DNA of 64,000 nucleotides, from contig CANRMF010000001.1 of the NCBI GenBank assembly GCA_947631665.1, positions 44,707 to 108,706 on the forward strand, written 5' to 3'. Numbering within the stretch: position 1 is the first letter of the stretch; the number at the start of each line of letters is the position of its first letter. Below are positions 1-64,000 of the stretch, piece by piece. Source of the DNA: an uncultured Lachnospiraceae bacterium (GTDB lineage Bacteria; Bacillota; Clostridia; Lachnospirales; Lachnospiraceae). Both the position numbers and the translations under genes were made by a program. The notes under the pieces were generated by a model, which had not been told where the DNA came from, searched no databases, and saw nothing but the letters and a program-made list of their open reading frames with translations.

Positions 1-135
1 AATCCGGTCGGTCGTAAAATAAAGGACAATGTTGACGAATAAATAAACTAAAATAATTCCTAAAACAATAAAACCGATATTCAGATTGATTTTTGAACGA
101 TATCTGATTTTTTTACTTGTGTTATTTCCGGACAT
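1..135 (-). CDS. Partial CDS (N-terminus), membrane-anchored protein, possibly HlyD-like
   Basis: Minus-strand reading from ATG at 135 gives MSGNNTSKKIRYRSKINLNIGFIVLGIILVYLFVNIVLYFTTDRI, basic N-terminus plus one TM helix, RBS GGAGAG upstream; runs off the window edge. Confidence 0.55.
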   Translation of the reverse strand, partial: MSGNNTSKKIRYRSKINLNIGFIVLGIILVYLFVNIVLYFTTDRI

Positions 136-215
136 AAGTCTCTCCATTTTCGTTTGCAACACTTCTGTTTGGTACAGAAATTACCGTTCAAACAGAAATA
201 AAACCACTATGTCAT

Positions 216-244
216 ATTATCATATAATTTGTGAGGATAGTCAA
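216..244 (-). promoter_or_regulatory. Sigma-A-type promoter for the partial gene at the window start
   Basis: Minus strand TTGACT-N17-GATAAT. Confidence 0.5.
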
Positions 245-326
245 TATTGCTAAAATGAAAATTTTATGTATTTTTTTTGAATTTCTGGTAATTCTATTAA
301 AAGAAATCAATTAGGAGGATTTTAAA

Positions 327-539
327 ATGAGAAGTAAAGGATTAGACTATTTTATTCTTGCATTAGCAATTATAGGAGCAATCAACTGGGGACTGGTAGG
401 AATTTTCAAAATCAATTTGGTTTCCTACTTATTCGGCAGTATGTCTTGGGTATCAAGAATTATTTACGCACTGGTTGGGCTTTGCGGATTATATTTATTA
501 AGCTTTTATGGAAGAATTTCTTCTTTCGGACGCGAATAA
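327..539 (+). CDS. DUF378 family small membrane protein
   Basis: LDYFILALAIIGAINWGLVGIFKINLVSYLFG is a typical DUF378 signature; AGGAGG RBS upstream. Confidence 0.85.
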   Translation: MRSKGLDYFILALAIIGAINWGLVGIFKINLVSYLFGSMSWVSRIIYALVGLCGLYLLSFYGRISSFGRE

Positions 540-550
540 TAGTCGTCCTG

Positions 551-599
551 AAAAAGAACCTGATATCATTCAAAGTAAGAATGGCATCAGGTTCTTTTT
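551..599. terminator. Bidirectional intrinsic terminator
   Basis: Perfect 14-bp inverted repeat AAAAAGAACCTGAT...ATCAGGTTCTTTTT. Confidence 0.85.
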
Positions 600-602
600 T
601 AA

Positions 603-1016
603 TTAGCAGGAAACAATTACCTTATCTTTTGCATTTTCCGGTAAGTCCGCTTCCTTAACAGAAATACTCAGGACAAACGTAATACCTTCACTCAGTTTAT
701 CCAAAGTATCAATCAGGGAAGCTAAAGTCGTTTCATCAGAATGAGAAATCGTCAAAAGGCTGTCAAAAAAGATTGTTTCAATGTCATGGTTGCCGGACAG
801 CAGTCCGGATACAAATCCGACAAAGCCTTCATATGACTGAACAGGATATTCGCAGATATTGATTAAGCGAATCCGGTTATTGAGTTCATACATATGCTTT
901 GCGCTTTTGTCCACATAAATGACATCGCCCGTTGCACTGCCGACAGCGTCAGCAGCCTTTTGCAGCACTTCTTTTGTCTTACCTTTTCCTTTTTCTCCAC
1001 AAATGATTTGAATCAT
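603..1016 (-). CDS. Small P-loop protein of unknown function (137 aa)
   Basis: Walker A GEKGKGKT near the N-terminus and a Walker B-like ETIFFDS. Confidence 0.6.
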   Translation of the reverse strand: MIQIICGEKGKGKTKEVLQKAADAVGSATGDVIYVDKSAKHMYELNNRIRLINICEYPVQSYEGFVGFVSGLLSGNHDIETIFFDSLLTISHSDETTLASLIDTLDKLSEGITFVLSISVKEADLPENAKDKVIVSC

Positions 1017-1059
1017 ATAGTGTCCTCCTTTGTTTTTATTTTATGTGCCTTCCTGACAC

Positions 1060-1458
1060 TTAACTACGATAAAATTCACGCCAGTCCAATTCTCCGCGAT
1101 CCAACGCATGAATCAGTAATTCGGCGGACGCAAGGTTGGTCGCTAACGGAATATTGTGCGTATCGCATAAACGGATTGCTTTATGAATATCCGGTTCATG
1201 GGACTTGGGATTCAGTGGATCTCTCAGAAAAATCAATAAATCAAGCTGGTTCTGTTCAATCTGTGAACACATCTGCTGTTCTCCGCCCAGATGACCGGCA
1301 AGATATTTGTACACCGTCAGATTGGCGGCTTCCTCAATCAGCCTGCCCGTCGTTCCGGTAGCATATAATGAATGTTTGTTTAATATTCCGCGATATGCCA
1401 CACAGAAATTCTGCATTAGTTTTTTCTTTGAATCATGTGCAATGAAACCAATATTCAT
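1060..1458 (-). CDS. mgsA: Methylglyoxal synthase
   Basis: MNIGFIAHDSKKKLMQNFCVAYRGIL...ATGTTG...GGEQQ...FLRDPLNP...PLATNLASAELL. The ORF track start (1707) is too far upstream and overlaps rodA. Confidence 0.93.
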   Translation of the reverse strand: MNIGFIAHDSKKKLMQNFCVAYRGILNKHSLYATGTTGRLIEEAANLTVYKYLAGHLGGEQQMCSQIEQNQLDLLIFLRDPLNPKSHEPDIHKAIRLCDTHNIPLATNLASAELLIHALDRGELDWREFYRS

Positions 1459-1472
1459 ATATCCCTCCATGC

Positions 1473-2612
1473 TTATAATAAATTTCTTTTCTGTAATCCG
1501 ATATTTAATATAATGCCGATACCGCAGTATAAACTTACCAGTGAAGTCAGCCCGTAACTCACAAACGGCAGCGTCAGACCGGTATTTGGCAAAAGCATCG
1601 TCGCTACGGAAATGTTGATAAAAGACTGAATTGTAATTAAAACGCCAAATCCATAGCAGAACAGCCGCCCCATCAGGTCGCCGGCATGTGCGCCGGTAAT
1701 AAAACACTCAAGAACAATCAGAAACAGCAATATAATTACGGCCGCGCCTCCGATAAATCCCATTTCCTCCCCGACAATCGTAAATATAAAGTCCGTATGC
1801 GCTTCTGAAAGGAAATTTCCGTTTTTTACGGAAGTCACCGTATTATTGTCGAGCCCTTTTCCGGTCAAACCGCCCGAACCAATCGCCAAAAGAGAATTTT
1901 CCTGCTGATAGCGGATTTTTTCTGCTTCAGGATTATTCTCCTGAAAAAATCCGACAATCCTGTTATACTGATACTCCTCCAAAATGCCACTGTCAGGCTG
2001 GAGTACAAAATATCCTGAAATAAGAATTACCGGCACTGCAATAACGAGAACCGTCCAAACAATTTTACTGCTGATTCCTGATAAAAATATTATAGCACAA
2101 AATGTCACAAAAATAACTATTGTTGTTGATAAATCCGGCTCTTTATATATCAAAAATAATGGAACAGCCGCAAATAATACAATTCCCCCTAAAGTTTTCA
2201 GGGAACTGATTTGTCCTCTCCGCTTGTACAAGTATGAAGCAAAAAAGATTAACAGAAAAATTTTACCTAACTCTGAGGGTTGAAACTGCGTAAATCCCAA
2301 GTCAATCCAACGCGTAGCGCCCTTGTTGGTGACGCCGATCAGAAAAACCGAAATTAACAGTATGTTGGTAATAATATAAATAATCCAATAAAATTTAAAA
2401 ATGAATTTATAACTGAGCAGCGTAAAAATAATCAGCACGATAATACTGATTGCCAGTCCGATAATCTGCTTAAACTGATAGTTCTCCCCTTCCGCAGCGC
2501 TGCCAATCGTAAAAATTCCTATGCACGTGATGGCAATCACATAGACAATCAGTCTGAAATTCAGATTTGACAACTCATATGCTTTTAATTTTTGGATTAT
2601 TTTTCTAAACAT
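1473..2612 (-). CDS. rodA: Rod shape-determining SEDS protein RodA
   Basis: Multi-pass SEDS protein with GLTGKGL...FLSEAHTDFIFTIVGEEMGFIG and LPFVSYG motifs. Confidence 0.93.
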   Translation of the reverse strand: MFRKIIQKLKAYELSNLNFRLIVYVIAITCIGIFTIGSAAEGENYQFKQIIGLAISIIVLIIFTLLSYKFIFKFYWIIYIITNILLISVFLIGVTNKGATRWIDLGFTQFQPSELGKIFLLIFFASYLYKRRGQISSLKTLGGIVLFAAVPLFLIYKEPDLSTTIVIFVTFCAIIFLSGISSKIVWTVLVIAVPVILISGYFVLQPDSGILEEYQYNRIVGFFQENNPEAEKIRYQQENSLLAIGSGGLTGKGLDNNTVTSVKNGNFLSEAHTDFIFTIVGEEMGFIGGAAVIILLFLIVLECFITGAHAGDLMGRLFCYGFGVLITIQSFINISVATMLLPNTGLTLPFVSYGLTSLVSLYCGIGIILNIGLQKRNLL

Positions 2613-2613
2613 T

Positions 2614-2865
2614 TTATACTTTAACCTCTTTTATCGGAATGTTTGCCAGAAGATATGGAATGGAATCATGACATATCTCAACGGAACATTTTTCCCTGTC
2701 TACATCTATGTATTTTGAAAGGACTTTAATTAAATCTTTTTTAATTGCATCGGTCGTGTAAGGATTACAGCCCACGCGGTCTGTTACTAACAATATCTGC
2801 AGACGTTTTTTTGCGATGGAACTGGATTTCTTTTTTCTAAAAAATTTTTTAAAAAACATCATCAA
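2614..2865 (-). CDS. minE: Cell division topological specificity factor MinE
   Basis: AKKRLQILLVTDR...KDLIKVLSKYIDVDREKCSVEI; overlaps the minD end by 4 nt. Confidence 0.9.
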   Translation of the reverse strand: MMMFFKKFFRKKKSSSIAKKRLQILLVTDRVGCNPYTTDAIKKDLIKVLSKYIDVDREKCSVEICHDSIPYLLANIPIKEVKV

Positions 2866-3647
2866 TACCCCCTGCTAAAAATCAATTTCCTAAAACGTTT
2901 CGTTTTCTTTGAAGTTTTTTCATTGAAAGGTTCGCCTATCAATTTTTCAGTAATACTGATGATTGATTTTTTGATTTTTGTATTTTGATCCATCAATGAG
3001 ACTCCGCGGTTGGTTGCAACAACAACGTCAGTATCGTCATTCAGGTATCCGATCAGCTCCGCCCCTAAAATCTCTGAGACGTCCTCTTTTGACATCATAT
3101 CGCCTTTCCGGATTAAGTCCGGACGGATTCGGTTTACAATCAGGGAAACCGGTGAAATCCCGCTTTTCTCCAGCAAGCCGATTACGCGGTCTGCGTCCCG
3201 CACTGCGGAAACCTCCGGCGTCGTAATGACGACTGCCTTGTCTGCGGCGGCAATCGCATTTTGAAAGCCCCGTTCAATGCCGGCAGGACAGTCAATCAGA
3301 ACATAGTCAAATTTTTCTTTCAACTGTTCAACCAGCCGGCGCATCTGCTCCGGCGTGACGGCGTCCTTATCCCGCGTCTGCGCACTCGGCAGCAAAAATA
3401 AATTAGAATGGGTTCTGTCGCGGATAATTGCCTGACTCAAACGGCAGTTTCCTTCTACTACATCTACAAGATTGTACGTAATGTAATTTTCAAGCCCCAT
3501 AACGACATCGAGATTTCTTAATCCGATGTCCGTATCAATCGCAAGAATTTTTTTCCCTTTTTTTGCCATTGATACACTTAAATTTGCGGTGATGGTTGTT
3601 TTTCCAACCCCGCCTTTTCCGGAAGTGATAACAATTACTTCTCCCAT
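2862..3647 (-). CDS. minD: Septum site-determining ATPase MinD
   Basis: MGEVIVITSGKGGVGKTTITANLS deviant Walker A; IGLRNLDVVMGLE. Confidence 0.95.
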   Translation of the reverse strand: MGEVIVITSGKGGVGKTTITANLSVSMAKKGKKILAIDTDIGLRNLDVVMGLENYITYNLVDVVEGNCRLSQAIIRDRTHSNLFLLPSAQTRDKDAVTPEQMRRLVEQLKEKFDYVLIDCPAGIERGFQNAIAAADKAVVITTPEVSAVRDADRVIGLLEKSGISPVSLIVNRIRPDLIRKGDMMSKEDVSEILGAELIGYLNDDTDVVVATNRGVSLMDQNTKIKKSIISITEKLIGEPFNEKTSKKTKRFRKLIFSRGY

Positions 3648-3717
3648 AAGCTCCTCCTAAAAAAATAATTATCAGCTTTTGTAATTTATGTTTTTTTCTT
3701 TAGGAAGTTTCGCCGGT

Positions 3718-6555
3718 TTAATCCTGCGTTACATCAGAAGCGTCCTGTTTCTTGACTTCTTTATTGATATCTTTATCTGTCAGTTCGCCATATTGATACT
3801 GAATTACATTTTTTGCCAGTTCCGCTGAGTCGTGAGAGGAATTTCCAAATGGAATAACAACGGAAACCGCCATTTTCGGATTATCATACGGCGCATATGC
3901 AACAAACACAGAATGAGAATTTCTATGCTTATTTTCTTGGGCTGTTCCGGATTTTCCGGCAATCTTGATTTTTGTATCATTAAAATATTTTTGAACGGTA
4001 CCGCTGGTAATTACCATGCGCATACCGGTGTGAATGGCTTCCCATGTGCTGGCTGAGGCGTCAACTTTGTTTGAGGCAGCCGGTTTTCCCGCACTGACTA
4101 ATTTTCCTGCGCCGGAGGTCACTTTACCGATCAGCGTCAGCGGGTTGTTCGTACCGCCGTTTGCAATGGTTGACACATACCGCGCAAGCTGCACCGGCGT
4201 GTAGGCGTTACTGCCCTGACCGATTGCGGAGTGTACCGCGCTCTCTGTTGAAAAATGAGGTTCCCGCTCTGTAATTTCCACACCGGATTTCATATTCAGA
4301 CCGAGTTTGGTCGCGTAAGTCTCCAAGCGCTCCAAGCCTGAAGCGCTGTCATATTTTTTTGAATTGATGGAACCGAGACGGTATCCCATTTCGTAAAAGA
4401 AATAGTTACAGGACTGGGCAATCGCCTGCTCCACATTCAGAGGCCCATGCGCCGACGGGTAAATCCAGCATTTTGGAGACGGCGTAATGGCTTTATATAC
4501 GCCGGTATCATTGACCGTCTCATCTAAACTGATTAAATCCTCCTCAAGGGCAGCCATTGCAGTACACATTTTAAATGTTGAACCCGGAGCGGTTGCGCCC
4601 TGTGTGGCGCGGTTGTAAAGCGGATCGGACTGATCCTGCAAAAGCTGGTTCCAGTAATCCGGATCGACGCTGCCGGAAAGTTTATTGTTGTCATAGCTTG
4701 GATATGTCACCATGGCGGTCACCTGTCCTGTGTTCGGATCAGTAACCACAATCGAACCGGAGCATGGATCCAAAGCCAACTGCGCCGGCGTAATTTTCAG
4801 CTTTTTAATCTGGTCAATGATAAACTGGTAACAGTAAACCGTATCGTATGTCTGCAGTCTTGCATATTTATCCCGGTCTTTTTCCAAAATGCCCTGATCA
4901 TATAACAGCATACAGATTTCGCTTCCGGAAACAGTGCCGTCAAAAATACGGTAATAAACGACTTTTTCACTGAACTCCGTATTATTTTCCAAATCTTCAA
5001 AAAGATACTGTAAAATCAAATCGTAGGTCTCGTCGGAGGATAGATATTCATTTTCTGCGCCGAGCAGTTCGATATCAATCCAGTTGTTCCGGATAGCGGC
5101 CTTTAAAAACGTATTGATACTGGTCTTTCCGTTGATATAGTTCTGATAGTCCTGATTTTCGGTATCAATCGTCGAAGTCAGCAAGATGCCCGAAGTTTTC
5201 AAAATTTCATAAATATAATCATCATATTCCTGAAATTCGTCTGATAAATCATTGTATTTCGTGCCCTCTCCCTCAAGCTCCGTATGTAATTTTTTTAAAG
5301 CGGCTTTCATGGAATCGGTATATTTTTTATACAGTTTTTTTTCATTATCCGTTTTGTGGGCGGCAATCAGTTTTTCCAGACTGACTACATTATTTGTCAC
5401 AAGCTGTGCGTAGACTTTTTTTGCGGAAATATAATGAATGTCGTCGTCGGTTTCACTCTTTTCGTCAACGTCATAATTTTTGATTTCGGAAATTAAAATT
5501 GCGGCAATCTTCTTTTCCAGAAGTTTGTATGCGGCAATCTGCATTTTGCTGTCAATTGTCAGATAAATGTCGTTTCCGGCAGAAGCGTCCGTCGATGAAA
5601 TTTCACTTAAAACTTTTCCGGTGCTGTCCACGAAGATTTTTGTCTCTCCATGAACGCCCTGCAATTCGTCCTCGCACGCCTGTTCAATACCTGCTTTTCC
5701 CACAATATCGTTGGACACATATTTTTTTCCGGCTTCCGTATATTCCTCAAGCTCCGCGTCGGAAATTTTACCGGTGTAGCCTATAATCGGGGCAAAATAC
5801 ATACTGTTGTTATATTTGCGCACCGTCTGCTGTTCTACGGAAACGCCGGTAATCGTCGACGTGTTTTCCTGAATTGCCACTGCGGTTTCTTTGGAAACGT
5901 CTTTTGCAATCGTTGTCGTAACATATTTCTGATAAGAAGTGCAATAGACGTTGTACCGGATAGAAATCATTTTCAGCAGCATGGACTTGTTGTAATCTTC
6001 TTTGATTTCAAAAAAATCATCTTTCAGGTAATTCATTATTTCCGTCGGATTGGCATTCCGGTAATCTTTGTTGTCTCTTACATACCGTTTGTTAAAAATA
6101 TTTTCGTAAAAAATTTTTTTGGCGGCGTCGGAGGCAAAATTAAATTCCCAGTGTTTTGCCGAATTGAGAATAATCGGGAAATCAATAATTACGGTATCCC
6201 CGTTTTTTTCAATCAGTTTGATTGTATTGGAAACAATCTTATTGAGCTGTGCGTTTTTCGTATCGGAACTGTCGATTTTGTCCTCAAAGACAACGGAATA
6301 GGCAAGGCTGTCATACGCTAAAACCTTTCCCTTTGCGTCGAGAATCCTGCCTCTGGTGCCGGGATTGTAAATGGTTTTTTCCGCTTGTTGAATATAGGTG
6401 CTCATGTAGTAATTTTCATTTACAATCTGCAGGTCAAAAATCCGGTAAATCAGTCCCGCAAACATACAGATGACAATAACGGAAACAATGAAAATTCTTG
6501 ATTTTATTATTTTTAAAATATTATATAAAAAATCACTTACCAAAGTATAATTCAC
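3718..6555 (-). CDS. mrdA: Penicillin-binding protein 2 (class B transpeptidase), unusually long (945 aa)
   Basis: Single N-terminal TM; transpeptidase motifs STFK, SCN, KSGT; lies between mreD and minD. Confidence 0.9.
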   Translation of the reverse strand: MNYTLVSDFLYNILKIIKSRIFIVSVIVICMFAGLIYRIFDLQIVNENYYMSTYIQQAEKTIYNPGTRGRILDAKGKVLAYDSLAYSVVFEDKIDSSDTKNAQLNKIVSNTIKLIEKNGDTVIIDFPIILNSAKHWEFNFASDAAKKIFYENIFNKRYVRDNKDYRNANPTEIMNYLKDDFFEIKEDYNKSMLLKMISIRYNVYCTSYQKYVTTTIAKDVSKETAVAIQENTSTITGVSVEQQTVRKYNNSMYFAPIIGYTGKISDAELEEYTEAGKKYVSNDIVGKAGIEQACEDELQGVHGETKIFVDSTGKVLSEISSTDASAGNDIYLTIDSKMQIAAYKLLEKKIAAILISEIKNYDVDEKSETDDDIHYISAKKVYAQLVTNNVVSLEKLIAAHKTDNEKKLYKKYTDSMKAALKKLHTELEGEGTKYNDLSDEFQEYDDYIYEILKTSGILLTSTIDTENQDYQNYINGKTSINTFLKAAIRNNWIDIELLGAENEYLSSDETYDLILQYLFEDLENNTEFSEKVVYYRIFDGTVSGSEICMLLYDQGILEKDRDKYARLQTYDTVYCYQFIIDQIKKLKITPAQLALDPCSGSIVVTDPNTGQVTAMVTYPSYDNNKLSGSVDPDYWNQLLQDQSDPLYNRATQGATAPGSTFKMCTAMAALEEDLISLDETVNDTGVYKAITPSPKCWIYPSAHGPLNVEQAIAQSCNYFFYEMGYRLGSINSKKYDSASGLERLETYATKLGLNMKSGVEITEREPHFSTESAVHSAIGQGSNAYTPVQLARYVSTIANGGTNNPLTLIGKVTSGAGKLVSAGKPAASNKVDASASTWEAIHTGMRMVITSGTVQKYFNDTKIKIAGKSGTAQENKHRNSHSVFVAYAPYDNPKMAVSVVIPFGNSSHDSAELAKNVIQYQYGELTDKDINKEVKKQDASDVTQD

Positions 6556-7066
6556 TCTCCTGTTTTTCTGCGTAAACTTTTTCGTTTAATAAATAAAACG
6601 CTTTGTATAATAACAGCATTAAAAATGCCGTAAAAATCATTTCCGGCAGTATGATCCGGTCGAAATAAAAGGAATATGTCAGTTTATTTCTCAGAAGGAA
6701 CCGGAAAATATAAACGAAGGAATTGTAAACAAAATCATTGAAAAATACCAAAAGCATTGCCATGTACACATGGTCATTATGCAGCAGACGTTTGAATATG
6801 CCGCTGAAAAATCCGATATAAGTATAAATTAAAGCGTACAGTCCGAGCACGTCGCCAAATGCAATATCCACTAAAAAGCCACAGAAAAGTCCTGTGAGGC
6901 TGCCGAAATTTTCTCCTCGCATAAATCCCAGAATGGACGTCACTAAAAGAAGTAAATTTGGGGTTGAAACCAGTAGATTTGTACTGAGCGATATGTAACT
7001 CTGTAACACAAATGCGATAATAACAATGACTCCTGTCACAAGAATTTTAATAAAATTGCGTTTCAT
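6533..7066 (-). CDS. mreD: Rod shape-determining protein MreD
   Basis: Multi-TM small protein between mreC and PBP2; GFLVDIAFGDVLGLYALIYTYIG. Confidence 0.88.
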   Translation of the reverse strand: MKRNFIKILVTGVIVIIAFVLQSYISLSTNLLVSTPNLLLLVTSILGFMRGENFGSLTGLFCGFLVDIAFGDVLGLYALIYTYIGFFSGIFKRLLHNDHVYMAMLLVFFNDFVYNSFVYIFRFLLRNKLTYSFYFDRIILPEMIFTAFLMLLLYKAFYLLNEKVYAEKQESELYFGK

Positions 7067-7067
7067 T

Positions 7068-7925
7068 TTAATCCTTTAAATCCTCTTTTAACTGTGTAAT
7101 CACCAACACTTCGTTGATATGCTGAAAATCAACGGCGGGAAGAATGGTGCCCGACTGCGTCAGATCGTTGGAATCCGGCTGCACCTGATTTACATATCCC
7201 ACCAGAATTCCCGGAAGAAATTTATCGCTGATTTGGGAGGTCACTACGGAATCGCCCTCTTTTACCTCAGCGTTTTTATCAATTTCCGTAATATTTAAAA
7301 TCCCCTGCTCCATCAGTTTTAAATCGCCGCTGACAATGCCGGTATCAGTCGCATTGACGAACGCAACGCTGACTTTGCTTTCATCGTCGATTACGGAACG
7401 GACTTTTGCGTAATTTTTTCCGACGTCATAGACGATGCCGACAAGTCCGCCGCCGCTGATAACGTTCATATCCACCGCGATTCCATCATCGCTGCCTTTA
7501 TTGATTGTGAAAATATGAAACCAGTTTCCGGTATCCTTTCCAATTACGGTAGCGCCTACTTTTTTATATTGGGAATAATCTCCGTCAAGCGCATACAACT
7601 GCCTGAGCCGCTCTAATTCGTATTTATTCTGGGATAAAAGGCTGTTTTCCTCAGAGAGCTTATCTACTTTTTCCTGTAACTGCTTATTTTCTTTTGTGAG
7701 TTTGTTGACGGACTTCACCATATCTGATTTGGAAACAAACCATGAACCGACATGGTTCACTCCGTCCTGCAGAGGCACGACAATAACGCTGAGCGCCGCC
7801 TTAAAAGGTTTTGCGTAATTTTTTACGGTAACTGATAAAATCAGATTGACAATACACAAAAGCGTCAGAATAAATATCAGCACTTTTGGTTTAATTCCGA
7901 ATTTTTTGTTCTTTTTCATAACCAT
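7068..7925 (-). CDS. mreC: Rod shape-determining protein MreC
   Basis: TM plus coiled coil plus beta-domain (VIGKDTGNWFHIFTINKGSDDGI). Confidence 0.92.
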   Translation of the reverse strand: MVMKKNKKFGIKPKVLIFILTLLCIVNLILSVTVKNYAKPFKAALSVIVVPLQDGVNHVGSWFVSKSDMVKSVNKLTKENKQLQEKVDKLSEENSLLSQNKYELERLRQLYALDGDYSQYKKVGATVIGKDTGNWFHIFTINKGSDDGIAVDMNVISGGGLVGIVYDVGKNYAKVRSVIDDESKVSVAFVNATDTGIVSGDLKLMEQGILNITEIDKNAEVKEGDSVVTSQISDKFLPGILVGYVNQVQPDSNDLTQSGTILPAVDFQHINEVLVITQLKEDLKD

Positions 7926-7932
7926 TTATCCT

Positions 7933-8967
7933 TTATAATGAAATCTTGCCCGGCTCGTACAGTAATTTTCTGAATTTACTGTCTGACATAATGAGAGAAA
8001 TCCCGCGTATTACTGAATTTTCGGGATTTTCCACCCGGTTCACTTTCAGTTCCGTCTCTGCGGCAATCAACTGATCGAGATTTTTTATGCGGGCAGAGCC
8101 GCCGGTCAGATAAATTCCGCGATTCATAATGTCTGCCGAGAGTTCCGGAGGCGTCCGCTCCAGCAGGGATTTTATCGAATCTATGATGGTATCGAAAAAC
8201 TGTCCGATTGCGTCGCAGATGGTATCTTTTGCAATCGCCCTCTCTGAAGGAAGTCCGGTAATAATATTTCTCCCGAAAACATAGATGGTATCGTCGTCTT
8301 CGTCTTCGCTTTCCTCGTCCTCGTCATACATAGCGTCGGCAAGCGCAATTTTTATTTTTTCGGCGGTTTTCAGGCCGATTAGAATATTATATCTTTTTTT
8401 GACAATATCGCAGATTAACTCGTCAATCCTGTTCCCGCCCATTTTAATGATTTTGCTGATGACAATACCGCCGAGTGAAATTACGGAAATCTCCGTCGTA
8501 CTTGAACCGATATTGACAATCATATTGCCTTTTGGCGAAGTGATATCGACGCCAATCCCCACAGCGTCAGCAATCGGCTTTTCGACTATTTTAATTTCAC
8601 GAGGTTTAATCTGGGATTTTGAAACGACATCATAAAAGGCTTTTTTATCCACATCAGTCACATCAGACGGTACTGCAATACAAAACCGCCCCATCTTTGC
8701 GCCTTTTGTCATGTCCATATACAGATTTTCAAAAATATATTTCATATTTTTTAAATCTGCAATAACGCCTTCTTTAATGGGAAAAACCACTTTGATATTG
8801 TCGGGATTTTTTTCGTACATCGTGTACGCCTCATCGCCGTAAGCAAACAGCTCAGTCTTGTTTTTGATGGCGACGACGTTCCTCTGGCTTGTCGTGGTTC
8901 TGGTCATTCCGCTATATATTTTAATATTAGAAGTACCGAAATCGATACCAAAAATACTTTTACTCAT
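7933..8967 (-). CDS. mreB: Actin-like cell shape protein MreB/Mbl
   Basis: GIDFGTSNIKIY phosphate-binding motif; YLTGGSARIKNLDQLI. Confidence 0.9.
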   Translation of the reverse strand: MSKSIFGIDFGTSNIKIYSGMTRTTTSQRNVVAIKNKTELFAYGDEAYTMYEKNPDNIKVVFPIKEGVIADLKNMKYIFENLYMDMTKGAKMGRFCIAVPSDVTDVDKKAFYDVVSKSQIKPREIKIVEKPIADAVGIGVDITSPKGNMIVNIGSSTTEISVISLGGIVISKIIKMGGNRIDELICDIVKKRYNILIGLKTAEKIKIALADAMYDEDEESEDEDDDTIYVFGRNIITGLPSERAIAKDTICDAIGQFFDTIIDSIKSLLERTPPELSADIMNRGIYLTGGSARIKNLDQLIAAETELKVNRVENPENSVIRGISLIMSDSKFRKLLYEPGKISL

Positions 8968-9040
8968 ACTTTCCTCCTAATGGAATCATGCCGGACTGTC
9001 AGAGGCATGTCCATGTTCTTTTGGGTAAGGCAGACTGTTT

Positions 9041-9730
9041 TTAATCAAACACCTTCTGCTCTCTCATGCTGTAATACTGCCGGTCTCCGATAATAATATG
9101 GTCTAACAGATTGATTCCCACAACCTGTCCGCCTTTTAAAATTTCTTTCGACACCGAAATATCCGCGCGGCTGGGGGTTGAATCACCACTTGGGTGATTA
9201 TGTATCAGCACAAAACTGACCGCGTCGCAGCGGAATGCTTCAAGGAAAATTTCGCGGCTCGAAATCAACGACTGATTTACGCTGCCGGTCGTCAGGCAGT
9301 GTTCTTTAATCAGATTGCATTTCGTATCGAGATAAAGCACATATAAATGCTCCTGCTCTAAATGCCGCAGCCGCTCCATATAATATTCCGCAATCGTCGA
9401 GGGCATGTCAAAGCGGAGTTTTTCCGCCGCTTTTTCAGATGCAATCCGTTTCGACAGCTCCGCAATACACAAAATCTGGCACGCTTTTGCATTGCCAATC
9501 CCCTTGATTTTCAAAAGCTGCTCTTTTTTCAGGTGCATCACAGATAACAATTCTGATTCATTGTGCAGATTCGTTAAAATTTCAGCCGCCAGATCCTTGG
9601 CGCTGCGCCCCACAGTTCCGGTTCGCAGGATTACTGAAAGAAGCTCCGTATTGCTCAACATCTGCGCGCCATATTTCAGACACTTTTCATAAGGTCTTTC
9701 CGGTGCAGGTAATTCTTTAATTTTATTCAT
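9041..9730 (-). CDS. radC: RadC family JAB-domain protein
   Basis: HNHPSGDSTPSRADISVSKEI (JAB/RadC motif) and an N-terminal HhH region. Confidence 0.93.
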   Translation of the reverse strand: MNKIKELPAPERPYEKCLKYGAQMLSNTELLSVILRTGTVGRSAKDLAAEILTNLHNESELLSVMHLKKEQLLKIKGIGNAKACQILCIAELSKRIASEKAAEKLRFDMPSTIAEYYMERLRHLEQEHLYVLYLDTKCNLIKEHCLTTGSVNQSLISSREIFLEAFRCDAVSFVLIHNHPSGDSTPSRADISVSKEILKGGQVVGINLLDHIIIGDRQYYSMREQKVFD

Positions 9731-9833
9731 GGACTCATTTCAAACTCTCCCCGTATATGTCCATTTCCTATTTTAACACAATAAAATTTTAGTGTATATG
9801 TTTTTTACAATAAAAGACAATTAAAAACAAAGG

Positions 9834-11120
9834 TTATTTTATTTTGACGGTTTTTTCATCAATCATAGTCTGCAAAGCCTTCATAATTCCTAATTTTGCA
9901 TGGTACCATGTAAGTCCGCCCTGAAAATAAACCGCATAAGGCGGCTTCATCGGCCCGTCGGCGCTGAGTTCAATGGAGGAGCCCTGCACAAACGCTCCCG
10001 CGGCCATAATCACCGGCGCATCATATCCCGGCATATCCCATGCCTCCGGCGTCAGATAACTGTCCACCGGCGCCGCTGCCTGAATCCCTTTGCAGAACGC
10101 ATTGACTGCGTCCGGACTGCCGAACTCAATACATTGAATAATATCCGTCCGGCGGCGGGAATTGTCCGGAAAGACCGGAAACCCGATTTTTTCAAATAAC
10201 GCGGCCGCAAACATAGCGCCCTTCTTTGCCCCTGCGACAACCGTCGGCGCAAAAAACAGGCCTTGATAAAAGGTCTGGAGCATACCGAGATTAGAGCCGA
10301 CCTCTTTGCCAAGTCCCGGCGTCGTCAGACGATAGGAGCACTGCTCGATACATTGGCTCGTCCCACAGATATATCCTCCGGTTGGAGCCAGCCCGCCGCC
10401 CGGATTTTTAATCAGGGAACCGACCACCATATCGGCGCCGTAATCAGACGGTTCGACCGTTTCCACAAACTCACCATAGCAGTTATCTACCATGACAATC
10501 GTTTCCGGCCGGATTTTCTTAATCAGCGCGGTTACTTTTCCAATCTCAGCTACGGAGATGGACGGTCTTGTCGCATAGCCTTTGGAACGCTGGATCCCGA
10601 TAAGTTTCACCGGCTGCTCAAGCAATTTTTTAATCCCTTCATAGTCAAAAGAACCGTCTTTCAGCAAATCAACCTGCCGGTATTGAATACCGTATTCCGC
10701 AAGGCTTCCCGCAGAAGGTCTGATACCGATGACCTCCTCAAGGGTATCGTACGGCTTGCCGGAAATATACGCCATCGTATCTTTCGGTCTGAGGTTTGCG
10801 GAAAGCGCAACGCCCAGCGCGTGGGTTCCGCAGGTAATCTGCGGGCGTACCAGCGCGTCCTGCGTATGAAAAATATCCGCGTATACTTTTTCCAACGTGT
10901 CCCTTCCGAGATCGTTATATCCGTATCCCGAAGACGGATTAAAGCAGGCTTCGGAAACCTTGTTTTTCTGCAATGCGGAAAGCACTTTCAACTGATTGAT
11001 TTCCGCAATCTGATCGGTTTCCTCAAACTGCGGTTTTAAATCGTCAAGCACCTGCTCTGATAATGCCGCGACTTCTTCGGAAATACCAAAAGATTGATAA
11101 TACTTCATCTGCTCATTCAT
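9834..11120 (-). CDS. Methionine gamma-lyase family PLP protein ('aluminum resistance' family)
   Basis: CFNPSSGYGYNDLGRDTLEKVYADIF...RPQITCGTHAL...VVGSLIKNPGGGLAPTGGYI. Confidence 0.88.
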   Translation of the reverse strand: MNEQMKYYQSFGISEEVAALSEQVLDDLKPQFEETDQIAEINQLKVLSALQKNKVSEACFNPSSGYGYNDLGRDTLEKVYADIFHTQDALVRPQITCGTHALGVALSANLRPKDTMAYISGKPYDTLEEVIGIRPSAGSLAEYGIQYRQVDLLKDGSFDYEGIKKLLEQPVKLIGIQRSKGYATRPSISVAEIGKVTALIKKIRPETIVMVDNCYGEFVETVEPSDYGADMVVGSLIKNPGGGLAPTGGYICGTSQCIEQCSYRLTTPGLGKEVGSNLGMLQTFYQGLFFAPTVVAGAKKGAMFAAALFEKIGFPVFPDNSRRRTDIIQCIEFGSPDAVNAFCKGIQAAAPVDSYLTPEAWDMPGYDAPVIMAAGAFVQGSSIELSADGPMKPPYAVYFQGGLTWYHAKLGIMKALQTMIDEKTVKIK

Positions 11121-12063
11121 TAGTTATTATTCCTTTTTCCCGTAAATTATTTAATAAAAATGCAAGTATTTTATCCTGATTATTATCAAAAGCCTGATAA
11201 TCGACCATAAGCACCTCTTTTTCCCGCCGGAACCAAGTCAACTGACGTTTTGCAAAGTGTCTTGTGTTTTTCTGAATCAGCCCGACGGCCTCGTCAAACG
11301 AAAACTTTCCGCGAAGGTGTTCTACCATCTCTTTATAGCCGATTCCCTGCATGGAAGAAAGCGACGCGTCATATCCCTGCGCAAGCAGTCCTTCGACTTC
11401 TTCCTTCAGGCCTGCGGCGGCCATCTGCTCTACCCGCCGGTTAATTCTGTCATATAAAATCCTGCGATTGGTATTTAATACAAAATAAGCAAACTGATAA
11501 GGCGATTGGTTTTCCCGCTGCGTTTTGTTGTGCGCTGATATTTTTTCTCCGGTTTCGTGAAAATATTCCAGCGCGCGGATTGTTCTCCTCAAATTATTCT
11601 GATGGATTGTTTTTGCAGATTCCGGATCTGTTTTTTCGAGCATTTCGTGCAGATATTCTGCGCCGCGCTCTTTGGCGAGCGTTTCAAGCATTTCCCGATA
11701 ACCGTCGCCGTCGTTTGTTTCACAAAACTGAATATCATATAATACCGACTGGATATAAAATCCTGTGCCGCCGACAATGATTGGTATTTTTCCCTTCTGC
11801 TCAATCAAATGGATATATTCCTTTGCTTTCTTCTGGAAAATATGCACGTTAAACGGTTCGTCGGGATACAGCTCGTCAATCAGATAATGCGCAATCCCCT
11901 GCATTTCCTCCGGTTTGATTTTCGCGGAGCCAATATTCATTTTTTTATATACCTGAATGGAATCGGCGCTGATGATTTCCCCGTTAATCGCTTTTGCAAG
12001 CCGGATTGACAGGTCTGTCTTTCCAATAGCGGTCGGCCCAGTCAATATCACTAATTTATTCAT
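11113..12063 (-). CDS. miaA: tRNA dimethylallyltransferase
   Basis: MNKLVILTGPTAIGKTDLSIRLAKAINGEIISADSIQVYKKMNIGSAK. Start trimmed from the ORF track to MNKL. Confidence 0.94.
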   Translation of the reverse strand: MNKLVILTGPTAIGKTDLSIRLAKAINGEIISADSIQVYKKMNIGSAKIKPEEMQGIAHYLIDELYPDEPFNVHIFQKKAKEYIHLIEQKGKIPIIVGGTGFYIQSVLYDIQFCETNDGDGYREMLETLAKERGAEYLHEMLEKTDPESAKTIHQNNLRRTIRALEYFHETGEKISAHNKTQRENQSPYQFAYFVLNTNRRILYDRINRRVEQMAAAGLKEEVEGLLAQGYDASLSSMQGIGYKEMVEHLRGKFSFDEAVGLIQKNTRHFAKRQLTWFRREKEVLMVDYQAFDNNQDKILAFLLNNLREKGIITNE

Positions 12064-12067
12064 TGTT

Positions 12068-13870
12068 TTACACAATCCGTTTGAATTTTTTGTCCAGCTC
12101 ATATTTGCTCATCGAAATAATGGTTGGTCTGCCATGCGGACAGTTATATGGATTTTCCAGTTGGAAAAGCTGTTCCACCAAAGCGTCCATCTCCGGCGCC
12201 GTCAGCAGATTGTTTCCTTTTACGGCGGCTTTACACGCCATTGACGCAATTTTATCGGTGACAATGTCCGGCAGTATTCGTCCTGTCTCGTGGGAAAGTT
12301 CATCTAAGATTTCCATAAAAACATCTTCGGAGTCCAGTGAATACAAATCAGCCGGAACACCTCTGACGGCAAAATCCTGTCCGCCAAACGATTCGATTTC
12401 AAATCCCAGTTCCCGAAAATTATCCAGATACCGGTTTAGCCGTTCCGCTTCACTCATTGACAAATTGAGAATATACGGCGGATTGATCATCTGAGTCGAT
12501 ATTTTTTTCTGACGGAGTTTTTCCATCAGCGTCTCAAACATTACCTTTTCATGAGCCGCGTGCTGGTCAATAATATACATTTTATTTTCATATTCAATAA
12601 TCCAGTAGGTGTCGAACACCTGACCGATAAGTTTGTGCTTCGGCTTTGCCGCCGTCGTCAGAAAATCGTCATATACGTCTGTAATGGATTGCTGCACCGG
12701 TTTTTCCACTTTGTAATGCGTATCCTCCATGACGCGGGACGGTTGTTCTGTTTTTTCCGCAACAGTCTGTCCGGCTTTTGGAAGGTTTAAAAGAGTTCTG
12801 TTGACTTCAAACGGTTCCGGAGCAGCCTCTTTTTTCTCAGGCTCCTTTTTCTTTTCTTCCAGTTCGACCGGAATGATGTTCGGCTTTGCGATAAGCGCAT
12901 CATGCACCGTCTCTACAATCCATGGATAAATCGCTTCGCCTTTTCGGAAACGGAGTTCCATTTTGGACGGGTGCACATTGACGTCGAGCAGTTCGGGATT
13001 GATTTCAAAATTCAGTACCGTAAACGGATATTTATGCTGCATCAGGATAAAACGGTACCCGTCTTCGATTGATTTATTTAAAATATTGCTCTTGATATAG
13101 CGTCCGTTGATAAAGTATGTCTCGCAATTTCTGTTGCCTCTTGAAACAATTGCTTTCCCAAGATACCCCGACATTTTCATGAAATCATTTTGCGCCTGCA
13201 CTTCAATCAGATGTTCGGTGACGTCTTTTCCGTAAATACTGTAAATTGTATCCTTTAGGCTGCCGTTGCCGGCGGTATGGATTTTGGTCTGGCCGTTACT
13301 GATGAAATGAATACTGACTTCGGAATGGGAAAGGGCAATTTTTTCCACAATATCGGAAATATATCCCGCTTCCGTCTGCGCGGTTTTTAAAAACTTTCTT
13401 CGGGCAGGTGTGTTAAAGAAAATATTGCGGACAATCATGGTGGTTCCGTCAGGAACGCCGATTTCGTCGTAGGAAACCTCCTGTCCTCCCTCAATTTTAT
13501 ACCGGATTCCCATAATCCGGTCTTTCGTTTTTGTAATCAGTTCGACCTGACAGACCGCCGCAATGCTTGATAAAGCCTCGCCGCGGAAACCGAGCGATGA
13601 AACGGACATCAGATCGAGCGCATTTTTGATTTTGCTGGTCGAATGTCTGAAAAAAGCAATCCGGATATCGTCCGGCTCAATACCGGAGCCGTTATCCGTA
13701 ATCCGGATCAGCGACGTTCCGCCGTCTTTAATTTCTACGGTAATCATGGTCGCCCCGGCGTCGATGGAATTTTCCATCAGTTCTTTGACAATAGACGCAG
13801 GGCGCTCTATCACTTCCCCTGCGGCAATCTGATTGATTGTATTTTGGTCTAAAACCTGAATTTTACTCAT
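12068..13870 (-). CDS. mutL: DNA mismatch repair protein MutL
   Basis: IAAGEVIERPASIVKELMENSIDAGA, GFRGEALSSI, DQHAAHE. Confidence 0.97.
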   Translation of the reverse strand: MSKIQVLDQNTINQIAAGEVIERPASIVKELMENSIDAGATMITVEIKDGGTSLIRITDNGSGIEPDDIRIAFFRHSTSKIKNALDLMSVSSLGFRGEALSSIAAVCQVELITKTKDRIMGIRYKIEGGQEVSYDEIGVPDGTTMIVRNIFFNTPARRKFLKTAQTEAGYISDIVEKIALSHSEVSIHFISNGQTKIHTAGNGSLKDTIYSIYGKDVTEHLIEVQAQNDFMKMSGYLGKAIVSRGNRNCETYFINGRYIKSNILNKSIEDGYRFILMQHKYPFTVLNFEINPELLDVNVHPSKMELRFRKGEAIYPWIVETVHDALIAKPNIIPVELEEKKKEPEKKEAAPEPFEVNRTLLNLPKAGQTVAEKTEQPSRVMEDTHYKVEKPVQQSITDVYDDFLTTAAKPKHKLIGQVFDTYWIIEYENKMYIIDQHAAHEKVMFETLMEKLRQKKISTQMINPPYILNLSMSEAERLNRYLDNFRELGFEIESFGGQDFAVRGVPADLYSLDSEDVFMEILDELSHETGRILPDIVTDKIASMACKAAVKGNNLLTAPEMDALVEQLFQLENPYNCPHGRPTIISMSKYELDKKFKRIV

Positions 13871-16568
13871 CGTCTTTCCCCTGCCAGCGGTTTATTAACC
13901 GGTTTTGTAATTTATACAGATAATTCAGTCCGTCTATCGGAGTCATGGAGCCCAAATCGAGTTCCTGAATTTCGCTGATAATTTCGTCTTCCCTGACCGT
14001 ATCAAACAGGGACATCTGGTGAATTTCCATATCGTCTCCAGCAGTCGGCAGTACGCTGTTTCCCGGCTGCATATTTGCGGCAATCTCTTTTGCACGCATC
14101 GTAATATCCGCGTTGCTGAGCTCCAGCACAAGTTCTTTTGCCCTGTTCAGCACAGATTCGGGAATTCCCGCAAGGCGCGCAACCTGAATACCGTAACTTT
14201 TATCGGCGCCTCCGGCTACGATTTTACGCAGGAAGACAATATCGTCTCCCTGTTCCTTTACGCTGATGCAGTAGTTGTTTACGCCCGGCAGCGTACCCTC
14301 CAATTCGGTCAGTTCATGATAATGGGTGGCAAACAGCGTTTTTGCTCCCAACAGTTTTTTGTCGCAGATATGTTCAATGACAGCCCATGCAATGCTGAGG
14401 CCGTCAAACGTACTGGTACCCCTGCCGATTTCGTCTAAAATCAACAGACTGTTCGGGGTGGCGTTGCGCAGAATATTTGCCACTTCAGTCATTTCCACCA
14501 TAAATGTACTCTGTCCGCTTGCGAGGTCGTCTGAAGCGCCGACCCTTGTAAAAATCTTGTCGCAGATAGAAATATTCGCCTCTTTCGCAGGGACAAACGA
14601 GCCAATCTGCGCCATCAGCGTAATCAAAGCGGTCTGACGCATATAGGTTGATTTTCCTGCCATATTCGGGCCGGTAATGACCGCAAGGCGGTTCTTATTG
14701 GTATCAAGATATGTATTGTTGGAGACAAACATATTTTCCCCCATCATTTTTTCTACAACAGGGTGTCTTCCCTCCTTAATATCAATGATGCCCTTCTGGT
14801 TAATTTTCGGCTTCACATAATGATTTCTCTCAGCGACAAAAGCAAGGGAGGCAAAGACGTCAATCTGAGCCACTGCTTTTGCGGTTTTCTGAATCCGATC
14901 CATCTGATGGAAAATTCCATCGCGGATTGACGTGAAAACATCATATTCGAGAGAAAACAGTTTGTCCTCCGCACCGACCACCAGTTCTTCGAGTTCTTTT
15001 AACCGGTCTGTCGTAAAACGCTCGGAGTTTGCAAGCGTCTGCTTTCTGATAAAATAATCCGGCACCATATCTTTATAGGCGTTGCGCACTTCAAAATAAT
15101 ATCCGAATACTTTATTATATTTGATTTTTAAGTTAATACCTGTTTTTTTGCGCTCCTCTGCCTCAAGCTCAGCGAGCCATGTTTTGCCCTCTGTTTTGGC
15201 GCTGCGCAGACGGTCAATTTCTGAATTGTAACCGGAGCGGATAATGCCCCCTTCTTTAATTGCCATCGGCGGATCGTCCGTAATCGAAGCCTCAATCAGT
15301 TCCGTAATGTCTTCGAGCGGATCAAGGCGCTCTAAAATTTCAAGAAAGAGCGGGGATTTAAAATCCATAATAATATTTCTGATATGCGGCAGCATAGTCA
15401 GAGAAGTCTTAAAGGCGATTAAATCGCGCGGGTTTGCGGTGCGGTATGAAATTTTACTGAGCAGACGCTCCAAATCATAAATCGGCGCAAGGTATTCCCT
15501 AAGTTCCTCTCTTGTGATGACGGAATGGTTGAGTTCATCAATCACTTTCTGCCGGTTGACAATTTCATCTTTGGAAATGAGCGGCTGTTCAATGTAACTG
15601 CGGAGTGTTCTTGCACCCATTGCGGTTTTTGTTTTGTCCAAAACCCACAACAGAGAGCCTTTTTTCTGCTTTTCCCGCAGGGTTTCGCAGAGTTCAAGAT
15701 TTCTTCTGGTGGAACTGTCCAAAATCATAAACGTACTCGTAGAGTACGGCATCAGTTTAATAATATGTGATAAGGAATTTTTCTGCGTTTCGTACAGATA
15801 TTTTAACAGTGAGCCTGAGGAAATTACTCCCAGCGCCATATCCGACAAACCAAGTCCGGTCAGATCGGAAATTTTGAAATGCTCCTTTAAAATTTCCGCG
15901 CAGAGTTCCTCGTCAAAATACCACTGTTCAAGTTCAAAAACAGAAATATTCAGCCGCTCCTTCAAATCCTCAATATCCAGTCCGCACATGAGAAAAGCGT
16001 GATTACAGATAATCTCGCTGGGCATAAATTTATAAATTTCATCAAGGACACTGCGTTTGGAATTGACTTCTGTAACATAATAGTCTCCGGTCGTCACATC
16101 TGCAATGGAAATCCCATAAGTTTCGCTGAGATAACAGATTGACATCAGGTAATTGTTTTTGCCTTCATCAATCGCCATTGTATTCAGATTTGTGCCCGGA
16201 GTTACAATGCGGACGACTTCCCTCTTTACCAGTCCTTTGGCGTCTGCCGGATTTTCCACCTGCTCAACAATGCAGACTTTATGTCCTTTTGTTACAAGAC
16301 GGTTCAAATAGGTTTCTGCGGCATGATAAGGAACGCCGCACATTGGCGCGCGTTCTTCGAGACCGCAGCTCTTTTTGGTCAGGGTAAGTTCGATTTCCTT
16401 TGAAGCCATCACCGCGTCGTCAAAAAACATTTCATAAAAATCCCCAAGCCGGTAAAAAATAACGCAGTCGCTATATTGCTGTTTTGTTTCGAGATAAACT
16501 TTCATCATGGGCGTCAGGGAATCCAAATGATGATCCCAGACTTCCTGCATCATCGGAGGTAAACTCAT
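13863..16568 (-). CDS. mutS: DNA mismatch repair protein MutS
   Basis: QYSDCVIFYRLGDFYEMFFDDA; TGPNMAGKSTYMRQ; LDEIGRGTSTFDG. Confidence 0.97.
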   Translation of the reverse strand: MSLPPMMQEVWDHHLDSLTPMMKVYLETKQQYSDCVIFYRLGDFYEMFFDDAVMASKEIELTLTKKSCGLEERAPMCGVPYHAAETYLNRLVTKGHKVCIVEQVENPADAKGLVKREVVRIVTPGTNLNTMAIDEGKNNYLMSICYLSETYGISIADVTTGDYYVTEVNSKRSVLDEIYKFMPSEIICNHAFLMCGLDIEDLKERLNISVFELEQWYFDEELCAEILKEHFKISDLTGLGLSDMALGVISSGSLLKYLYETQKNSLSHIIKLMPYSTSTFMILDSSTRRNLELCETLREKQKKGSLLWVLDKTKTAMGARTLRSYIEQPLISKDEIVNRQKVIDELNHSVITREELREYLAPIYDLERLLSKISYRTANPRDLIAFKTSLTMLPHIRNIIMDFKSPLFLEILERLDPLEDITELIEASITDDPPMAIKEGGIIRSGYNSEIDRLRSAKTEGKTWLAELEAEERKKTGINLKIKYNKVFGYYFEVRNAYKDMVPDYFIRKQTLANSERFTTDRLKELEELVVGAEDKLFSLEYDVFTSIRDGIFHQMDRIQKTAKAVAQIDVFASLAFVAERNHYVKPKINQKGIIDIKEGRHPVVEKMMGENMFVSNNTYLDTNKNRLAVITGPNMAGKSTYMRQTALITLMAQIGSFVPAKEANISICDKIFTRVGASDDLASGQSTFMVEMTEVANILRNATPNSLLILDEIGRGTSTFDGLSIAWAVIEHICDKKLLGAKTLFATHYHELTELEGTLPGVNNYCISVKEQGDDIVFLRKIVAGGADKSYGIQVARLAGIPESVLNRAKELVLELSNADITMRAKEIAANMQPGNSVLPTAGDDMEIHQMSLFDTVREDEIISEIQELDLGSMTPIDGLNYLYKLQNRLINRWQGKDDE

Positions 16569-16569
16569 C

Positions 16570-17976
16570 TTAATCCACCTTTTCTCCTATGTAATAAAAT
16601 CCTTTTGCTTCTTTTAGATAAACATTGACAATCGTGCCAATCCATTCCTTTTTGCCGGGAAAATGCACCAGACTGTTATTGCTTAATCTTCCGGTTACAT
16701 AGCCTTCTTCTTTTTTGTTTTCTTCCTCAACGAGAACAGGCTGTAGCGTTTTCTCCAGAAGTTTAGTTTTTTCCTTTGAAATCCGGTTGACTAAATTCAA
16801 CAACCGCTGGAAGCGCTCCTGAACCACTTCCTCTGCGACCTGATGCTCCATGTCTGCCGCAGGGGTGCCGGAGCGTTTGGAATAAATAAACGTAAACGCC
16901 GAATCATAACGGACTTTTTCAACAATATCGAGTGTATCCTGAAAATCTTCTTCCGTTTCTTCCGGAAATCCGACGATAATATCCGTTGTCAGGGCAATAT
17001 CGGGAATCGCGCTGCGAAGTTTTTCCACAAGCGCCAGATAATCTTCTTTTGTATAATGCCGGTTCATTTTTTTGAGCAGCGCTGTGCTGCCGGACTGAAC
17101 CGGAAGGTGCAGATGTTTACAGATTTTTTTGGATTGCGCCATCACAGCGATCAAATCGTCAGACAAATCCTTCGGGTGCGACGTCATAAACCGGATTCTC
17201 TCAATTCCGTCAATCTGTTCCACCCGCTTTAACAACTGCGCGAAAGTAACCGGTTCCTCAAGCGTTTTCCCGTAGGAATTGACGTTCTGCCCCAAAAGCA
17301 TCACTTCGACAACGCCGTTTGCCGCAAGCGCTTCAATTTCCCTGAGAATATCCTCCGGAGTCCGGCTGCGCTCGCGTCCCCGCACATAAGGAACAATACA
17401 ATAGCTGCAAAAATTGTTGCAGCCATACATGATATTGACGCCGGATTTAAAACTGTATTTCCGGACAGACGGAAGGTCTTCCACAATTTCAGTAGTTCCA
17501 TTCCAGATGCTTTCCACTTTATGACCGCTCATCAGCCGCTCATAAAGTAACTGCGCCAGCAGGAAAATATTATGCGTTCCGAAAATTAAATCAATAAACC
17601 GGTAACTTTTATTTAATTTATCTACAACATGCGCCTCCTGCATCATGCAGCCACATAACCCGATAATCATTTCGGGATTTTTTTCTTTTATTTTGGAAAG
17701 ATAACCCAGACGTCCGTAGATTTTCAAATTCGCATTTTCACGAACGGTACAGGTATTGTAAAGCACCAAATCGGCGTTTTCATTTTCGGTCTGTTCATAG
17801 CCGATTTCTTTTAAAATACCGATAAGCTTTTCAGAATCCTTAAAGTTCATCTGGCAGCCGAACGTAACCACGCAGGCGGTCAACTTTCTGCCATACTGCT
17901 GTTCTTTTGCCTGCACCAATTCACGACACTGCTTCATATAAAATTTCTGTTTTTCTGCTTCGTTTGTAAATTCCAT
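16570..17976 (-). CDS. miaB: tRNA-2-methylthio-N6-dimethylallyladenosine synthase
   Basis: TFGCQMNFKDSEK; radical SAM YGCNNFCSYCIVPYVRGRERSR. Confidence 0.96.
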   Translation of the reverse strand: MEFTNEAEKQKFYMKQCRELVQAKEQQYGRKLTACVVTFGCQMNFKDSEKLIGILKEIGYEQTENENADLVLYNTCTVRENANLKIYGRLGYLSKIKEKNPEMIIGLCGCMMQEAHVVDKLNKSYRFIDLIFGTHNIFLLAQLLYERLMSGHKVESIWNGTTEIVEDLPSVRKYSFKSGVNIMYGCNNFCSYCIVPYVRGRERSRTPEDILREIEALAANGVVEVMLLGQNVNSYGKTLEEPVTFAQLLKRVEQIDGIERIRFMTSHPKDLSDDLIAVMAQSKKICKHLHLPVQSGSTALLKKMNRHYTKEDYLALVEKLRSAIPDIALTTDIIVGFPEETEEDFQDTLDIVEKVRYDSAFTFIYSKRSGTPAADMEHQVAEEVVQERFQRLLNLVNRISKEKTKLLEKTLQPVLVEEENKKEEGYVTGRLSNNSLVHFPGKKEWIGTIVNVYLKEAKGFYYIGEKVD

Positions 17977-17984
17977 GAATACTC

Positions 17985-18518
17985 CTAAATCTCTGTTATA
18001 ATTTCTGACACCTGACGGTCGAAAGCCTCCAGCGGAATTTCATCTAACACCTGAAAGGAATATCCTATTCCGATAGAATATGCGCTGTTATCGCAAAGAA
18101 AACGGTCATAGAAACCGCCGCCATATCCCAGCCGGAACCCGTCTTTTGTAAACGCAACGCCGGGAACAAGAATTAACTCCGGCTTCGGCGCCATACAACA
18201 GAAAGGTTTCGGCTCATAAATTCCAAAAGTGCCTTTTTCCAAATCTTTCAATCCGGAAATGACATGGAAATTCATGTAGCCATGTTCGATTTTTGGAAGC
18301 GCCAAAAGTTTTCCGGCGGTAAAAATATGCGAAAATAACAAATCTAACGGAACTTCATTTCGTGTGGCCGAATATGCGTAAATTACGGAAGCGTCCTGAT
18401 AGGCGGGGTGCCTCAGCACTTTTTCGGCAATGATTTCGCCGGCGCGCAGCACTTCTATCTGTGTCAGCGCATTTCTCCGGTTTATAATACGCTTTCGGAG
18501 TTCCTTTTTAGAATACAT
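17985..18518 (-). CDS. 5-formyltetrahydrofolate cyclo-ligase
   Basis: LILVPGVAFTKDGFRLGYGGGFYDRFL. Confidence 0.92.
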   Translation of the reverse strand: MYSKKELRKRIINRRNALTQIEVLRAGEIIAEKVLRHPAYQDASVIYAYSATRNEVPLDLLFSHIFTAGKLLALPKIEHGYMNFHVISGLKDLEKGTFGIYEPKPFCCMAPKPELILVPGVAFTKDGFRLGYGGGFYDRFLCDNSAYSIGIGYSFQVLDEIPLEAFDRQVSEIITEI

Positions 18519-18519
18519 G

Positions 18520-18726
18520 CTAATGTCCCTTCGGTTTTACTTTCGTGATCGTTCCGTCCGGATTTTGAATCCGTACACGATTGAGCGACGATGACAGATT
18601 GTTGATGATGGACATACGGTATTCCGTCCGCAGCGCAGCCTGTTCGGCGCGTTCTTCTTCTGTCAGTCCCTCCGATTTGGATTTGTGATAAAGCTCGTTA
18701 ATCCGGTTGATTTTTTCTTTGTCCAT
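18520..18726 (-). CDS. DUF896 (YnzC-like) protein
   Basis: [32 protein letters not shown]. Confidence 0.92.
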
Positions 18727-18734
18727 ACTGCTTC

Positions 18735-18788
18735 CTCTATTTCAAAAAAATTCTCTATTTCAAAAAAATTCTTTATTTCAAAAAGATA
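18735..18788. repeat. Three tandem copies of an 18-bp unit
   Basis: CTCTATTTCAAAAAAATT x2, then CTTTATTTCAAAAAGATA. Confidence 0.9.
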
Positions 18789-19981
18789 AACGTTGTTTCC
18801 CTGTTTGAAGAAACGGCTCCCAAATATTCCCCGTTCTCCTGTAAAATAATCTTTTTCGATGGAAATTTATTGATATTGACCACCTTTTTCTCTTTCCCGA
18901 AAATATTTTTTTCTGTGGAAGTGGAAATAACCGTTGTATTGTTAATGTACTGAATGTTAAACTCCTCCGGATACGTTGCCGTAATCTCGTCCGTCGCCAG
19001 ATTTAAAAACTGCGTGCTGTCTGTGTTTACCGTCATCATGTAAGGGATACCGTCAATCACCGTCGCGTTTTTCAAAAGCGATTCGTTCAAGGAGGTATTG
19101 TTTATACAGGTATAGGACTCTTTTGTGTCTAGATTGTAAAAGATAATATTTTCTTCCCGACGGTCATAATCGTATTTTGAATAAATCAGATAGTTTTCAA
19201 TGATTTTTGCATGAATGATTGTCGCGTCATAAAAAGTCTGGTCAATCGTATTCATGACGATATTCTGGCGCTCAAGCTGCAAATCGCTGATAAACTGCTG
19301 AATGTTCAGTAAATAGAGCGATTCGAGCGGCGCGGTTTCGCGGTCAGGCCTCTCATGTAAATCTTTTTCAAAAAAAGTACAGCCTGTTTTTACAATACAG
19401 TTGTTGTCGTTATAGGATAAAATGTAGTCAATCCCATTCCGGATAAGGTTTTCATCTTCAATCTCAATTTTTTTGTTTTTGTTAAAATTAAAAAGCATGA
19501 GCCGGTTCTGAGAGCGCGTTCCACCTGAAGCCTGTCCCTTTTTCTGTCTGATCCGGCGCTGTAAAATCAGATTAGAATCATCTAAAACAAAAATTTCAAC
19601 CTGTTTTTTGCGCGGATAATAAGAAATATCGTCTTTGATAGACAAAATCCTCGTGCTTGTGTGGTCGACAATATTGTACCGGATAATATAAAAGGCGTAG
19701 CCTTCTATCGGTAACTGCTCATACTCCGTAAAAAAAACGTAATCCGAATCGTGCTGGCAGTTGGTAATCTGAAAAACGTCCACTTTATTGCTGTGCGGCA
19801 TGACTTCCTTGCGCACGTTTTCCTCTAAATAGTATAGAAAATAGCGCACCTTCGGCATATTTGCAAAATCGCCCTCGACATACTCTTTTTCCAAAATAAT
19901 GTCTTCTTTTAAATGAATACAGTTAAAATATTCTGCCTGTGCAAGAAATCGTATATTCATATGTTCTCTCCTAATATCCAT
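18773..19981 (-). CDS. Hypothetical protein, 402 aa
   Basis: Long intact ORF collinear with the operon; no family recognised. The second Met (MNIRFLAQ) is an alternative start. Confidence 0.75.
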   Translation of the reverse strand: MDIRREHMNIRFLAQAEYFNCIHLKEDIILEKEYVEGDFANMPKVRYFLYYLEENVRKEVMPHSNKVDVFQITNCQHDSDYVFFTEYEQLPIEGYAFYIIRYNIVDHTSTRILSIKDDISYYPRKKQVEIFVLDDSNLILQRRIRQKKGQASGGTRSQNRLMLFNFNKNKKIEIEDENLIRNGIDYILSYNDNNCIVKTGCTFFEKDLHERPDRETAPLESLYLLNIQQFISDLQLERQNIVMNTIDQTFYDATIIHAKIIENYLIYSKYDYDRREENIIFYNLDTKESYTCINNTSLNESLLKNATVIDGIPYMMTVNTDSTQFLNLATDEITATYPEEFNIQYINNTTVISTSTEKNIFGKEKKVVNINKFPSKKIILQENGEYLGAVSSNRETTFIFLK

Positions 19982-20043
19982 TAAAATACATCATATAATA
20001 ATACTACAAATCTGCGTAAAAGTCATTATTTTATCCAATCAAA

Positions 20044-21648
20044 TTAAAAATTACGGAAGCCTTCGGCCTTAATCGGGGCGTATTGACTGCACAGATATTC
20101 AAAAATTTTCATTCCGTCAATCGCGGCGGAGGTAATGCCTCCCGCATATCCCGCGCCTTCGCCTGCCGGAAACAGTCCGCCGATATTGGACTGAAAGGTC
20201 TCATCTCTGACAATTCTGACCGGAGATGACGTGCGGCTCTCCACTGCGCTGAGCAGCGTGTCCTGATGGTCGAAGCCTTCAATGACAGTGCCAAAATATG
20301 AAATCGCTTCCTCAATGGCATCGCATAAATATTTTGGAAGTATCTGACGGATATCGGAGAACGCCACTGCGCCTTTATGGACAGGCCGGACGCTTCCGAA
20401 TTCCGATGTTTTTCTTTTGTTCACAAAATCACCGTAAGTCTGAACGGGCACAGCCCCGTTTCCTGCAAGATACGCCTTTTCCTCCAACGCCCTCTGCAAA
20501 GCAATCCCCGACAGAGGACTGTCGTCCGGAAAATCGTTTGGCGTAATCGTGACAACAATGGCGCTGTTTGCATTTTTTGTATCTCTTTTTTGGTTGCTCA
20601 TGCCGTTGACACACAGCCTGCCGTTTTCCGAAGATGCGTTTACGACATAACCTCCGGGACACATACAGAACGAATATACGCCGCGATTGTCTTTCGTTTT
20701 GTAAGTCAGCTTATAGGGCGCGGCTCCGAGTCTGTTGTCCGGAAAACCGTATTGGGCTTCGTTAATTCTGCTCTGGAGATGTTCCACCCGCACTCCTATT
20801 GCAAACGGCTTCTGTTCCATGACAACGCCGCGGCGGTAAAGTGTTTGAAACGTGTCGCGGGCACTGTGGCCGATTGCAAGGATACATAAATCCGTCTCAA
20901 TTTTTTGGTCGCCGTTTACCAAAACGCCGGTAATTTTTTTATCTTTTATCAGAAAATCCTTTACGGCTGCGTTGAAATGAACGGAGCCTCCCATTCTGAT
21001 AATGTCCTCGCGCATCTGCCGGACTATTTTGCACAAATAATCCGTTCCGATATGCGGTTTTGCATCATAAAGAATATTTTCTTCCGCCCCGTATTTTACA
21101 AACGTTTCCAGCAGAAAAGAAATCCGGTGTTTTTTGTCCTTAATTCCCGTATTTAATTTCCCGTCGGAAAAAGTTCCGGCGCCGCCTTCTCCAAACTGTA
21201 CATTGGAGTCCGGATTCAGCGTTCCTTCCCGCCAAAACCGCGCCACATCGTCAATCCGCTGCCCGACGTCATTTCCGCGTTCCAAAATAATGGGACAATA
21301 TCCGTTTAGCGCAAGCAGATATCCGCAAAACAGTCCCGCCGGCCCGCTTCCGACAATCACCGGCGGAAACCGCAGCTGCTTTTTCCCTGTGATTTCATAA
21401 GAATAACGGGGCTCCTGTTCAAAAACTTCGACATTTTTTCTGCGTCCGTTATAAAAATCGACAAGCAGTCCGACAGACCACAAAATTTTCATCTGTTCCC
21501 TGCGCCGCGCGTCAATTGATTTTTTGATAATTTTGGCGCGGATAAGCTGTTTTTCGGACACTCCCGCAATCCGGAGTGCCTGCCTGATAGCGGCGTCTTT
21601 TCCCTCGTCAATATTTAATTTGATATTTGTTACTTTTAAATATTTCAT
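20044..21648 (-). CDS. NAD(P)/FAD-dependent dehydrogenase
   Basis: PPVIVGSGPAGLFCGYLLALNGYCPIILERG; GGAGTFSDGKLNTG; GEGAGYAGGITSAAIDG. Confidence 0.9.
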   Translation of the reverse strand: MKYLKVTNIKLNIDEGKDAAIRQALRIAGVSEKQLIRAKIIKKSIDARRREQMKILWSVGLLVDFYNGRRKNVEVFEQEPRYSYEITGKKQLRFPPVIVGSGPAGLFCGYLLALNGYCPIILERGNDVGQRIDDVARFWREGTLNPDSNVQFGEGGAGTFSDGKLNTGIKDKKHRISFLLETFVKYGAEENILYDAKPHIGTDYLCKIVRQMREDIIRMGGSVHFNAAVKDFLIKDKKITGVLVNGDQKIETDLCILAIGHSARDTFQTLYRRGVVMEQKPFAIGVRVEHLQSRINEAQYGFPDNRLGAAPYKLTYKTKDNRGVYSFCMCPGGYVVNASSENGRLCVNGMSNQKRDTKNANSAIVVTITPNDFPDDSPLSGIALQRALEEKAYLAGNGAVPVQTYGDFVNKRKTSEFGSVRPVHKGAVAFSDIRQILPKYLCDAIEEAISYFGTVIEGFDHQDTLLSAVESRTSSPVRIVRDETFQSNIGGLFPAGEGAGYAGGITSAAIDGMKIFEYLCSQYAPIKAEGFRNF

Positions 21649-22865
21649 CGGCTGCTGTTCTTTCCTGCCAGATATCCGCTAGACCATGCCCATTGCAGAT
21701 TATAACCGCCGCATTGGCCGTCCACGTCTAATATTTCTCCACAAAAATAAAGGTTCGGACAATACTTTGACTGCATTGAAGCACCGTCGATACCGTCCAG
21801 TGAAACGCCGCCCTGTGTGACCTGCGCCTGAGAAAAACTTCTCCGGAACCCGACCGTCAGCGGATAACGTTTTAATAACGCGAAAATTTTTTGAAGAACC
21901 GTCTCGGTTGTCTGTTCTCCTGAAAGATTTTTCCGCACGCCCGCCTTTTCAAAAATCACCCCAAGCAGTTTTTCATCAAACATTCCCGACATGATTTTTA
22001 ACAAAGTGCGCCGCTTATTATACGTCTGTATATCGCGGTAAAATCTACTGATAAATTCCGAATCATTCCCGAAATCGTCCGGAAAACCGTCAGTGAAATC
22101 CAGATAAATCGTCTGTTGCGGGTACAGATTCCGGCTGAGATTAAAAACCGGAATACCGGACAGCCCGTAAGAAGTAATCTGTACTTCTCCCTGTTCCGAC
22201 AAACCAACATCAGTATATAGTTTGGCATGTACCCGGACGCCGGACGCCTTATTTAATAAATCCTTTGCGACAATACCGGTTAAAGCGGGATACAGACTGC
22301 TGACCTGATGCCCGAACTGCCGCGCAATGTCGTAACCCGTCATACCGTCCGCTATTTCGTAATGTCCGCCGGTCGCCACAATCAGCCGTTCACATTCCAT
22401 GCGGACTCCTGTGTAAACCGCAAATCCGTTTTGCGTCTTTTCCACCCGTTGAACGGCATTATTATTTTTTATTTTCACGCCAAGCTGTTCCGCATACTGT
22501 ACCAATGCGTTTGTGACGGAAACAGCCTGATTGCTGCGGGGATAAAATCCTCCATGAACGGTCTCGCAATATGTAAACACGCCGATTTTTTTAAAAAACT
22601 GAAGCGTTTCCTCTAATCCGAAGGAATCCAGCACCGTTTGAATTACCTCAGCGTTTCCGAACAGCCTGTCGCTGTATTTAATTGTCCCACCCTGATTTTT
22701 TTGGAAAAAAATATTGGAAAGATTGCATTTCCCGTTGCCCGTAACGGACAATTTCTTTCCGGCCTTTTCCTGTTGTTCAAGCACAACGACAGAAGCTCCG
22801 TTTTCTGCCGCCGCAATCGTGGCAATCAATCCCGAAGCTCCTGCCCCAATAACAATTACGTTCAT
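21645..22865 (-). CDS. Aminoacetone oxidase family FAD-binding (HI0933/YhiN-like) protein
   Basis: MNVIVIGAGASGLIATIAAAENGASVVVLEQ...GKKLSVTGNGKCNLSN...CGEILDVDGQCGGYNLQWAWSSG. Confidence 0.92.
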   Translation of the reverse strand: MNVIVIGAGASGLIATIAAAENGASVVVLEQQEKAGKKLSVTGNGKCNLSNIFFQKNQGGTIKYSDRLFGNAEVIQTVLDSFGLEETLQFFKKIGVFTYCETVHGGFYPRSNQAVSVTNALVQYAEQLGVKIKNNNAVQRVEKTQNGFAVYTGVRMECERLIVATGGHYEIADGMTGYDIARQFGHQVSSLYPALTGIVAKDLLNKASGVRVHAKLYTDVGLSEQGEVQITSYGLSGIPVFNLSRNLYPQQTIYLDFTDGFPDDFGNDSEFISRFYRDIQTYNKRRTLLKIMSGMFDEKLLGVIFEKAGVRKNLSGEQTTETVLQKIFALLKRYPLTVGFRRSFSQAQVTQGGVSLDGIDGASMQSKYCPNLYFCGEILDVDGQCGGYNLQWAWSSGYLAGKNSSR

Positions 22866-22879
22866 TTTTTCTCCTCATG

Positions 22880-23221
22880 TCAACTGGTATGAGACTGCAA
22901 AAATTTAAACAACTGATCAATATCTTCCATATAAATTCCTGTTTTTAACAGTTTCCGATCCCGTTCGGAGCAGTCCGCTGAATGAATATCTGTTTCTGCT
23001 ATAATATTTTTCTTATTTTCTTCGTAAATGACAATGACGTCGTCTTCTAATTTCAGCCAGTATCCTGATACGGATTCCGTCTCTTTCACCGTCTGGGCGG
23101 TTCTCACATTCGTCGCCGCGGCAGGCGGATCGTTATACGCCATTTTTCTTCCGGCAAAAAAGGCGACAATCAGGCCGGCAATAATAATCCCGCTATAAAA
23201 AATATATGCCCTCTTTTTCAT
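22880..23221 (-). CDS. Membrane-anchored small protein, possibly BofC C-terminal-like
   Basis: N-terminal TM then SGYWLKLEDDVIVIYEENKKNIIAET...LKTGIYMEDIDQLFKFL. Confidence 0.6.
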   Translation of the reverse strand: MKKRAYIFYSGIIIAGLIVAFFAGRKMAYNDPPAAATNVRTAQTVKETESVSGYWLKLEDDVIVIYEENKKNIIAETDIHSADCSERDRKLLKTGIYMEDIDQLFKFLQSHTS

Positions 23222-23310
23222 ATTCTCCTCCTAAGGATTTGACAGACATCTCGCAAAAAATGTCCGTCAATGATTATGCATATATTTTTTACCGTTTTTC
23301 TCAATCTATA

Positions 23311-24981
23311 CTACAATAAATGGATTTTTTTACAAATTTTAACGAAAAGTCCGCCTTTTGGAACTGATAACAGCTCATCTTCCGTAACCGTACCGGTTTT
23401 TACCAGCATCATTCCATACACAACCACTGCGCACGCAATGGATAAAAGAACCGCGATGGCATTTGGGAATATCGGTATCAGAAGAAAACGGTAGATTACA
23501 TAGGCTGCTCCTCCCATTACTGCGGCGCAGCAACAAGGCCTCAGAAAAATACTGATAAAGTCCTGACGGTATCCCAGATATTTTCTGATAGAAAATGCGT
23601 TTAAAACGGATACCGTAGCGCCAAATAAAATATCTCCCATAACGACTGCATAAATATTCATACGGAATACAAGCATAAGTATCGGCAGTAATATAATATG
23701 AATGACAAGTGAAATGGCAGAGTTTTTAATCGGGACTTTCAGACGGTCTATTCCCTGAAGAATTGCGTTGCTGATTGTAGAAAGCGAAAATGCAACTACC
23801 GTCAGGACGCTGAACAGCATCATTTTCGTGATATTGGCGCTCTGATCTCCATAGAGCAGACCGTTAATCGGGCCGCCGAGCACCGATAGTCCAATCCCGC
23901 ATGGGAAAGCAATAATCATGGAAAACTTTAGCGCAAGGGTAATCTTGTTTAATACAACAGATTTGTCCTTTGCTATATATGAGCGCACTAAAGAAGGTAC
24001 GATTGCAGTCGACAGAGCTGCGGCGATTGCAATCGGCATCGTCGTCAGCACGCGGTATTTCTGGCTGTACATACCCCATGAAGCGGACATCAACTGCCGG
24101 TCTGCATGGAGAACAGACGCGCTGATGTTTTTATAAATCGGATTATCCAGCAGGTTGCTGATATTGTAAATCGTCGTACTGATCAGAACCGGCGTAATCG
24201 TAAAAACAATCGTTTTGGTAATTTTGGAATATTGATCGGTTCTGCCCGAAACATCGGTCTGCATCTGTAATTTAATGCTTCCGAATTTTCTGACAAAAAT
24301 AACAATCATAATCAACAGAGCAATGAGCGCTCCGCTAAATGTACCGAGCGTACCGCCCGCTGCCGACCATGACAACTGAAATGTCTGCGCCTGAATGCCC
24401 GTATAGGAATGACTCATTCGGGCGACGGACAACGCATAAACGCCCAATTCATAAGCGGCAAGCACGCTGACGACAGCGTTGACAATCTGTTCAAAGACCT
24501 GAGAAACCGCCGTAGGCACCATATTGCCCATTCCCTGAAAATATCCCCGAAAAACGCCTAACACGCATACCACCGTAATGGTCGGCGCTAAAACCTTCAG
24601 CGCTCTGGCTGCCGGCGGGGTTTTGAGGACAACGGACGCCAGCCAGTCCGCTCCGAAAAATGCAAAAGCGCCAAACAGAACGCCCAATATAATCGCATAA
24701 AACAGGGCGCCCTTAAAGACTTTATGCATATTTTTATATTCTTTTCGTTCCAGTTTTTCAGAAACAATTTTTGAAACTGCAAGCGGCATACTTTGGGAGG
24801 ACAATAAAATCAGGACATTGTAAATATCGTAAGCAGTCCCGTAATAGTCATTTCCCGTATCTCCTAAAATTCTGGTCAGGGGTATTCGGTAAATCAGCCC
24901 GATAACGCGGACTAAAATACCGGCAAATGCCAGAATGCTGCCCTGAATTATAAAACTGTTTCTTTTCTCGTTCTGTTTCAT
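23311..24981 (-). CDS. Oligosaccharide flippase / SpoVB-MurJ-like membrane protein
   Basis: ILAFAGILVRVIGLIYRIPLTRILGDTGNDYYGTAYDIYN, multi-TM. Confidence 0.9.
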   Translation of the reverse strand: MKQNEKRNSFIIQGSILAFAGILVRVIGLIYRIPLTRILGDTGNDYYGTAYDIYNVLILLSSQSMPLAVSKIVSEKLERKEYKNMHKVFKGALFYAIILGVLFGAFAFFGADWLASVVLKTPPAARALKVLAPTITVVCVLGVFRGYFQGMGNMVPTAVSQVFEQIVNAVVSVLAAYELGVYALSVARMSHSYTGIQAQTFQLSWSAAGGTLGTFSGALIALLIMIVIFVRKFGSIKLQMQTDVSGRTDQYSKITKTIVFTITPVLISTTIYNISNLLDNPIYKNISASVLHADRQLMSASWGMYSQKYRVLTTMPIAIAAALSTAIVPSLVRSYIAKDKSVVLNKITLALKFSMIIAFPCGIGLSVLGGPINGLLYGDQSANITKMMLFSVLTVVAFSLSTISNAILQGIDRLKVPIKNSAISLVIHIILLPILMLVFRMNIYAVVMGDILFGATVSVLNAFSIRKYLGYRQDFISIFLRPCCCAAVMGGAAYVIYRFLLIPIFPNAIAVLLSIACAVVVYGMMLVKTGTVTEDELLSVPKGGLFVKICKKIHLL

Positions 24982-24994
24982 TCAGATATCCTTT

Positions 24995-26086
24995 TTACTT
25001 GCTGAAAGTGATATTGTCAGCGTATTCATTTTGTACAATACAGAACCATGTCTTTCCTGTATTTAACGTGATTTCTTCACCATCTTGGTTCAAATATTTG
25101 GTTTGTCCCAAATCGGAATCTTTTTTCCAAGTGATTTTCTGCGCTTTTCCTTTTGTAATAAACCAGCCGGAGCCGGAACCGGTCAGCGTCATATTTAAAC
25201 TCTTTCCGTCCGGATATAATGTTGCGTTGACACATTGGATTACAATATTTGAGCAGTGAAGCTGTTTATTGTTTAAGTCGTCAATGTGCTTTCCGCCATA
25301 TTGAAAACGATAATACTGGCCGCCCTTCGCATTGTATTCAAACCATGGACGGTTGATCTGATATCCGATTTCAACTTTTCCTGCCGCGCGTCCCTTTGCC
25401 AAAGTGACGGTCTCGCCCGGCTTTGCAAACTGCATATGTCCGCTATATTTTTTGTCGTATTTTGTTTTGTATTCCATTGCCTTGATACCGGACTGCAGCG
25501 CGGAGCCTGTCGCATAAAGATTATGCGGGGCAACCTTTCCGCTTTCGCGGTAAAAAGACGCTTCGTGGTTTAATGAGCTGACGGTGTCAACTGCGCCGCT
25601 TCTCAAAAAGTCCAGCGCATATTTGGACTGGCCGAAATGCACATAAATCGCATTCCATTCGTTTGCAAATTTCGGGTAATACAATCTGCAGCTGCGGATT
25701 GAACCGATTCTTTTCAGATTTTCATAACGGTCAAAAACAGCCATCATTCGGGTGATTGCGCCCTCCACCGGCGCCTCGTAAATAATCTGCGCACTGCTGA
25801 TGCCGGACTGCGGGATTGCGTTTTCGATATTATTGATCATAACCGCAATCGGACGGCTCTGCGCCTGTTTTTCCGGTACATATTCTCCGGTCAGATAACT
25901 GATTTTCTCGCCCTGATGCGAATCCGCTGTTTCCGCTGCCGTTGTCTGTAAGGCGGTAGTAGGATTTTTTGGTTCTTCTATGTTTTTGGAACAGCCGCAG
26001 CCGGTCATTCCGCCAACCATACAGATAAGCGTTAAAATTGCAATTCCTCTTTGTACCATTTTCTTTTTCATAACTAATCCTTTCAT
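24995..26086 (-). CDS. DUF3048 (YerB-like) lipoprotein
   Basis: Lipobox GGMTGC; RPIAVMINNIENAIPQSGISSAQIIYEAPVEGAITRMMAVF; second half YPDGKSLNMTLTGSGSGWFITKGKA. Confidence 0.9.
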   Translation of the reverse strand: MKGLVMKKKMVQRGIAILTLICMVGGMTGCGCSKNIEEPKNPTTALQTTAAETADSHQGEKISYLTGEYVPEKQAQSRPIAVMINNIENAIPQSGISSAQIIYEAPVEGAITRMMAVFDRYENLKRIGSIRSCRLYYPKFANEWNAIYVHFGQSKYALDFLRSGAVDTVSSLNHEASFYRESGKVAPHNLYATGSALQSGIKAMEYKTKYDKKYSGHMQFAKPGETVTLAKGRAAGKVEIGYQINRPWFEYNAKGGQYYRFQYGGKHIDDLNNKQLHCSNIVIQCVNATLYPDGKSLNMTLTGSGSGWFITKGKAQKITWKKDSDLGQTKYLNQDGEEITLNTGKTWFCIVQNEYADNITFSK

Positions 26087-26586
26087 TTTATATCTCTGGT
26101 AATGTTTAATTTTTCCAATATATTTTCCTGCATGGTTTCCATACAGTTACGTTCTTTTTCTTCGACATGGTCGTATCCGAATAAATGGAGCATACTGTGC
26201 GCCACTAAAAAAGCAAGCTCCCTGACAGGGGAATGTCCGTACTCCTCTGCGCCGGACAGCACCTTGTCGTATGAGATTATGATGTCTCCCAAAAGAAGTT
26301 CGCCGGAATCGGGATTGAAATTGGAAATGTCGCGCCCGAGTCCGTCAAAATCCGCCGGTTTTTCGTATTCAAGCATCGGAAACGACAGCACGTCGGTAGG
26401 CATGTCCATTCCCCGATGCTGTAAATTCAGACGGTGTATCGTCCCGTTGTCGACAATCGTGACATTGACCTCACATTCGTACGGACAACGCACATAGTCC
26501 GCAGCCTCTCCGGCAACAGATACAATTATTTTTTCATAATCCGGAAAAAGATTTTTCGGATATTGATTGTCAATGATTACATTCAT
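26083..26586 (-). CDS. ybeY: Endoribonuclease YbeY
   Basis: MPTDVLSFPM and HSMLHLFGYDH metal site. Confidence 0.95.
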   Translation of the reverse strand: MNVIIDNQYPKNLFPDYEKIIVSVAGEAADYVRCPYECEVNVTIVDNGTIHRLNLQHRGMDMPTDVLSFPMLEYEKPADFDGLGRDISNFNPDSGELLLGDIIISYDKVLSGAEEYGHSPVRELAFLVAHSMLHLFGYDHVEEKERNCMETMQENILEKLNITRDIK

Positions 26587-27584
26587 TTTTTCACCTGTCC
26601 GGTCTTTCCGTTATTTTTCCGCGCGTTCTGCTTTTGGTCGTATTCCTCATAAGCCTTGACAATTTTCTGTACAAGCGGGTGGCGCACCACGTCGCGGTTG
26701 TCCAGATATGCAAAACTGATGCCTTCCACATTGCTTAAAACCCTGATTGCAATTTCCAGTCCCGAAGTGATATCTTTTGGCAGGTCTTTTTGGGTGCGGT
26801 CGCCGGTCACAATCACTTTTGAACCGAAGCCGATACGCGTCAGAAACATTTTCATCTGGGCGGGCGTCGTGTTCTGGGCTTCGTCAAGAATAATAAACGC
26901 GTTATCCAGTGTCCGTCCGCGCATATACGCTAACGGCGCGACTTCGATAATTCCCTTTTCACTGTTGGCGACGAAGCTTTCAGCGCCCATCAGTTGATAT
27001 AGCGCGTCATACAGCGGTCTCAAATAAGGATCCACCTTACTCTGCATATCTCCCGGAAGAAAGCCGAGACTTTCCCCTGCCTCAATCGCCGGTCTTGTCA
27101 GAATGATTTTATTGACTTCGTTATTTTTTAACGCAGTCACAGCCATCGCCATTGCCAGATAAGTTTTTCCGGTTCCCGCAGGGCCGATTCCGAAAACAAT
27201 CATATTGTCCCGAATACTCTCCACATATGCCTGCTGTCCTAAAGTTTTGGGCTTCACCGGTTTTCCCATGACCGTCCGGCATATAATTTCATCGTCTAAA
27301 TCCGTCAATGCCTGTTCTTTTTCCTCAAAACATAAAGACAGGGCGTAATCTACATTTTGCTCCGTAATTTCATTTCCGCGTTTTGAGAGCTCAATTAACT
27401 GGCAGAACACGTTTTTTGCCCGTTTGCTTGCAACTTCCGAACCGATGATTTTTAATTCGGAATTACGCGAAATTACGGTTACATGCAGAGCGCGCTCTAT
27501 TTTTTTGATGTTCCGGTCAAACTGCCCGAAGATGTTTTTTTCATGTTCAGACGGAATGTCCATAATATGCTCGATAACACTCAT
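26583..27584 (-). CDS. PhoH family ATPase
   Basis: GIGPAGTGKTYLAMAMAV; LDEAQNTTPAQMKMFLTRIGF. Confidence 0.95.
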   Translation of the reverse strand: MSVIEHIMDIPSEHEKNIFGQFDRNIKKIERALHVTVISRNSELKIIGSEVASKRAKNVFCQLIELSKRGNEITEQNVDYALSLCFEEKEQALTDLDDEIICRTVMGKPVKPKTLGQQAYVESIRDNMIVFGIGPAGTGKTYLAMAMAVTALKNNEVNKIILTRPAIEAGESLGFLPGDMQSKVDPYLRPLYDALYQLMGAESFVANSEKGIIEVAPLAYMRGRTLDNAFIILDEAQNTTPAQMKMFLTRIGFGSKVIVTGDRTQKDLPKDITSGLEIAIRVLSNVEGISFAYLDNRDVVRHPLVQKIVKAYEEYDQKQNARKNNGKTGQVKK

Positions 27585-28765
27585 TTCGTCGTAGTTTCCC
27601 TTTCTTGCGTCATTTCCTCCGTCGGGATATAGGCTATTTTTCCAACAGGTTCAATACTTGTAAAATATCCTTTGAGTTGATATTTTTTATCAGTCTCTAC
27701 TATTCTAACATTTTTTTCCAATATTTTGTACCCCTTTTGTTCTAAAGTCGCAAAATAATACAACATTTTGTTGTTTAACCTGTTTTCGGCTTCCTTTTCC
27801 GTTATTTTCACAGTCTCCGGTTCTTTCTCATACACCGTAGTTTTCTGAATGGAAAACGGCAGATAAAAATTCCCGTAAAGCTTCAGTTTAATCTCCTTAT
27901 TTTCATAATATTTATTTTTCATAAACTCATAATGCCAGACATAGGAGTTGACCGTCGGAAAATAATAATTTTTTCTGCTCTCATAATCCAACTGAAGGCG
28001 TTCCTTTTTTATTGAATCACTATATTTATGCTTTACTTTCATGAAAATATCCGCGTCTGCTGTCGTATAAGTATAAAAAAGTCCCTGTCCCGATTCGTCA
28101 AGCGTCTGTACGGCGCCGCTCACCAGCAGGTCGCCTTTTTTTATTTTATCCCCTGCCTTTACCGCAGGCGTTCCTTTTCTGGTAACAATCGATACGACCG
28201 TACCGGAAACGTTTGACAGCAGATGATACGGCTTCTTTTCCGACGCGCTGATTTCCGCAATATAGTTTTCTTTCAGGTGAATCAGCAGGTTCGTGCCTTT
28301 CATTTCGCAGCTGACCCAACTGATATTCGGATAGTGCGAACGGATTTTGTTTTCCAGCGCCTCGCAATCGACTTCGGATTTTCTCATGCCCTCCACATAT
28401 TTTATCTGTTTGACATAGGAAAGAATCTGCTCCTGCGTGTAGGAATAATTTCCCAGAACGGAAATTTTCCAAATATATAATGAATTGATAAACAGGATCA
28501 ATAAAGTAAACGCAACGGAGACAAAAAATATTTCAAGTTTATGCTTTGTAAAGAAAGAAAACAGTCCGAAATCCTTCCGCTCTAAAATCGGAAGGCGTTC
28601 TCTGTCTATATACGGAAAAAACACAGGAAAATCATTCCGGCTGATTTCAAACGATACTTTGTCCTGCTCTGTCCGGATATTGCGGATTACAATATTTTTA
28701 CATTCCGATGTAATCCGGTAAAAATCTGATTTATATACCTGAATTTTACAAAAATGATATTTCAT
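27581..28765 (-). CDS. yqfD: Sporulation protein YqfD
   Basis: Upstream of phoH; GTPAVKAGDKIKKGDLLVSGAV. Confidence 0.9.
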   Translation of the reverse strand: MKYHFCKIQVYKSDFYRITSECKNIVIRNIRTEQDKVSFEISRNDFPVFFPYIDRERLPILERKDFGLFSFFTKHKLEIFFVSVAFTLLILFINSLYIWKISVLGNYSYTQEQILSYVKQIKYVEGMRKSEVDCEALENKIRSHYPNISWVSCEMKGTNLLIHLKENYIAEISASEKKPYHLLSNVSGTVVSIVTRKGTPAVKAGDKIKKGDLLVSGAVQTLDESGQGLFYTYTTADADIFMKVKHKYSDSIKKERLQLDYESRKNYYFPTVNSYVWHYEFMKNKYYENKEIKLKLYGNFYLPFSIQKTTVYEKEPETVKITEKEAENRLNNKMLYYFATLEQKGYKILEKNVRIVETDKKYQLKGYFTSIEPVGKIAYIPTEEMTQERETTTK

Positions 28766-28997
28766 GAAAAACCCCGTTTACGATAATGGTTTGCCGGTTA
28801 TAGTATGCAATCGCAAGATTTTCTCCTTTAATCCGTATTTCAAAAGACGCGCATTGAATTTTAATTTCATCACAGAGAAATAACAATAACTTTTTATAGT
28901 TTTCTATGACCAGTTCATTTCTTCCAATCAACTGACAGAGAATGTCTTTTTGAATGACATCTCTCGGCAGGTCATAATGATTATCGACATTAAACAT
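28746..28997 (-). CDS. yqfC: Sporulation protein YqfC
   Basis: LPRDVIQKDILCQLIGRNELVIENYKKLLLF, adjacent to yqfD. Start set at MFNVDNHYD because the ORF-track start (29042) lies inside the rpsU terminator. Confidence 0.88.
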   Translation of the reverse strand: MFNVDNHYDLPRDVIQKDILCQLIGRNELVIENYKKLLLFLCDEIKIQCASFEIRIKGENLAIAYYNRQTIIVNGVFHEISFL

Positions 28998-29025
28998 AAA
29001 ACCCTTTTTTATTTTAGTATATGAA

Positions 29026-29054
29026 AAACCCTGAAACATCATGTTTCAGGGTTT
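29026..29054 (-). terminator. Intrinsic terminator of rpsU
   Basis: Perfect 12-bp stem AAACCCTGAAAC-ATCAT-GTTTCAGGGTTT; minus strand ends in GGGTTTTT. Confidence 0.88.
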
Positions 29055-29082
29055 CAAATTTGTCATTGATTTATGACTTTTA

Positions 29083-29259
29083 TTAGTTATATTTGCGCTT
29101 TCTAGCGGCTTCTGACTTTTTCTTACGCTTTACGCTTGGCTTTTCGTAATGTTCACGCTTACGAATTTCCTGCTGAATACCGGCTTTTGCGCAATTTCTT
29201 TTGAATCTACGCAATGCACTGTCGATAGATTCATTTTCTTTTACGATAACGCTTGACAC
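29083..29259 (-). CDS. rpsU: 30S ribosomal protein S21
   Basis: GTG start after GGAGGTCAGGAGA; (M)[57 protein letters not shown]. Missed by the ORF track. Confidence 0.95.
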
Positions 29260-29327
29260 TCTCCTGACCTCCCTTCAGTCATAGATTCCTAAAACTGTAG
29301 GTATTCGTGCAAAAATGCACTTTAGTT

Positions 29328-29355
29328 ATTATACCATATATTTTCTGACCGTCAA
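29328..29355 (-). promoter_or_regulatory. rpsU promoter
   Basis: Minus strand TTGACG-N16-TATAAT. Confidence 0.7.
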
Positions 29356-29362
29356 CACAATT

Positions 29363-29695
29363 TTATTGAAATTTTATGGCGGTTCCATATGCCATGATTT
29401 CGGCAGCGCCCTGCATCACTGATGCAGAATTGTAGCGGACTGCAATGACTGCGTCTGCGCCAAGCGCTTCTGCTTCCTGTATCATGCGCTCTGTGGCGAT
29501 TGTTCTGGCTTCACCCATCATCTTTGTATAGGACTTTAATTCGCCTCCGACAATCGTTTTAAATCCCTGCCCCATATCTTTAAAGGCATTTTTTGACTGA
29601 ATCGTACTTCCCTTGACCAATCCTAAAGGTTCATATTCTTTCCCCGGATAGATGTCTGTTGTTAAAAGCATCATATTTTTTTCCTCCTGTTTCAT
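29363..29695 (-). CDS. YbjQ/UPF0145 heavy-metal-binding-domain family protein
   Basis: EARTIATERMIQEAEALGADAVIAVRYNSASVMQGAAEIMAYGTAI. Confidence 0.9.
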   Translation of the reverse strand: MKQEEKNMMLLTTDIYPGKEYEPLGLVKGSTIQSKNAFKDMGQGFKTIVGGELKSYTKMMGEARTIATERMIQEAEALGADAVIAVRYNSASVMQGAAEIMAYGTAIKFQ

Positions 29696-29702
29696 TTATA
29701 AT

Positions 29703-32339
29703 TTATAATTGCTTTTCAAGAATTTCTTTTGCCGCTTTCACTGCCGCATCAGCGCCCGCAGGATTTTTTCCGCCCGCCTGAGCCATGTTCGGACGTCCGC
29801 CTCCACCTCCGCCGACAAGTTTTGCGATTTCCTTAATCATATTTCCGGCATGAGCGCCTTTTGCAACGGCGTCGTCGTCTGCCATTACAAGGACGTTTGC
29901 CCTGTCTGCATTTGTCGAAACAAGCACCAGAACGCCGCCGCCCATTTTTTCTTTCAGATTGTCACCTAAGTTCCTCAACTCGTTCATATCGACATCAGAA
30001 ACTTTTAAGGCGAGCAGTTTCACGCCGGAAACCTCTGTCACCTGATTGAGCGCATCGCCCACTGAAGCGTTTGCCATCTTCGCTTTCAGTTTCTCATTTT
30101 CGCCGGACAGCAATTTGATTTCATCTGTCATGCTCTGGATTTTCTTTACCAATTCCGACGGAGTGGTTTTTGCCGCTTTTGCTGCCTGAAGCAGTTCGCG
30201 CTCAAGCTGCGCATAATATTTTAACACGCCGTTGCCGGTCAGCGCCTCAATTCTCCGCACGCCGGCTGCAACGCCTGACTCAGAGATGATTTTAAAAGAA
30301 GAAATCACGCCGGTGTTTGATACATGCGTACCGCCGCACAGTTCAATCGAATAATCTCCCATAGAAACCACGCGGACAACATCGCCGTATTTTTCTCCAA
30401 ATAACGCCATCGCTCCTGTTTTTCTTGCTTCTTCGAGAGTCATCTCTTTGGTCTCAACGTCAAGTCCGTTTGCAATCTGCTCGTTGACAAGCGCTTCGAC
30501 CTTTTCAATTTCCTCTTTTGTCATCGCCTGAAAATGGGTAAAGTCAAAACGGAGCCTGTCTGCATCTACATATGAACCTGCCTGCTCGACATGTCCTCCC
30601 AATACAAGCTTTAAGGACTTTTGAAGGAGATGGGTTGCGCTGTGATTTTTTGCCGTATCGCCACGTCCGATGGAATCCACTTTCAGCGTCACCTGATCTC
30701 CCGTCTGGAACATGCCGCTCTCAACAACGCCGATATGGCCGATTTTATTTCCGGGAAGTTTAATGGTCTCCGATACATGGAAAGTACCGTTTTCGCTCGA
30801 AATAACGCCGCAATCGCCTACCTGTCCGCCCATCGTCGCATAAAACGGCGTCCGTTCGACAATAATGGTTCCGCGATCTCCTTCTGCCAGCGCCTCAGCC
30901 ACTTCGTCCTCCGTCGTAAGCGCAATAATCACTGAATCTTCAATCAGGCGGTCATAGCCGACAAATACAGAATTTAAGTTGGTGTCAAGCTGTTCGTAAA
31001 CGGTAGCGTCAGCCCCCATATAATTCGTTTTTTTGCGGGCTTTTCTGGCAGTTTCCTTCTGCACGTCCATCGCCTTCTGGAATCCTTCTTCGTCCACCGT
31101 ATATCCTTTTTCCGCCAGAATTTCTGCGGTCAGATCCAGTGGGAAGCCAAATGTGTCATACAGTTTAAATGCTTCTTTTCCGGATAAAACTTTTTCGCCG
31201 GACTGCGCTAAATCCTTTTCAATTTCAGAAAGCATTTTCAACCCGGTGTCAATCGTTTTGTGGAATTTATTTTCTTCTTCGGTAAGCACCTTGAAAATCA
31301 TATTTTTCTTTTCTTCAAGTTCCGGATAACCGTCTTTAGAGCCCTCGATGACAATCTCGGACAGACCGGCAAGAAACTGGTCGTTTACGCCCAGTAATTT
31401 TCCATGCCTTGCAGCCCTGCGGATCAGTCTTCTCAGCACGTATCCCCTTCCCTCGTTTGACGGCATAATACCGTCAGAAATCATAAAGGTTGCCGAACGG
31501 ATATGGTCTGTAATAATCCGGATAGAAACGTCCCACTGATATTCCTTTTTATATTCTTTTCCGGAAAGCCGGCAGACATGGTCTCTCAGCGGCTTAATCG
31601 TGTCGACGTCAAAGATAGAATCAACGTCCTGTACCACGACGGCAAGACGTTCCAGCCCCATACCGGTGTCAATGTTTTTATTTTTTAAGGTTTCATAATG
31701 TCCTTTGCCGTCATTTTCAAACTGCGTAAAGACATTGTTCCAGATTTCGATATAACGGTCGCAATCGCACCCTACGGTACAATCCGGTTTTCCACAGCCG
31801 TATTTTTCACCGCGGTCATAATAAATCTCGGAACATGGCCCGCAAGGCCCTGCGCCATGCTCCCAGAAATTATCCTCTTTGCCAAAACGGAAAATCCGCT
31901 CTTTTGCAATGCCCATTTCTTTGTGCCAGATATCAAACGCCTCGTCGTCTTCCACATAGACAGACGGGTATAATCTGTCTGCATCTAAGCCGACTGTTTC
32001 GGTTAGAAATTCCCATGACCAATGGATTGCCTCTTTCTTAAAGTAATCTCCAAACGAGAAATTTCCGAGCATTTCAAAAAACGTGCCATGACGCGCCGTT
32101 TTTCCGACATTTTCAATGTCGCTGGTACGAATACATTTCTGGCATGTTGCCATTCGTGTGCGCGGCGGGATTTCCTGCCCCGTAAAATATGGTTTTAACG
32201 GAGCCATTCCCGCATTGATTAAAAGCAGGCTTTTATCGTTATGAGGAACTAAAGAATAACTTCCTCTCACTAAATGGCCTTTGGACTCAAAAAAATCTAA
32301 AAACATCTTGCGAAGTTCATTTAAACCATACTGTTTCAT
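29703..32339 (-). CDS. alaS: Alanyl-tRNA synthetase
   Basis: MKQYGLNELRKMFLDFFESKGH...; ELCGGTHVSNTG; start trimmed to MKQYG. Confidence 0.97.
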   Translation of the reverse strand: MKQYGLNELRKMFLDFFESKGHLVRGSYSLVPHNDKSLLLINAGMAPLKPYFTGQEIPPRTRMATCQKCIRTSDIENVGKTARHGTFFEMLGNFSFGDYFKKEAIHWSWEFLTETVGLDADRLYPSVYVEDDEAFDIWHKEMGIAKERIFRFGKEDNFWEHGAGPCGPCSEIYYDRGEKYGCGKPDCTVGCDCDRYIEIWNNVFTQFENDGKGHYETLKNKNIDTGMGLERLAVVVQDVDSIFDVDTIKPLRDHVCRLSGKEYKKEYQWDVSIRIITDHIRSATFMISDGIMPSNEGRGYVLRRLIRRAARHGKLLGVNDQFLAGLSEIVIEGSKDGYPELEEKKNMIFKVLTEEENKFHKTIDTGLKMLSEIEKDLAQSGEKVLSGKEAFKLYDTFGFPLDLTAEILAEKGYTVDEEGFQKAMDVQKETARKARKKTNYMGADATVYEQLDTNLNSVFVGYDRLIEDSVIIALTTEDEVAEALAEGDRGTIIVERTPFYATMGGQVGDCGVISSENGTFHVSETIKLPGNKIGHIGVVESGMFQTGDQVTLKVDSIGRGDTAKNHSATHLLQKSLKLVLGGHVEQAGSYVDADRLRFDFTHFQAMTKEEIEKVEALVNEQIANGLDVETKEMTLEEARKTGAMALFGEKYGDVVRVVSMGDYSIELCGGTHVSNTGVISSFKIISESGVAAGVRRIEALTGNGVLKYYAQLERELLQAAKAAKTTPSELVKKIQSMTDEIKLLSGENEKLKAKMANASVGDALNQVTEVSGVKLLALKVSDVDMNELRNLGDNLKEKMGGGVLVLVSTNADRANVLVMADDDAVAKGAHAGNMIKEIAKLVGGGGGGRPNMAQAGGKNPAGADAAVKAAKEILEKQL

Positions 32340-32406
32340 CTTATTTCCTCCAAATCTGTATCTTTCGGGGAGGAGCCTCCTCGAAAACACTGCGAATTAC
32401 CAAATT

Positions 32407-33633
32407 TTAATCTGCTTTTACCTGATGGTAAGATTTTTTCCCTTTCTTTAACAAAAGTACTCCGTCCTCATTGAAATCGGCAGTGGTAAAGACTGCGTCA
32501 ATCGAAGTTACTTTTTCACCGTTGACGGAAACGCCGTTTTGCGCGACTAATCTTCTGCCTTCGCCGCGTGACGCCGCAAGTTTTGTGTCCGTTAAAAGGG
32601 TTAAAATATCTTTTCCTGCGTCCAACTCTGCTTTCGCATAAACCGTCGTCGGGATATCTCCTGAAACGCCGCCGTTTTTAAAGATATTTTTGGAGGTTTC
32701 CTCCGCCTTTTTTGCTTCTTCTTCTCCATGAACCAGATTGGTCAGCTCATAAGCGAGAATTTCTTTCGCTTTATTGAGCTCGCTGCCCTGCCATGATTCC
32801 ATTGCCTCGATTTCTTCTATCGGTAAAAACGTCAGCATTTTCAAACATTTGATTACGTCTGCGTCGTCGACATTTCTCCAGTACTGGTAAAAATCGTATG
32901 GAGATGTTTTTTCAGGGTCGAGCCAAACAGCGCCGGAAACTGTTTTTCCCATCTTTTTGCCTTCGGAGTTTAGCAACAGCGTAATCGTCATCGCGGAAGC
33001 GTCCTCTCCCAATTTCCGACGGATCAACTCTGTACCTCCAAGCATATTGCTCCACTGGTCGTCGCCGCCAAACTGAAGATTACAGCCGTAATCCTGAAAT
33101 AATTTATAAAAATCGTAACTTTGCATAATCATATAGTTAAATTCCAGAAAACTGAGTCCTCTCTCCATTCTCTGTTTATAACATTCCGCAGTCAGCATAC
33201 GGTTCACACTGAAGTGCGCGCCAACCTCCCGCAGCAGTTCTATATAATTCAAATCAAGCAGCCAGTCCGCATTGTTGACCAAAAGTGCTTTTCCATCTGA
33301 AAAATCCACAAATTTGCTCATCTGCTTTTTAAAACAGTTTACATTATGCTCAATCGTCTCTTTTGTCATCATCTGCCGCATATCGGTTTTGCCTGACGGA
33401 TCGCCAATCATCGCCGTTCCGCCGCCAATCAGCGCTATCGGCTTATTGCCTGCCATCTGCAATCGCTTCATCAGACAAAGCGCCATAAAATGACCGACAT
33501 GCAGACTGTCCGCCGTCGGATCAAATCCGATATAAAATACTGCCTTTCCATGATTGACTAAATCCCTGATGCGTTCTTCGTCCGTCACCTGCGCAATCAG
33601 TCCCCTTCTCTTTAAATCTTCGTAGATATTCAT
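32407..33633 (-). CDS. tyrS: Tyrosyl-tRNA synthetase
   Basis: YIGFDPTADSLHVGHFMAL; KMGKT. Confidence 0.97.
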   Translation of the reverse strand: MNIYEDLKRRGLIAQVTDEERIRDLVNHGKAVFYIGFDPTADSLHVGHFMALCLMKRLQMAGNKPIALIGGGTAMIGDPSGKTDMRQMMTKETIEHNVNCFKKQMSKFVDFSDGKALLVNNADWLLDLNYIELLREVGAHFSVNRMLTAECYKQRMERGLSFLEFNYMIMQSYDFYKLFQDYGCNLQFGGDDQWSNMLGGTELIRRKLGEDASAMTITLLLNSEGKKMGKTVSGAVWLDPEKTSPYDFYQYWRNVDDADVIKCLKMLTFLPIEEIEAMESWQGSELNKAKEILAYELTNLVHGEEEAKKAEETSKNIFKNGGVSGDIPTTVYAKAELDAGKDILTLLTDTKLAASRGEGRRLVAQNGVSVNGEKVTSIDAVFTTADFNEDGVLLLKKGKKSYHQVKAD

Positions 33634-33787
33634 TGCAGTTCTCCTTTAAATAAACTCGGTTTCTAATTTTAGCATAACAGGGAGGTTTTTTCAAGAAATT
33701 ATACGACGGGTTGAATACGCTTTTTTTGTATGTGAAAGCGCTTATAATTTTTTATATTTATTGCAAGAGCGTTTTGGATTTAAGTAA

Positions 33788-33839
33788 GAGGGCATTTCTA
33801 AAACGACAGGTCTAACCTATACGTCTTAGAAATACCCTC
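33788..33839 (-). other. Long hairpin downstream of spoIVA
   Basis: 18-bp arms; as minus-strand RNA all 18 positions pair (two G-U). Confidence 0.75.
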
Positions 33840-33885
33840 TATCTTTTTGCGTATGGACTGTTAAGTTATGCAGGCGTCAATCCGT

Positions 33886-35352
33886 TTACAAAACGATGCA
33901 GATTACGCCCCTGCTCTGGTCATTTGTAATTTTTTCAATCGTGCCCTGCATTCTGTTTCTCGTTTCTTCGGAGAGATTATTGATTTTATTTGAAATTCCT
34001 TCATTCACAATCTGTCCGATGGATTTTCCGAAAATGTTGGTATCCCAGATGCTTGAATCGCTCTCCTCTTTATGATTGATAAATTCAATTAAGTCCTGCG
34101 CCTGTTCTTCACTGCCGATAATCGGAGAGATTTCCGTCAGAATATCCGTTTTTACAAAGTGGACGGACGGCGCGATTGCCTTGATTTTCACACCGAATTT
34201 ATTTCCATTGCGGATCAGTTCCGGTTCTTCCAAAATGATGTCTTCTTTGTCCGGCGCGACAATTCCGTATCCGCAGGCCTTAACTGTTTCAAAAGCGTCT
34301 TCAAACTTTTCATAATGATTTCGCTGTACAGAGAGTTCTTTAACCAGTTGAATCAGTTGCAGTTGATTTTTAATCTCTGTTCCTGCCAGTTCGGTCAGCG
34401 TATCGTAGTAATATTTTTCATCAACATCAAACAGATAATTGATCTTCCCATTGGACAAATCAACAGAAGAAACGGAGATGTCTTTGATAAAACGGCTGCC
34501 GTTTGTTTGAACCCTGCTTAAATCTTTGACATATGTAATGTGTTCAAGAATGTCTTTGGAAACCCCGATAATATTTTGGATAATTTCCTGATTCTGATCC
34601 ATGATATCAAGCCATTTCGGCATATTGAAATTGATTTCCGTTACCGGAAATTCAAACAAAATCCGTTCAAGAATTTCATTGACATTACGTTCATTGAGGT
34701 GCAGACAGTTCATTCCCAAAACGGAAACGTCATATTTCTTCTCAATCTCATTGCAAAGCGCCCTACATTCTTCGGATTCCGGATTCATTGAATTTACCAG
34801 CACAATAAACGGCTTCTGAATTGCCTGAAGTCTGACAATCGTTTTATCCAAAGCCTTGTTATACTCCGCCACGTCTAAATCCGTAAAACTGCCATCGCTT
34901 GTGATTACAATGCCGATGGTGGAATGTTCGGAAATAACTTTATCCGTTCCGATTTCGGCAGCTTTGGAAAACGGAATCGGATTTTCAAACCATGGCGTTT
35001 TTACCATGCGTTCTTCATTTTCTTCCATGTGGCCGGTCGCTCCTTCGACCATAAAGCCGACGCAGTCGATCAACCGCACTTTTAAATCCGCCTGTCCGCC
35101 CAATTTCATAGATACCGCTTTATTTGGAATAAATTTCGGCTCCGTTGTCATAATTGTCTTTCCGGACGAAGATTGCGGCAATTCGTCAATCGTCCGTTTT
35201 AAGTCATTTTCGTCATGTATTTTCGGTACAACCGCAATATTCATAAAATTTTTGATAAAAGTAGATTTTCCTGTTCTTACCGGCCCCACGACGCCGATAT
35301 AAATTTCTCCGTTGGTTCTTTTTTCAATATCCTCATAAACATTAAACTGCAT
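33886..35352 (-). CDS. spoIVA: Stage IV sporulation protein A
   Basis: YEDIEKRTNGEIYIGVVGPVRTGKSTFIKNFM; RLIDCVGFMVEGATGHMEENEERMVKTPW. Confidence 0.97.
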   Translation of the reverse strand: MQFNVYEDIEKRTNGEIYIGVVGPVRTGKSTFIKNFMNIAVVPKIHDENDLKRTIDELPQSSSGKTIMTTEPKFIPNKAVSMKLGGQADLKVRLIDCVGFMVEGATGHMEENEERMVKTPWFENPIPFSKAAEIGTDKVISEHSTIGIVITSDGSFTDLDVAEYNKALDKTIVRLQAIQKPFIVLVNSMNPESEECRALCNEIEKKYDVSVLGMNCLHLNERNVNEILERILFEFPVTEINFNMPKWLDIMDQNQEIIQNIIGVSKDILEHITYVKDLSRVQTNGSRFIKDISVSSVDLSNGKINYLFDVDEKYYYDTLTELAGTEIKNQLQLIQLVKELSVQRNHYEKFEDAFETVKACGYGIVAPDKEDIILEEPELIRNGNKFGVKIKAIAPSVHFVKTDILTEISPIIGSEEQAQDLIEFINHKEESDSSIWDTNIFGKSIGQIVNEGISNKINNLSEETRNRMQGTIEKITNDQSRGVICIVL

Positions 35353-35456
35353 AAAAAATCCCCCACATATGATTTCCGGAGAGCCGCATCAGAAAGCGGT
35401 TTCCTTGTCTAATCAAATATATGCGGAGGATATCCGTACTATTCCATTTTTTCTGT

Positions 35457-37022
35457 TTACATAAGCGGCGCGACGAGCCGTAACAGTTTTCCACAGGCTT
35501 TATACAGCAGAGGCCTGTTTCTGCACTCAATCAGTGAAATCTTTCTTGAAGCGGAAAGCATCTGCTGGTAATCGTTTTCAATATCGGCAATCGCGCTGTT
35601 CCGATAGAGGAAACAGCCGTTTTCAAAATGAAGAAACAGACTCCGGTAATCTAAGTTGATGGTACCGACCGTCGCTTTTTCGTCATCACTGATAAACATT
35701 TTGGCATGTGTAAAGCCCGGCGTATATTCGTAAATATCAATGCCTGCCTCAATCAGCTCCGCATAATAAGTTCTTGCCACGCAATAAGCGTAAGCCTTAT
35801 CCGGAATTCCCGGCAGGACAAGCTTCACTTCCACTCCGCGCTTTGCGGCAAATTTCAAAGCGGACATCATGATATTGTCAATGACAAGATACGGAGAAAC
35901 AATATGGAGATATCGGGTAGAGGAGTTGACAATATGCAGATAAACGGATTCCCCGATACGCTCCTCGCCAAACGGGTCGTCGCCGTAGCCGAAAACATAA
36001 CCGTCGCTTGGAGGCAGCTCCATCGGAACATTGAGATATTTATCAAAATTTCCTACGGTTTTTTCAGACACATTCCACATCTGCAAAAACATCAGCGTAA
36101 AGCTTTTGACCGCCTCTCCTGAAAGCATAACGGCTGTATCTTTCCAATAACCGAATTTTTGGACAAGATTCATATATTCGTCTGCCAGATTGATACCTCC
36201 GGTGAAAGCAACTTTTCCGTCAATGACAAGAATTTTGCGATGGTCTCTGTTATTTTGCTGCGTCGTAAAAAACGGACGCGCCGGTGCAAACGGTTTTGCT
36301 TTAATTCCCTTTTTACGGAGTTTTTTATAATATCCGATTTCCAATTTTGTCAGGGAACAGAGCCCGTCATACATCACGCGGACTTCCACGCCCTGTTGAA
36401 CCTTCCGCTCTAAAATATCTAAAACAGAGTTCCAGATTTTTCCTTCCTCAATAATAAAATATTCGAGAAAAATAAAATCTCTGGCTTCCTCCAATTCAGA
36501 AATCAACGCTTCATATTTTTCCTCGCCGCTGGCAAAATAGCGGACTTGTGTGTTTTTAAAAACAGGAAGCTCCGTTTTTTCGTAAATATAATGACATAAA
36601 GACGCCGTATTTCTGTCCTGAAGCTGAAGTTCGTTGTAAACGTCGCGGTTCATCGGCAGATACCGAACCGATTTCTGGTCAATCTGTTCGATTTTCTTTC
36701 TGAGCGCGATGGAGCCCGGCTGAATCCGGACATAGACATACATCAGTGTCCCCAGCGCCGGCAGCACCATAATGAAGATTGCCCAGACCAGTTTCGTCGT
36801 CGGATCCGAATCGTCATTGACAATGTAGATGATTAGAAAAACCCGAAGAACCATTAGCGCCATATTGACATTTTTGCTGACGGTAATATTGTAAGATAAA
36901 ATTAAAATCAGGATTAACTGCAGCAAAATCATCAGAATAAAGATAAAGGTACGACTGAACAGAAACGTACCAATGCCTTTTTTTCCCTTTTTTTCCATGC
37001 TGTGAATGTCTGCCATGTTCAT
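35457..37022 (-). CDS. cls: Cardiolipin synthase
   Basis: Two PLD motifs: HRKILVIDGKVAFTGGINLADEY and HAKMFISDDEKATVGTINLDYRS. Confidence 0.94.
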   Translation of the reverse strand: MNMADIHSMEKKGKKGIGTFLFSRTFIFILMILLQLILILILSYNITVSKNVNMALMVLRVFLIIYIVNDDSDPTTKLVWAIFIMVLPALGTLMYVYVRIQPGSIALRKKIEQIDQKSVRYLPMNRDVYNELQLQDRNTASLCHYIYEKTELPVFKNTQVRYFASGEEKYEALISELEEARDFIFLEYFIIEEGKIWNSVLDILERKVQQGVEVRVMYDGLCSLTKLEIGYYKKLRKKGIKAKPFAPARPFFTTQQNNRDHRKILVIDGKVAFTGGINLADEYMNLVQKFGYWKDTAVMLSGEAVKSFTLMFLQMWNVSEKTVGNFDKYLNVPMELPPSDGYVFGYGDDPFGEERIGESVYLHIVNSSTRYLHIVSPYLVIDNIMMSALKFAAKRGVEVKLVLPGIPDKAYAYCVARTYYAELIEAGIDIYEYTPGFTHAKMFISDDEKATVGTINLDYRSLFLHFENGCFLYRNSAIADIENDYQQMLSASRKISLIECRNRPLLYKACGKLLRLVAPLM

Positions 37023-37051
37023 AATCCTCCTTTCCTATTTTATCTTATGAT

Positions 37052-37711
37052 TCATTTAGACTCGTCAAGCATCTCCTTTCGGATTCCCATCATCGTCATG
37101 TCCGTTTCATAAATCAGATTTGCACATTCTGTCAGTTTATTTACAGCCTCGTCGTTTGAATTTCCTTTTTTATAATGAATATCGTGCTCAAGGCTTGCCC
37201 AGAAGTTCATTGCAATTGTCCGAATTTGAATTTCTACCGTCATCTCTTTTTTTCCTGTCGATAAAAAGATTGGCGTTTTCACGACCAGATGAAGGCTCCG
37301 GTATCCGTTCGGCTTGGGATTTTTGATGTAATCCTTCACCTGAAGGACGGTAATATCGTCCTGACAGGTCAGCATGTCGGCAATTTTATAAATATCGTCG
37401 ATAAACGCGCAGATAACACGGACGCCGGCAATGTCATAAATATTCTGCTCGAGAGCGTCCATCGAAAACTCAAGTCCCTTGCGCTCCATTTTTTCGATAA
37501 TGCTTCTAGGCGTCTTTACTCTGGTCTTAATGGACTCAATCGGATTTCTCGCCTGTGTCGTCATAAATTCTTTATTCAGTACGTCCAGTTTGGTTTTAAT
37601 CTCATAAATCGCACACTCGTAGTAGGTCATCATTTTCTGCAGTTGACTGAAAGGCTCCTGAAACTGCTGGAATTCCCGTTCGATTTCCTTATATCTTTTC
37701 TTATACTCCAT
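37052..37711 (-). CDS. Small alarmone synthetase (RelQ/YjbM-like GTP pyrophosphokinase)
   Basis: IYDIAGVRVICAFIDDIYKIADML...DYIKNPKPNGYRSLHLVVKTP...VEIQIRTIAMNFWASLEHDIHYK. Confidence 0.93.
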   Translation of the reverse strand: MEYKKRYKEIEREFQQFQEPFSQLQKMMTYYECAIYEIKTKLDVLNKEFMTTQARNPIESIKTRVKTPRSIIEKMERKGLEFSMDALEQNIYDIAGVRVICAFIDDIYKIADMLTCQDDITVLQVKDYIKNPKPNGYRSLHLVVKTPIFLSTGKKEMTVEIQIRTIAMNFWASLEHDIHYKKGNSNDEAVNKLTECANLIYETDMTMMGIRKEMLDESK

Positions 37712-38725
37712 CTATTTACTCCACTCTAAGTCATTAAATTCATTGGTAAATTCACGGTTCATCATTTCGTATAAAACTTCCTTTGCAGACCTTCCGTCAA
37801 ACAATACGGCGTTTACCGCTTCGACAATCGGCATATCCACATGATATTTGCGCGCCAGCGCCAGCGCCGCCTTTGCGGAAACCGCGCCCTCGACAACCAT
37901 ATTGACTTCTTTTACAGCCTCGTCGAGCGAGTATCCCTGTCCAATCAGGACGCCTGCCCTCCTGTTCCGCGAATGTTTACTTTCACAGGTAACAATCAAA
38001 TCGCCGATGCCGGACAAACCATGAAAAGTTCTGGCGTGCCCTCCCATCGCAACGCCAAGCTGCGTGATTTCCTTAATTCCTCTGGTAATCAGCGCCGCCT
38101 CCGTATTGTCTCCATAACCGAGACCGTCGATAATTCCTGCGGCAAGCGCAATTACATTTTTCAGGGAACCGCCCAGTTCGATGCTCTTACGGTCAGGGCT
38201 GACATAAACTCTGAAATATTCGTTTCCAAAAAGCACCTGTACTCTCTTTGCAATTTCCTTGTGCTTTGCGCCGAGAACAACTGCGGTTGCAAGTCCTCTG
38301 CCGACTTCCTCCGCATGGCTCGGGCCGGACAGTACAAGCGCTTCCGAATCCGGCAGGACATCTTCAATAATGTCCGTCATGGTATAAAAGGTATCGTCCT
38401 CAATTCCTTTTGCCACATCGACAATAATCTGCCCCTTTGGCACAAGGCCCTTTAACAGTTCGCAGGTGCTCCGCACATAAGAGGAAGCGACTGCCATAAC
38501 AATGACCTCGGCATCTTTTACCGCAGATGCAATATCGTTGCTGATTTCAATTTTTTCATCTATCCTGACGCCCGGCAGACCGACTTTGTTTTCCCTGTCC
38601 TTTTTTAAGGCGTCTACCTCTCTTTGCAGTTTAGACCAGATGGTCACGCGGTGTCCGTTTTCAAATAAAACCTTCGCTAAAGCAATCGCCCAGCCACCGC
38701 CGCCTAATACTGTAACTTTTGTCAT
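37712..38725 (-). CDS. gpsA: Glycerol-3-phosphate dehydrogenase [NAD(P)+]
   Basis: VTVLGGGGWAIALAKVL; LSGPSHAEEV; GLGYGDNTEAALITRG. Confidence 0.96.
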   Translation of the reverse strand: MTKVTVLGGGGWAIALAKVLFENGHRVTIWSKLQREVDALKKDRENKVGLPGVRIDEKIEISNDIASAVKDAEVIVMAVASSYVRSTCELLKGLVPKGQIIVDVAKGIEDDTFYTMTDIIEDVLPDSEALVLSGPSHAEEVGRGLATAVVLGAKHKEIAKRVQVLFGNEYFRVYVSPDRKSIELGGSLKNVIALAAGIIDGLGYGDNTEAALITRGIKEITQLGVAMGGHARTFHGLSGIGDLIVTCESKHSRNRRAGVLIGQGYSLDEAVKEVNMVVEGAVSAKAALALARKYHVDMPIVEAVNAVLFDGRSAKEVLYEMMNREFTNEFNDLEWSK

Positions 38726-38727
38726 TT

Positions 38728-39387
38728 TTAATCCTCCTTTTTACTGCCGATCCGTCTTTCCGTACCATTCAGCAGCCGTTTAATATTTTCATGATGTCTG
38801 ATAAAAGACAATACCACTAAAATGCCTGAAATCACATACGCCTCAAGCCTGTCCGATTTATTTAAGCCATGCAGAATTCCCAGTTGGCTGAATACTACGA
38901 TTTCAATAAAAAATCCCATCATCATGCACAGGGAACTGAAAGAAACATACTTCGTCAACAGCAGGGCGACGAAAAAAATGACAGCCGCGCAGACAACAAA
39001 TTTGTAGTCGAAAAGAATCAGTCCGGCGACCATTCCCGCAAAAGCGGCAATTCCCTTTCCTCCCCGAAAATTCATATAGAACGGAAAGTTATGTCCTAAT
39101 ATCACGCCAAATCCGGTATATAATGCAATGAGAAAGAGATGTCCCTCACAACTGTTTTGAAACAGCAAAAAAGTCAGGAGAATGGCAAAAACCGCTTTCA
39201 GGCTGTCGCCAAAAAAGGTAATCAACCCGCTCTTTTTTCCAAGCGTCCGCATTGCGTTTGTTGTGCCTGAGTTTCCGCTGCCGTAATCGCGGATATCAAT
39301 ATGATTCAGTTTTCCCAGAATAAACGCTGTCTGGAACAGGCCGAAACCGTATCCTATCACTAAGCACAGTATTTTCTGCAGTATCAT
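38728..39387 (-). CDS. plsY: Glycerol-3-phosphate acyltransferase PlsY
   Basis: YGSGNSGTTNAMRTLGKKSG; GHNFPFYMNFRGGKGIA; FIRHHENIKRLLNG. Confidence 0.95.
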   Translation of the reverse strand: MILQKILCLVIGYGFGLFQTAFILGKLNHIDIRDYGSGNSGTTNAMRTLGKKSGLITFFGDSLKAVFAILLTFLLFQNSCEGHLFLIALYTGFGVILGHNFPFYMNFRGGKGIAAFAGMVAGLILFDYKFVVCAAVIFFVALLLTKYVSFSSLCMMMGFFIEIVVFSQLGILHGLNKSDRLEAYVISGILVVLSFIRHHENIKRLLNGTERRIGSKKED

Positions 39388-39390
39388 TTT

Positions 39391-40713
39391 TTATTCTCCT
39401 TTTCTCTCCCGAATAATAAATTTTAACGGAGTTCCCTGAAATCCGAAAGCCTCCCGGATTCTGTTTTCAATATATCTCGTGTATGAAAAATGCATCAGTT
39501 TTTTGTCATTGACAAAAATCACAAAGGTCGGCGGTTTCACACTGACCTGTGTAATATAATATAATTTTAACCGTTTTCCCTTGTCGGACGGCGGCTGCTG
39601 CATTGCGACCGCTTCTGACATGATTTCGTTTAATACGCCGGTTTCAATCCGCAGCGCGTGATTTTCAATGACCATGTCAATGACTTCAAACAGTTTTGGA
39701 AGGCGCTGTCCGGTCAGCGCGGAGATAAAAATAATCTCTGCATACGGCATAAACGAAAGGACGCTTCGGATATCCTCTTTGTATCGATAAACCGTCTTGT
39801 CATTCTTTTCAATCGCGTCCCATTTGTTGACCGCAATAATCACGCCTTTGCCATTTTCGTGGGCAATTCCCGCAATCTTAGCGTCCTGTTCCGTCACTCC
39901 CTCCACCGCGTCGATGACAAGGACGACGACGTCCGCGCGCTCTACCGCAGTGACGGTACGGATAACACTGTAACGTTCCAAATCTTCTTTGACTCTCGCT
40001 TTCCGGCGCAGTCCGGCAGTATCAATAAATACATACGGGTTTCCGTTGTATACGACTTCCGTATCGATGGCGTCTCTCGTAGTTCCTGCAATATCCGATA
40101 CAATCACCCTGCTCTCTCCGGTCAGTTTGTTGATAATCGATGACTTGCCGACATTCGGCTTGCCGACAACCGCGATGCGCGGCCTGTCGTCGTCATCTTC
40201 ATCTGTATCCAAATGATTAAAATAACCGGTCACCACGTCCAGCATATCGCCGAGCCCGCTCCGCTGCGTCGAAGAAATCGGAATCGGATCTCCAATCCCT
40301 AAATTATAAAATTCGTAGACGTCCGGCATCATTTTGTTAAAATTGTCGACTTTATTTACCACCAGAACGACGGGCTTTCGGCTTTTCCGAAGCATATCTG
40401 CCACTTTGGAATCCGAATCCACCAAACCCTGTCTGACATCTGTCATAAAAATAATTACATCGGCAGTATCAATCGCGACCTGCGCCTGCTCACGCATCTG
40501 AGACAAAATAATATCGCTGCTGTCCGGCTCAATACCGCCGGTATCAATCAGTGTAAACTGATAATTAAGCCATTCAATATCCGCATAAATCCGGTCTCTC
40601 GTAACTCCCGGCGTATCTTTCACGATAGAAATCATCTGCTTTGCCAGCGCGTTAAATAAGGTAGACTTTCCGACATTCGGTCTTCCTACAATCGCGACAA
40701 TCGGTTTACTCAT
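39391..40713 (-). CDS. der: Ribosome biogenesis GTPase Der
   Basis: Tandem GTPase domains [12 protein letters not shown] and [12 protein letters not shown] plus KH-like C-terminus. Confidence 0.97.
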
Positions 40714-40737
40714 GTTTTTCCTCCTACTCTCTGTAAG

Positions 40738-42087
40738 CTATAACTCGTATTGGGAAACCACGCTTACATCAACAGGCTGTTCCTCTCCCAGCGCTGCTTT
40801 TACAAAATCCACTCCATTCGATTTTACAATAACTGCCTCTATTTGTAAATTCTTTTCCAGTTGTTTCAAGGTCATATCGTCCAGAAAAATGTCTTCGCCG
40901 CTTTTTAAAACGGACGTCGGCACAAGCAGCCGATTTCCTAACCGCTTATTTTTTAACTGACGGCAGATATCCTGTCCGGTCAACAGTCCTGTAACCGTAA
41001 TATCTTCTCCAAAAAATTCATTTCTGACTGCATAAACGTCAAGACGGACATTCGGAAACTTTTCCCGGATTTTGTCTGCAATCTGTACGATATAAGGGTG
41101 GACGAGCGTTCCGGTAAAGGCGCTTTCAGTCAGTTTTCTGTCGTCGCCTTTTAGGGAGGCCAGATAATCCTCCGCTTCGTTTAAAAAGGAACGCACCATG
41201 CCTACGCCGTTTTCAATCTGGAGATATCCGTCGTAGCGTTCTTCCTCCGGCATATTGCGTCCCGCCATAATATACCATTCGTCTGATGCATGGACAAAAT
41301 GCGTCTGATGCTCCTGATATATCTTTTTCTGCCATTTTTCGATTAAAGTAATGACCTCGACGGCGTCTTCTTTTGTAAATAAATCAAGCGGAAACAGACC
41401 GTCCCTGTATTTGGTCAGTCCGGCAGGCACCACAGAAACGCTTTTCATATAAGGGAGGTATTGACAAAGCCCCAAAATCGTTTCGTCCAGTTCTTTTCCA
41501 TCATTGATTCCCTTACAGAGTACAATCTGTGCGTTCATTTCAATTCCGGCGTCATACAATTTTCGGATATATTTTAATTTTTCACCCGCAAACCGGTTGT
41601 GGAGCATTTCACATCGGAGCGCAGGATTCATTGTATGTACGGAAATATTGATTGGTGCCAGATGATACCGGATAATCCGGTCGATATCCCGTCCGCTCAT
41701 ATTGGTCAGCGTCACATAATTTCCCTGAAGAAAAGAGAGGCGGGAATCGTCGTCCTTAAAATAAAGCGTCTTCCTCATTCCCGGAGGCATCTGGTCGATA
41801 AAACAGAAAATACATTTGTTACAGCACGAGTGATACTCGTCCATCAGTCCGTTTTCAAAAACAAGCCCCAAATCCTCATCTTCGTCCTTTTCAATTTCCA
41901 ACTCCCAGACTTCTCCGTCCGCTTTTTCAATTTCCACAAAAATCAGTTCGTCTTCGCAGAGAAGCTGATAATCAAAAATATCGTCAACGCTCTGATTGTT
42001 AATGGAAATCAGCCGGTCTCCCGCTTCAATTTCCATCTCCCATGCGATTGAATTTTCCTTTACGCTTTCAATTAAATGTTTTTTCAT
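40738..42087 (-). CDS. DUF512 radical-SAM/PDZ protein
   Basis: PDZ-like N-terminus; HSCCNKCIFCFIDQMPPGMR (CxxxCxxC); DDITVTGLLTGQDI-type C-terminus. Confidence 0.92.
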   Translation of the reverse strand: MKKHLIESVKENSIAWEMEIEAGDRLISINNQSVDDIFDYQLLCEDELIFVEIEKADGEVWELEIEKDEDEDLGLVFENGLMDEYHSCCNKCIFCFIDQMPPGMRKTLYFKDDDSRLSFLQGNYVTLTNMSGRDIDRIIRYHLAPINISVHTMNPALRCEMLHNRFAGEKLKYIRKLYDAGIEMNAQIVLCKGINDGKELDETILGLCQYLPYMKSVSVVPAGLTKYRDGLFPLDLFTKEDAVEVITLIEKWQKKIYQEHQTHFVHASDEWYIMAGRNMPEEERYDGYLQIENGVGMVRSFLNEAEDYLASLKGDDRKLTESAFTGTLVHPYIVQIADKIREKFPNVRLDVYAVRNEFFGEDITVTGLLTGQDICRQLKNKRLGNRLLVPTSVLKSGEDIFLDDMTLKQLEKNLQIEAVIVKSNGVDFVKAALGEEQPVDVSVVSQYEL

Positions 42088-42088
42088 C

Positions 42089-42934
42089 TTAAATCATCTC
42101 TAAAAATGCCATCAGGGCTCCGCGCTTACCGTTCAGCCCGCGATGCGAATATAAAACGTCTTTGTTGCAACAGGTGCAGACATCGGTTACATGAATGTTT
42201 TCCTCCAAGACGCCCGCCTGAAGAAAAATCAGTTTGTTGCACCGCCAAAGGTCTAACTGGTATTTCCCCTGCCCCTTATCAAGCAGAATTTCGCCGCTGT
42301 GCTCCGGAAACGCGTTTTGAAATTTAACAGCAACGTCTTCGCTGATTTCATAACAGTTCCGGCAGATGGAAGGGCCGATGCACACAACCACATCTTCCGG
42401 TTTTGTGCCGTAGGCTTCCGTCATTTTCTGAATGGTTTTCTGTCCGATTTTTCCTACGGTGCCTTTCCAGCCGGAGTGCGAAAGCCCGATTGCGTGATTT
42501 TTGACGTCAGCCATGTAAAGCGGCACGCAGTCGGCGTAGGAAGTCGCCAAAACCACATTCTTTTCATTCGTAATCAGCCCGTCAATATTTTCAAAATCTC
42601 TTTCCCTGAAAATTCCCTTTCCACAGTCTTCGCACGTTACCTGACGGATATTCGTCGTATGCGTCTGATGACTGAGGACAAGATTTTTTATATCAAAGCC
42701 AATCGCGCCGGCAATCCGCTCATAATTTTTCTTTACATTTTCCGGCGCGTCGCCTCTTTGAAAACCTAAATTCAAAGAGGAAAAATAACCGCTGCTGACG
42801 CCGCCAAGCCTCGTGGAAAATCCATGCCGTATCCACGAAATCTCCTCCAACGCCCGAAACGATAAATAAGGAATTCCATGAAAGCGGATTTTTGTGCTGC
42901 TCCCCTCATATTTATTGAATTGAACCTCATTCAT
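42089..42934 (-). CDS. pgeF: Peptidoglycan editing factor / polyphenol oxidase family (YfiH/YlmD)
   Basis: HGFSTRLGGVSSGYFSSLNLG; SYADCVPLYMAD; GLSHSGWKGTVGKI. Confidence 0.93.
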   Translation of the reverse strand: MNEVQFNKYEGSSTKIRFHGIPYLSFRALEEISWIRHGFSTRLGGVSSGYFSSLNLGFQRGDAPENVKKNYERIAGAIGFDIKNLVLSHQTHTTNIRQVTCEDCGKGIFRERDFENIDGLITNEKNVVLATSYADCVPLYMADVKNHAIGLSHSGWKGTVGKIGQKTIQKMTEAYGTKPEDVVVCIGPSICRNCYEISEDVAVKFQNAFPEHSGEILLDKGQGKYQLDLWRCNKLIFLQAGVLEENIHVTDVCTCCNKDVLYSHRGLNGKRGALMAFLEMI

Positions 42935-43284
42935 TAAATCACCCCATAACAGTTAAACAGATAATCAATCCGGTTTCCGGTAATTGCAAGAACATCAAAG
43001 CTCATCGGATAGTCCCTGTATTTCGGATACCTCATGCAGTAGACGCCCGCTGTAAGATAATACTTTCGCTGCTTTTTTACATCAACTGCCTCCTGCGCGC
43101 TTCCGTAAGCGCAGTTTTTCCGATATTTGACCTCAATAAACCGTAAAATCTGTTCCTTGATTGCAATAATATCAATTTCACCTGTTTTACAAGTAAAATT
43201 GCGCTCTAAAATCTGAAAGCCATGCTGTTCCAGATATTGTATGGCAGCATCTTCATAGGCGCTGCCGGTCATTCGAGAATTCAT
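42934..43284 (-). CDS. YraN family endonuclease-like protein (UPF0102)
   Basis: YEDAAIQYLEQHGFQILERNFTCKTGEIDIIAI...FIEVKYR. Confidence 0.93.
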   Translation of the reverse strand: MNSRMTGSAYEDAAIQYLEQHGFQILERNFTCKTGEIDIIAIKEQILRFIEVKYRKNCAYGSAQEAVDVKKQRKYYLTAGVYCMRYPKYRDYPMSFDVLAITGNRIDYLFNCYGVI

Positions 43285-43309
43285 ACATTTTCCCCTCTTT
43301 TTTAATCGT

Positions 43310-44071
43310 TTATACTCCGCAGATGTTTTGAATAAACGTTTTTCTGTGAATCGGGCATGGCCCGTACTTTTTCAACGCCTCGATATGTTTTTGCGAACCG
43401 TATCCTTTATTGGAAGCAAAATCATACTCCGGATACAGTTGATCGTATTCAGTCATCAGGGCGTCCCTTGTCACTTTTGCGATAATACTTGCCGCCCCGA
43501 TTGAAATACTCTTTGCGTCTCCTTTAATAATCGGAACCTGTAACAACTCCAAATCCGGTATTGTCACCGCGTCGTTGAGCAGAATGTCCGGTTTTACGTC
43601 CAGTTTGGAAATTGCTGCGCGCATTGCCTCGTAAGTCGCCTGCAGAATATTGATTTCATCTATGCGCTGCGGACTTACCATCGCTGTCGCAAAACTGACC
43701 GCTTTTTTTTGAATTTCTTCCGACAACTCCTCTCTTTTTTTCGCCGACAGTTTTTTGGAGTCATTGATATATAAAATATCGCAGTCTTTCGGTAAAATCA
43801 CCGCACCCGCCGTAACCGGCCCTGCTAACGGCCCTCTGCCCACCTCGTCAATGCCGCAGATAAACCGGTAATCCTGATATTTCCGTTCATATTCTGTAAG
43901 CAGGTATGTCCGTTTCAACTCCGCCTCATAAGCGGTCTTTCTTTTTTTTGCAGAAGAAATCAAAGCCTGCACGCCGCTTCTCTCATCTGCTTCGTACTGC
44001 CCGATAAAAAAATCAAGTTCTTTTTCATCTGTATTTTTCAATTCTTCCTTAATGGATTGTATACTCTGCAT
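43310..44071 (-). CDS. rnhB: Ribonuclease HII
   Basis: ICGIDEVGRGPLAGPVTAGAVIL; ASIIAKVTRD. Confidence 0.95.
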   Translation of the reverse strand: MQSIQSIKEELKNTDEKELDFFIGQYEADERSGVQALISSAKKRKTAYEAELKRTYLLTEYERKYQDYRFICGIDEVGRGPLAGPVTAGAVILPKDCDILYINDSKKLSAKKREELSEEIQKKAVSFATAMVSPQRIDEINILQATYEAMRAAISKLDVKPDILLNDAVTIPDLELLQVPIIKGDAKSISIGAASIIAKVTRDALMTEYDQLYPEYDFASNKGYGSQKHIEALKKYGPCPIHRKTFIQNICGV

Positions 44072-44119
44072 TCTGCTCTCCTGATTTTATTTTTACTCAA
44101 GATACGTTTTGTCTGTTTT

Positions 44120-44965
44120 TTACTTTTCTCTCCGATCCAGAGTAATTCTGCCTAATTTTCCACTGCGGAAATCGTCCATCACAATTGCGCAGGTTTTTTC
44201 CAAATCCGGTTGGTTTCCTTTTCGTTTGCAGCCGCGTACTTCGGCAATCTGATACATCAGCGCAAGCGGATCGTCGTCGTCTTCAATCTGATAACGCTTT
44301 GCAATCGCGTCCGGATAATATTTTCTGATTTCCTTCATAAACTGATACGCCAGTTCCGTAATTTCAAGAATTTGGTCGTTGATAGAGCCGATGAACGCCA
44401 GATGCATACCTATCGTCTGATTATCAAACTTTGGCCACAAAATACCCGGAGTATCGAGCAGTTCTAAAGTTTTATCAATGCGGATCCACTGCTTTCCCTT
44501 TGTCACGCCGGGTTTATTGCCGGTTTTTGCCGCAGAACGTCCCGCATAGGCGTTAATAAATGTAGATTTACCCACGTTTGGAATTCCTACAACCATCGCC
44601 CGGATTGGGCGGTTTTTAATTCCTTTTTTCCGGTCGCGTTCAATTTTTTCTTTACAGGCAGTCAGAACCGCACTGCTGATTTCTTTCATACCCTGTTTAT
44701 TTTTGGAATTGATTTTCACCGCAACGATTCCCTGATTTTTAAAATAGTCAATCCATTGACTGTTTTGCTCCTCGTCCGCAAGATCCGCTTTGTTTAACAA
44801 AACAAGGCGCGCTTTATTTTGCGCCAGCCGGTCAATATCCGGATTTCTGCTGCTCATCGGAATTCTTGCGTCGAGCAGTTCAATGACCAGATCAATCAGT
44901 CTGATATCTTCCTGCATCTGCCGCACAGCCTTTGTCATATGTCCCGGATACCATTGATACTCCAT
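44120..44965 (-). CDS. ylqF: Ribosome biogenesis GTPase YlqF/RbgA
   Basis: QWYPGHMTKA; circularly permuted GTPase NKADL...GIPNVGKSTFIN; GNKPGVTKGKQWI. Confidence 0.95.
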   Translation of the reverse strand: MEYQWYPGHMTKAVRQMQEDIRLIDLVIELLDARIPMSSRNPDIDRLAQNKARLVLLNKADLADEEQNSQWIDYFKNQGIVAVKINSKNKQGMKEISSAVLTACKEKIERDRKKGIKNRPIRAMVVGIPNVGKSTFINAYAGRSAAKTGNKPGVTKGKQWIRIDKTLELLDTPGILWPKFDNQTIGMHLAFIGSINDQILEITELAYQFMKEIRKYYPDAIAKRYQIEDDDDPLALMYQIAEVRGCKRKGNQPDLEKTCAIVMDDFRSGKLGRITLDRREK

Positions 44966-45014
44966 TGTTTTCTCCTCTTGTCCATTTTATTTACCAATAT
45001 ATAGTATAACGTAA

Positions 45015-45042
45015 AAAAGAACGAGTTACCACTCGTTCTTTT
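45015..45042 (-). terminator. Intrinsic terminator downstream of rplS
   Basis: AAAAGAACGAGT-TACC-ACTCGTTCTTTT with T-run. Confidence 0.8.
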
Positions 45043-45094
45043 AAAATTATATGAATTCGGAATGGCACCTTTTTTGGTGCATTTATCGGCTGGC

Positions 45095-45439
45095 TTATTT
45101 CATCAGTTCTTTTACCTTTGCAGCCTTACCAACTCTGCTTCTGATATAATTGAGTTTTGCTCTCCTGACTTTACCGCGTCTTACAACTTCAATCTTTGCA
45201 ATCGTCGGTGAATACAGCGGCCATGTTCTTTCAACGCCAATTCCGCTTGAAAGCTTTCTGACAGTAAATGTTGCGCGGTTGCTTCCGCCCTGCTTTTTCA
45301 TGACAAGACCTTCAAAAACCTGTACTCTCTCGCGGTTTCCCTCGACAATCTTTGCGTGTACGCGGATTGTATCTCCGACCTTGAAATCAGTTACTTCTTT
45401 GATTTGAGACTCCTCAATTTCCTTAATAAATTCCTGCAT
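45095..45439 (-). CDS. rplS: 50S ribosomal protein L19
   Basis: [33 protein letters not shown]...[33 protein letters not shown]. Confidence 0.97.
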
Positions 45440-45544
45440 AATATCCTCCTTGATTTATTACGATGTTCTTAATACATGATTTGTAACAGAGGAGCATCTT
45501 TTTTGTGTGAAACCGCATAAACACGCAGTTTCCTTTATACAGCA
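45440..45544 (-). ncRNA. Candidate ribosomal-protein leader of rplS (L19 leader-like)
   Basis: About 105-nt untranslated leader between promoter and rplS; 8-bp stem GAAACTGC/GCGGTTTC then a conserved-looking GATGCTCCTCTGTTACAAATCATG segment. Identity to the Rfam L19 leader not verified. Confidence 0.5.
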
Positions 45545-45550
45545 TTTGCT

Positions 45551-45579
45551 ATATTAACATAACTTTCCTGTTTTTGCAA
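45551..45579 (-). promoter_or_regulatory. rplS promoter
   Basis: Minus strand TTGCAA-N17-TAATAT. Confidence 0.7.
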
Positions 45580-45650
45580 GGATTTTAGTAAAAATCTGCA
45601 AAAAACTCCACAACTTCAAAATATCAAAGCAATTCTTTTTCTCTTAAAAC

Positions 45651-46394
45651 TTATACTTTGCCCTGTTTTTTAATTTTATCGAGAGATTGTCTGTCGCTCT
45701 CATTCAATTCTGCATGTTCCAGCAAATCCGGTCTTCTCTCAAACGTGCGTATCAGAGATTGCTCCCTGCGCCATGCGTCCACTTTCGGGTGATTTCCCGA
45801 CAACAAAATCTTCGGCACCTTTTTTCCCATAAATTCTGCCGGCCTCGTATACTGCGGATACTCCAACAGATTTTCGTGAAAACTCTCAAACTCTGCGGAG
45901 CTGTCATTGTTTAAGACTCCCGGCACAAGACGGGAAATTGCATCAATCATCACCATTGCCGGAAGTTCGCCGCCAGTCAGCACATAGTCCCCGATGGACA
46001 CATGGTCGGTGACAATCATATCGAGCACTCTCTCGTCAACGCCCTCATAATGCCCGCAGAGAAATACAAGGTCTGTTTCTTTGGAAAACTCCTCCGCCAT
46101 AGACTGGTTGAAAACCTTTCCCTGCGGCGTCAGATAAACAACACGCGGAGAATAACCGAGATTTTTTACCACCGACTCGTAACTGCGGTAAACCGGCGCC
46201 GGCTGCATCACCATTCCCGCACCCCCGCCGTAAGGATAATCGTCGACCTGCCCGTACCGGTTTCCGGAAAAATCGCGGATATTGACGGCATTGAGTGATA
46301 TCAGCCCCCTGTCAATGGCGCGTCCGGTAATGCTGTTGCCGATTCCCTGCTCAATCATCTCCGGAAACAGTGTTAATACATGAAAATTCATCAA
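45651..46394 (-). CDS. trmD: tRNA (guanine-N1)-methyltransferase
   Basis: LTLFPEMIEQG; YGQVDDYPYGGGAGMVMQ; CGHYEGVDERV; GDYVLTGGELPA. Confidence 0.97.
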   Translation of the reverse strand: MMNFHVLTLFPEMIEQGIGNSITGRAIDRGLISLNAVNIRDFSGNRYGQVDDYPYGGGAGMVMQPAPVYRSYESVVKNLGYSPRVVYLTPQGKVFNQSMAEEFSKETDLVFLCGHYEGVDERVLDMIVTDHVSIGDYVLTGGELPAMVMIDAISRLVPGVLNNDSSAEFESFHENLLEYPQYTRPAEFMGKKVPKILLSGNHPKVDAWRREQSLIRTFERRPDLLEHAELNESDRQSLDKIKKQGKV

Positions 46395-46900
46395 TCCAGC
46401 AATCCTTTCATCATATGTACTGTGACCAGTTTCTTTTCGATGTTTCTATCTAAAACACATTCATCAATGACAGGCAGCAGCACTTCTTTTCCGTTGGAGG
46501 TTTTTACGACATAGACGTCGTTCGCTCCGGTCTGTATCACATCTGTCAGAATACCGAGCGTTTCTCCGGTATCCGTCAGAACCGTACTGCCCAAAATATC
46601 TGCAATATAATATTCCCCTTCCTCCAGAGGAATTGCATGGTCTCTGTCCACCAAAAGATCCTTTCCTTTCAGTAAAAGCGCCTGATCCATGTCTGCAATC
46701 TCTTGGAATTTCAAAATAACCATGTTTTTAAAATATTTTACACCCGTAATATGAAGTGTCTTTTTTTCTTTTTGATTGTCTAAAATAACTTCCTTCAGGC
46801 CGTCAAAACGCCTGATGTCTTCTGTCGTGGGATAAACCTTGACTTCCCCATGAACCCCATGAGTGTTTGCAATCACCCCGACTCTGAAATATTTTTCCAC
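46391..46900 (-). CDS. rimM: 16S rRNA processing protein RimM
   Basis: GVIANTHGVHGEVKVYPTTEDIRRF; LPVIDECVLDRNIEKKLVTVHMMKGLLD. Confidence 0.95.
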   Translation of the reverse strand: MEKYFRVGVIANTHGVHGEVKVYPTTEDIRRFDGLKEVILDNQKEKKTLHITGVKYFKNMVILKFQEIADMDQALLLKGKDLLVDRDHAIPLEEGEYYIADILGSTVLTDTGETLGILTDVIQTGANDVYVVKTSNGKEVLLPVIDECVLDRNIEKKLVTVHMMKGLLD

Positions 46901-46960
46901 AAAAAACTCCTTCTGTCATGAATAAACAGGGCTGGATTGATTCCAGCCCCGCGCACTTGC

Positions 46961-47188
46961 TTAAAGTATTTCCACTTTAACTTTTTTATCACATTTTGAA
47001 GCGGCCGCCTTGACCACAGAGCGGATTGCTTTCGCAATTCTTCCCTGCTTTCCAATTACTTTGCCCATGTCTGTCTGAGCAACGTGCAACTGCAAAACGA
47101 TTTCTCTTGCATTTTCTGTTTCCGTAACTACCACTTCGTCAGGAGAGTCAACAAGTGCTTTTGCAATTGTTTCAACTAATTCTTTCAT
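46961..47188 (-). CDS. khpA: KH-domain RNA-binding protein (KhpA/YlqC)
   Basis: MKELVETIAKALVDSPDEV...VGKVIGKQGRIAKAIRS-type KH motif; start trimmed to MKEL. Confidence 0.92.
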   Translation of the reverse strand: MKELVETIAKALVDSPDEVVVTETENAREIVLQLHVAQTDMGKVIGKQGRIAKAIRSVVKAAASKCDKKVKVEIL

Positions 47189-47204
47189 GAAGCTGACCTC
47201 CGTC

Positions 47205-47450
47205 TTATTTTTCAATGCCGGCAATCTTTAAGAGTTTACCGACAGTTTCCGTCGGCTGCGCTCCGTTTGATAACCATTTCTTTACAGATTCTTCTTTAAT
47301 ACCGAAAACGCTCGGATCCTGATTCGGATCATAAGTTCCGACTTCCTCAATGAATCTGCCGTCTCTCGGCGCTCTGGAATCTGCAACCACGATTCTGTAA
47401 ACAGGATTTTTCTTTTTTCCCATTCTCTTTAATCTGATTTTTACTGCCAT
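47205..47450 (-). CDS. rpsP: 30S ribosomal protein S16
   Basis: [40 protein letters not shown]. Confidence 0.97.
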
Positions 47451-47528
47451 TGTTTTTTACCTCCGTAAATAAATTATTAAAAATTAAATATATATCAGGA
47501 AAACACCAAATTGTTTTCATGAAATCTT

Positions 47529-48878
47529 TTAAAATCCAAAGGGCAGATTGAAGCCTCCCCTTCTTTTCTTCTTGCCTCCCATCAGGCCGTTCATGTTTTT
47601 CATCATTTTTCTCGCCTGTTCAAACTGCTTGACCAGTTTGTTGACCTCGCCGATATCGACGCCTGCGCCTTTTGCAATCCGCTGTTTTCTGGAAGGATTT
47701 AAAAGGTCTGGATTGCTGCGTTCTTCCCTTGTCATGGAAAAAATCATCGCTTCAATCCTGCCAAGCTGTTTTTCGTCGGGAAGCATGTCGTCTGTAATCT
47801 TTCCCCCGACGCCCGGAATCATGTTGAGCAGGGAAGACAGGCCTCCCATATTTTTAATCTGCCCCATATATTCCAGATAATCGTCGAACGTAAACTGCGC
47901 TTTTTTCATGCGCTGCTCCAGCTCGAGCGCTTTTTCCCGATCAATCGACTGCTCGGCTTTTTCAATCAGGGAGAGGACATCTCCCATTCCCAATATACGG
48001 GAAGCCATGCGATCCGGATAAAACTGTTCCAAGTCGGAGAGTTTTTCTCCCATGCCGACATATAAAATCGGTTTGCCGGTAATTGCTTTAATGGATAATG
48101 CCGCGCCGCCTCTCGTATCGCCGTCAAGCTTTGTCACAATAATGCCGTCGATGCCGATGCGTTCATCAAACTCCTTTGCGACATTGACTGCGTCCTGACC
48201 GGTCATTGCATCAACGACAAGAACCGTCTGGGTGAGCGGAAGTTCTTCTTTCATTTCTTCGAGCTCGCGCATCATCTCCTCATCTACATGAAGTCTGCCG
48301 GCCGTATCTAAAATAACGACATTCCGGTCGTTTTTCTTCGCGTGTTCCATGGACGCTTTTGCGATATTTAACGGTTTTTGTCTGTCGCCCATAGAAAAAA
48401 CCGGAACATTTTGTTTTTCGCCGTTGATTTTCAACTGTTCGATTGCTGCCGGTCTGTAAACATCACAGGCGGCAAGCAGCGGTTTTTTGCCTTTTGCTTT
48501 TAATTTTCCGGCAATTTTTGCCGCAGTCGTCGTTTTACCGGCGCCCTGCAGTCCCATCATCATAATGACGGTTATTTCATTGTCCGGTAAGAGTTTTAAC
48601 TCCGTCGTCTCCGAACCCATCAGCGCCGTCAGTTCTTCATTTACAATTTTAATCACCATCTGTCCCGGCGTCAGGCTCGTCATCACGTCCTGTCCCACCG
48701 CTCTCTCGGTGACTTTCTTTGTAAACTCTTTGACAACTTTAAAACTGACGTCCGCCTCTAACAGGGCAATTTTGACTTCTTTCAGGGCGGATTTTACATC
48801 TTCCTCCGTCAGTCTTCCCTTGCTTCGGAGATTTTTAAATATATTTTGTAATTTATCGGATAAACTTTCAAATGCCAA
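47529..48878 (-). CDS. ffh: Signal recognition particle protein Ffh
   Basis: GLQGAGKTTTAAKIA; TKLDGDTRGGAALS; M-domain GGKKKRRGGFNLPFGF. Confidence 0.97.
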   Translation of the reverse strand: MAFESLSDKLQNIFKNLRSKGRLTEEDVKSALKEVKIALLEADVSFKVVKEFTKKVTERAVGQDVMTSLTPGQMVIKIVNEELTALMGSETTELKLLPDNEITVIMMMGLQGAGKTTTAAKIAGKLKAKGKKPLLAACDVYRPAAIEQLKINGEKQNVPVFSMGDRQKPLNIAKASMEHAKKNDRNVVILDTAGRLHVDEEMMRELEEMKEELPLTQTVLVVDAMTGQDAVNVAKEFDERIGIDGIIVTKLDGDTRGGAALSIKAITGKPILYVGMGEKLSDLEQFYPDRMASRILGMGDVLSLIEKAEQSIDREKALELEQRMKKAQFTFDDYLEYMGQIKNMGGLSSLLNMIPGVGGKITDDMLPDEKQLGRIEAMIFSMTREERSNPDLLNPSRKQRIAKGAGVDIGEVNKLVKQFEQARKMMKNMNGLMGGKKKRRGGFNLPFGF

Positions 48879-48888
48879 AGCAGTCCTC

Positions 48889-49221
48889 CTAATAATTGTC
48901 TAAGATTTCCTGCGCAATTTCTTTGATTTTTCTGTGGCTTTCCTCCGTATTCTGATCCGCCAGCGCACAAATCATGGAAACTGCCTCTTTTGTCTGTGAA
49001 AAGCGTTCCACAAGATGGAGTTTTTCTTCATAACCGTTTAAAATTTTGTCGCAGCGCTTAATCTGGTCGTGAACTCCCTGTCGCGAAATTCCCTGCTCTT
49101 GCGCAATTTCAGCCAGACTGAAATCATTTAAAACAAAATCCTCATACAACTCTCTCTGATGACCGGTCAAAAGTTCGCCATAAAAATCATACAGCAGAGC
49201 GCTTTTATAGATATCTTTCAT
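48889..49221 (-). CDS. ylxM: YlxM family DNA-binding protein
   Basis: LYDFYGELLTGHQRELYEDFVLNDFSLAEIAQEQGISRQGVHDQIKR; start trimmed to MKDIYK. Confidence 0.92.
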   Translation of the reverse strand: MKDIYKSALLYDFYGELLTGHQRELYEDFVLNDFSLAEIAQEQGISRQGVHDQIKRCDKILNGYEEKLHLVERFSQTKEAVSMICALADQNTEESHRKIKEIAQEILDNY

Positions 49222-49264
49222 TTTGCACCTTACCAATCCTCAAGTATCTTACTACACAGCAGAA

Positions 49265-49294
49265 AAGGTGTCAAGTATTTTTTCTTGACACCTT
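49265..49294 (-). terminator. Intrinsic terminator downstream of ilvA
   Basis: Perfect 11-bp stem AAGGTGTCAAG/CTTGACACCTT; minus strand ends CCTTTTC. Confidence 0.78.
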
Positions 49295-49329
49295 GAAATC
49301 TAATCTGTTTTACGATTTATCTGCTATCA

Positions 49330-50550
49330 TTACAGATGCGGAGCCTCCTCCTTCGGATTATAACCCGCCTGCTCTAAAGCCTGAAGAATCTGCTTTTTAT
49401 GCGCGTGACCGAAACATTCGAGCGTAACCTTCAATTCTACCGCCGCATTTCTGTTTACGGAAACAAACTGGTTATGCTCCAGACGAATGACATTTCCCTG
49501 CTGTTTTGCGATTTCCCCTGCGACTTTCACCAGTTCGCCCGGCTTATCCGGCAGCAGAACGGAAACCGTAAACACTCTGCCACGCTGGATCAGACCATGC
49601 TGAAGGGTGGAGGACATCGTGATAATATCCATATTTCCGCCGCTGATAATTGATACGACTTTTTTATCCCTGACTTTCAGATGCTTGAGCGCCGCAATCG
49701 TCAGCAGTCCGGAATTTTCAGCCACCAGTTTATGATTTTCAACCATATCGAGAAATGCGTCAATCAACTCCTCGTCATTGATGGTAATAATATCATCGAG
49801 ATTATCTCTCAGATATGGGAAGATTATTTCTCCCGGCGTCTTGACCGCAGTACCGTCCGCAATCGTATTTGCGCTTGGCAGTGTCACGACCTTTCCGGCT
49901 TTAATGGACGCCTTCATACATGCCGCCTGTGCCGGTTCAACCCCGATTACCTTGATACGCGGATTTAACAGCTTCGCCAGAACACTGATGCCGGTGGCAA
50001 GTCCGCCGCCTCCGATTGGCACTAATATATAGTCGACTGTCGGCAGTTCCTTAAATATTTCCATTGCAATCGTTCCCTGACCGGTAGCCACGTCTAAATC
50101 GTCAAACGGGTGGATAAAGGTGTATCCCTCCTTCTGCGCAAGATTCAGCGCATACTTGCAGGCGTCGTCGTATACATCGCCGTATAAAATCACGTCAGCA
50201 CCGTAATTCTTTGTACGGTTTACTTTCATCAGCGGGGTGACGGTCGGCATGACAATGGTGGCTTTCACTCCGTAAAGTTTTGCCGCATAAGCGACTCCCT
50301 GCGCGTGATTTCCCGCCGAAGCGGTAATCAGTCCCCGCTCTCTCTCCGCTTCCGACAGCGTACTGATTTTATAATAAGAGCCGCGCACCTTATAAGCTCC
50401 CGTAAACTGCATATTTTCCGGTTTAATATAAACCTGATTATCGGTCTGGCTGCTAAAGTAGTCGCTGTAAATCAGATTTGTGTTTAAAGTTACTTTCTTT
50501 ACAATCTCGCTTGCTTCTTCAAATTTTTTTAGTGTCAACTGTTCTTCCAT
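49330..50550 (-). CDS. ilvA: Threonine ammonia-lyase
   Basis: KPENMQFTGAYKVRGSYYKI PLP lysine motif; VPIGGGGLATG; C-terminal ACT-like region. Confidence 0.93.
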   Translation of the reverse strand: MEEQLTLKKFEEASEIVKKVTLNTNLIYSDYFSSQTDNQVYIKPENMQFTGAYKVRGSYYKISTLSEAERERGLITASAGNHAQGVAYAAKLYGVKATIVMPTVTPLMKVNRTKNYGADVILYGDVYDDACKYALNLAQKEGYTFIHPFDDLDVATGQGTIAMEIFKELPTVDYILVPIGGGGLATGISVLAKLLNPRIKVIGVEPAQAACMKASIKAGKVVTLPSANTIADGTAVKTPGEIIFPYLRDNLDDIITINDEELIDAFLDMVENHKLVAENSGLLTIAALKHLKVRDKKVVSIISGGNMDIITMSSTLQHGLIQRGRVFTVSVLLPDKPGELVKVAGEIAKQQGNVIRLEHNQFVSVNRNAAVELKVTLECFGHAHKKQILQALEQAGYNPKEEAPHL

Positions 50551-50605
50551 CGTTACTTACCTCCAAAAATCTAAGGATTTCCTTCTATCGCTTCCATATG
50601 GAAAT

Positions 50606-51535
50606 TTACTCTGTAAATAAAGCCTGTACAAAGTCATGGGAATTAAACTTCTGCAAATCGTCAATCTGCTCGCCTACGCCGATATATTTTACCGGAATAC
50701 CGAGTTCAGACTGAATGGCTATCGCAATGCCTCCTTTTGCGGAGCCGTCCATTTTCGTAAGAATGACGCCTGTAATGTCGGCGCACTCCTGAAACTGTTT
50801 CGCCTGTGCGAGCGCATTCTGACCGGTCGTCGCATCTAACACAATAAAGTTTTCCCTGTGGCACACGCCGTATTCCTTTTCAATAATCCGGTCAAGCTTC
50901 TTTAATTCTTCCATCAGGTTTTTCTTATTGTGCAGCCTGCCTGCCGTATCGCATAAAAGAATGTCCGCGTTTTTGTTTTTTGCAGATTGAATTGCGTCAA
51001 ACAATACCGCGCCCGGATCGGAGCCCTCCGCGCCCATCACGATATCCGCATTAGAGCGGAGCGCCCACTCTTTTAACTGATTTCCCGCCGCTGCGCGGAA
51101 TGTGTCCGCCGCCGCAAGCACTACTTTTTTTCCATTATTTTTAAACTGACCGGCCAGTTTTCCAATCGAGGTCGTTTTTCCGACGCCGTTGACGCCGATT
51201 ACTAAAATGACGGATTTTTCCGATTCAAAATCATATGCGTTCTCCCCAAGGTTCATCTGGGTTTCTATATTTTGAATCAGCAGTTCTTTACATTCCATCG
51301 GCTCTTTAATGTGCTGTTCTTTGACCTGCTCTTTTAGTTTTTCAAGAATATTTTCCGTCGTGTGTACCCCAATATCGCTCATAATGAGAATTTCTTCCAA
51401 TTCGTCATAGAAGTCGTCGTCAATTCTTGAAAATCCCGTAAAAATTGAATTCAGTCCGGAAACGATGCTGTTTCTCGTTTTGCTCAGACCTGAAACAAGT
51501 TTTTCAAAAAATTTTGCTGCCATGAATTCCTCCAT
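50606..51535 (-). CDS. ftsY: SRP receptor FtsY
   Basis: IGVNGVGKTTSIGKLA; LLCDTAGRLHNKKNLMEEL; TKMDGSAKGGIAIAI. Confidence 0.97.
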   Translation of the reverse strand: MEEFMAAKFFEKLVSGLSKTRNSIVSGLNSIFTGFSRIDDDFYDELEEILIMSDIGVHTTENILEKLKEQVKEQHIKEPMECKELLIQNIETQMNLGENAYDFESEKSVILVIGVNGVGKTTSIGKLAGQFKNNGKKVVLAAADTFRAAAGNQLKEWALRSNADIVMGAEGSDPGAVLFDAIQSAKNKNADILLCDTAGRLHNKKNLMEELKKLDRIIEKEYGVCHRENFIVLDATTGQNALAQAKQFQECADITGVILTKMDGSAKGGIAIAIQSELGIPVKYIGVGEQIDDLQKFNSHDFVQALFTE

Positions 51536-51539
51536 TTTA

Positions 51540-54500
51540 CTATTTATCTAAATCTTTTTCCAGCAAATCAACGGAAACCAACGCGGAAATTCCTTTTTCC
51601 TGCATCGTAATTCCGTAAAGCCTGTCCGCGCAGTTCATGGTTCCACGCCTGTGGGTAATTACAATAAACTGCGTATTTTTGGTAAGCTTATGCAGATATT
51701 CCGCAAACCGGACGACATTGGAGCCGTCCAGCGCCGCCTCAATCTCATCTAACAGACAGAACGGCGAAGGCTTCAGATTTTGAATGGCAAACAGCAGGCT
51801 GATTGCCGTCAGCGCCTTCTCTCCGCCGGATAACTGCATCATATTTTGAAGCTTCTTTCCCGGCGGTTGTGAAATAATATGAATTCCGGCGTCTAAAATG
51901 TCCTCCGCATCGGTCAGCTCAATCGTACCTTTTCCACCGCCAAACAATTCTTTAAACACATGATCAAACTCGACCTTAATTTCCTCCAGTTTTTCCCTGA
52001 ACTGTTTTCTCATTCCGACTTCCAATTCGTCAATGATTTTCAAAAGATTTTCTTTGGCTTCCATAAGATCGTCATGCTGCGTCTTCATAAACTGATAACG
52101 CTCGTTGACTTCTTTAAACTCCTCAATCGCATTGATGTTGACATCTCCGAGAGATTTCATCTCCCTGCGTATCTGCGCAATGCTGTCGCGGATTTTTCCT
52201 TTATCGGAATACGCCTCGTCCTTCATCTCCAGCGCGCTCCGGTAGGTGATTTCATACTCGTTCCACATATAACTTTCTTTACTTTCGGCCTTTTCTTCAA
52301 GCGTCTCCTTCTGGCTTGTCAGACGGTAAAGCTCTTTATCCAAATCCGTTATACGCGCGGAAAGGGATTCCCTTTTTTCAAAAAATTCTTTATGCTCGCG
52401 GTTCTGGGTTTCTTTTTCATTTTCCGCTTTCTGTATTTCAGCCTTTAAAGAAGCAATCAGTTCCCGGCTGTTTTCCACTTCTTTGGTGTAATTTTCGATG
52501 GCCTCCAGCCTTGCGGAAATCTCCTGATGATTTTCCTGAGAGTTGTTTTCCATCTGCTTTAATTCATTGCTCAAATCCTGCAGCAGGCGCTCGCAGTTCT
52601 GCGCTTTTTCCATGATAAAACTGTGCTTCTGCTTGATGTTGGCAATTTCAATATTGATTTCTTCAAGGAGTGCCCTCTTTTCCGACTGATGTTCTTTGAG
52701 TGCTTCCAACGCTTTTGTTTTATCGCGGACGGTCTGCTCTAATATCACGCCCTGATCCTCTCTGCCGGACAGCTCGCCGTTTAATTCCGAACTGTTTTTT
52801 TCGATATTTTTGATTTCTTCGGAAATAGAGTCGTTTTCCTCTGTATAACTCTGATATTCACTGACCAGATTATCCTTTTCCTGATTTGCCTGTCTGAGAT
52901 TCATTTCAAGCGTGTTTTTCATTAACTGCTGTTGCTGCAGCGCTTCGGTAATTTTCGCAATTTCTTCAGAAATCACGCTGCTTCTGCCGCGATTGTCCAA
53001 AATCTCCTGATCCAGACGTTCTTTTTCCTTTTTCAACTCTGCCAGATGGTTGTTCAGTTCTTCGATTTCACGTCTTCTTCCCAACAGATTGCTTGTATTT
53101 CTAAAAGCGCCGCCGGATATTGAACCGCCCACATTGAGGTATTCTCCTTCCAGCGTGACAATGCGGAGTGTATACCGGTATTTTCTTTCGATTGAGATTG
53201 CGTGGTCGATCGTATCGACGACCATAACCCGTCCGAGAAGATACTTTGCCACCCCTTCATATTTTTTGCTGATGTGCACCAAATCGCTGGCAAGACCGAT
53301 TACCCCGCGTTCCTCCAGCGCGTCCGGCGCATTAAAGTTTGTCTTATTGCTCATACTGCTGAGCGGTAAAAATGTTGCGCGTCCGAACTTATTTTTCTTT
53401 AAATATTCAATCGTTTCCTTTGCGGTCGTTTCCGTATCCGTAACGATATTTTGAATGTTTCCTCCGAGCGCCGTTTCAATGGCGACCTCATATTTCTCGT
53501 CTACTTTGATAATGTCGGCAACTACGCCGATAATTCCCTTCTTAGAGGCTTTGAGTTCCATGACTTTTTTGATGCTGCTGCCATATCCTTCATAGCGCTC
53601 CGTAATATTTTTTAATGTATCAAGATTGGACTTTGACTGATGGTATGCCGCCTGATTTTTGTTTAACTGCAGTTGGAGATTTTTATTGTTTTCGCGCAGT
53701 TGCGATAACTCCTCCTGATAACCGGACAGCGTAGCCTGCACTTCTCCGATTTCCTGCTCCATGCTTTCAAGCTGTTTTGAAAAATCTTCAATAATCTGCT
53801 CCTGATTTTCCTTTTGGCTCTGAAATGCAATCAGTTTTTGGTTTAACTGCGATTTGCGGATATGCACCTGCTCCAACAGCGTGTCAAACTTTTGTATCTG
53901 CGTCTGAATTTGCGCTTTTACATTCAACAGTTCTATGATTTCCGCCTTGTGCGCCTCAATTTCTTCCTCCAGACGAAGACCGTCCTCCTCATATTGCGTC
54001 AGTTCTTCCTGCGCCTGCGTCTGATCAGAAAGAAGTTTTTTCAGGGAGGCTTCATTTTCCTCTTTTTCCTGAAGGGACTGGTCTAATTCCTGATTATGAC
54101 CGGAAATTTCTTCTGTCAGGGAAGAAATTCTCTGATTCATAAAGGACTCGTTGCTTTGGGCAGAGTTAATCTGCTCTTTGATTACGCGGATTTGTCCCTC
54201 ATATTTTTCAATGTTTAAGACGGTTTCATTGAGTTTTTCTTTCTTTTCCTCGACAGTGGCGTGGATTTCCTCAATCATTGCCTCCAGTTTATTGTAGTCG
54301 CTCTTTATCTGTTTAAATTCATCATTGGCAATCTGCATATCGGAGGAGGCAACTGATATTTTTTCATCAATTCCCGCAAGACGCTTTTTGATTTCATCGA
54401 CTTCAATCAGATACATATTGACGTCGTTCATTTTCAAATCGTCCTTTAACACCAGATACCGTTTTGCTTTTTCACTCTGTTTTTCCAACGGGACAACCTG

Positions 54501-55100
54501 CCGTTCCAGTTCCCCTAAAATATCCGTCACGCGCAGCAGGTTTTGGTTCTGGTCGTCCAGTTTCTTTATCGCCTCATTTTTGCGGCGTTTAAATTTCACA
54601 ATGCCAGCCGCCTCGTCAAAGAGTTCACGCCTTTCCTCCGGCTTTCCACTTAAAATTTTGTCAATCTGTCCCTGCCCGATAATGGAATATCCCTCTTTGC
54701 CGATTCCGGTATCGTAAAACATTTCGTTGATATCGCGGAGCCGCACCTGCGTACCGTTAATCATGTATTCGCTTTCTCCGGAGCGGAACAGTCTTCGGGA
54801 AACCGTAACTTCACTGTAATCCACATTCAACTGATGGTCTGAATTGTCAAATGTTATGGCAACATAGGCATAACCCATCGGTTTTCTGCTTTCTGTTCCG
54901 GCAAAAATCACATCTTCCATTTTGGAGCTTCTTAACTGTCTGATTTTCTGTTCGCCCAAAACCCAACGCACCGCGTCCGCAACGTTACTTTTTCCGGATC
55001 CGTTCGGCCCGACAATTCCCGTAATTCCATTATGAAATTCAAATTTGATTTTATTTGCAAAGGATTTGAATCCATGAATTTCGATACTTTTTAAATACAT
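51540..55100 (-). CDS. smc: Chromosome segregation protein SMC
   Basis: MYLKSIEIHGFKSFANKIKFEFHNGITGIVGPNGSGKSNVADAVRWVLGEQ; hinge; LSGGEKALTAISLLFAI signature. Confidence 0.98.
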   Translation of the reverse strand: MYLKSIEIHGFKSFANKIKFEFHNGITGIVGPNGSGKSNVADAVRWVLGEQKIRQLRSSKMEDVIFAGTESRKPMGYAYVAITFDNSDHQLNVDYSEVTVSRRLFRSGESEYMINGTQVRLRDINEMFYDTGIGKEGYSIIGQGQIDKILSGKPEERRELFDEAAGIVKFKRRKNEAIKKLDDQNQNLLRVTDILGELERQVVPLEKQSEKAKRYLVLKDDLKMNDVNMYLIEVDEIKKRLAGIDEKISVASSDMQIANDEFKQIKSDYNKLEAMIEEIHATVEEKKEKLNETVLNIEKYEGQIRVIKEQINSAQSNESFMNQRISSLTEEISGHNQELDQSLQEKEENEASLKKLLSDQTQAQEELTQYEEDGLRLEEEIEAHKAEIIELLNVKAQIQTQIQKFDTLLEQVHIRKSQLNQKLIAFQSQKENQEQIIEDFSKQLESMEQEIGEVQATLSGYQEELSQLRENNKNLQLQLNKNQAAYHQSKSNLDTLKNITERYEGYGSSIKKVMELKASKKGIIGVVADIIKVDEKYEVAIETALGGNIQNIVTDTETTAKETIEYLKKNKFGRATFLPLSSMSNKTNFNAPDALEERGVIGLASDLVHISKKYEGVAKYLLGRVMVVDTIDHAISIERKYRYTLRIVTLEGEYLNVGGSISGGAFRNTSNLLGRRREIEELNNHLAELKKEKERLDQEILDNRGRSSVISEEIAKITEALQQQQLMKNTLEMNLRQANQEKDNLVSEYQSYTEENDSISEEIKNIEKNSSELNGELSGREDQGVILEQTVRDKTKALEALKEHQSEKRALLEEINIEIANIKQKHSFIMEKAQNCERLLQDLSNELKQMENNSQENHQEISARLEAIENYTKEVENSRELIASLKAEIQKAENEKETQNREHKEFFEKRESLSARITDLDKELYRLTSQKETLEEKAESKESYMWNEYEITYRSALEMKDEAYSDKGKIRDSIAQIRREMKSLGDVNINAIEEFKEVNERYQFMKTQHDDLMEAKENLLKIIDELEVGMRKQFREKLEEIKVEFDHVFKELFGGGKGTIELTDAEDILDAGIHIISQPPGKKLQNMMQLSGGEKALTAISLLFAIQNLKPSPFCLLDEIEAALDGSNVVRFAEYLHKLTKNTQFIVITHRRGTMNCADRLYGITMQEKGISALVSVDLLEKDLDK

Positions 55101-55101
55101 A

Positions 55102-55791
55102 TTATTTCCTCTTATCTAATGTTTTTAAAGCGCAAAATGCTGCCTTTTGTTCTGCTTCTTTTTTATTCCTGCCGCTGCCCGTACCCACGACCTGTCCGTC
55201 AAGAAGTACCGCGGCCTCAAAAGTTTTCGCATGTTCCGGCCCTGATTCCCCGATAATTTTGTAACTGAGATTTCTGTTTTTTACGGAATTGACGCGCTCC
55301 TGCAAAATTGTCTTGCTATCATGAAACATTTTCTTTGTCTCAATATCGTTTAAAACAAACCGGTAGACAAAATCTTTTGCCGCGTTAATGCCACCGTCCA
55401 GAAAAATAGCGCCAATCAGGGATTCCAACGCGTCGGAAACAATAGAGTCCCGATACCGTCCGCCGGAATTTTCTTCTCCGTTTCCCACATAAATAAAATC
55501 GGACAGACTGATTTCTTTTGCATCAAGCGCAAGCGTCGGCTCGCACACCAGTCCGGCGCGGAGTTTTGACATATCGCCTTCCGACATATCCTCCATCGTC
55601 AGGTATAAAAATTCACTGGAAATCAGTTCCAAAACAGCATCTCCCAAAAATTCCAACCGCTCGTTATCCTTCATGCCGCTATGCTTATGCTCATTCGCAT
55701 AGGACGTGTGCGTCAATGCATTAATCAGCAACTCTTTTGACTTAAATTCGTAATGTATTTTCTGTTCCAACAACTGATAATCCAAATTCAT
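55102..55791 (-). CDS. rnc: Ribonuclease III
   Basis: NERLEFLGDAVLELISSEFLY; C-terminal dsRBD. Confidence 0.97.
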   Translation of the reverse strand: MNLDYQLLEQKIHYEFKSKELLINALTHTSYANEHKHSGMKDNERLEFLGDAVLELISSEFLYLTMEDMSEGDMSKLRAGLVCEPTLALDAKEISLSDFIYVGNGEENSGGRYRDSIVSDALESLIGAIFLDGGINAAKDFVYRFVLNDIETKKMFHDSKTILQERVNSVKNRNLSYKIIGESGPEHAKTFEAAVLLDGQVVGTGSGRNKKEAEQKAAFCALKTLDKRK

Positions 55792-55835
55792 TTTTTCACC
55801 TTTTCAGTTTTATTTCATGATGCAATTTATTTTAG

Positions 55836-55860
55836 AAAAAGCCCTATAAAATAGGGCTTT
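55836..55860 (-). terminator. Intrinsic terminator downstream of acpP
   Basis: Perfect 10-bp stem AAAGCCCTAT-AAA-ATAGGGCTTT with T-run on the minus strand. Confidence 0.88.
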
Positions 55861-55877
55861 CCACACATATCAGACTT

Positions 55878-56108
55878 TTACTGAAGCACTTTTTTAATTG
55901 CTTCAAACGCATCGCCGACAGTAACAATATCCGCAGTCGCCTCCGTAGGAACTTTAATGCCGAATTCATCTTCAATTCCCATAACAATCTCCAAAATATC
56001 CAATGAATCTGCCCCTAAATCATCTACAAATTTACTGTCCACCGTAATCGTGCTTTCATCAATATCCAAAACATCTGCAATCGCGCTTGTCAATCTTCCT
56101 AATTCCAT
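55878..56108 (-). CDS. acpP: Acyl carrier protein
   Basis: FVDDLGADSLDILEIVMGIEDEFGIKVP (DSL phosphopantetheine site). Confidence 0.97.
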   Translation of the reverse strand: MELGRLTSAIADVLDIDESTITVDSKFVDDLGADSLDILEIVMGIEDEFGIKVPTEATADIVTVGDAFEAIKKVLQ

Positions 56109-56121
56109 GATGATTCCTCCA

Positions 56122-57126
56122 TTATTTTAAATTTAGTTTTTCCATAAATTTTGTATTTAAGTCCATCTCTTTAAAAGAAGCGCACTGTAAAATGGAATTT
56201 TTAATTTCCACCGCTTTAGAATTTCCATGCGTCTTTACCAGCAGGCCCTTCAGTCCCAACAACGGCGCTCCGCCATACTCCTCAATCTGAAATCCTTTGA
56301 GGGTTTCTTTCAGGCTTTTCTTTATCAGCAGTCCGCCGATTTTTGATTTCAGGCTGCTCTTTAATCCGCCTTTCACCTTTGTCATCAGCGCATCGGCAAC
56401 GCCCTCGTAAGTTTTCAGGATTACATTACCGACAAATGCGTCGCAGACAACAACGTCTGCAGCACCCGCAGGAATATCTCTGGCCTCGATATTGCCGATA
56501 AAATTGATATCCTCTGCCTCTTGCAATAAAGGAAAAGTTTCTTTCGTAAGAGCGTTTCCTTTTTCCTCCTCCGAGCCGATATTAACTAATCCGACTCTCG
56601 GATTTTTAATACCCATGATATTTTCCATATAAACCGAACCCATTTTAGCAAACTGCAATAAATGCGCCGGTCTCGCATCAACGTTAGCCCCGCAGTCAAT
56701 CAACAGCGCAACGCCGTTTATCGTAGGAATCAGCGGCGCAAGCGGCGGGCGTCCGACGCCTTTTAACCGTCCGATAATCACATGTCCACCAACCAGATTT
56801 GCTCCGGTGCTTCCTGCGGAAACCATTGCGTCGGCTTCTCCATGTTTTACCATATACTGGCATTTCACCAAAGAAGAATCTGTTTTTTCACGAATCGCCA
56901 CAGCCGGAGGCTCCGCCATGTCAATTACTTCCGTAGCGTTTACAATTTCGAGCGCGTCTGCCGGATATTCATATTTTGAGAGTTCTTCCAAAATCAAGTC
57001 CTCTTTTCCGACTAATTTCACCAGAATATTTTTATTTTCCTGTGCGGCCGCTACCGCCCCTTTGACAATTTCCTGCGGCGCGTAATCTCCGCCCATGCAG
57101 TCTAATGCAACAACCGTTTGTGGCAT
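56122..57126 (-). CDS. plsX: Phosphate acyltransferase PlsX
   Basis: VALDCMGGDYAPQEIVKGAV; VSAGSTGA; FVGNVILKTYEG. Confidence 0.97.
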   Translation of the reverse strand: MPQTVVALDCMGGDYAPQEIVKGAVAAAQENKNILVKLVGKEDLILEELSKYEYPADALEIVNATEVIDMAEPPAVAIREKTDSSLVKCQYMVKHGEADAMVSAGSTGANLVGGHVIIGRLKGVGRPPLAPLIPTINGVALLIDCGANVDARPAHLLQFAKMGSVYMENIMGIKNPRVGLVNIGSEEEKGNALTKETFPLLQEAEDINFIGNIEARDIPAGAADVVVCDAFVGNVILKTYEGVADALMTKVKGGLKSSLKSKIGGLLIKKSLKETLKGFQIEEYGGAPLLGLKGLLVKTHGNSKAVEIKNSILQCASFKEMDLNTKFMEKLNLK

Positions 57127-57198
57127 AAAACACTCCTCCTTTGCATACGAATTGTATTATACTAAAACCGACGCGTAAAATCAAGTAAACGGCAACTG

Positions 57199-57230
57199 AA
57201 AAAGACCCTGTCAACAGACAGGATCTTTTT
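57199..57230. terminator. Intrinsic terminator downstream of rpmF (symmetric)
   Basis: AAAAAGACCCTGTC-AACA-GACAGGATCTTTTT. Confidence 0.85.
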
Positions 57231-57245
57231 CTCACCATTTTCAAA

Positions 57246-57425
57246 TTAGTCAACCGGAATAATTTCTTTCTTGTTGTAGCTTCCACATGCTTTGCACACT
57301 CTATGCGGCATCATGAGTGCGCCGCACTTACTGCACTTTACAAGATTTGGAGCTGACATCTTCCAGTTTGCTCTCCTCTGGTCTCTCCTTCCTTTGGAAG
57401 ATTTATTTTTTGGACAGATAGACAT
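57246..57425 (-). CDS. rpmF: 50S ribosomal protein L32
   Basis: MSICPKNKSSKGRRDQRRANWKMSAPNLVKCSKCGALMMPHRVCKACGSYNKKEIIPVD; two CxxC. Missed by the ORF track. Confidence 0.96.
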   Translation of the reverse strand: MSICPKNKSSKGRRDQRRANWKMSAPNLVKCSKCGALMMPHRVCKACGSYNKKEIIPVD

Positions 57426-57428
57426 GGA

Positions 57429-57950
57429 TTACACCTCCTTAAACTGATTAAAAACATCTAAAATTTTTGACATTCGCGGATCGAGTTCTGTTTTGCCACA
57501 CCTGCATATACCATCATTTAAGTTAGAACCGCATTGATTGCATATTCCCTTGCAGTCCGCGCTGCATAGAACTTTCATCGGTAAACTGATCAGAATCTCG
57601 TTATGAATAAGCGCGTCCGTATCTAAGCAATAATCCTGCAGAAAACATTCCTCGTCAAACTCTTTGATTTTTTCTTCTGCCGACTTATTCATATCCAGTT
57701 CTTTATCGAAACTGATATCAATCCGATTTAACACAGGTCTCAGACAGCGGTCGCATGGAATACTCAACTGTACGAACCCATTGAGCGTACACCCGATTTT
57801 CTTATCGCCGCGGCAATTTAACTGAAGCGTCAAATCATAATCAACCATATCATATTCCAAATCCTTTATTTTAAAGGATTTTTCCGGCTGAGGTTTATAT
57901 TTCTTTTCGTCAATATCCCCTTGCAAAAACTGATATAAATCGATTAACAT
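57429..57950 (-). CDS. DUF177 (YceD-like) protein
   Basis: Directly upstream of rpmF; CDRCLRPV and CKGICNQCGSNLNDGICRC. Confidence 0.93.
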   Translation of the reverse strand: MLIDLYQFLQGDIDEKKYKPQPEKSFKIKDLEYDMVDYDLTLQLNCRGDKKIGCTLNGFVQLSIPCDRCLRPVLNRIDISFDKELDMNKSAEEKIKEFDEECFLQDYCLDTDALIHNEILISLPMKVLCSADCKGICNQCGSNLNDGICRCGKTELDPRMSKILDVFNQFKEV

Positions 57951-58052
57951 AATATCCTTTCCATAAAGACACCTAATAGATTATACATAAGTCCCATATT
58001 TTTGTCAAATATTTTATTCAATCTTTTATTCTGCCGGAAAACAGACATTTTC

Positions 58053-59249
58053 CTATGAATTAAGAACCTCGACTGTTTCTCTGGCAATGGCGAGTTCTTC
58101 GTTCGTCGGTACCACCAGCACCTTTACAGCAGAGTCCGGTGTGGAAATGATTTTTTCCTGTCCGCAGACATCATTTGCGCCGTCACCAATCTGGATTCCC
58201 AAAAAGGTCAGATGGTCGCAGACTGCCTTTCGGATATTCGGATTATTTTCTCCAACTCCGGCGGTAAAGACAATGGCGTCAACGCCGTTCATCACTGCTG
58301 CATATGCTCCGACGAAACGTACAACGCTGCGGATATACGCATCAAACGCTGATTTCGCCTTTTGATTTCCTTCCTGAATAGCCCTGTTAATATCGCGGAA
58401 GTCGCTGGACAATTCGGACAATCCTGCCATACCGGATTGCTTATTGAGTATCTGAATAACCTCCTGTGTGGAAATCTGCTCTTTCTCCGCAATCACTCCT
58501 AGGATACTCGGATCAATGTCGCCGCTGCGGGTGCCCATAATCACTCCGGAAAGCGGCGTCAGCCCCATGCTTGTGTCCACAGATCTGCCACATTCGACAG
58601 CGCTGATACTTGCGCCGTTTCCAAGATGACAGACAATCGTTTTGAGACTATTGTAATCCCGTCCCAGTATTTCAGCCGTTCTCTTAGACACAAAACTGTG
58701 CGACGTGCCATGAAATCCATAACGGCGGATTTGATATTTTTCATAATATTTGTATGGAATCGCATACAGATAAGCGCTCTCCGGCATTGTCTGGTGAAAT
58801 GCCGTATCAAAAACTACGACGTTTGGCGTTTCCGGCATGATTTTCATGCAGGCGTCGATTCCAATCAGATTTGCAGGATTGTGCAGCGGCGCCAGTTCGT
58901 TACACGCCTCTATTTTTTTCAACACCGCATCGGTAACCTGAACCGATTGTGAGAAGTATTCGCCGCCATGCACTACCCGATGTCCGACAGCGTCAACTTC
59001 TGACATATCGGAAATGACGCCGACGGATTTATCCGTCAGGAAATCTATGACAGCGCTTATCGCCTCGTGATGCGTAGGCATGGCTGTTGTCTTAACCATC
59101 TTTTCTCCGCCGGAAGGCGTATAGGAAATGCTGCTTTCCTCCATGCCGATACGCTCGCATAATCCTTTTGCAAGCACCTTCTCGCTCTCAGAATCAATCA
59201 GTTGGAATTTTAAAGACGAACTGCCGCAGTTAATAACTAATATTTCCAT
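58053..59249 (-). CDS. ackA: Acetate kinase
   Basis: MEILVINCGSSSLKFQLID; VVFDTAFHQTMP; MGTRSGDIDPSI. Confidence 0.97.
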   Translation of the reverse strand: MEILVINCGSSSLKFQLIDSESEKVLAKGLCERIGMEESSISYTPSGGEKMVKTTAMPTHHEAISAVIDFLTDKSVGVISDMSEVDAVGHRVVHGGEYFSQSVQVTDAVLKKIEACNELAPLHNPANLIGIDACMKIMPETPNVVVFDTAFHQTMPESAYLYAIPYKYYEKYQIRRYGFHGTSHSFVSKRTAEILGRDYNSLKTIVCHLGNGASISAVECGRSVDTSMGLTPLSGVIMGTRSGDIDPSILGVIAEKEQISTQEVIQILNKQSGMAGLSELSSDFRDINRAIQEGNQKAKSAFDAYIRSVVRFVGAYAAVMNGVDAIVFTAGVGENNPNIRKAVCDHLTFLGIQIGDGANDVCGQEKIISTPDSAVKVLVVPTNEELAIARETVEVLNS

Positions 59250-59300
59250 AATAATTTTACAGTGATTTTTTAATCCTTCACCGTACTCCTTTCTAATCCA

Positions 59301-60296
59301 TTATGCGATTTGCGCCTGAACCGCCGTAATTGCCACAACGCCGACAATATCTTTTGCGCTGCAGCCGCGCGACAAATCATTGATTGGCTTTGCAATTCCC
59401 TGACAAAGCGGGCCATAAGCTTCTGCCTGTCCAAGTCTCTGCAATAATTTATAACCGATATTTCCTGCGTCCAAATCAGGGAATACCAAGACATTTGCTT
59501 TTCCGGCCACCGGACTTCCCGGCGCCTTGAATTCAGCAATTTCAGGTACGAGCGCCGCATCTGTCTGCAATTCCCCGTCCACGAGATATTGCGGATATTC
59601 TTTTTTAGCCAGTCTGGTGGCTTCAACGACTTTGGATACATCTGCATGAGCCGCGCTTCCGTATGAAGAATGGGAAAGCATCGCAACTCTTGCCTTTTCT
59701 CCTACGAGATATTCAAAAGATTCCGCGCTGCTTGCCGCAATATCAGCAAGCTGCTCCGGCGTTGGATTCTGATTTAAACCGCAGTCACCCATAACAAAAA
59801 CTCCGTTCGAGCCCATTTCTTTATTCGGCACACAGATTAGGAAAAAGGCGGATACCAGTTTGCTGCCCGGTTTCGTCTTTACAATCTGCAGCGATGGCCT
59901 CAATGTATTGGCTGAGGAATGGCACGCTCCGGAAACCACGCCGTCCGCATCGCCGTTTTTGACCATCATGCAGGCAAAATACATATGATCGCTGATTAAC
60001 ATGGCGTACGCCTGCTTTTCAGTCATTCCCTTTGCTTTTCTTAATTGATAAAACTGCTCGGCATATTGTTTTAGTTTATCTGACTTACGGGGATTGATTA
60101 CGCACAAGCCCTCCAAATCATAGTCTGCGCCGTATTTGTCAAATTCTTCCTCGGTCGCAAGTATGATAATATCAGCAAAATCTTCCTTTAAAATCTGTTG
60201 CGCCGCTTCATAAGTACGCCTGTCCATACCCTCCGGCAATACAATTGTTTTTCTGCTGGCTCTGGCCTTTTCTTTCAGTTCATCAATAAAATTCAT
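59301..60296 (-). CDS. pta: Phosphate acetyltransferase
   Basis: MNFIDELKEKARASRKTIVLPEGMDRRTYEAA; DGVVSGACHSSANTLRPSLQI; start trimmed to MNFID. Confidence 0.96.
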   Translation of the reverse strand: MNFIDELKEKARASRKTIVLPEGMDRRTYEAAQQILKEDFADIIILATEEEFDKYGADYDLEGLCVINPRKSDKLKQYAEQFYQLRKAKGMTEKQAYAMLISDHMYFACMMVKNGDADGVVSGACHSSANTLRPSLQIVKTKPGSKLVSAFFLICVPNKEMGSNGVFVMGDCGLNQNPTPEQLADIAASSAESFEYLVGEKARVAMLSHSSYGSAAHADVSKVVEATRLAKKEYPQYLVDGELQTDAALVPEIAEFKAPGSPVAGKANVLVFPDLDAGNIGYKLLQRLGQAEAYGPLCQGIAKPINDLSRGCSAKDIVGVVAITAVQAQIA

Positions 60297-60329
60297 AATA
60301 CACCTCACCTTGATTTATTCACTATTCCT

Positions 60330-60358
60330 ATCATACTCCATGTTGATTTTCACAGCAA
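60330..60358 (-). promoter_or_regulatory. pta promoter
   Basis: Minus strand TTGCTG-N17-TATGAT. Confidence 0.7.
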
Positions 60359-60400
60359 GTAGATATTTTCATATATATTTGTAAAAAAAGTAAATTGCGT

Positions 60401-60844
60401 ACATAAAAATCCTATGCAAAACATGAGTGGGAAGTAAAATTACATGCTATTTTGTGTAAATGGGTGAATTCTGCATGTAAAAATCCTATGAAAAATGTGA
60501 GTGGGAAACAAAATTACATGCTTTTTTGTGTAAATGAGTGAATTTTGCATGTAAAAATCCCATGTAAAACATGAGCTGGAAACAAAATTACATGCTTTTT
60601 TCTGTAAATGAGTGAATTTTGCATGTAAAAATCCCATGAAAAATATGAGTGGGAAACAAAATTACATGCTTTTTTCTGTAAATGGGTGAATTCTACATAT
60701 AAAAATCCTATAAAAAGTATGAGTGGAAAATAAAATTACATGCTTTTGTGTGTAAATGAGTGAATTTTGCATGTAAAAATCCCATGAAAAGTCTGAGCGG
60801 GAAATAAAATTACATGTATTTTTGCTTAAAAATGTAAAAAATAC
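60401..60844. repeat. Tandem repeat, six units with exact 74-bp period; seventh, degenerate unit begins at 60845
   Basis: Units start at 60401, 60475, 60549, 60623, 60697, 60771, 60845; substitutions only, no indels. Confidence 0.97.
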
Positions 60845-60870
60845 ATGTAAAAGCCCTCCGCAGAGTATGC

Positions 60871-60933
60871 AAGCCGGACAAAATTACATGCAGACCGGAC
60901 GAAATTACATGCAAGCCAAACGAAATCACATGG
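60871..60933. repeat. Three tandem 21-bp units continuing the 74-bp array
   Basis: AAGCCGGACAAAATTACATGC / AGACCGGACGAAATTACATGC / AAGCCAAACGAAATCACATGG. Confidence 0.93.
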
Positions 60934-60937
60934 AAAT

Positions 60938-60966
60938 TTGCAACTTCAATCTAATAATGTTAAAAT
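60938..60966 (+). promoter_or_regulatory. tmcAL promoter
   Basis: TTGCAA-N17-TAAAAT about 60 nt upstream of the ATG. Confidence 0.72.
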
Positions 60967-61025
60967 ATCGCTGAAAAACGTAAATTCAGATATGATAAAT
61001 CCCCCTATTATTTAGGAGTTCTTTT

Positions 61026-62252
61026 ATGAAAACAGTTGGAATTATTGCCGAACTGAACCCGTTTCACAACGGTCATCAGTATATTATTGAAAAGGCAAAA
61101 CAGATTACAAAAGCTGATAATGTCATTATTTTGTGCAGCGGAAATTATGTGCAGCGCGGTGCTCCCGCGATTATCAATAAATATGAACGGGCAAAAATGG
61201 CGTTGAAAAACGGAGCGGACGCAGTTTTTGAACTGCCGGTAGTTTATGCGACGGCATCTGCCGAGTTGTTTGCCAGAGCTTCTGTCGCATTTTTTGACCG
61301 GCTGAACTGCGTTGATTATTTGTGTTTTGGCTGTGAAGCCGACGATATGAAACTGTTGTCCACTGTGACAAAAATTCTTTATGAGGAGCCGCCGACATAC
61401 CGGCAGTATTTATCTTCTGCCACAGAATCCGGTTTATCCTTTCCGAAAGCGCGTCAGTATGCCGTAATTGAATATTGCAGAGAGACCGGTATCTCAGATC
61501 CGCTTTCCGTTGAATTGCTGTTATCCGCGCCAAATAATATTTTAGCCATTGAATATCTCAAAGCGCTCAAGTATTTTCATTCTAAAATTCAGCCGTTGGC
61601 TGTCCGCCGTCAGGGGGCCGGATATCATTCTTTGGATACCAATGCCCGATTTGCTTCCGCCACTGCCATCAGACGCGAAATTGAGCAGAATTCCTATCAG
61701 GAAATCAACGCCCATATTCCCGCTAACTGCCACAACGCGCTTGAAGCGGCTGACAAGGTGTTTTGGAAGGATTTCAATCTGCTTTTGGGCGAACGTCTGA
61801 TACGCCGTAATGATTTTTCTGATATTTTTGGAATCAATGAAGATTTGTCCAACCGGATTGAACGCACAAAATTCCAATATATAACGGTCAGCGATTATCT
61901 GGAACTTCTTCATTCAAAAAATTATACCTATTCAGCGATTTCCCGCGCGCTGCTTCATCTGTGTCTGGGAATAAAACAACAGCTGGTTGACGAATTTATC
62001 GGAAACGGATACCATTTTTACGCGCGGTTGCTGGGCTTTCGCAAAGAGTCCGGCATTTTATCGGAAATCAAGGAAAAAAGTTCGATTCCGCTGATTAGCA
62101 AACTCTCGGCTTTTTATCATCAATGCGATGAATCCGCGAGAAAAATGCTCGACCTCTGTATCGGCTGCGATCACCTTTACCGGCTGATTGTAACAGATAA
62201 AACCGGCAGGCATCTTCCGAACGAATTTGAAAATCAGATTATTATTCAATAG
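61026..62252 (+). CDS. tmcAL: tRNA(Met) cytidine acetate ligase / nucleotidyltransferase (DUF795, YlbM-like)
   Basis: MKTVGIIAELNPFHNGHQYIIEKAK; CSGNYVQRGAPAIINKYERAKMALKNGADAVFELP. Confidence 0.94.
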   Translation: MKTVGIIAELNPFHNGHQYIIEKAKQITKADNVIILCSGNYVQRGAPAIINKYERAKMALKNGADAVFELPVVYATASAELFARASVAFFDRLNCVDYLCFGCEADDMKLLSTVTKILYEEPPTYRQYLSSATESGLSFPKARQYAVIEYCRETGISDPLSVELLLSAPNNILAIEYLKALKYFHSKIQPLAVRRQGAGYHSLDTNARFASATAIRREIEQNSYQEINAHIPANCHNALEAADKVFWKDFNLLLGERLIRRNDFSDIFGINEDLSNRIERTKFQYITVSDYLELLHSKNYTYSAISRALLHLCLGIKQQLVDEFIGNGYHFYARLLGFRKESGILSEIKEKSSIPLISKLSAFYHQCDESARKMLDLCIGCDHLYRLIVTDKTGRHLPNEFENQIIIQ

Positions 62253-62376
62253 AGATTAGAGTGTCAGAAAGGTGCTTTTCACCAACCAAACACAAGTATG
62301 TAATGCTTCAAATCAGCTTGCAGACACACATGCCTGTGTCGTATAGCCCCGAAAGGGGTTTTGATACCTGAATCTC
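62252..62376 (+). ncRNA. Candidate structured RNA element in the tmcAL 3' UTR
   Basis: Closing stem GAGATT..GTGTCA / TGATAC..AATCTC enclosing four hairpins: GGTG/CACC, AAGTAT/ATGCTT, GACACA/TGTGTC, CCCC-GAAA-GGGG. Confidence 0.55.
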
Positions 62377-62388
62377 AACAGCAATAAA

Positions 62389-62434
62389 AAAAGAAACAGC
62401 GCAGCAATAAAGTACTGCTGCTGTTTCTTTTTTG
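62389..62434. terminator. Bidirectional intrinsic terminator between convergent tmcAL and the PFL-family gene
   Basis: AAAGAAACAGCGCAGCA ... TGCTGCTGTTTCTTTTTT. Confidence 0.85.
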
Positions 62435-63799
62435 TTAGTTTTTAAAACTGTGAATTGGCGCCGGAATTCTTCCCGTACGGCTTACAAACCGCTCGCAGGA
62501 GAAATTATTTACCGGCATAACCGGCGCATATCCAAGCAGTCCGCCAAATTCGACGGTTTCTCCCACTCCTTTTCCGATAACCGGAATAATTCTCACAGCG
62601 GTAGTCTTTTGATTTACCATGCCAATCGCAGCTTCGTCTGCAATAATTCCCGCAATCGTCGTCGCTTTGGTATCGCCCGGAATGGCAATCATATCAAGTC
62701 CGACGGAGCACACACAGGTCATCGCCTCCAATTTTTCCAGCGTGAGCGCCCCTTCTTTTACAGCGTCAATCATTCCCTGATCCTCGCTGACCGGAATAAA
62801 TGCGCCGCTCAGTCCGCCCACATATGAAGACGCCATCACGCCGCCTTTTTTCACCTGATCATTCAGCATGGCGAGCGCTGCGGTAGTTCCCGGCGCACCG
62901 GCGCGTTCCAAACCGATTTCCTCTAAAATATCTGCCACGCTGTCGCCAATCGCAGGGGTTGGCGCAAGAGATAAATCAATAATGCCAAACGGAATGTCTA
63001 ACCGCTTTGACGCCTCTTTGGCTACCAGTTGTCCTACCCTTGTGATTTTAAACGCCGTCTTTTTAATTGTATCGCAGAGCACCTCAAAGTTTTCCCCGCG
63101 TACTTTTTTTAACGCATGTCGTACTACGCCCGGGCCGGATACGCCGACATTGATAATGGCGTCGGCTTCGGATACTCCATGAAATGCGCCGGCCATAAAC
63201 GGATTGTCGTCCGGCGCGTTACAGAATACTACGAGTTTTGCGCAGCCGAGAGAATCCTGCTCTTTTGTCATCTCAGCGGTCTGTTTTACGATTTCTCCCA
63301 TCAGGCGGACGGCGTCCATGTTAATCCCTGTTTTTGTTGAACCCACATTGACAGAGCTGCAGACTCTTTCCGTCACAGCGAGGGCTTTTGGAATTGAGCG
63401 GATCAGATTTTCCTCTGCGGCCGTCATTCCTTTATTGACAATCGCCGAATAACCGCCCAAAAAATTGACGCCGACTTCCTTTGCCACCCGATCTAACGTC
63501 TGCGCGATTGTAACAAAATCCTCCGGACTTTTACATGCGCTGGCTCCCACAAAAGCAATCGGTGTGACTGAAATTCTTTTATTTACAATCGGAATCCCGT
63601 ATTCTTTGGAAATATCCTCACCGGTCTGTACCAGTTTTCCGGCAAGTTTTTTAATCTTCTGATAAATATTCTGATTGAGCGTATCCAAATCATCGCTGAT
63701 ACAGTCTAACAGACTGATTCCCAAAGTAATTGTACGGACATCAAGATTGTAATTATCAATCATTTTGTTTGTTTCTATCACTTCAAATTTATTGATCAT
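62435..63799 (-). CDS. PFL family protein (DUF711/UPF0210)
   Basis: [60 protein letters not shown]. Confidence 0.95.
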
Positions 63800-63811
63800 G
63801 ATACCCTCCAG

Positions 63812-64000
63812 TTAAATACGGTGCATACTGTTAAAAATATCTTCATGCTGCATTCTGATGCTGACGCCGATTTCTTCGCCAATCCGGTTGAGACCGTCTG
63901 CCAGTTCATTCACCGGCTTTGTCGCCCCATTACAATCGACAATCATCATCATATTAAAGTATCCCTGCACTATCGTCTGGGAAATATCCATAATATTTAC
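63812..64000 (-). CDS. ACT domain-containing protein (UPF0237), partial
   Basis: Minus-strand frame ends ...GVSIRMQHEDIFNSMHRI*; immediately upstream of the PFL-family gene; runs off the window. Confidence 0.88.
   Translation of the reverse strand, partial: VNIMDISQTIVQGYFNMMMIVDCNGATKPVNELADGLNRIGEEIGVSIRMQHEDIFNSMHRI

Follow-up and report, generated by a model that had tools for sequence, protein, structure and literature searches.

Is a tandem array that fills the gap between two divergent promoters there to serve these promoters? The question is raised by the 64,000-bp stretch of Lachnospiraceae DNA analyzed here (the window), in which 74-bp repeats separate pta from tmcAL. The initial annotation had interpreted these repeats as a DNA-level element that controls or insulates the promoters of one or both genes. 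To answer the question, we examined the array itself, its kin in the same and in related genomes, and the helical arrangement of its sequence.

A 74-bp tandem array separates the pta and tmcAL promoters

TRF detected a repeat with a period of 74 bp at 60404-60824 (5.7 copies, 87% match, 0% indel, score 618); by this score and match, the array is far from chance. Steps of 74 bp counted from 60401 keep the units in exact register, in agreement with the period without length change that had been noted originally. The natural unit combines a dyad of 41 bp (TTACATR-N27-YATGTAA) with a linker of 33 bp, and the array contains six such dyads. The total extent of the array (60401-60850) corresponds to ~6.5 units with 87% match, followed by a tail with a 21-bp period that reaches 60932. 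Thus, of the six full units and degenerate seventh unit described initially, the register stands, while the seventh unit is mostly a separate stretch of 21-bp period, which has the AAATTACATGC core in common with the 74-bp units. The features of the locus are as follows.

59301-60296, minus strand: pta (phosphate acetyltransferase), left neighbor; start at MNFIDEL by comparison with the relative G011
60320-60375 (about), minus strand: pta promoter-side block, kept in G011, which is array-less here
60401-60850, no strand: 74-bp-period array, with a partial leading unit (60401-60439) and six dyad units (60440-60850)
60440-60480, no strand: dyad 1, TTACATG-N27-CATGTAA, 41 bp
60514-60554, no strand: dyad 2, 41 bp
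60588-60628, no strand: dyad 3, 41 bp
60662-60702, no strand: dyad 4, 41 bp, one mismatch in the right arm (CATATAA)
60736-60776, no strand: dyad 5, 41 bp
60810-60850, no strand: dyad 6, 41 bp
60867-60932, no strand: 21-bp-period tail (TRF), 3.1 copies of two helical turns each, on the AAATTACATGC core
60938-60966, plus strand: predicted tmcAL promoter (pattern match), TTGCAA-17-TAAAAT with TG before the second hexamer, kept in G011
61026-62252, plus strand: tmcAL, right neighbor

The position between the two promoters was confirmed by the tmcAL promoter pattern and by the conservation of both promoter blocks in G011, and the array is likely to lie outside both transcripts. Two further statements of the initial annotation hold. 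The array does not encode a repeat protein, as a period of 74 bp is not divisible by 3 and the ORFs that cross arrays are incidental. It is also not a CRISPR array: the repetition covers the entire 74-bp unit with its linker, and what could pass for unique spacers is one linker repeated.

The array belongs to a dispersed family

A BLAST search of the window's own genome (G000), a check proposed with the initial annotation, matched 12 places and thereby revealed a dispersed family. G000 contains at least 15 arrays of the 74-bp kind, comprising 14 loci that we read and a fifteenth on contig 57. A 12-mer pattern had 34 matches in this genome versus 1 in the reversed control, and a three-unit pattern had 69+64 matches versus 0. 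Among 23 genomes of the genus, 6 carry arrays (G000, G011, G022, G002, G013, and G012), and none was found in the other 17. In a tree of tmcAL, noncarriers separate the carriers into two clades, a pattern that requires no fewer than two gains or losses.

The exact pattern had no matches in 298 other genomes, nearly all of them members of other genera of the family. A sequence profile applied to 199 other genera gave two marginal single matches, neither within an array, although absence is not proven by this profile, which may miss the arrays of Butyrivibrio. Butyrivibrio sp. NC2007 has 74-bp arrays of differing sequence, in which the strongest harmonic was 7 in all four arrays tested; in two adjacent 74-bp array families of this strain (L109:4781-5534 and L122:5643-6364), the A/T steps are in phase with the helix, seven turns to a unit. 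Arrays of 73 to 75 bp with related motifs and no clear phasing occur in SUG1361 and in a Eubacterium MAG. We discarded pattern matches in Schwartzia and Desulfarculaceae, which we read as CRISPR-like arrays, and several others elsewhere that were coding or unrelated repeats. A search for a phage or plasmid origin yielded no match, the six single pattern matches in viral contigs being chance-like in appearance. Our literature search for a 74-bp Lachnospiraceae repeat found no description. Separately, G000 has on contig C5 (L054:2767-2903) a 73-bp tandem duplication of hairpin-like, GC-rich inverted repeats that are 95% alike and unrelated to the 74-bp family.

Arrays are intergenic and prefer gene ends

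All 48 clusters examined (44 with at least two dyads and 4 solo) are intergenic, and the short ORFs that overlap some of them look incidental. The 46 scorable clusters occupy 17 convergent, 25 codirectional, and 4 divergent gaps, compared to 20, 97, and 29 among control gaps; the ratio of convergent to divergent gaps thus differs between arrays (17:4) and controls (20:29) with p = 0.0035. The neighbors of the G000 arrays are unrelated and include CobW, LexA, transporters, NFACT, peptidyl-tRNA hydrolase, flavodoxin, an aminotransferase, and others; we looked for a gene function common to the array neighborhoods and found none. Array orientation was concordant with local GC skew in 13 arrays and discordant in 19, which indicates no polarity, and a KOPS- or Chi-like polar element was rejected.

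These data bear on the proposed control or insulation of pta and tmcAL. The window array does lie exactly between two conserved promoters, and curved DNA upstream can influence promoters. However, in G011, the nearest relative, the gap is empty with both promoters kept, none of the 22 other genus genomes had a visible array next to tmcAL, and kindred arrays adjoin many unrelated genes and are seldom in divergent gaps (4 of 46 scored arrays). We therefore consider promoter control very unlikely. More generally, a repeat between two promoters should not be called a regulator without a genome-wide look.

The units present a near-invariant pair of inverted motifs

All units keep the inverted pair TTACATR..YATGTAA, although the arrays are only about 62 to 80% alike. 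Across 33 arrays, within-array differences were 0.00 to 0.02 at the core motif columns (2 to 6 and 36 to 41) versus a mean of 0.18 over all columns; units were gathered with at most one motif mismatch, and this figure is therefore somewhat biased toward invariance, yet no array skips an internal unit. Spacing is equally regular: the motifs are 34 bp apart in 185 of 212 cases, and the following distance is 40 to 41 bp in nearly all.

Inverted arms could also signify a hairpin RNA or a cruciform, i.e., a REP/BIME-like element or a tandem RNA. The arms do permit an 8-bp stem, and two-sided changes exceed those in column shuffles (28 versus 18.6; 0/500). This excess, however, largely reflects a G/A difference between clades at column 7, and at most positions the arms of the same unit pair no better than arms taken from different arrays of the same clade. 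Moreover, the stem would enclose a 25-nt loop at −4.5 kcal/mol, no known RNA family (Rfam) was found within the arrays, and PF01797 (Y1 transposase) had no match in G000, G011, G002, and G012. On this basis, a hairpin or cruciform is highly improbable, and we interpret the arms not as a stem but as a putative recognition site in double-stranded DNA that is present twice. As candidate partners of such a site, neither a ParB/Noc-type paralogue nor a REP transposase tallied with array presence in the window's clade; G000 and G011 have one ParB each, as do most array-less genomes.

In the window's clade, A/T tracts are phased with the helix at seven turns per unit

A unit of 74 bp corresponds to seven turns of 10.57 bp. 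AA/TT steps gather at columns 1, 10-12, 19-20, 28-31, 40-42, 51-53, 62, and 72-73, and in the G000 and G011 arrays their spectrum shows only one sharp peak, at harmonic 7 (74/7 = 10.57 bp). AA/TT power at 10.57 bp was 7.9, compared to 1.45 in dinucleotide shuffles, 1.8 in intergenic controls, and 1.25 in coding controls. Each of the 20 arrays in G000 and G011 reached at least the 96th percentile for AA/TT phasing with a phase coherence of 0.96, these arrays being of common ancestry and hence not independent tests; among further arrays, 11 of 12 reached the 95th percentile (1 of these duplicates an array of the 20). When the consensus was mutated to equal divergence, phasing fell to 3.7 (standard deviation 0.5; highest of 400, 5.2) versus 8.2 observed. 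Observed phasing thus exceeds that expected from simulated drift, supporting that it has been kept.

No other part of the 64-kb window is phased as strongly as the array (AA/TT power 8.1 versus at most 2.6 elsewhere). The array also has the highest bend in a wedge model, with ~86 degrees per unit and about 300 to 340 degrees per 296 bp (four units); these angles, which depend on dinucleotide parameters, are approximate, while the AA/TT spectrum is parameter-free. By computation, the G000/G011 arrays therefore have the A/T tracts in phase with the helix that characterize intrinsically curved DNA. The other carrier clade keeps motif and spacing, but its phasing is partial to moderate in G012 and in one G022 array and weak to absent in G013 and G002; curvature is thus not a universal property of the family. 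The near-invariant inverted motifs, their fixed spacing, the helix-phased A/T tracts, and the lack of covariation clearly favoring a hairpin support the original suggestion of a protein-binding or topological element acting at the DNA level.

The main functional rival to the reading that we develop below is that the arrays are strong sites for gyrase, or for another wrapping topoisomerase or NAP, which behind genes would relax transcription supercoils, as BIME-2 may do in E. coli. The bias of the arrays to convergent gene ends fits this possibility, and two units (148 bp) are about as long as one gyrase wrap. In E. coli, the arms of the gyrase motif have a period of 10.75 bp, similar to the 10.57-bp A/T phasing of the arrays, and BIME-2 elements serve as sites for gyrase (PMC6379681). 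On the other hand, gyrase is universal and the arrays are not. In addition, the near-invariant TTACATR pair matches, to our knowledge, no degenerate gyrase motif. Strong sites for gyrase or another wrapping protein of this kind therefore appear improbable to us.

Arrays turn over rapidly and are homogenized in place

The window and contig 1 of G011 are colinear with 79.9% nucleotide identity and differ in two arrays: the pta-tmcAL array is present only in G000, and a five-unit array of G011 is absent from the window near 33.73 kb.

33720-33760, no strand: array-less window site; G011 has five units there (G011:C1:68317-68653)

Conservation of position in close relatives, which had been suggested as a check, accordingly varies. 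It fails for the pta-tmcAL site, empty in G011, and holds for other arrays, which occupy the same gap in both species with diverged units. Unit identity is 0.83 to 0.92 within an array, 0.75 to 0.80 between arrays, and 0.62 between G000 and G012. That units are alike within an array and diverged between arrays at the same gap points to concerted evolution. At a locus with a GH149-like gene and a gene for a 273-aa protein, G000 has eight units and G011 a single one, and G022 and G012 have arrays. Arrays thus grow and shrink in place, with the proviso that copy numbers at orthologous sites are compared here between species. Together, the range from one to eight units at one orthologous site and the homogenization within arrays bear out the initial view of the array as recombination prone. 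Some contigs of the G011 MAG (L065, L205, and others) end at or near arrays, and copy numbers from short reads may therefore be too low.

The 273-aa protein matches PADLOC PDC-S68 in its C-terminal part. Between G000 and G011, the block that contains its gene is 94 to 97% identical at the DNA level against a baseline of 80%; this high identity occurs in array carriers only, with arrays on one or both sides, and the block is possibly a recent exchange bounded by arrays.

L286:5917-9638 (G000:C10), L284 (G011:C69), L285 (G022), and L208/L264 (G012): GH149-like/273-aa gene block

A 1.8-kb block that adjoins an array (L289:10873-12656 in G000:C16 and L288:17581-19352 in G011:C2) is 93% identical, compared to 76 to 84% for neighboring blocks, and colinearity at this locus is lost beyond the array. 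At L292:10569-15537 (G000:C9), ~5 kb present in G000 and missing from G011 begin directly beside an orthologous array.

Rapid turnover of array number and presence, the patchy phylogeny with its two or more changes, and within-array homogenization are also what would be seen if the arrays were a selfish or neutral spreading satellite, perhaps a MITE-like remnant, amplified by slippage and unequal crossing-over, with the motif kept for a recombinase or nuclease and not for the host. This main nonfunctional rival is further favored by G013, in which 74-mers lie within noncoding 1.1-kb elements that are bounded by TIRs and long terminal hairpins, are 83 to 97% alike at several loci, and often lie directly after a stop codon.

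L209:2656-3779, L212:2692-3815, L213:2496-3618, and L218:2570-3760: G013 1.1-kb element enclosing 74-bp units, with TIR AAATTTCGGTTTGTAGGGG and two long hairpins at the termini

The unit can thus travel with a MITE-like element. Nevertheless, no TIRs, constant end modules, or clear target duplications surround the G000/G011 arrays, helical phasing has been held despite divergence, and spacing is exact across sequences only about 62% alike. We consider a purely selfish or neutral satellite a serious possibility, if an unlikely one.

A possible architectural role in the chromosome

The arrays thus form a family with defined geometry, a near-invariant motif, phased A/T tracts, a bias to gene ends, and copy-number turnover. 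Our preferred explanation, to which we give slightly less than an even chance, is that they are dispersed, intrinsically curved satellites that carry a protein on their inverted TTACATR sites and have an architectural role in the chromosome. A seven-turn unit in which almost every turn places an A/T tract on one and the same face would be intrinsically curved and would present two inverted TTACATR sites at a fixed spacing of 34/40 bp. Four to eleven consecutive units would then form a bent coil on which a putative sequence-specific DNA-binding protein could sit. The likeliest effect would be architectural, setting the points of bending, looping, or wrapping in the supercoiled chromosome, mostly behind genes; the arrays would probably pin supercoils or carry a wrapping protein. 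Real bending, the protein, supercoil pinning, and a benefit to the host are what this explanation would predict from the computed features.

The proposed scale has a published parallel. The bent tip of a plectoneme comprises ~73 bp, pinning is decided by the intrinsic curvature of a stretch of about 70 bp, and a curved 75-bp insert pinned plectonemes when present in eight repeats (PMC6301789). At least 15 dispersed arrays, the bent design, and the inverted site pair together suggest that the window array probably shapes the chromosome rather than controlling pta or tmcAL. Counting against an architectural role are the 17 of 23 genus genomes that are array-less, the fast turnover of presence and absence, and the failure to find a candidate binding protein or an extra ParB. 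More doubtful is a general form of this proposal, in which "curved satellites" in some Lachnospiraceae are seven-turn modules that encode the positions of supercoils or loops and are read by a dedicated putative architectural protein binding inverted TTACATR. A wider distribution of this design is suggested by the Butyrivibrio arrays, which differ in sequence but likewise have units of 74 bp and seven turns.

Comparison with known repeat systems

Similar to E. coli BIME/REP elements, the arrays consist of dispersed intergenic motifs in alternating orientation and tandem stretches, are often at gene ends, and may have a topological role. They differ in lacking a supported hairpin, in the absence of a REP-type Y1 transposase from four of the six array genomes, and in having a unit of constant length (74 bp, seven turns) with phased A/T tracts. 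MIRU/VNTR-type repeats have intergenic units of 40 to 100 bp and variable copy number. The arrays share these properties, including copy-number variation at orthologous sites (eight units in G000 and one in G011, between species), but are strongly diverged in sequence with motif geometry and helical phasing kept.

BOX elements of pneumococcus have the structure boxA-boxBn-boxC (PMC3049150) and resemble the arrays in occupying many intergenic sites with tandem units whose number varies and, in G013 only, in a composite build with terminal modules. In contrast to BOX, no constant end modules surround the G000/G011 arrays, and double-stranded DNA sites account for the arrays better than an RNA fold such as that predicted for BOX. 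With regard to MITEs, comparison of the window array with the empty G011 site revealed neither a TIR nor a target duplication; TIRs are present around the G013 arrays. Sites of the parS, partition, or nucleoid-occlusion type similarly comprise a short near-palindromic site repeated in clusters, but G000 and G011 hold only one ParB, like most array-less genomes. The engineered curved inserts that pin plectonemes (PMC6301789) are likewise tandem repeats of ~75 bp with intrinsic curvature, here computed; the arrays, in contrast, are natural and have the near-invariant inverted site pair in addition.

We infer that the arrays are a variant of interspersed tandem repeats, of the curved-DNA/BIME type in action and of the BOX/MIRU type in build. 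Bacterial interspersed repeats are usually viewed as palindromes or MITEs. Here, the sequence has drifted while the spacing of the site pair and, in the window's clade, the A/T phase stayed fixed, which is evidence for selection on DNA shape. The arrays therefore offer natural substrates for asking whether curvature positions supercoils in living chromosomes.

Follow-up and report, generated by a model that had tools for sequence, protein, structure and literature searches.

The intergenic region between pta and tmcAL in the window, that is, in the whole 64-kb stretch of DNA analysed here, contains a tandem array for which Tandem Repeats Finder reports a period of 74 bp (5.7 copies) and, at its right end, another repeat of 21 bp. 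The decamer AAATTACATG, to which a preliminary description of this DNA had drawn attention, is present exactly at 60437, 60511, 60585, 60659, 60733, 60807, 60881 and 60902, with the variant AAATCACATG at 60923, as stated there. However, the "seven 74-bp steps" of that description were miscounted, because seven copies make six 74-bp steps, which are followed by two 21-bp steps. The decamer forms the left arm of a block of 41 bp, TTACATG-N27-CATGTAA, and successive blocks are joined by a 33-bp linker. Overlooked at that stage were the inverted second arm, CATGTAA, that closes each 41-bp block, the extension of the array back to a decayed block in the same register (about 60367 to 60406), and the occurrence of the same structure at at least 14 further sites in the same genome. 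The features of the locus are as follows.

60367 to 60406, no strand assigned: decayed leading block (TTTCATA...TACATAA), in register, with a gap of 33 bp to the first intact block, in agreement with the block layout of other arrays
60440 to 60480, no strand assigned: block 1, TTACATGC-N25-GCATGTAA
60514 to 60554, no strand assigned: block 2
60588 to 60628, no strand assigned: block 3
60662 to 60702, no strand assigned: block 4, with one mismatch in the right arm (CATATAA)
60736 to 60776, no strand assigned: block 5
60810 to 60850, no strand assigned: block 6, the most palindromic block of the array, with 14-bp perfect inverted arms TTACATGTATTTTT / AAAAATACATGTAA
60440 to 60850, no strand assigned: helically phased AA/TT region with the strongest 10.5-bp periodicity in the 64-kb window
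60884 to 60933, forward strand: decayed right end, with a left arm at 60884 in the 74-bp register, the right arm lost, and 21-bp direct duplications at 60905 and 60926
60938 to 60966, forward strand: tmcAL promoter-like site TTGCAA-17-TAAAAT, outside the element; the sister species keeps this site without the array

The tightening from 74 to 21 bp toward the promoter, which had been taken as a property of the ladder, is a local duplication in the decayed right end of the window array, and it is seen in none of the other arrays inspected. The genome to which the window belongs (G000; 2.0 Mb in 74 contigs, 94% complete) contains 70 copies of AAATTACATG versus 13 of the reversed control, and 88 matches to TTACATG-N26-28-CATGTAA versus none to the reversed pattern, and a chance origin is therefore excluded. 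Nearly all decamer copies are clustered at 73-75-bp steps on many contigs, and exact copies elsewhere in the genome do not exceed background, with about six scattered matches. At least 15 dispersed arrays, a count to be read as a minimum, with 98 blocks are located in unrelated intergenic regions of this genome, and contig C5 carries an additional decayed mini-array. The arrays of this species possess 4 to 11 blocks, normally with a block at either end. The block length is 41 bp in 87 of the 98 blocks, 40 bp in 10 and 42 bp in one, and the linker is 33 bp in 70 and 34 bp in 13 of the 83 linkers. The 74-bp unit corresponds to seven helical turns and bears inverted 7-8-bp arms, TTACATGY ... RCATGTAA, the centres of which lie 34 and 40 bp apart, a non-integer number of turns. 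Inside one array, entire units resemble each other; different arrays have no more in common than the arms, a TTT at the centre of the block (positions 21-23) and the A/T tracts. Recombinase-type inversion of block interiors was not seen in the aligned blocks inspected by eye.

The congener G011 (uncultured Lachnospiraceae bacterium Lapin-014 bin14; 84% complete) contains 63 blocks, and nine of its arrays are orthologous to arrays of G000, lying at the same sites as assigned by flanking genes; the genomes of the genus that were studied closely are draft or metagenome assemblies. Over these nine arrays, identity is 100% at block positions 1-6 and 36-41 and 99% at position 21, whereas the interior (positions 8-34) averages 67-81% identity per array pair. 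The earlier view that a short core is the selected part is thereby upheld, but the selected unit is not the decamer AAATTACATG itself; it consists of two inverted arms, TTACATR(Y)/(R)YATGTAA, set in DNA with phased A/T tracts. At position 8, following the core, C falls genome-wide from 62% in G000 to 4% in G011, while the GC content of interior plus linker is equal (0.343 and 0.344, respectively), a pattern that would be expected of arms read by one shared trans-acting factor. Copy numbers vary between orthologous arrays (e.g., 4 versus 8), and the pta-tmcAL and cobW-lexA gaps contain an array in G000 and none in G011; because some arrays have been gained or lost between the sister species, no single array is essential. 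An extra G011 array is located beside an orthologous array (L056:2771-3182 versus L012:3457-3689) at a place where G000 has none, and arrays are therefore gained or lost locally.

The same geometry with both arms changed is found in G022, G190 and G531 (TTACATA/TATGTAA), in G012 (TTACACG/CGTGTAA) and in G519 (TTACGTA/TACGTAA). The block-to-block steps in G519 are about 73, 65, 64 and 64 bp, near whole turns, so that the helix face is kept even where the step changes by almost a full turn. In most species of the genus, arrays with the TTACATG core are absent or reduced to remnants. Arrays are rare in the sampled genomes (order, 296 genomes; family, 397; class, 392); no convincing array was found outside the family among the sampled order and class genomes, the class-wide search giving scattered single matches without the architecture. 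A match in Campylobacteraceae was rejected as a lone match that forms no array of this kind. Searches of plasmids, phages and viral contigs gave no array copies, and no description of a 74-bp repeat family or of the core sequence was found in the literature.

The AA/TT spectrum of the arrays has a peak at 10.5 bp. When harmonics 2-14 of each array's own period are ranked, the seventh (10.57 bp) ranks first in 27 of 28 arrays, and masking of the arms leaves it first in 24 of them, compared with 9% for tandem copies of random flank 74-mers. The 28 arrays include orthologous pairs and are thus not all independent. The A/T tracts are centred near unit positions 1, 11, 21, 31, 42, 54, 63 and 73. 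The 10.5-bp signal of the window array is 9.7, against a mean of 0.53 and a maximum of 3.2 in the remainder of the 64 kb; the segment with this highest value outside the array is located at about 32251-32650. The 10.5-bp power also lies above that of the flanks in G190, G531 and G519, and the signal is absent from the G022 array. Phased A-tracts curve DNA, and the phased A/T tracts of the arrays probably make their DNA curved. The arms are under sequence-specific constraint, their geometry is held across species and genera, and the DNA that carries them is helically phased.

The array-bearing gaps of G000 comprise six convergent, eight co-directional and one divergent gap (that of the window), and the arrays mostly adjoin at least one gene 3' end. 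Their neighbours, which include genes for CorC-like, NFACT, flavodoxin, sigma factor, Pth, PRPP synthetase-like, ATP synthase subunit, UDG and LexA proteins, are functionally unrelated and share no common function; the arrays as a set are linked neither to a particular gene function nor to tmcAL. An operator ladder for tmcAL (or pta), as which the window array had initially been read, is accordingly hardly tenable. The last AAATTACATG-type copy does end at 60932, 5 bp upstream of the -35-like TTGCAA (60938), and this proximity of a half-site to the hexamer is what speaks for an operator, but the G011 pta-tmcAL gap holds TTGCAACTT...AATAATGTTAAAAT and no array; the link to tmcAL fails because the promoter is retained there without the array, and the remaining arrays stand beside unrelated genes. 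No TTACATG block was seen upstream of tmcAL in the other genus members of which the upstream region was inspected. Functionless satellite DNA that grows by slippage and unequal crossing-over could produce both the differing copy numbers of orthologous arrays and the homogenised units inside arrays; nevertheless, it is improbable, because without selection the arms would decay at the same rate as the interior, and here the arms are invariant over otherwise diverged arrays, the spacing is fixed to ±1 bp, and the A/T tracts keep their helical phase in almost every array. Transcription of the arrays into RNA hairpins, with the inverted arms as stems, would be consistent with arms that change together between species and with folding of either strand better than shuffles (z about -4), but the strands fold equally well, as in any inverted DNA repeat. 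The arrays also fall outside the known structured RNA families, with no Rfam match and with within-array arm covariation that is not above shuffles, except weakly at position 14, while G.U and C.A counts are similar at positions 7-8 (22 versus 15 and 27 versus 19). Moreover, the outer six pairs are nearly invariant, which points to sequence recognition, and RNA hairpins are thus a very improbable account.

Non-autonomous mobile or selfish repeats, the arms of which would be sites of a transposase or recombinase encoded elsewhere, as in REPINs or IS21-type multi-site ends, are unlikely but are retained as an alternative because arrays have been gained and lost and the cores are species-specific. 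The change of these cores on both arms, the presence or absence of arrays between sister species, the extra G011 array in a neighbouring gap and the occurrence of two copies within a nested inverted-repeat element in G531 would all fit mobility. On the other hand, at least nine arrays occupy sites shared by the two species, target duplications are not visible, plasmid, phage and viral-contig copies were not found, and phased A/T tracts are needless for mobility. REP and BIME-2 arrays, and REPINs with their RAYT, are regularly spaced, dispersed intergenic elements that are species-specific and thought to co-evolve with a protein (PMC2817692, PMC3116915). The present arrays are likewise dispersed and intergenic, with alternating orientation and variable copy number; in contrast, they lack a 20-40-bp palindromic hairpin with a GTAG/GGAG-type head, possessing instead 7-8-bp arms about 27 bp apart and a 74-bp, seven-turn period with phased A/T tracts. 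The Y1 transposase RAYT (PF01797) is absent from the array-rich genomes G000 and G011 and present in G190 and some array-free relatives, and a RAYT/REP identity was rejected because the transposase is missing from array-rich genomes. IS21-like elements in the same bacterial family have end arrays of short TTAC../..GTAA sites, which resemble the present arrays and count in favour of mobility, but their period is 24 bp, their consensus is different, and they adjoin an IstA-like gene on sequence inspection; no transposase, including IstA/IstB, was present among the array-adjacent genes tested by Pfam. These 24-bp TTACC..GTAA arrays (L116, L119, L123 and L125; G590, G347 and G295) constitute a separate family, which by appearance represents IS21-type ends. 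The 60-75-bp repeat period and the presence of a "repeat" block at both array ends are reminiscent of CRISPR; however, the linkers of any one array are almost the same as each other, where CRISPR spacers are unique, what repeats is a pair of 7-8-bp arms, and the genes tested next to arrays include no cas genes.

A platform with many protein-binding sites on curved DNA would most simply explain the constancy of the inverted arms and of their spacing, the period of whole turns, the phasing of the A/T tracts, the clustering, and core shifts that affect whole species. The arrays are therefore proposed, with a probability of roughly 0.55, to be curved multi-site platforms for a predicted protein that co-evolves with the arms, and most likely to serve the topology or organisation of the chromosome. 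Speaking against this reading are the gain or loss of arrays between the sister species, the scarcity of arrays with the TTACATG core in the genus, the missing 10.5-bp signal in G022 and the spacing of the arm centres, which does not fit whole turns. The predicted protein would recognise a specific sequence, probably as a dimer or oligomer, and may bind the blocks cooperatively and bend or wrap the intrinsically curved DNA, and each array could thereby form one nucleoprotein platform of 300-800 bp. The specificity of this putative protein would have changed together with the arms. Its role at these intergenic sites would most likely concern chromosome topology or organisation, comparable to that of BIME/gyrase sites or of centromere-like arrays. 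Low-copy plasmid centromeres such as F sopC are multi-site protein platforms built of tandem repeats, about 40-75 bp long, that carry inverted recognition sequences. The arrays share the tandem repeats and the inverted recognition sequences with sopC-type centromeres but, unlike parS/sopC, number at least 15 on a chromosome, and no ParA/ParB-type operon was found by Pfam adjacent to arrays among most of the array-adjacent genes of G000 and nearby genes in four other genomes. DNA gyrase binds BIME-2, and its 130-bp motif has a phased G/C variation of about 10 bp, which is taken to favour wrapping, with many sites downstream of transcribed genes (PMC6379681). The helically phased A/T content of a strong gyrase site is matched here by AA/TT at 10.5 bp, AA/TT steps alone having been scored; the arrays differ from the gyrase motif in their invariant sequence-specific arms and continuous phasing. 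By this analogy, a link to gyrase or to nucleoid organisation may be suggested. A further, tentative possibility is a satellite system in which a dedicated protein of fast-changing specificity wraps curved units of seven turns into platforms resembling nucleosomes or centromeres at about 15 intergenic sites, with protein and arms co-evolving by species.

Few sequence-encoded wrapping or organising sites are known in bacterial chromosomes. The present family joins invariant inverted arms and phased A/T tracts, at a fixed seven-turn period and at defined positions, with a species-variable core. The role of helical A-tract periodicity in prokaryotes has been described as unclear (PMC3940949), and a discrete, removable site family with an expected cognate protein could make this question testable.

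Two minor observations were also made. A three-block array of G531 lies within an intergenic element with nested inverted repeats, about 770 bp long, which is present at at least two sites (L138:5082-5850 and L140), and an 18-bp tandem repeat, CTCTATTTCAAAAAAATT, with 2.8 copies is located at 18735-18784 of the window.
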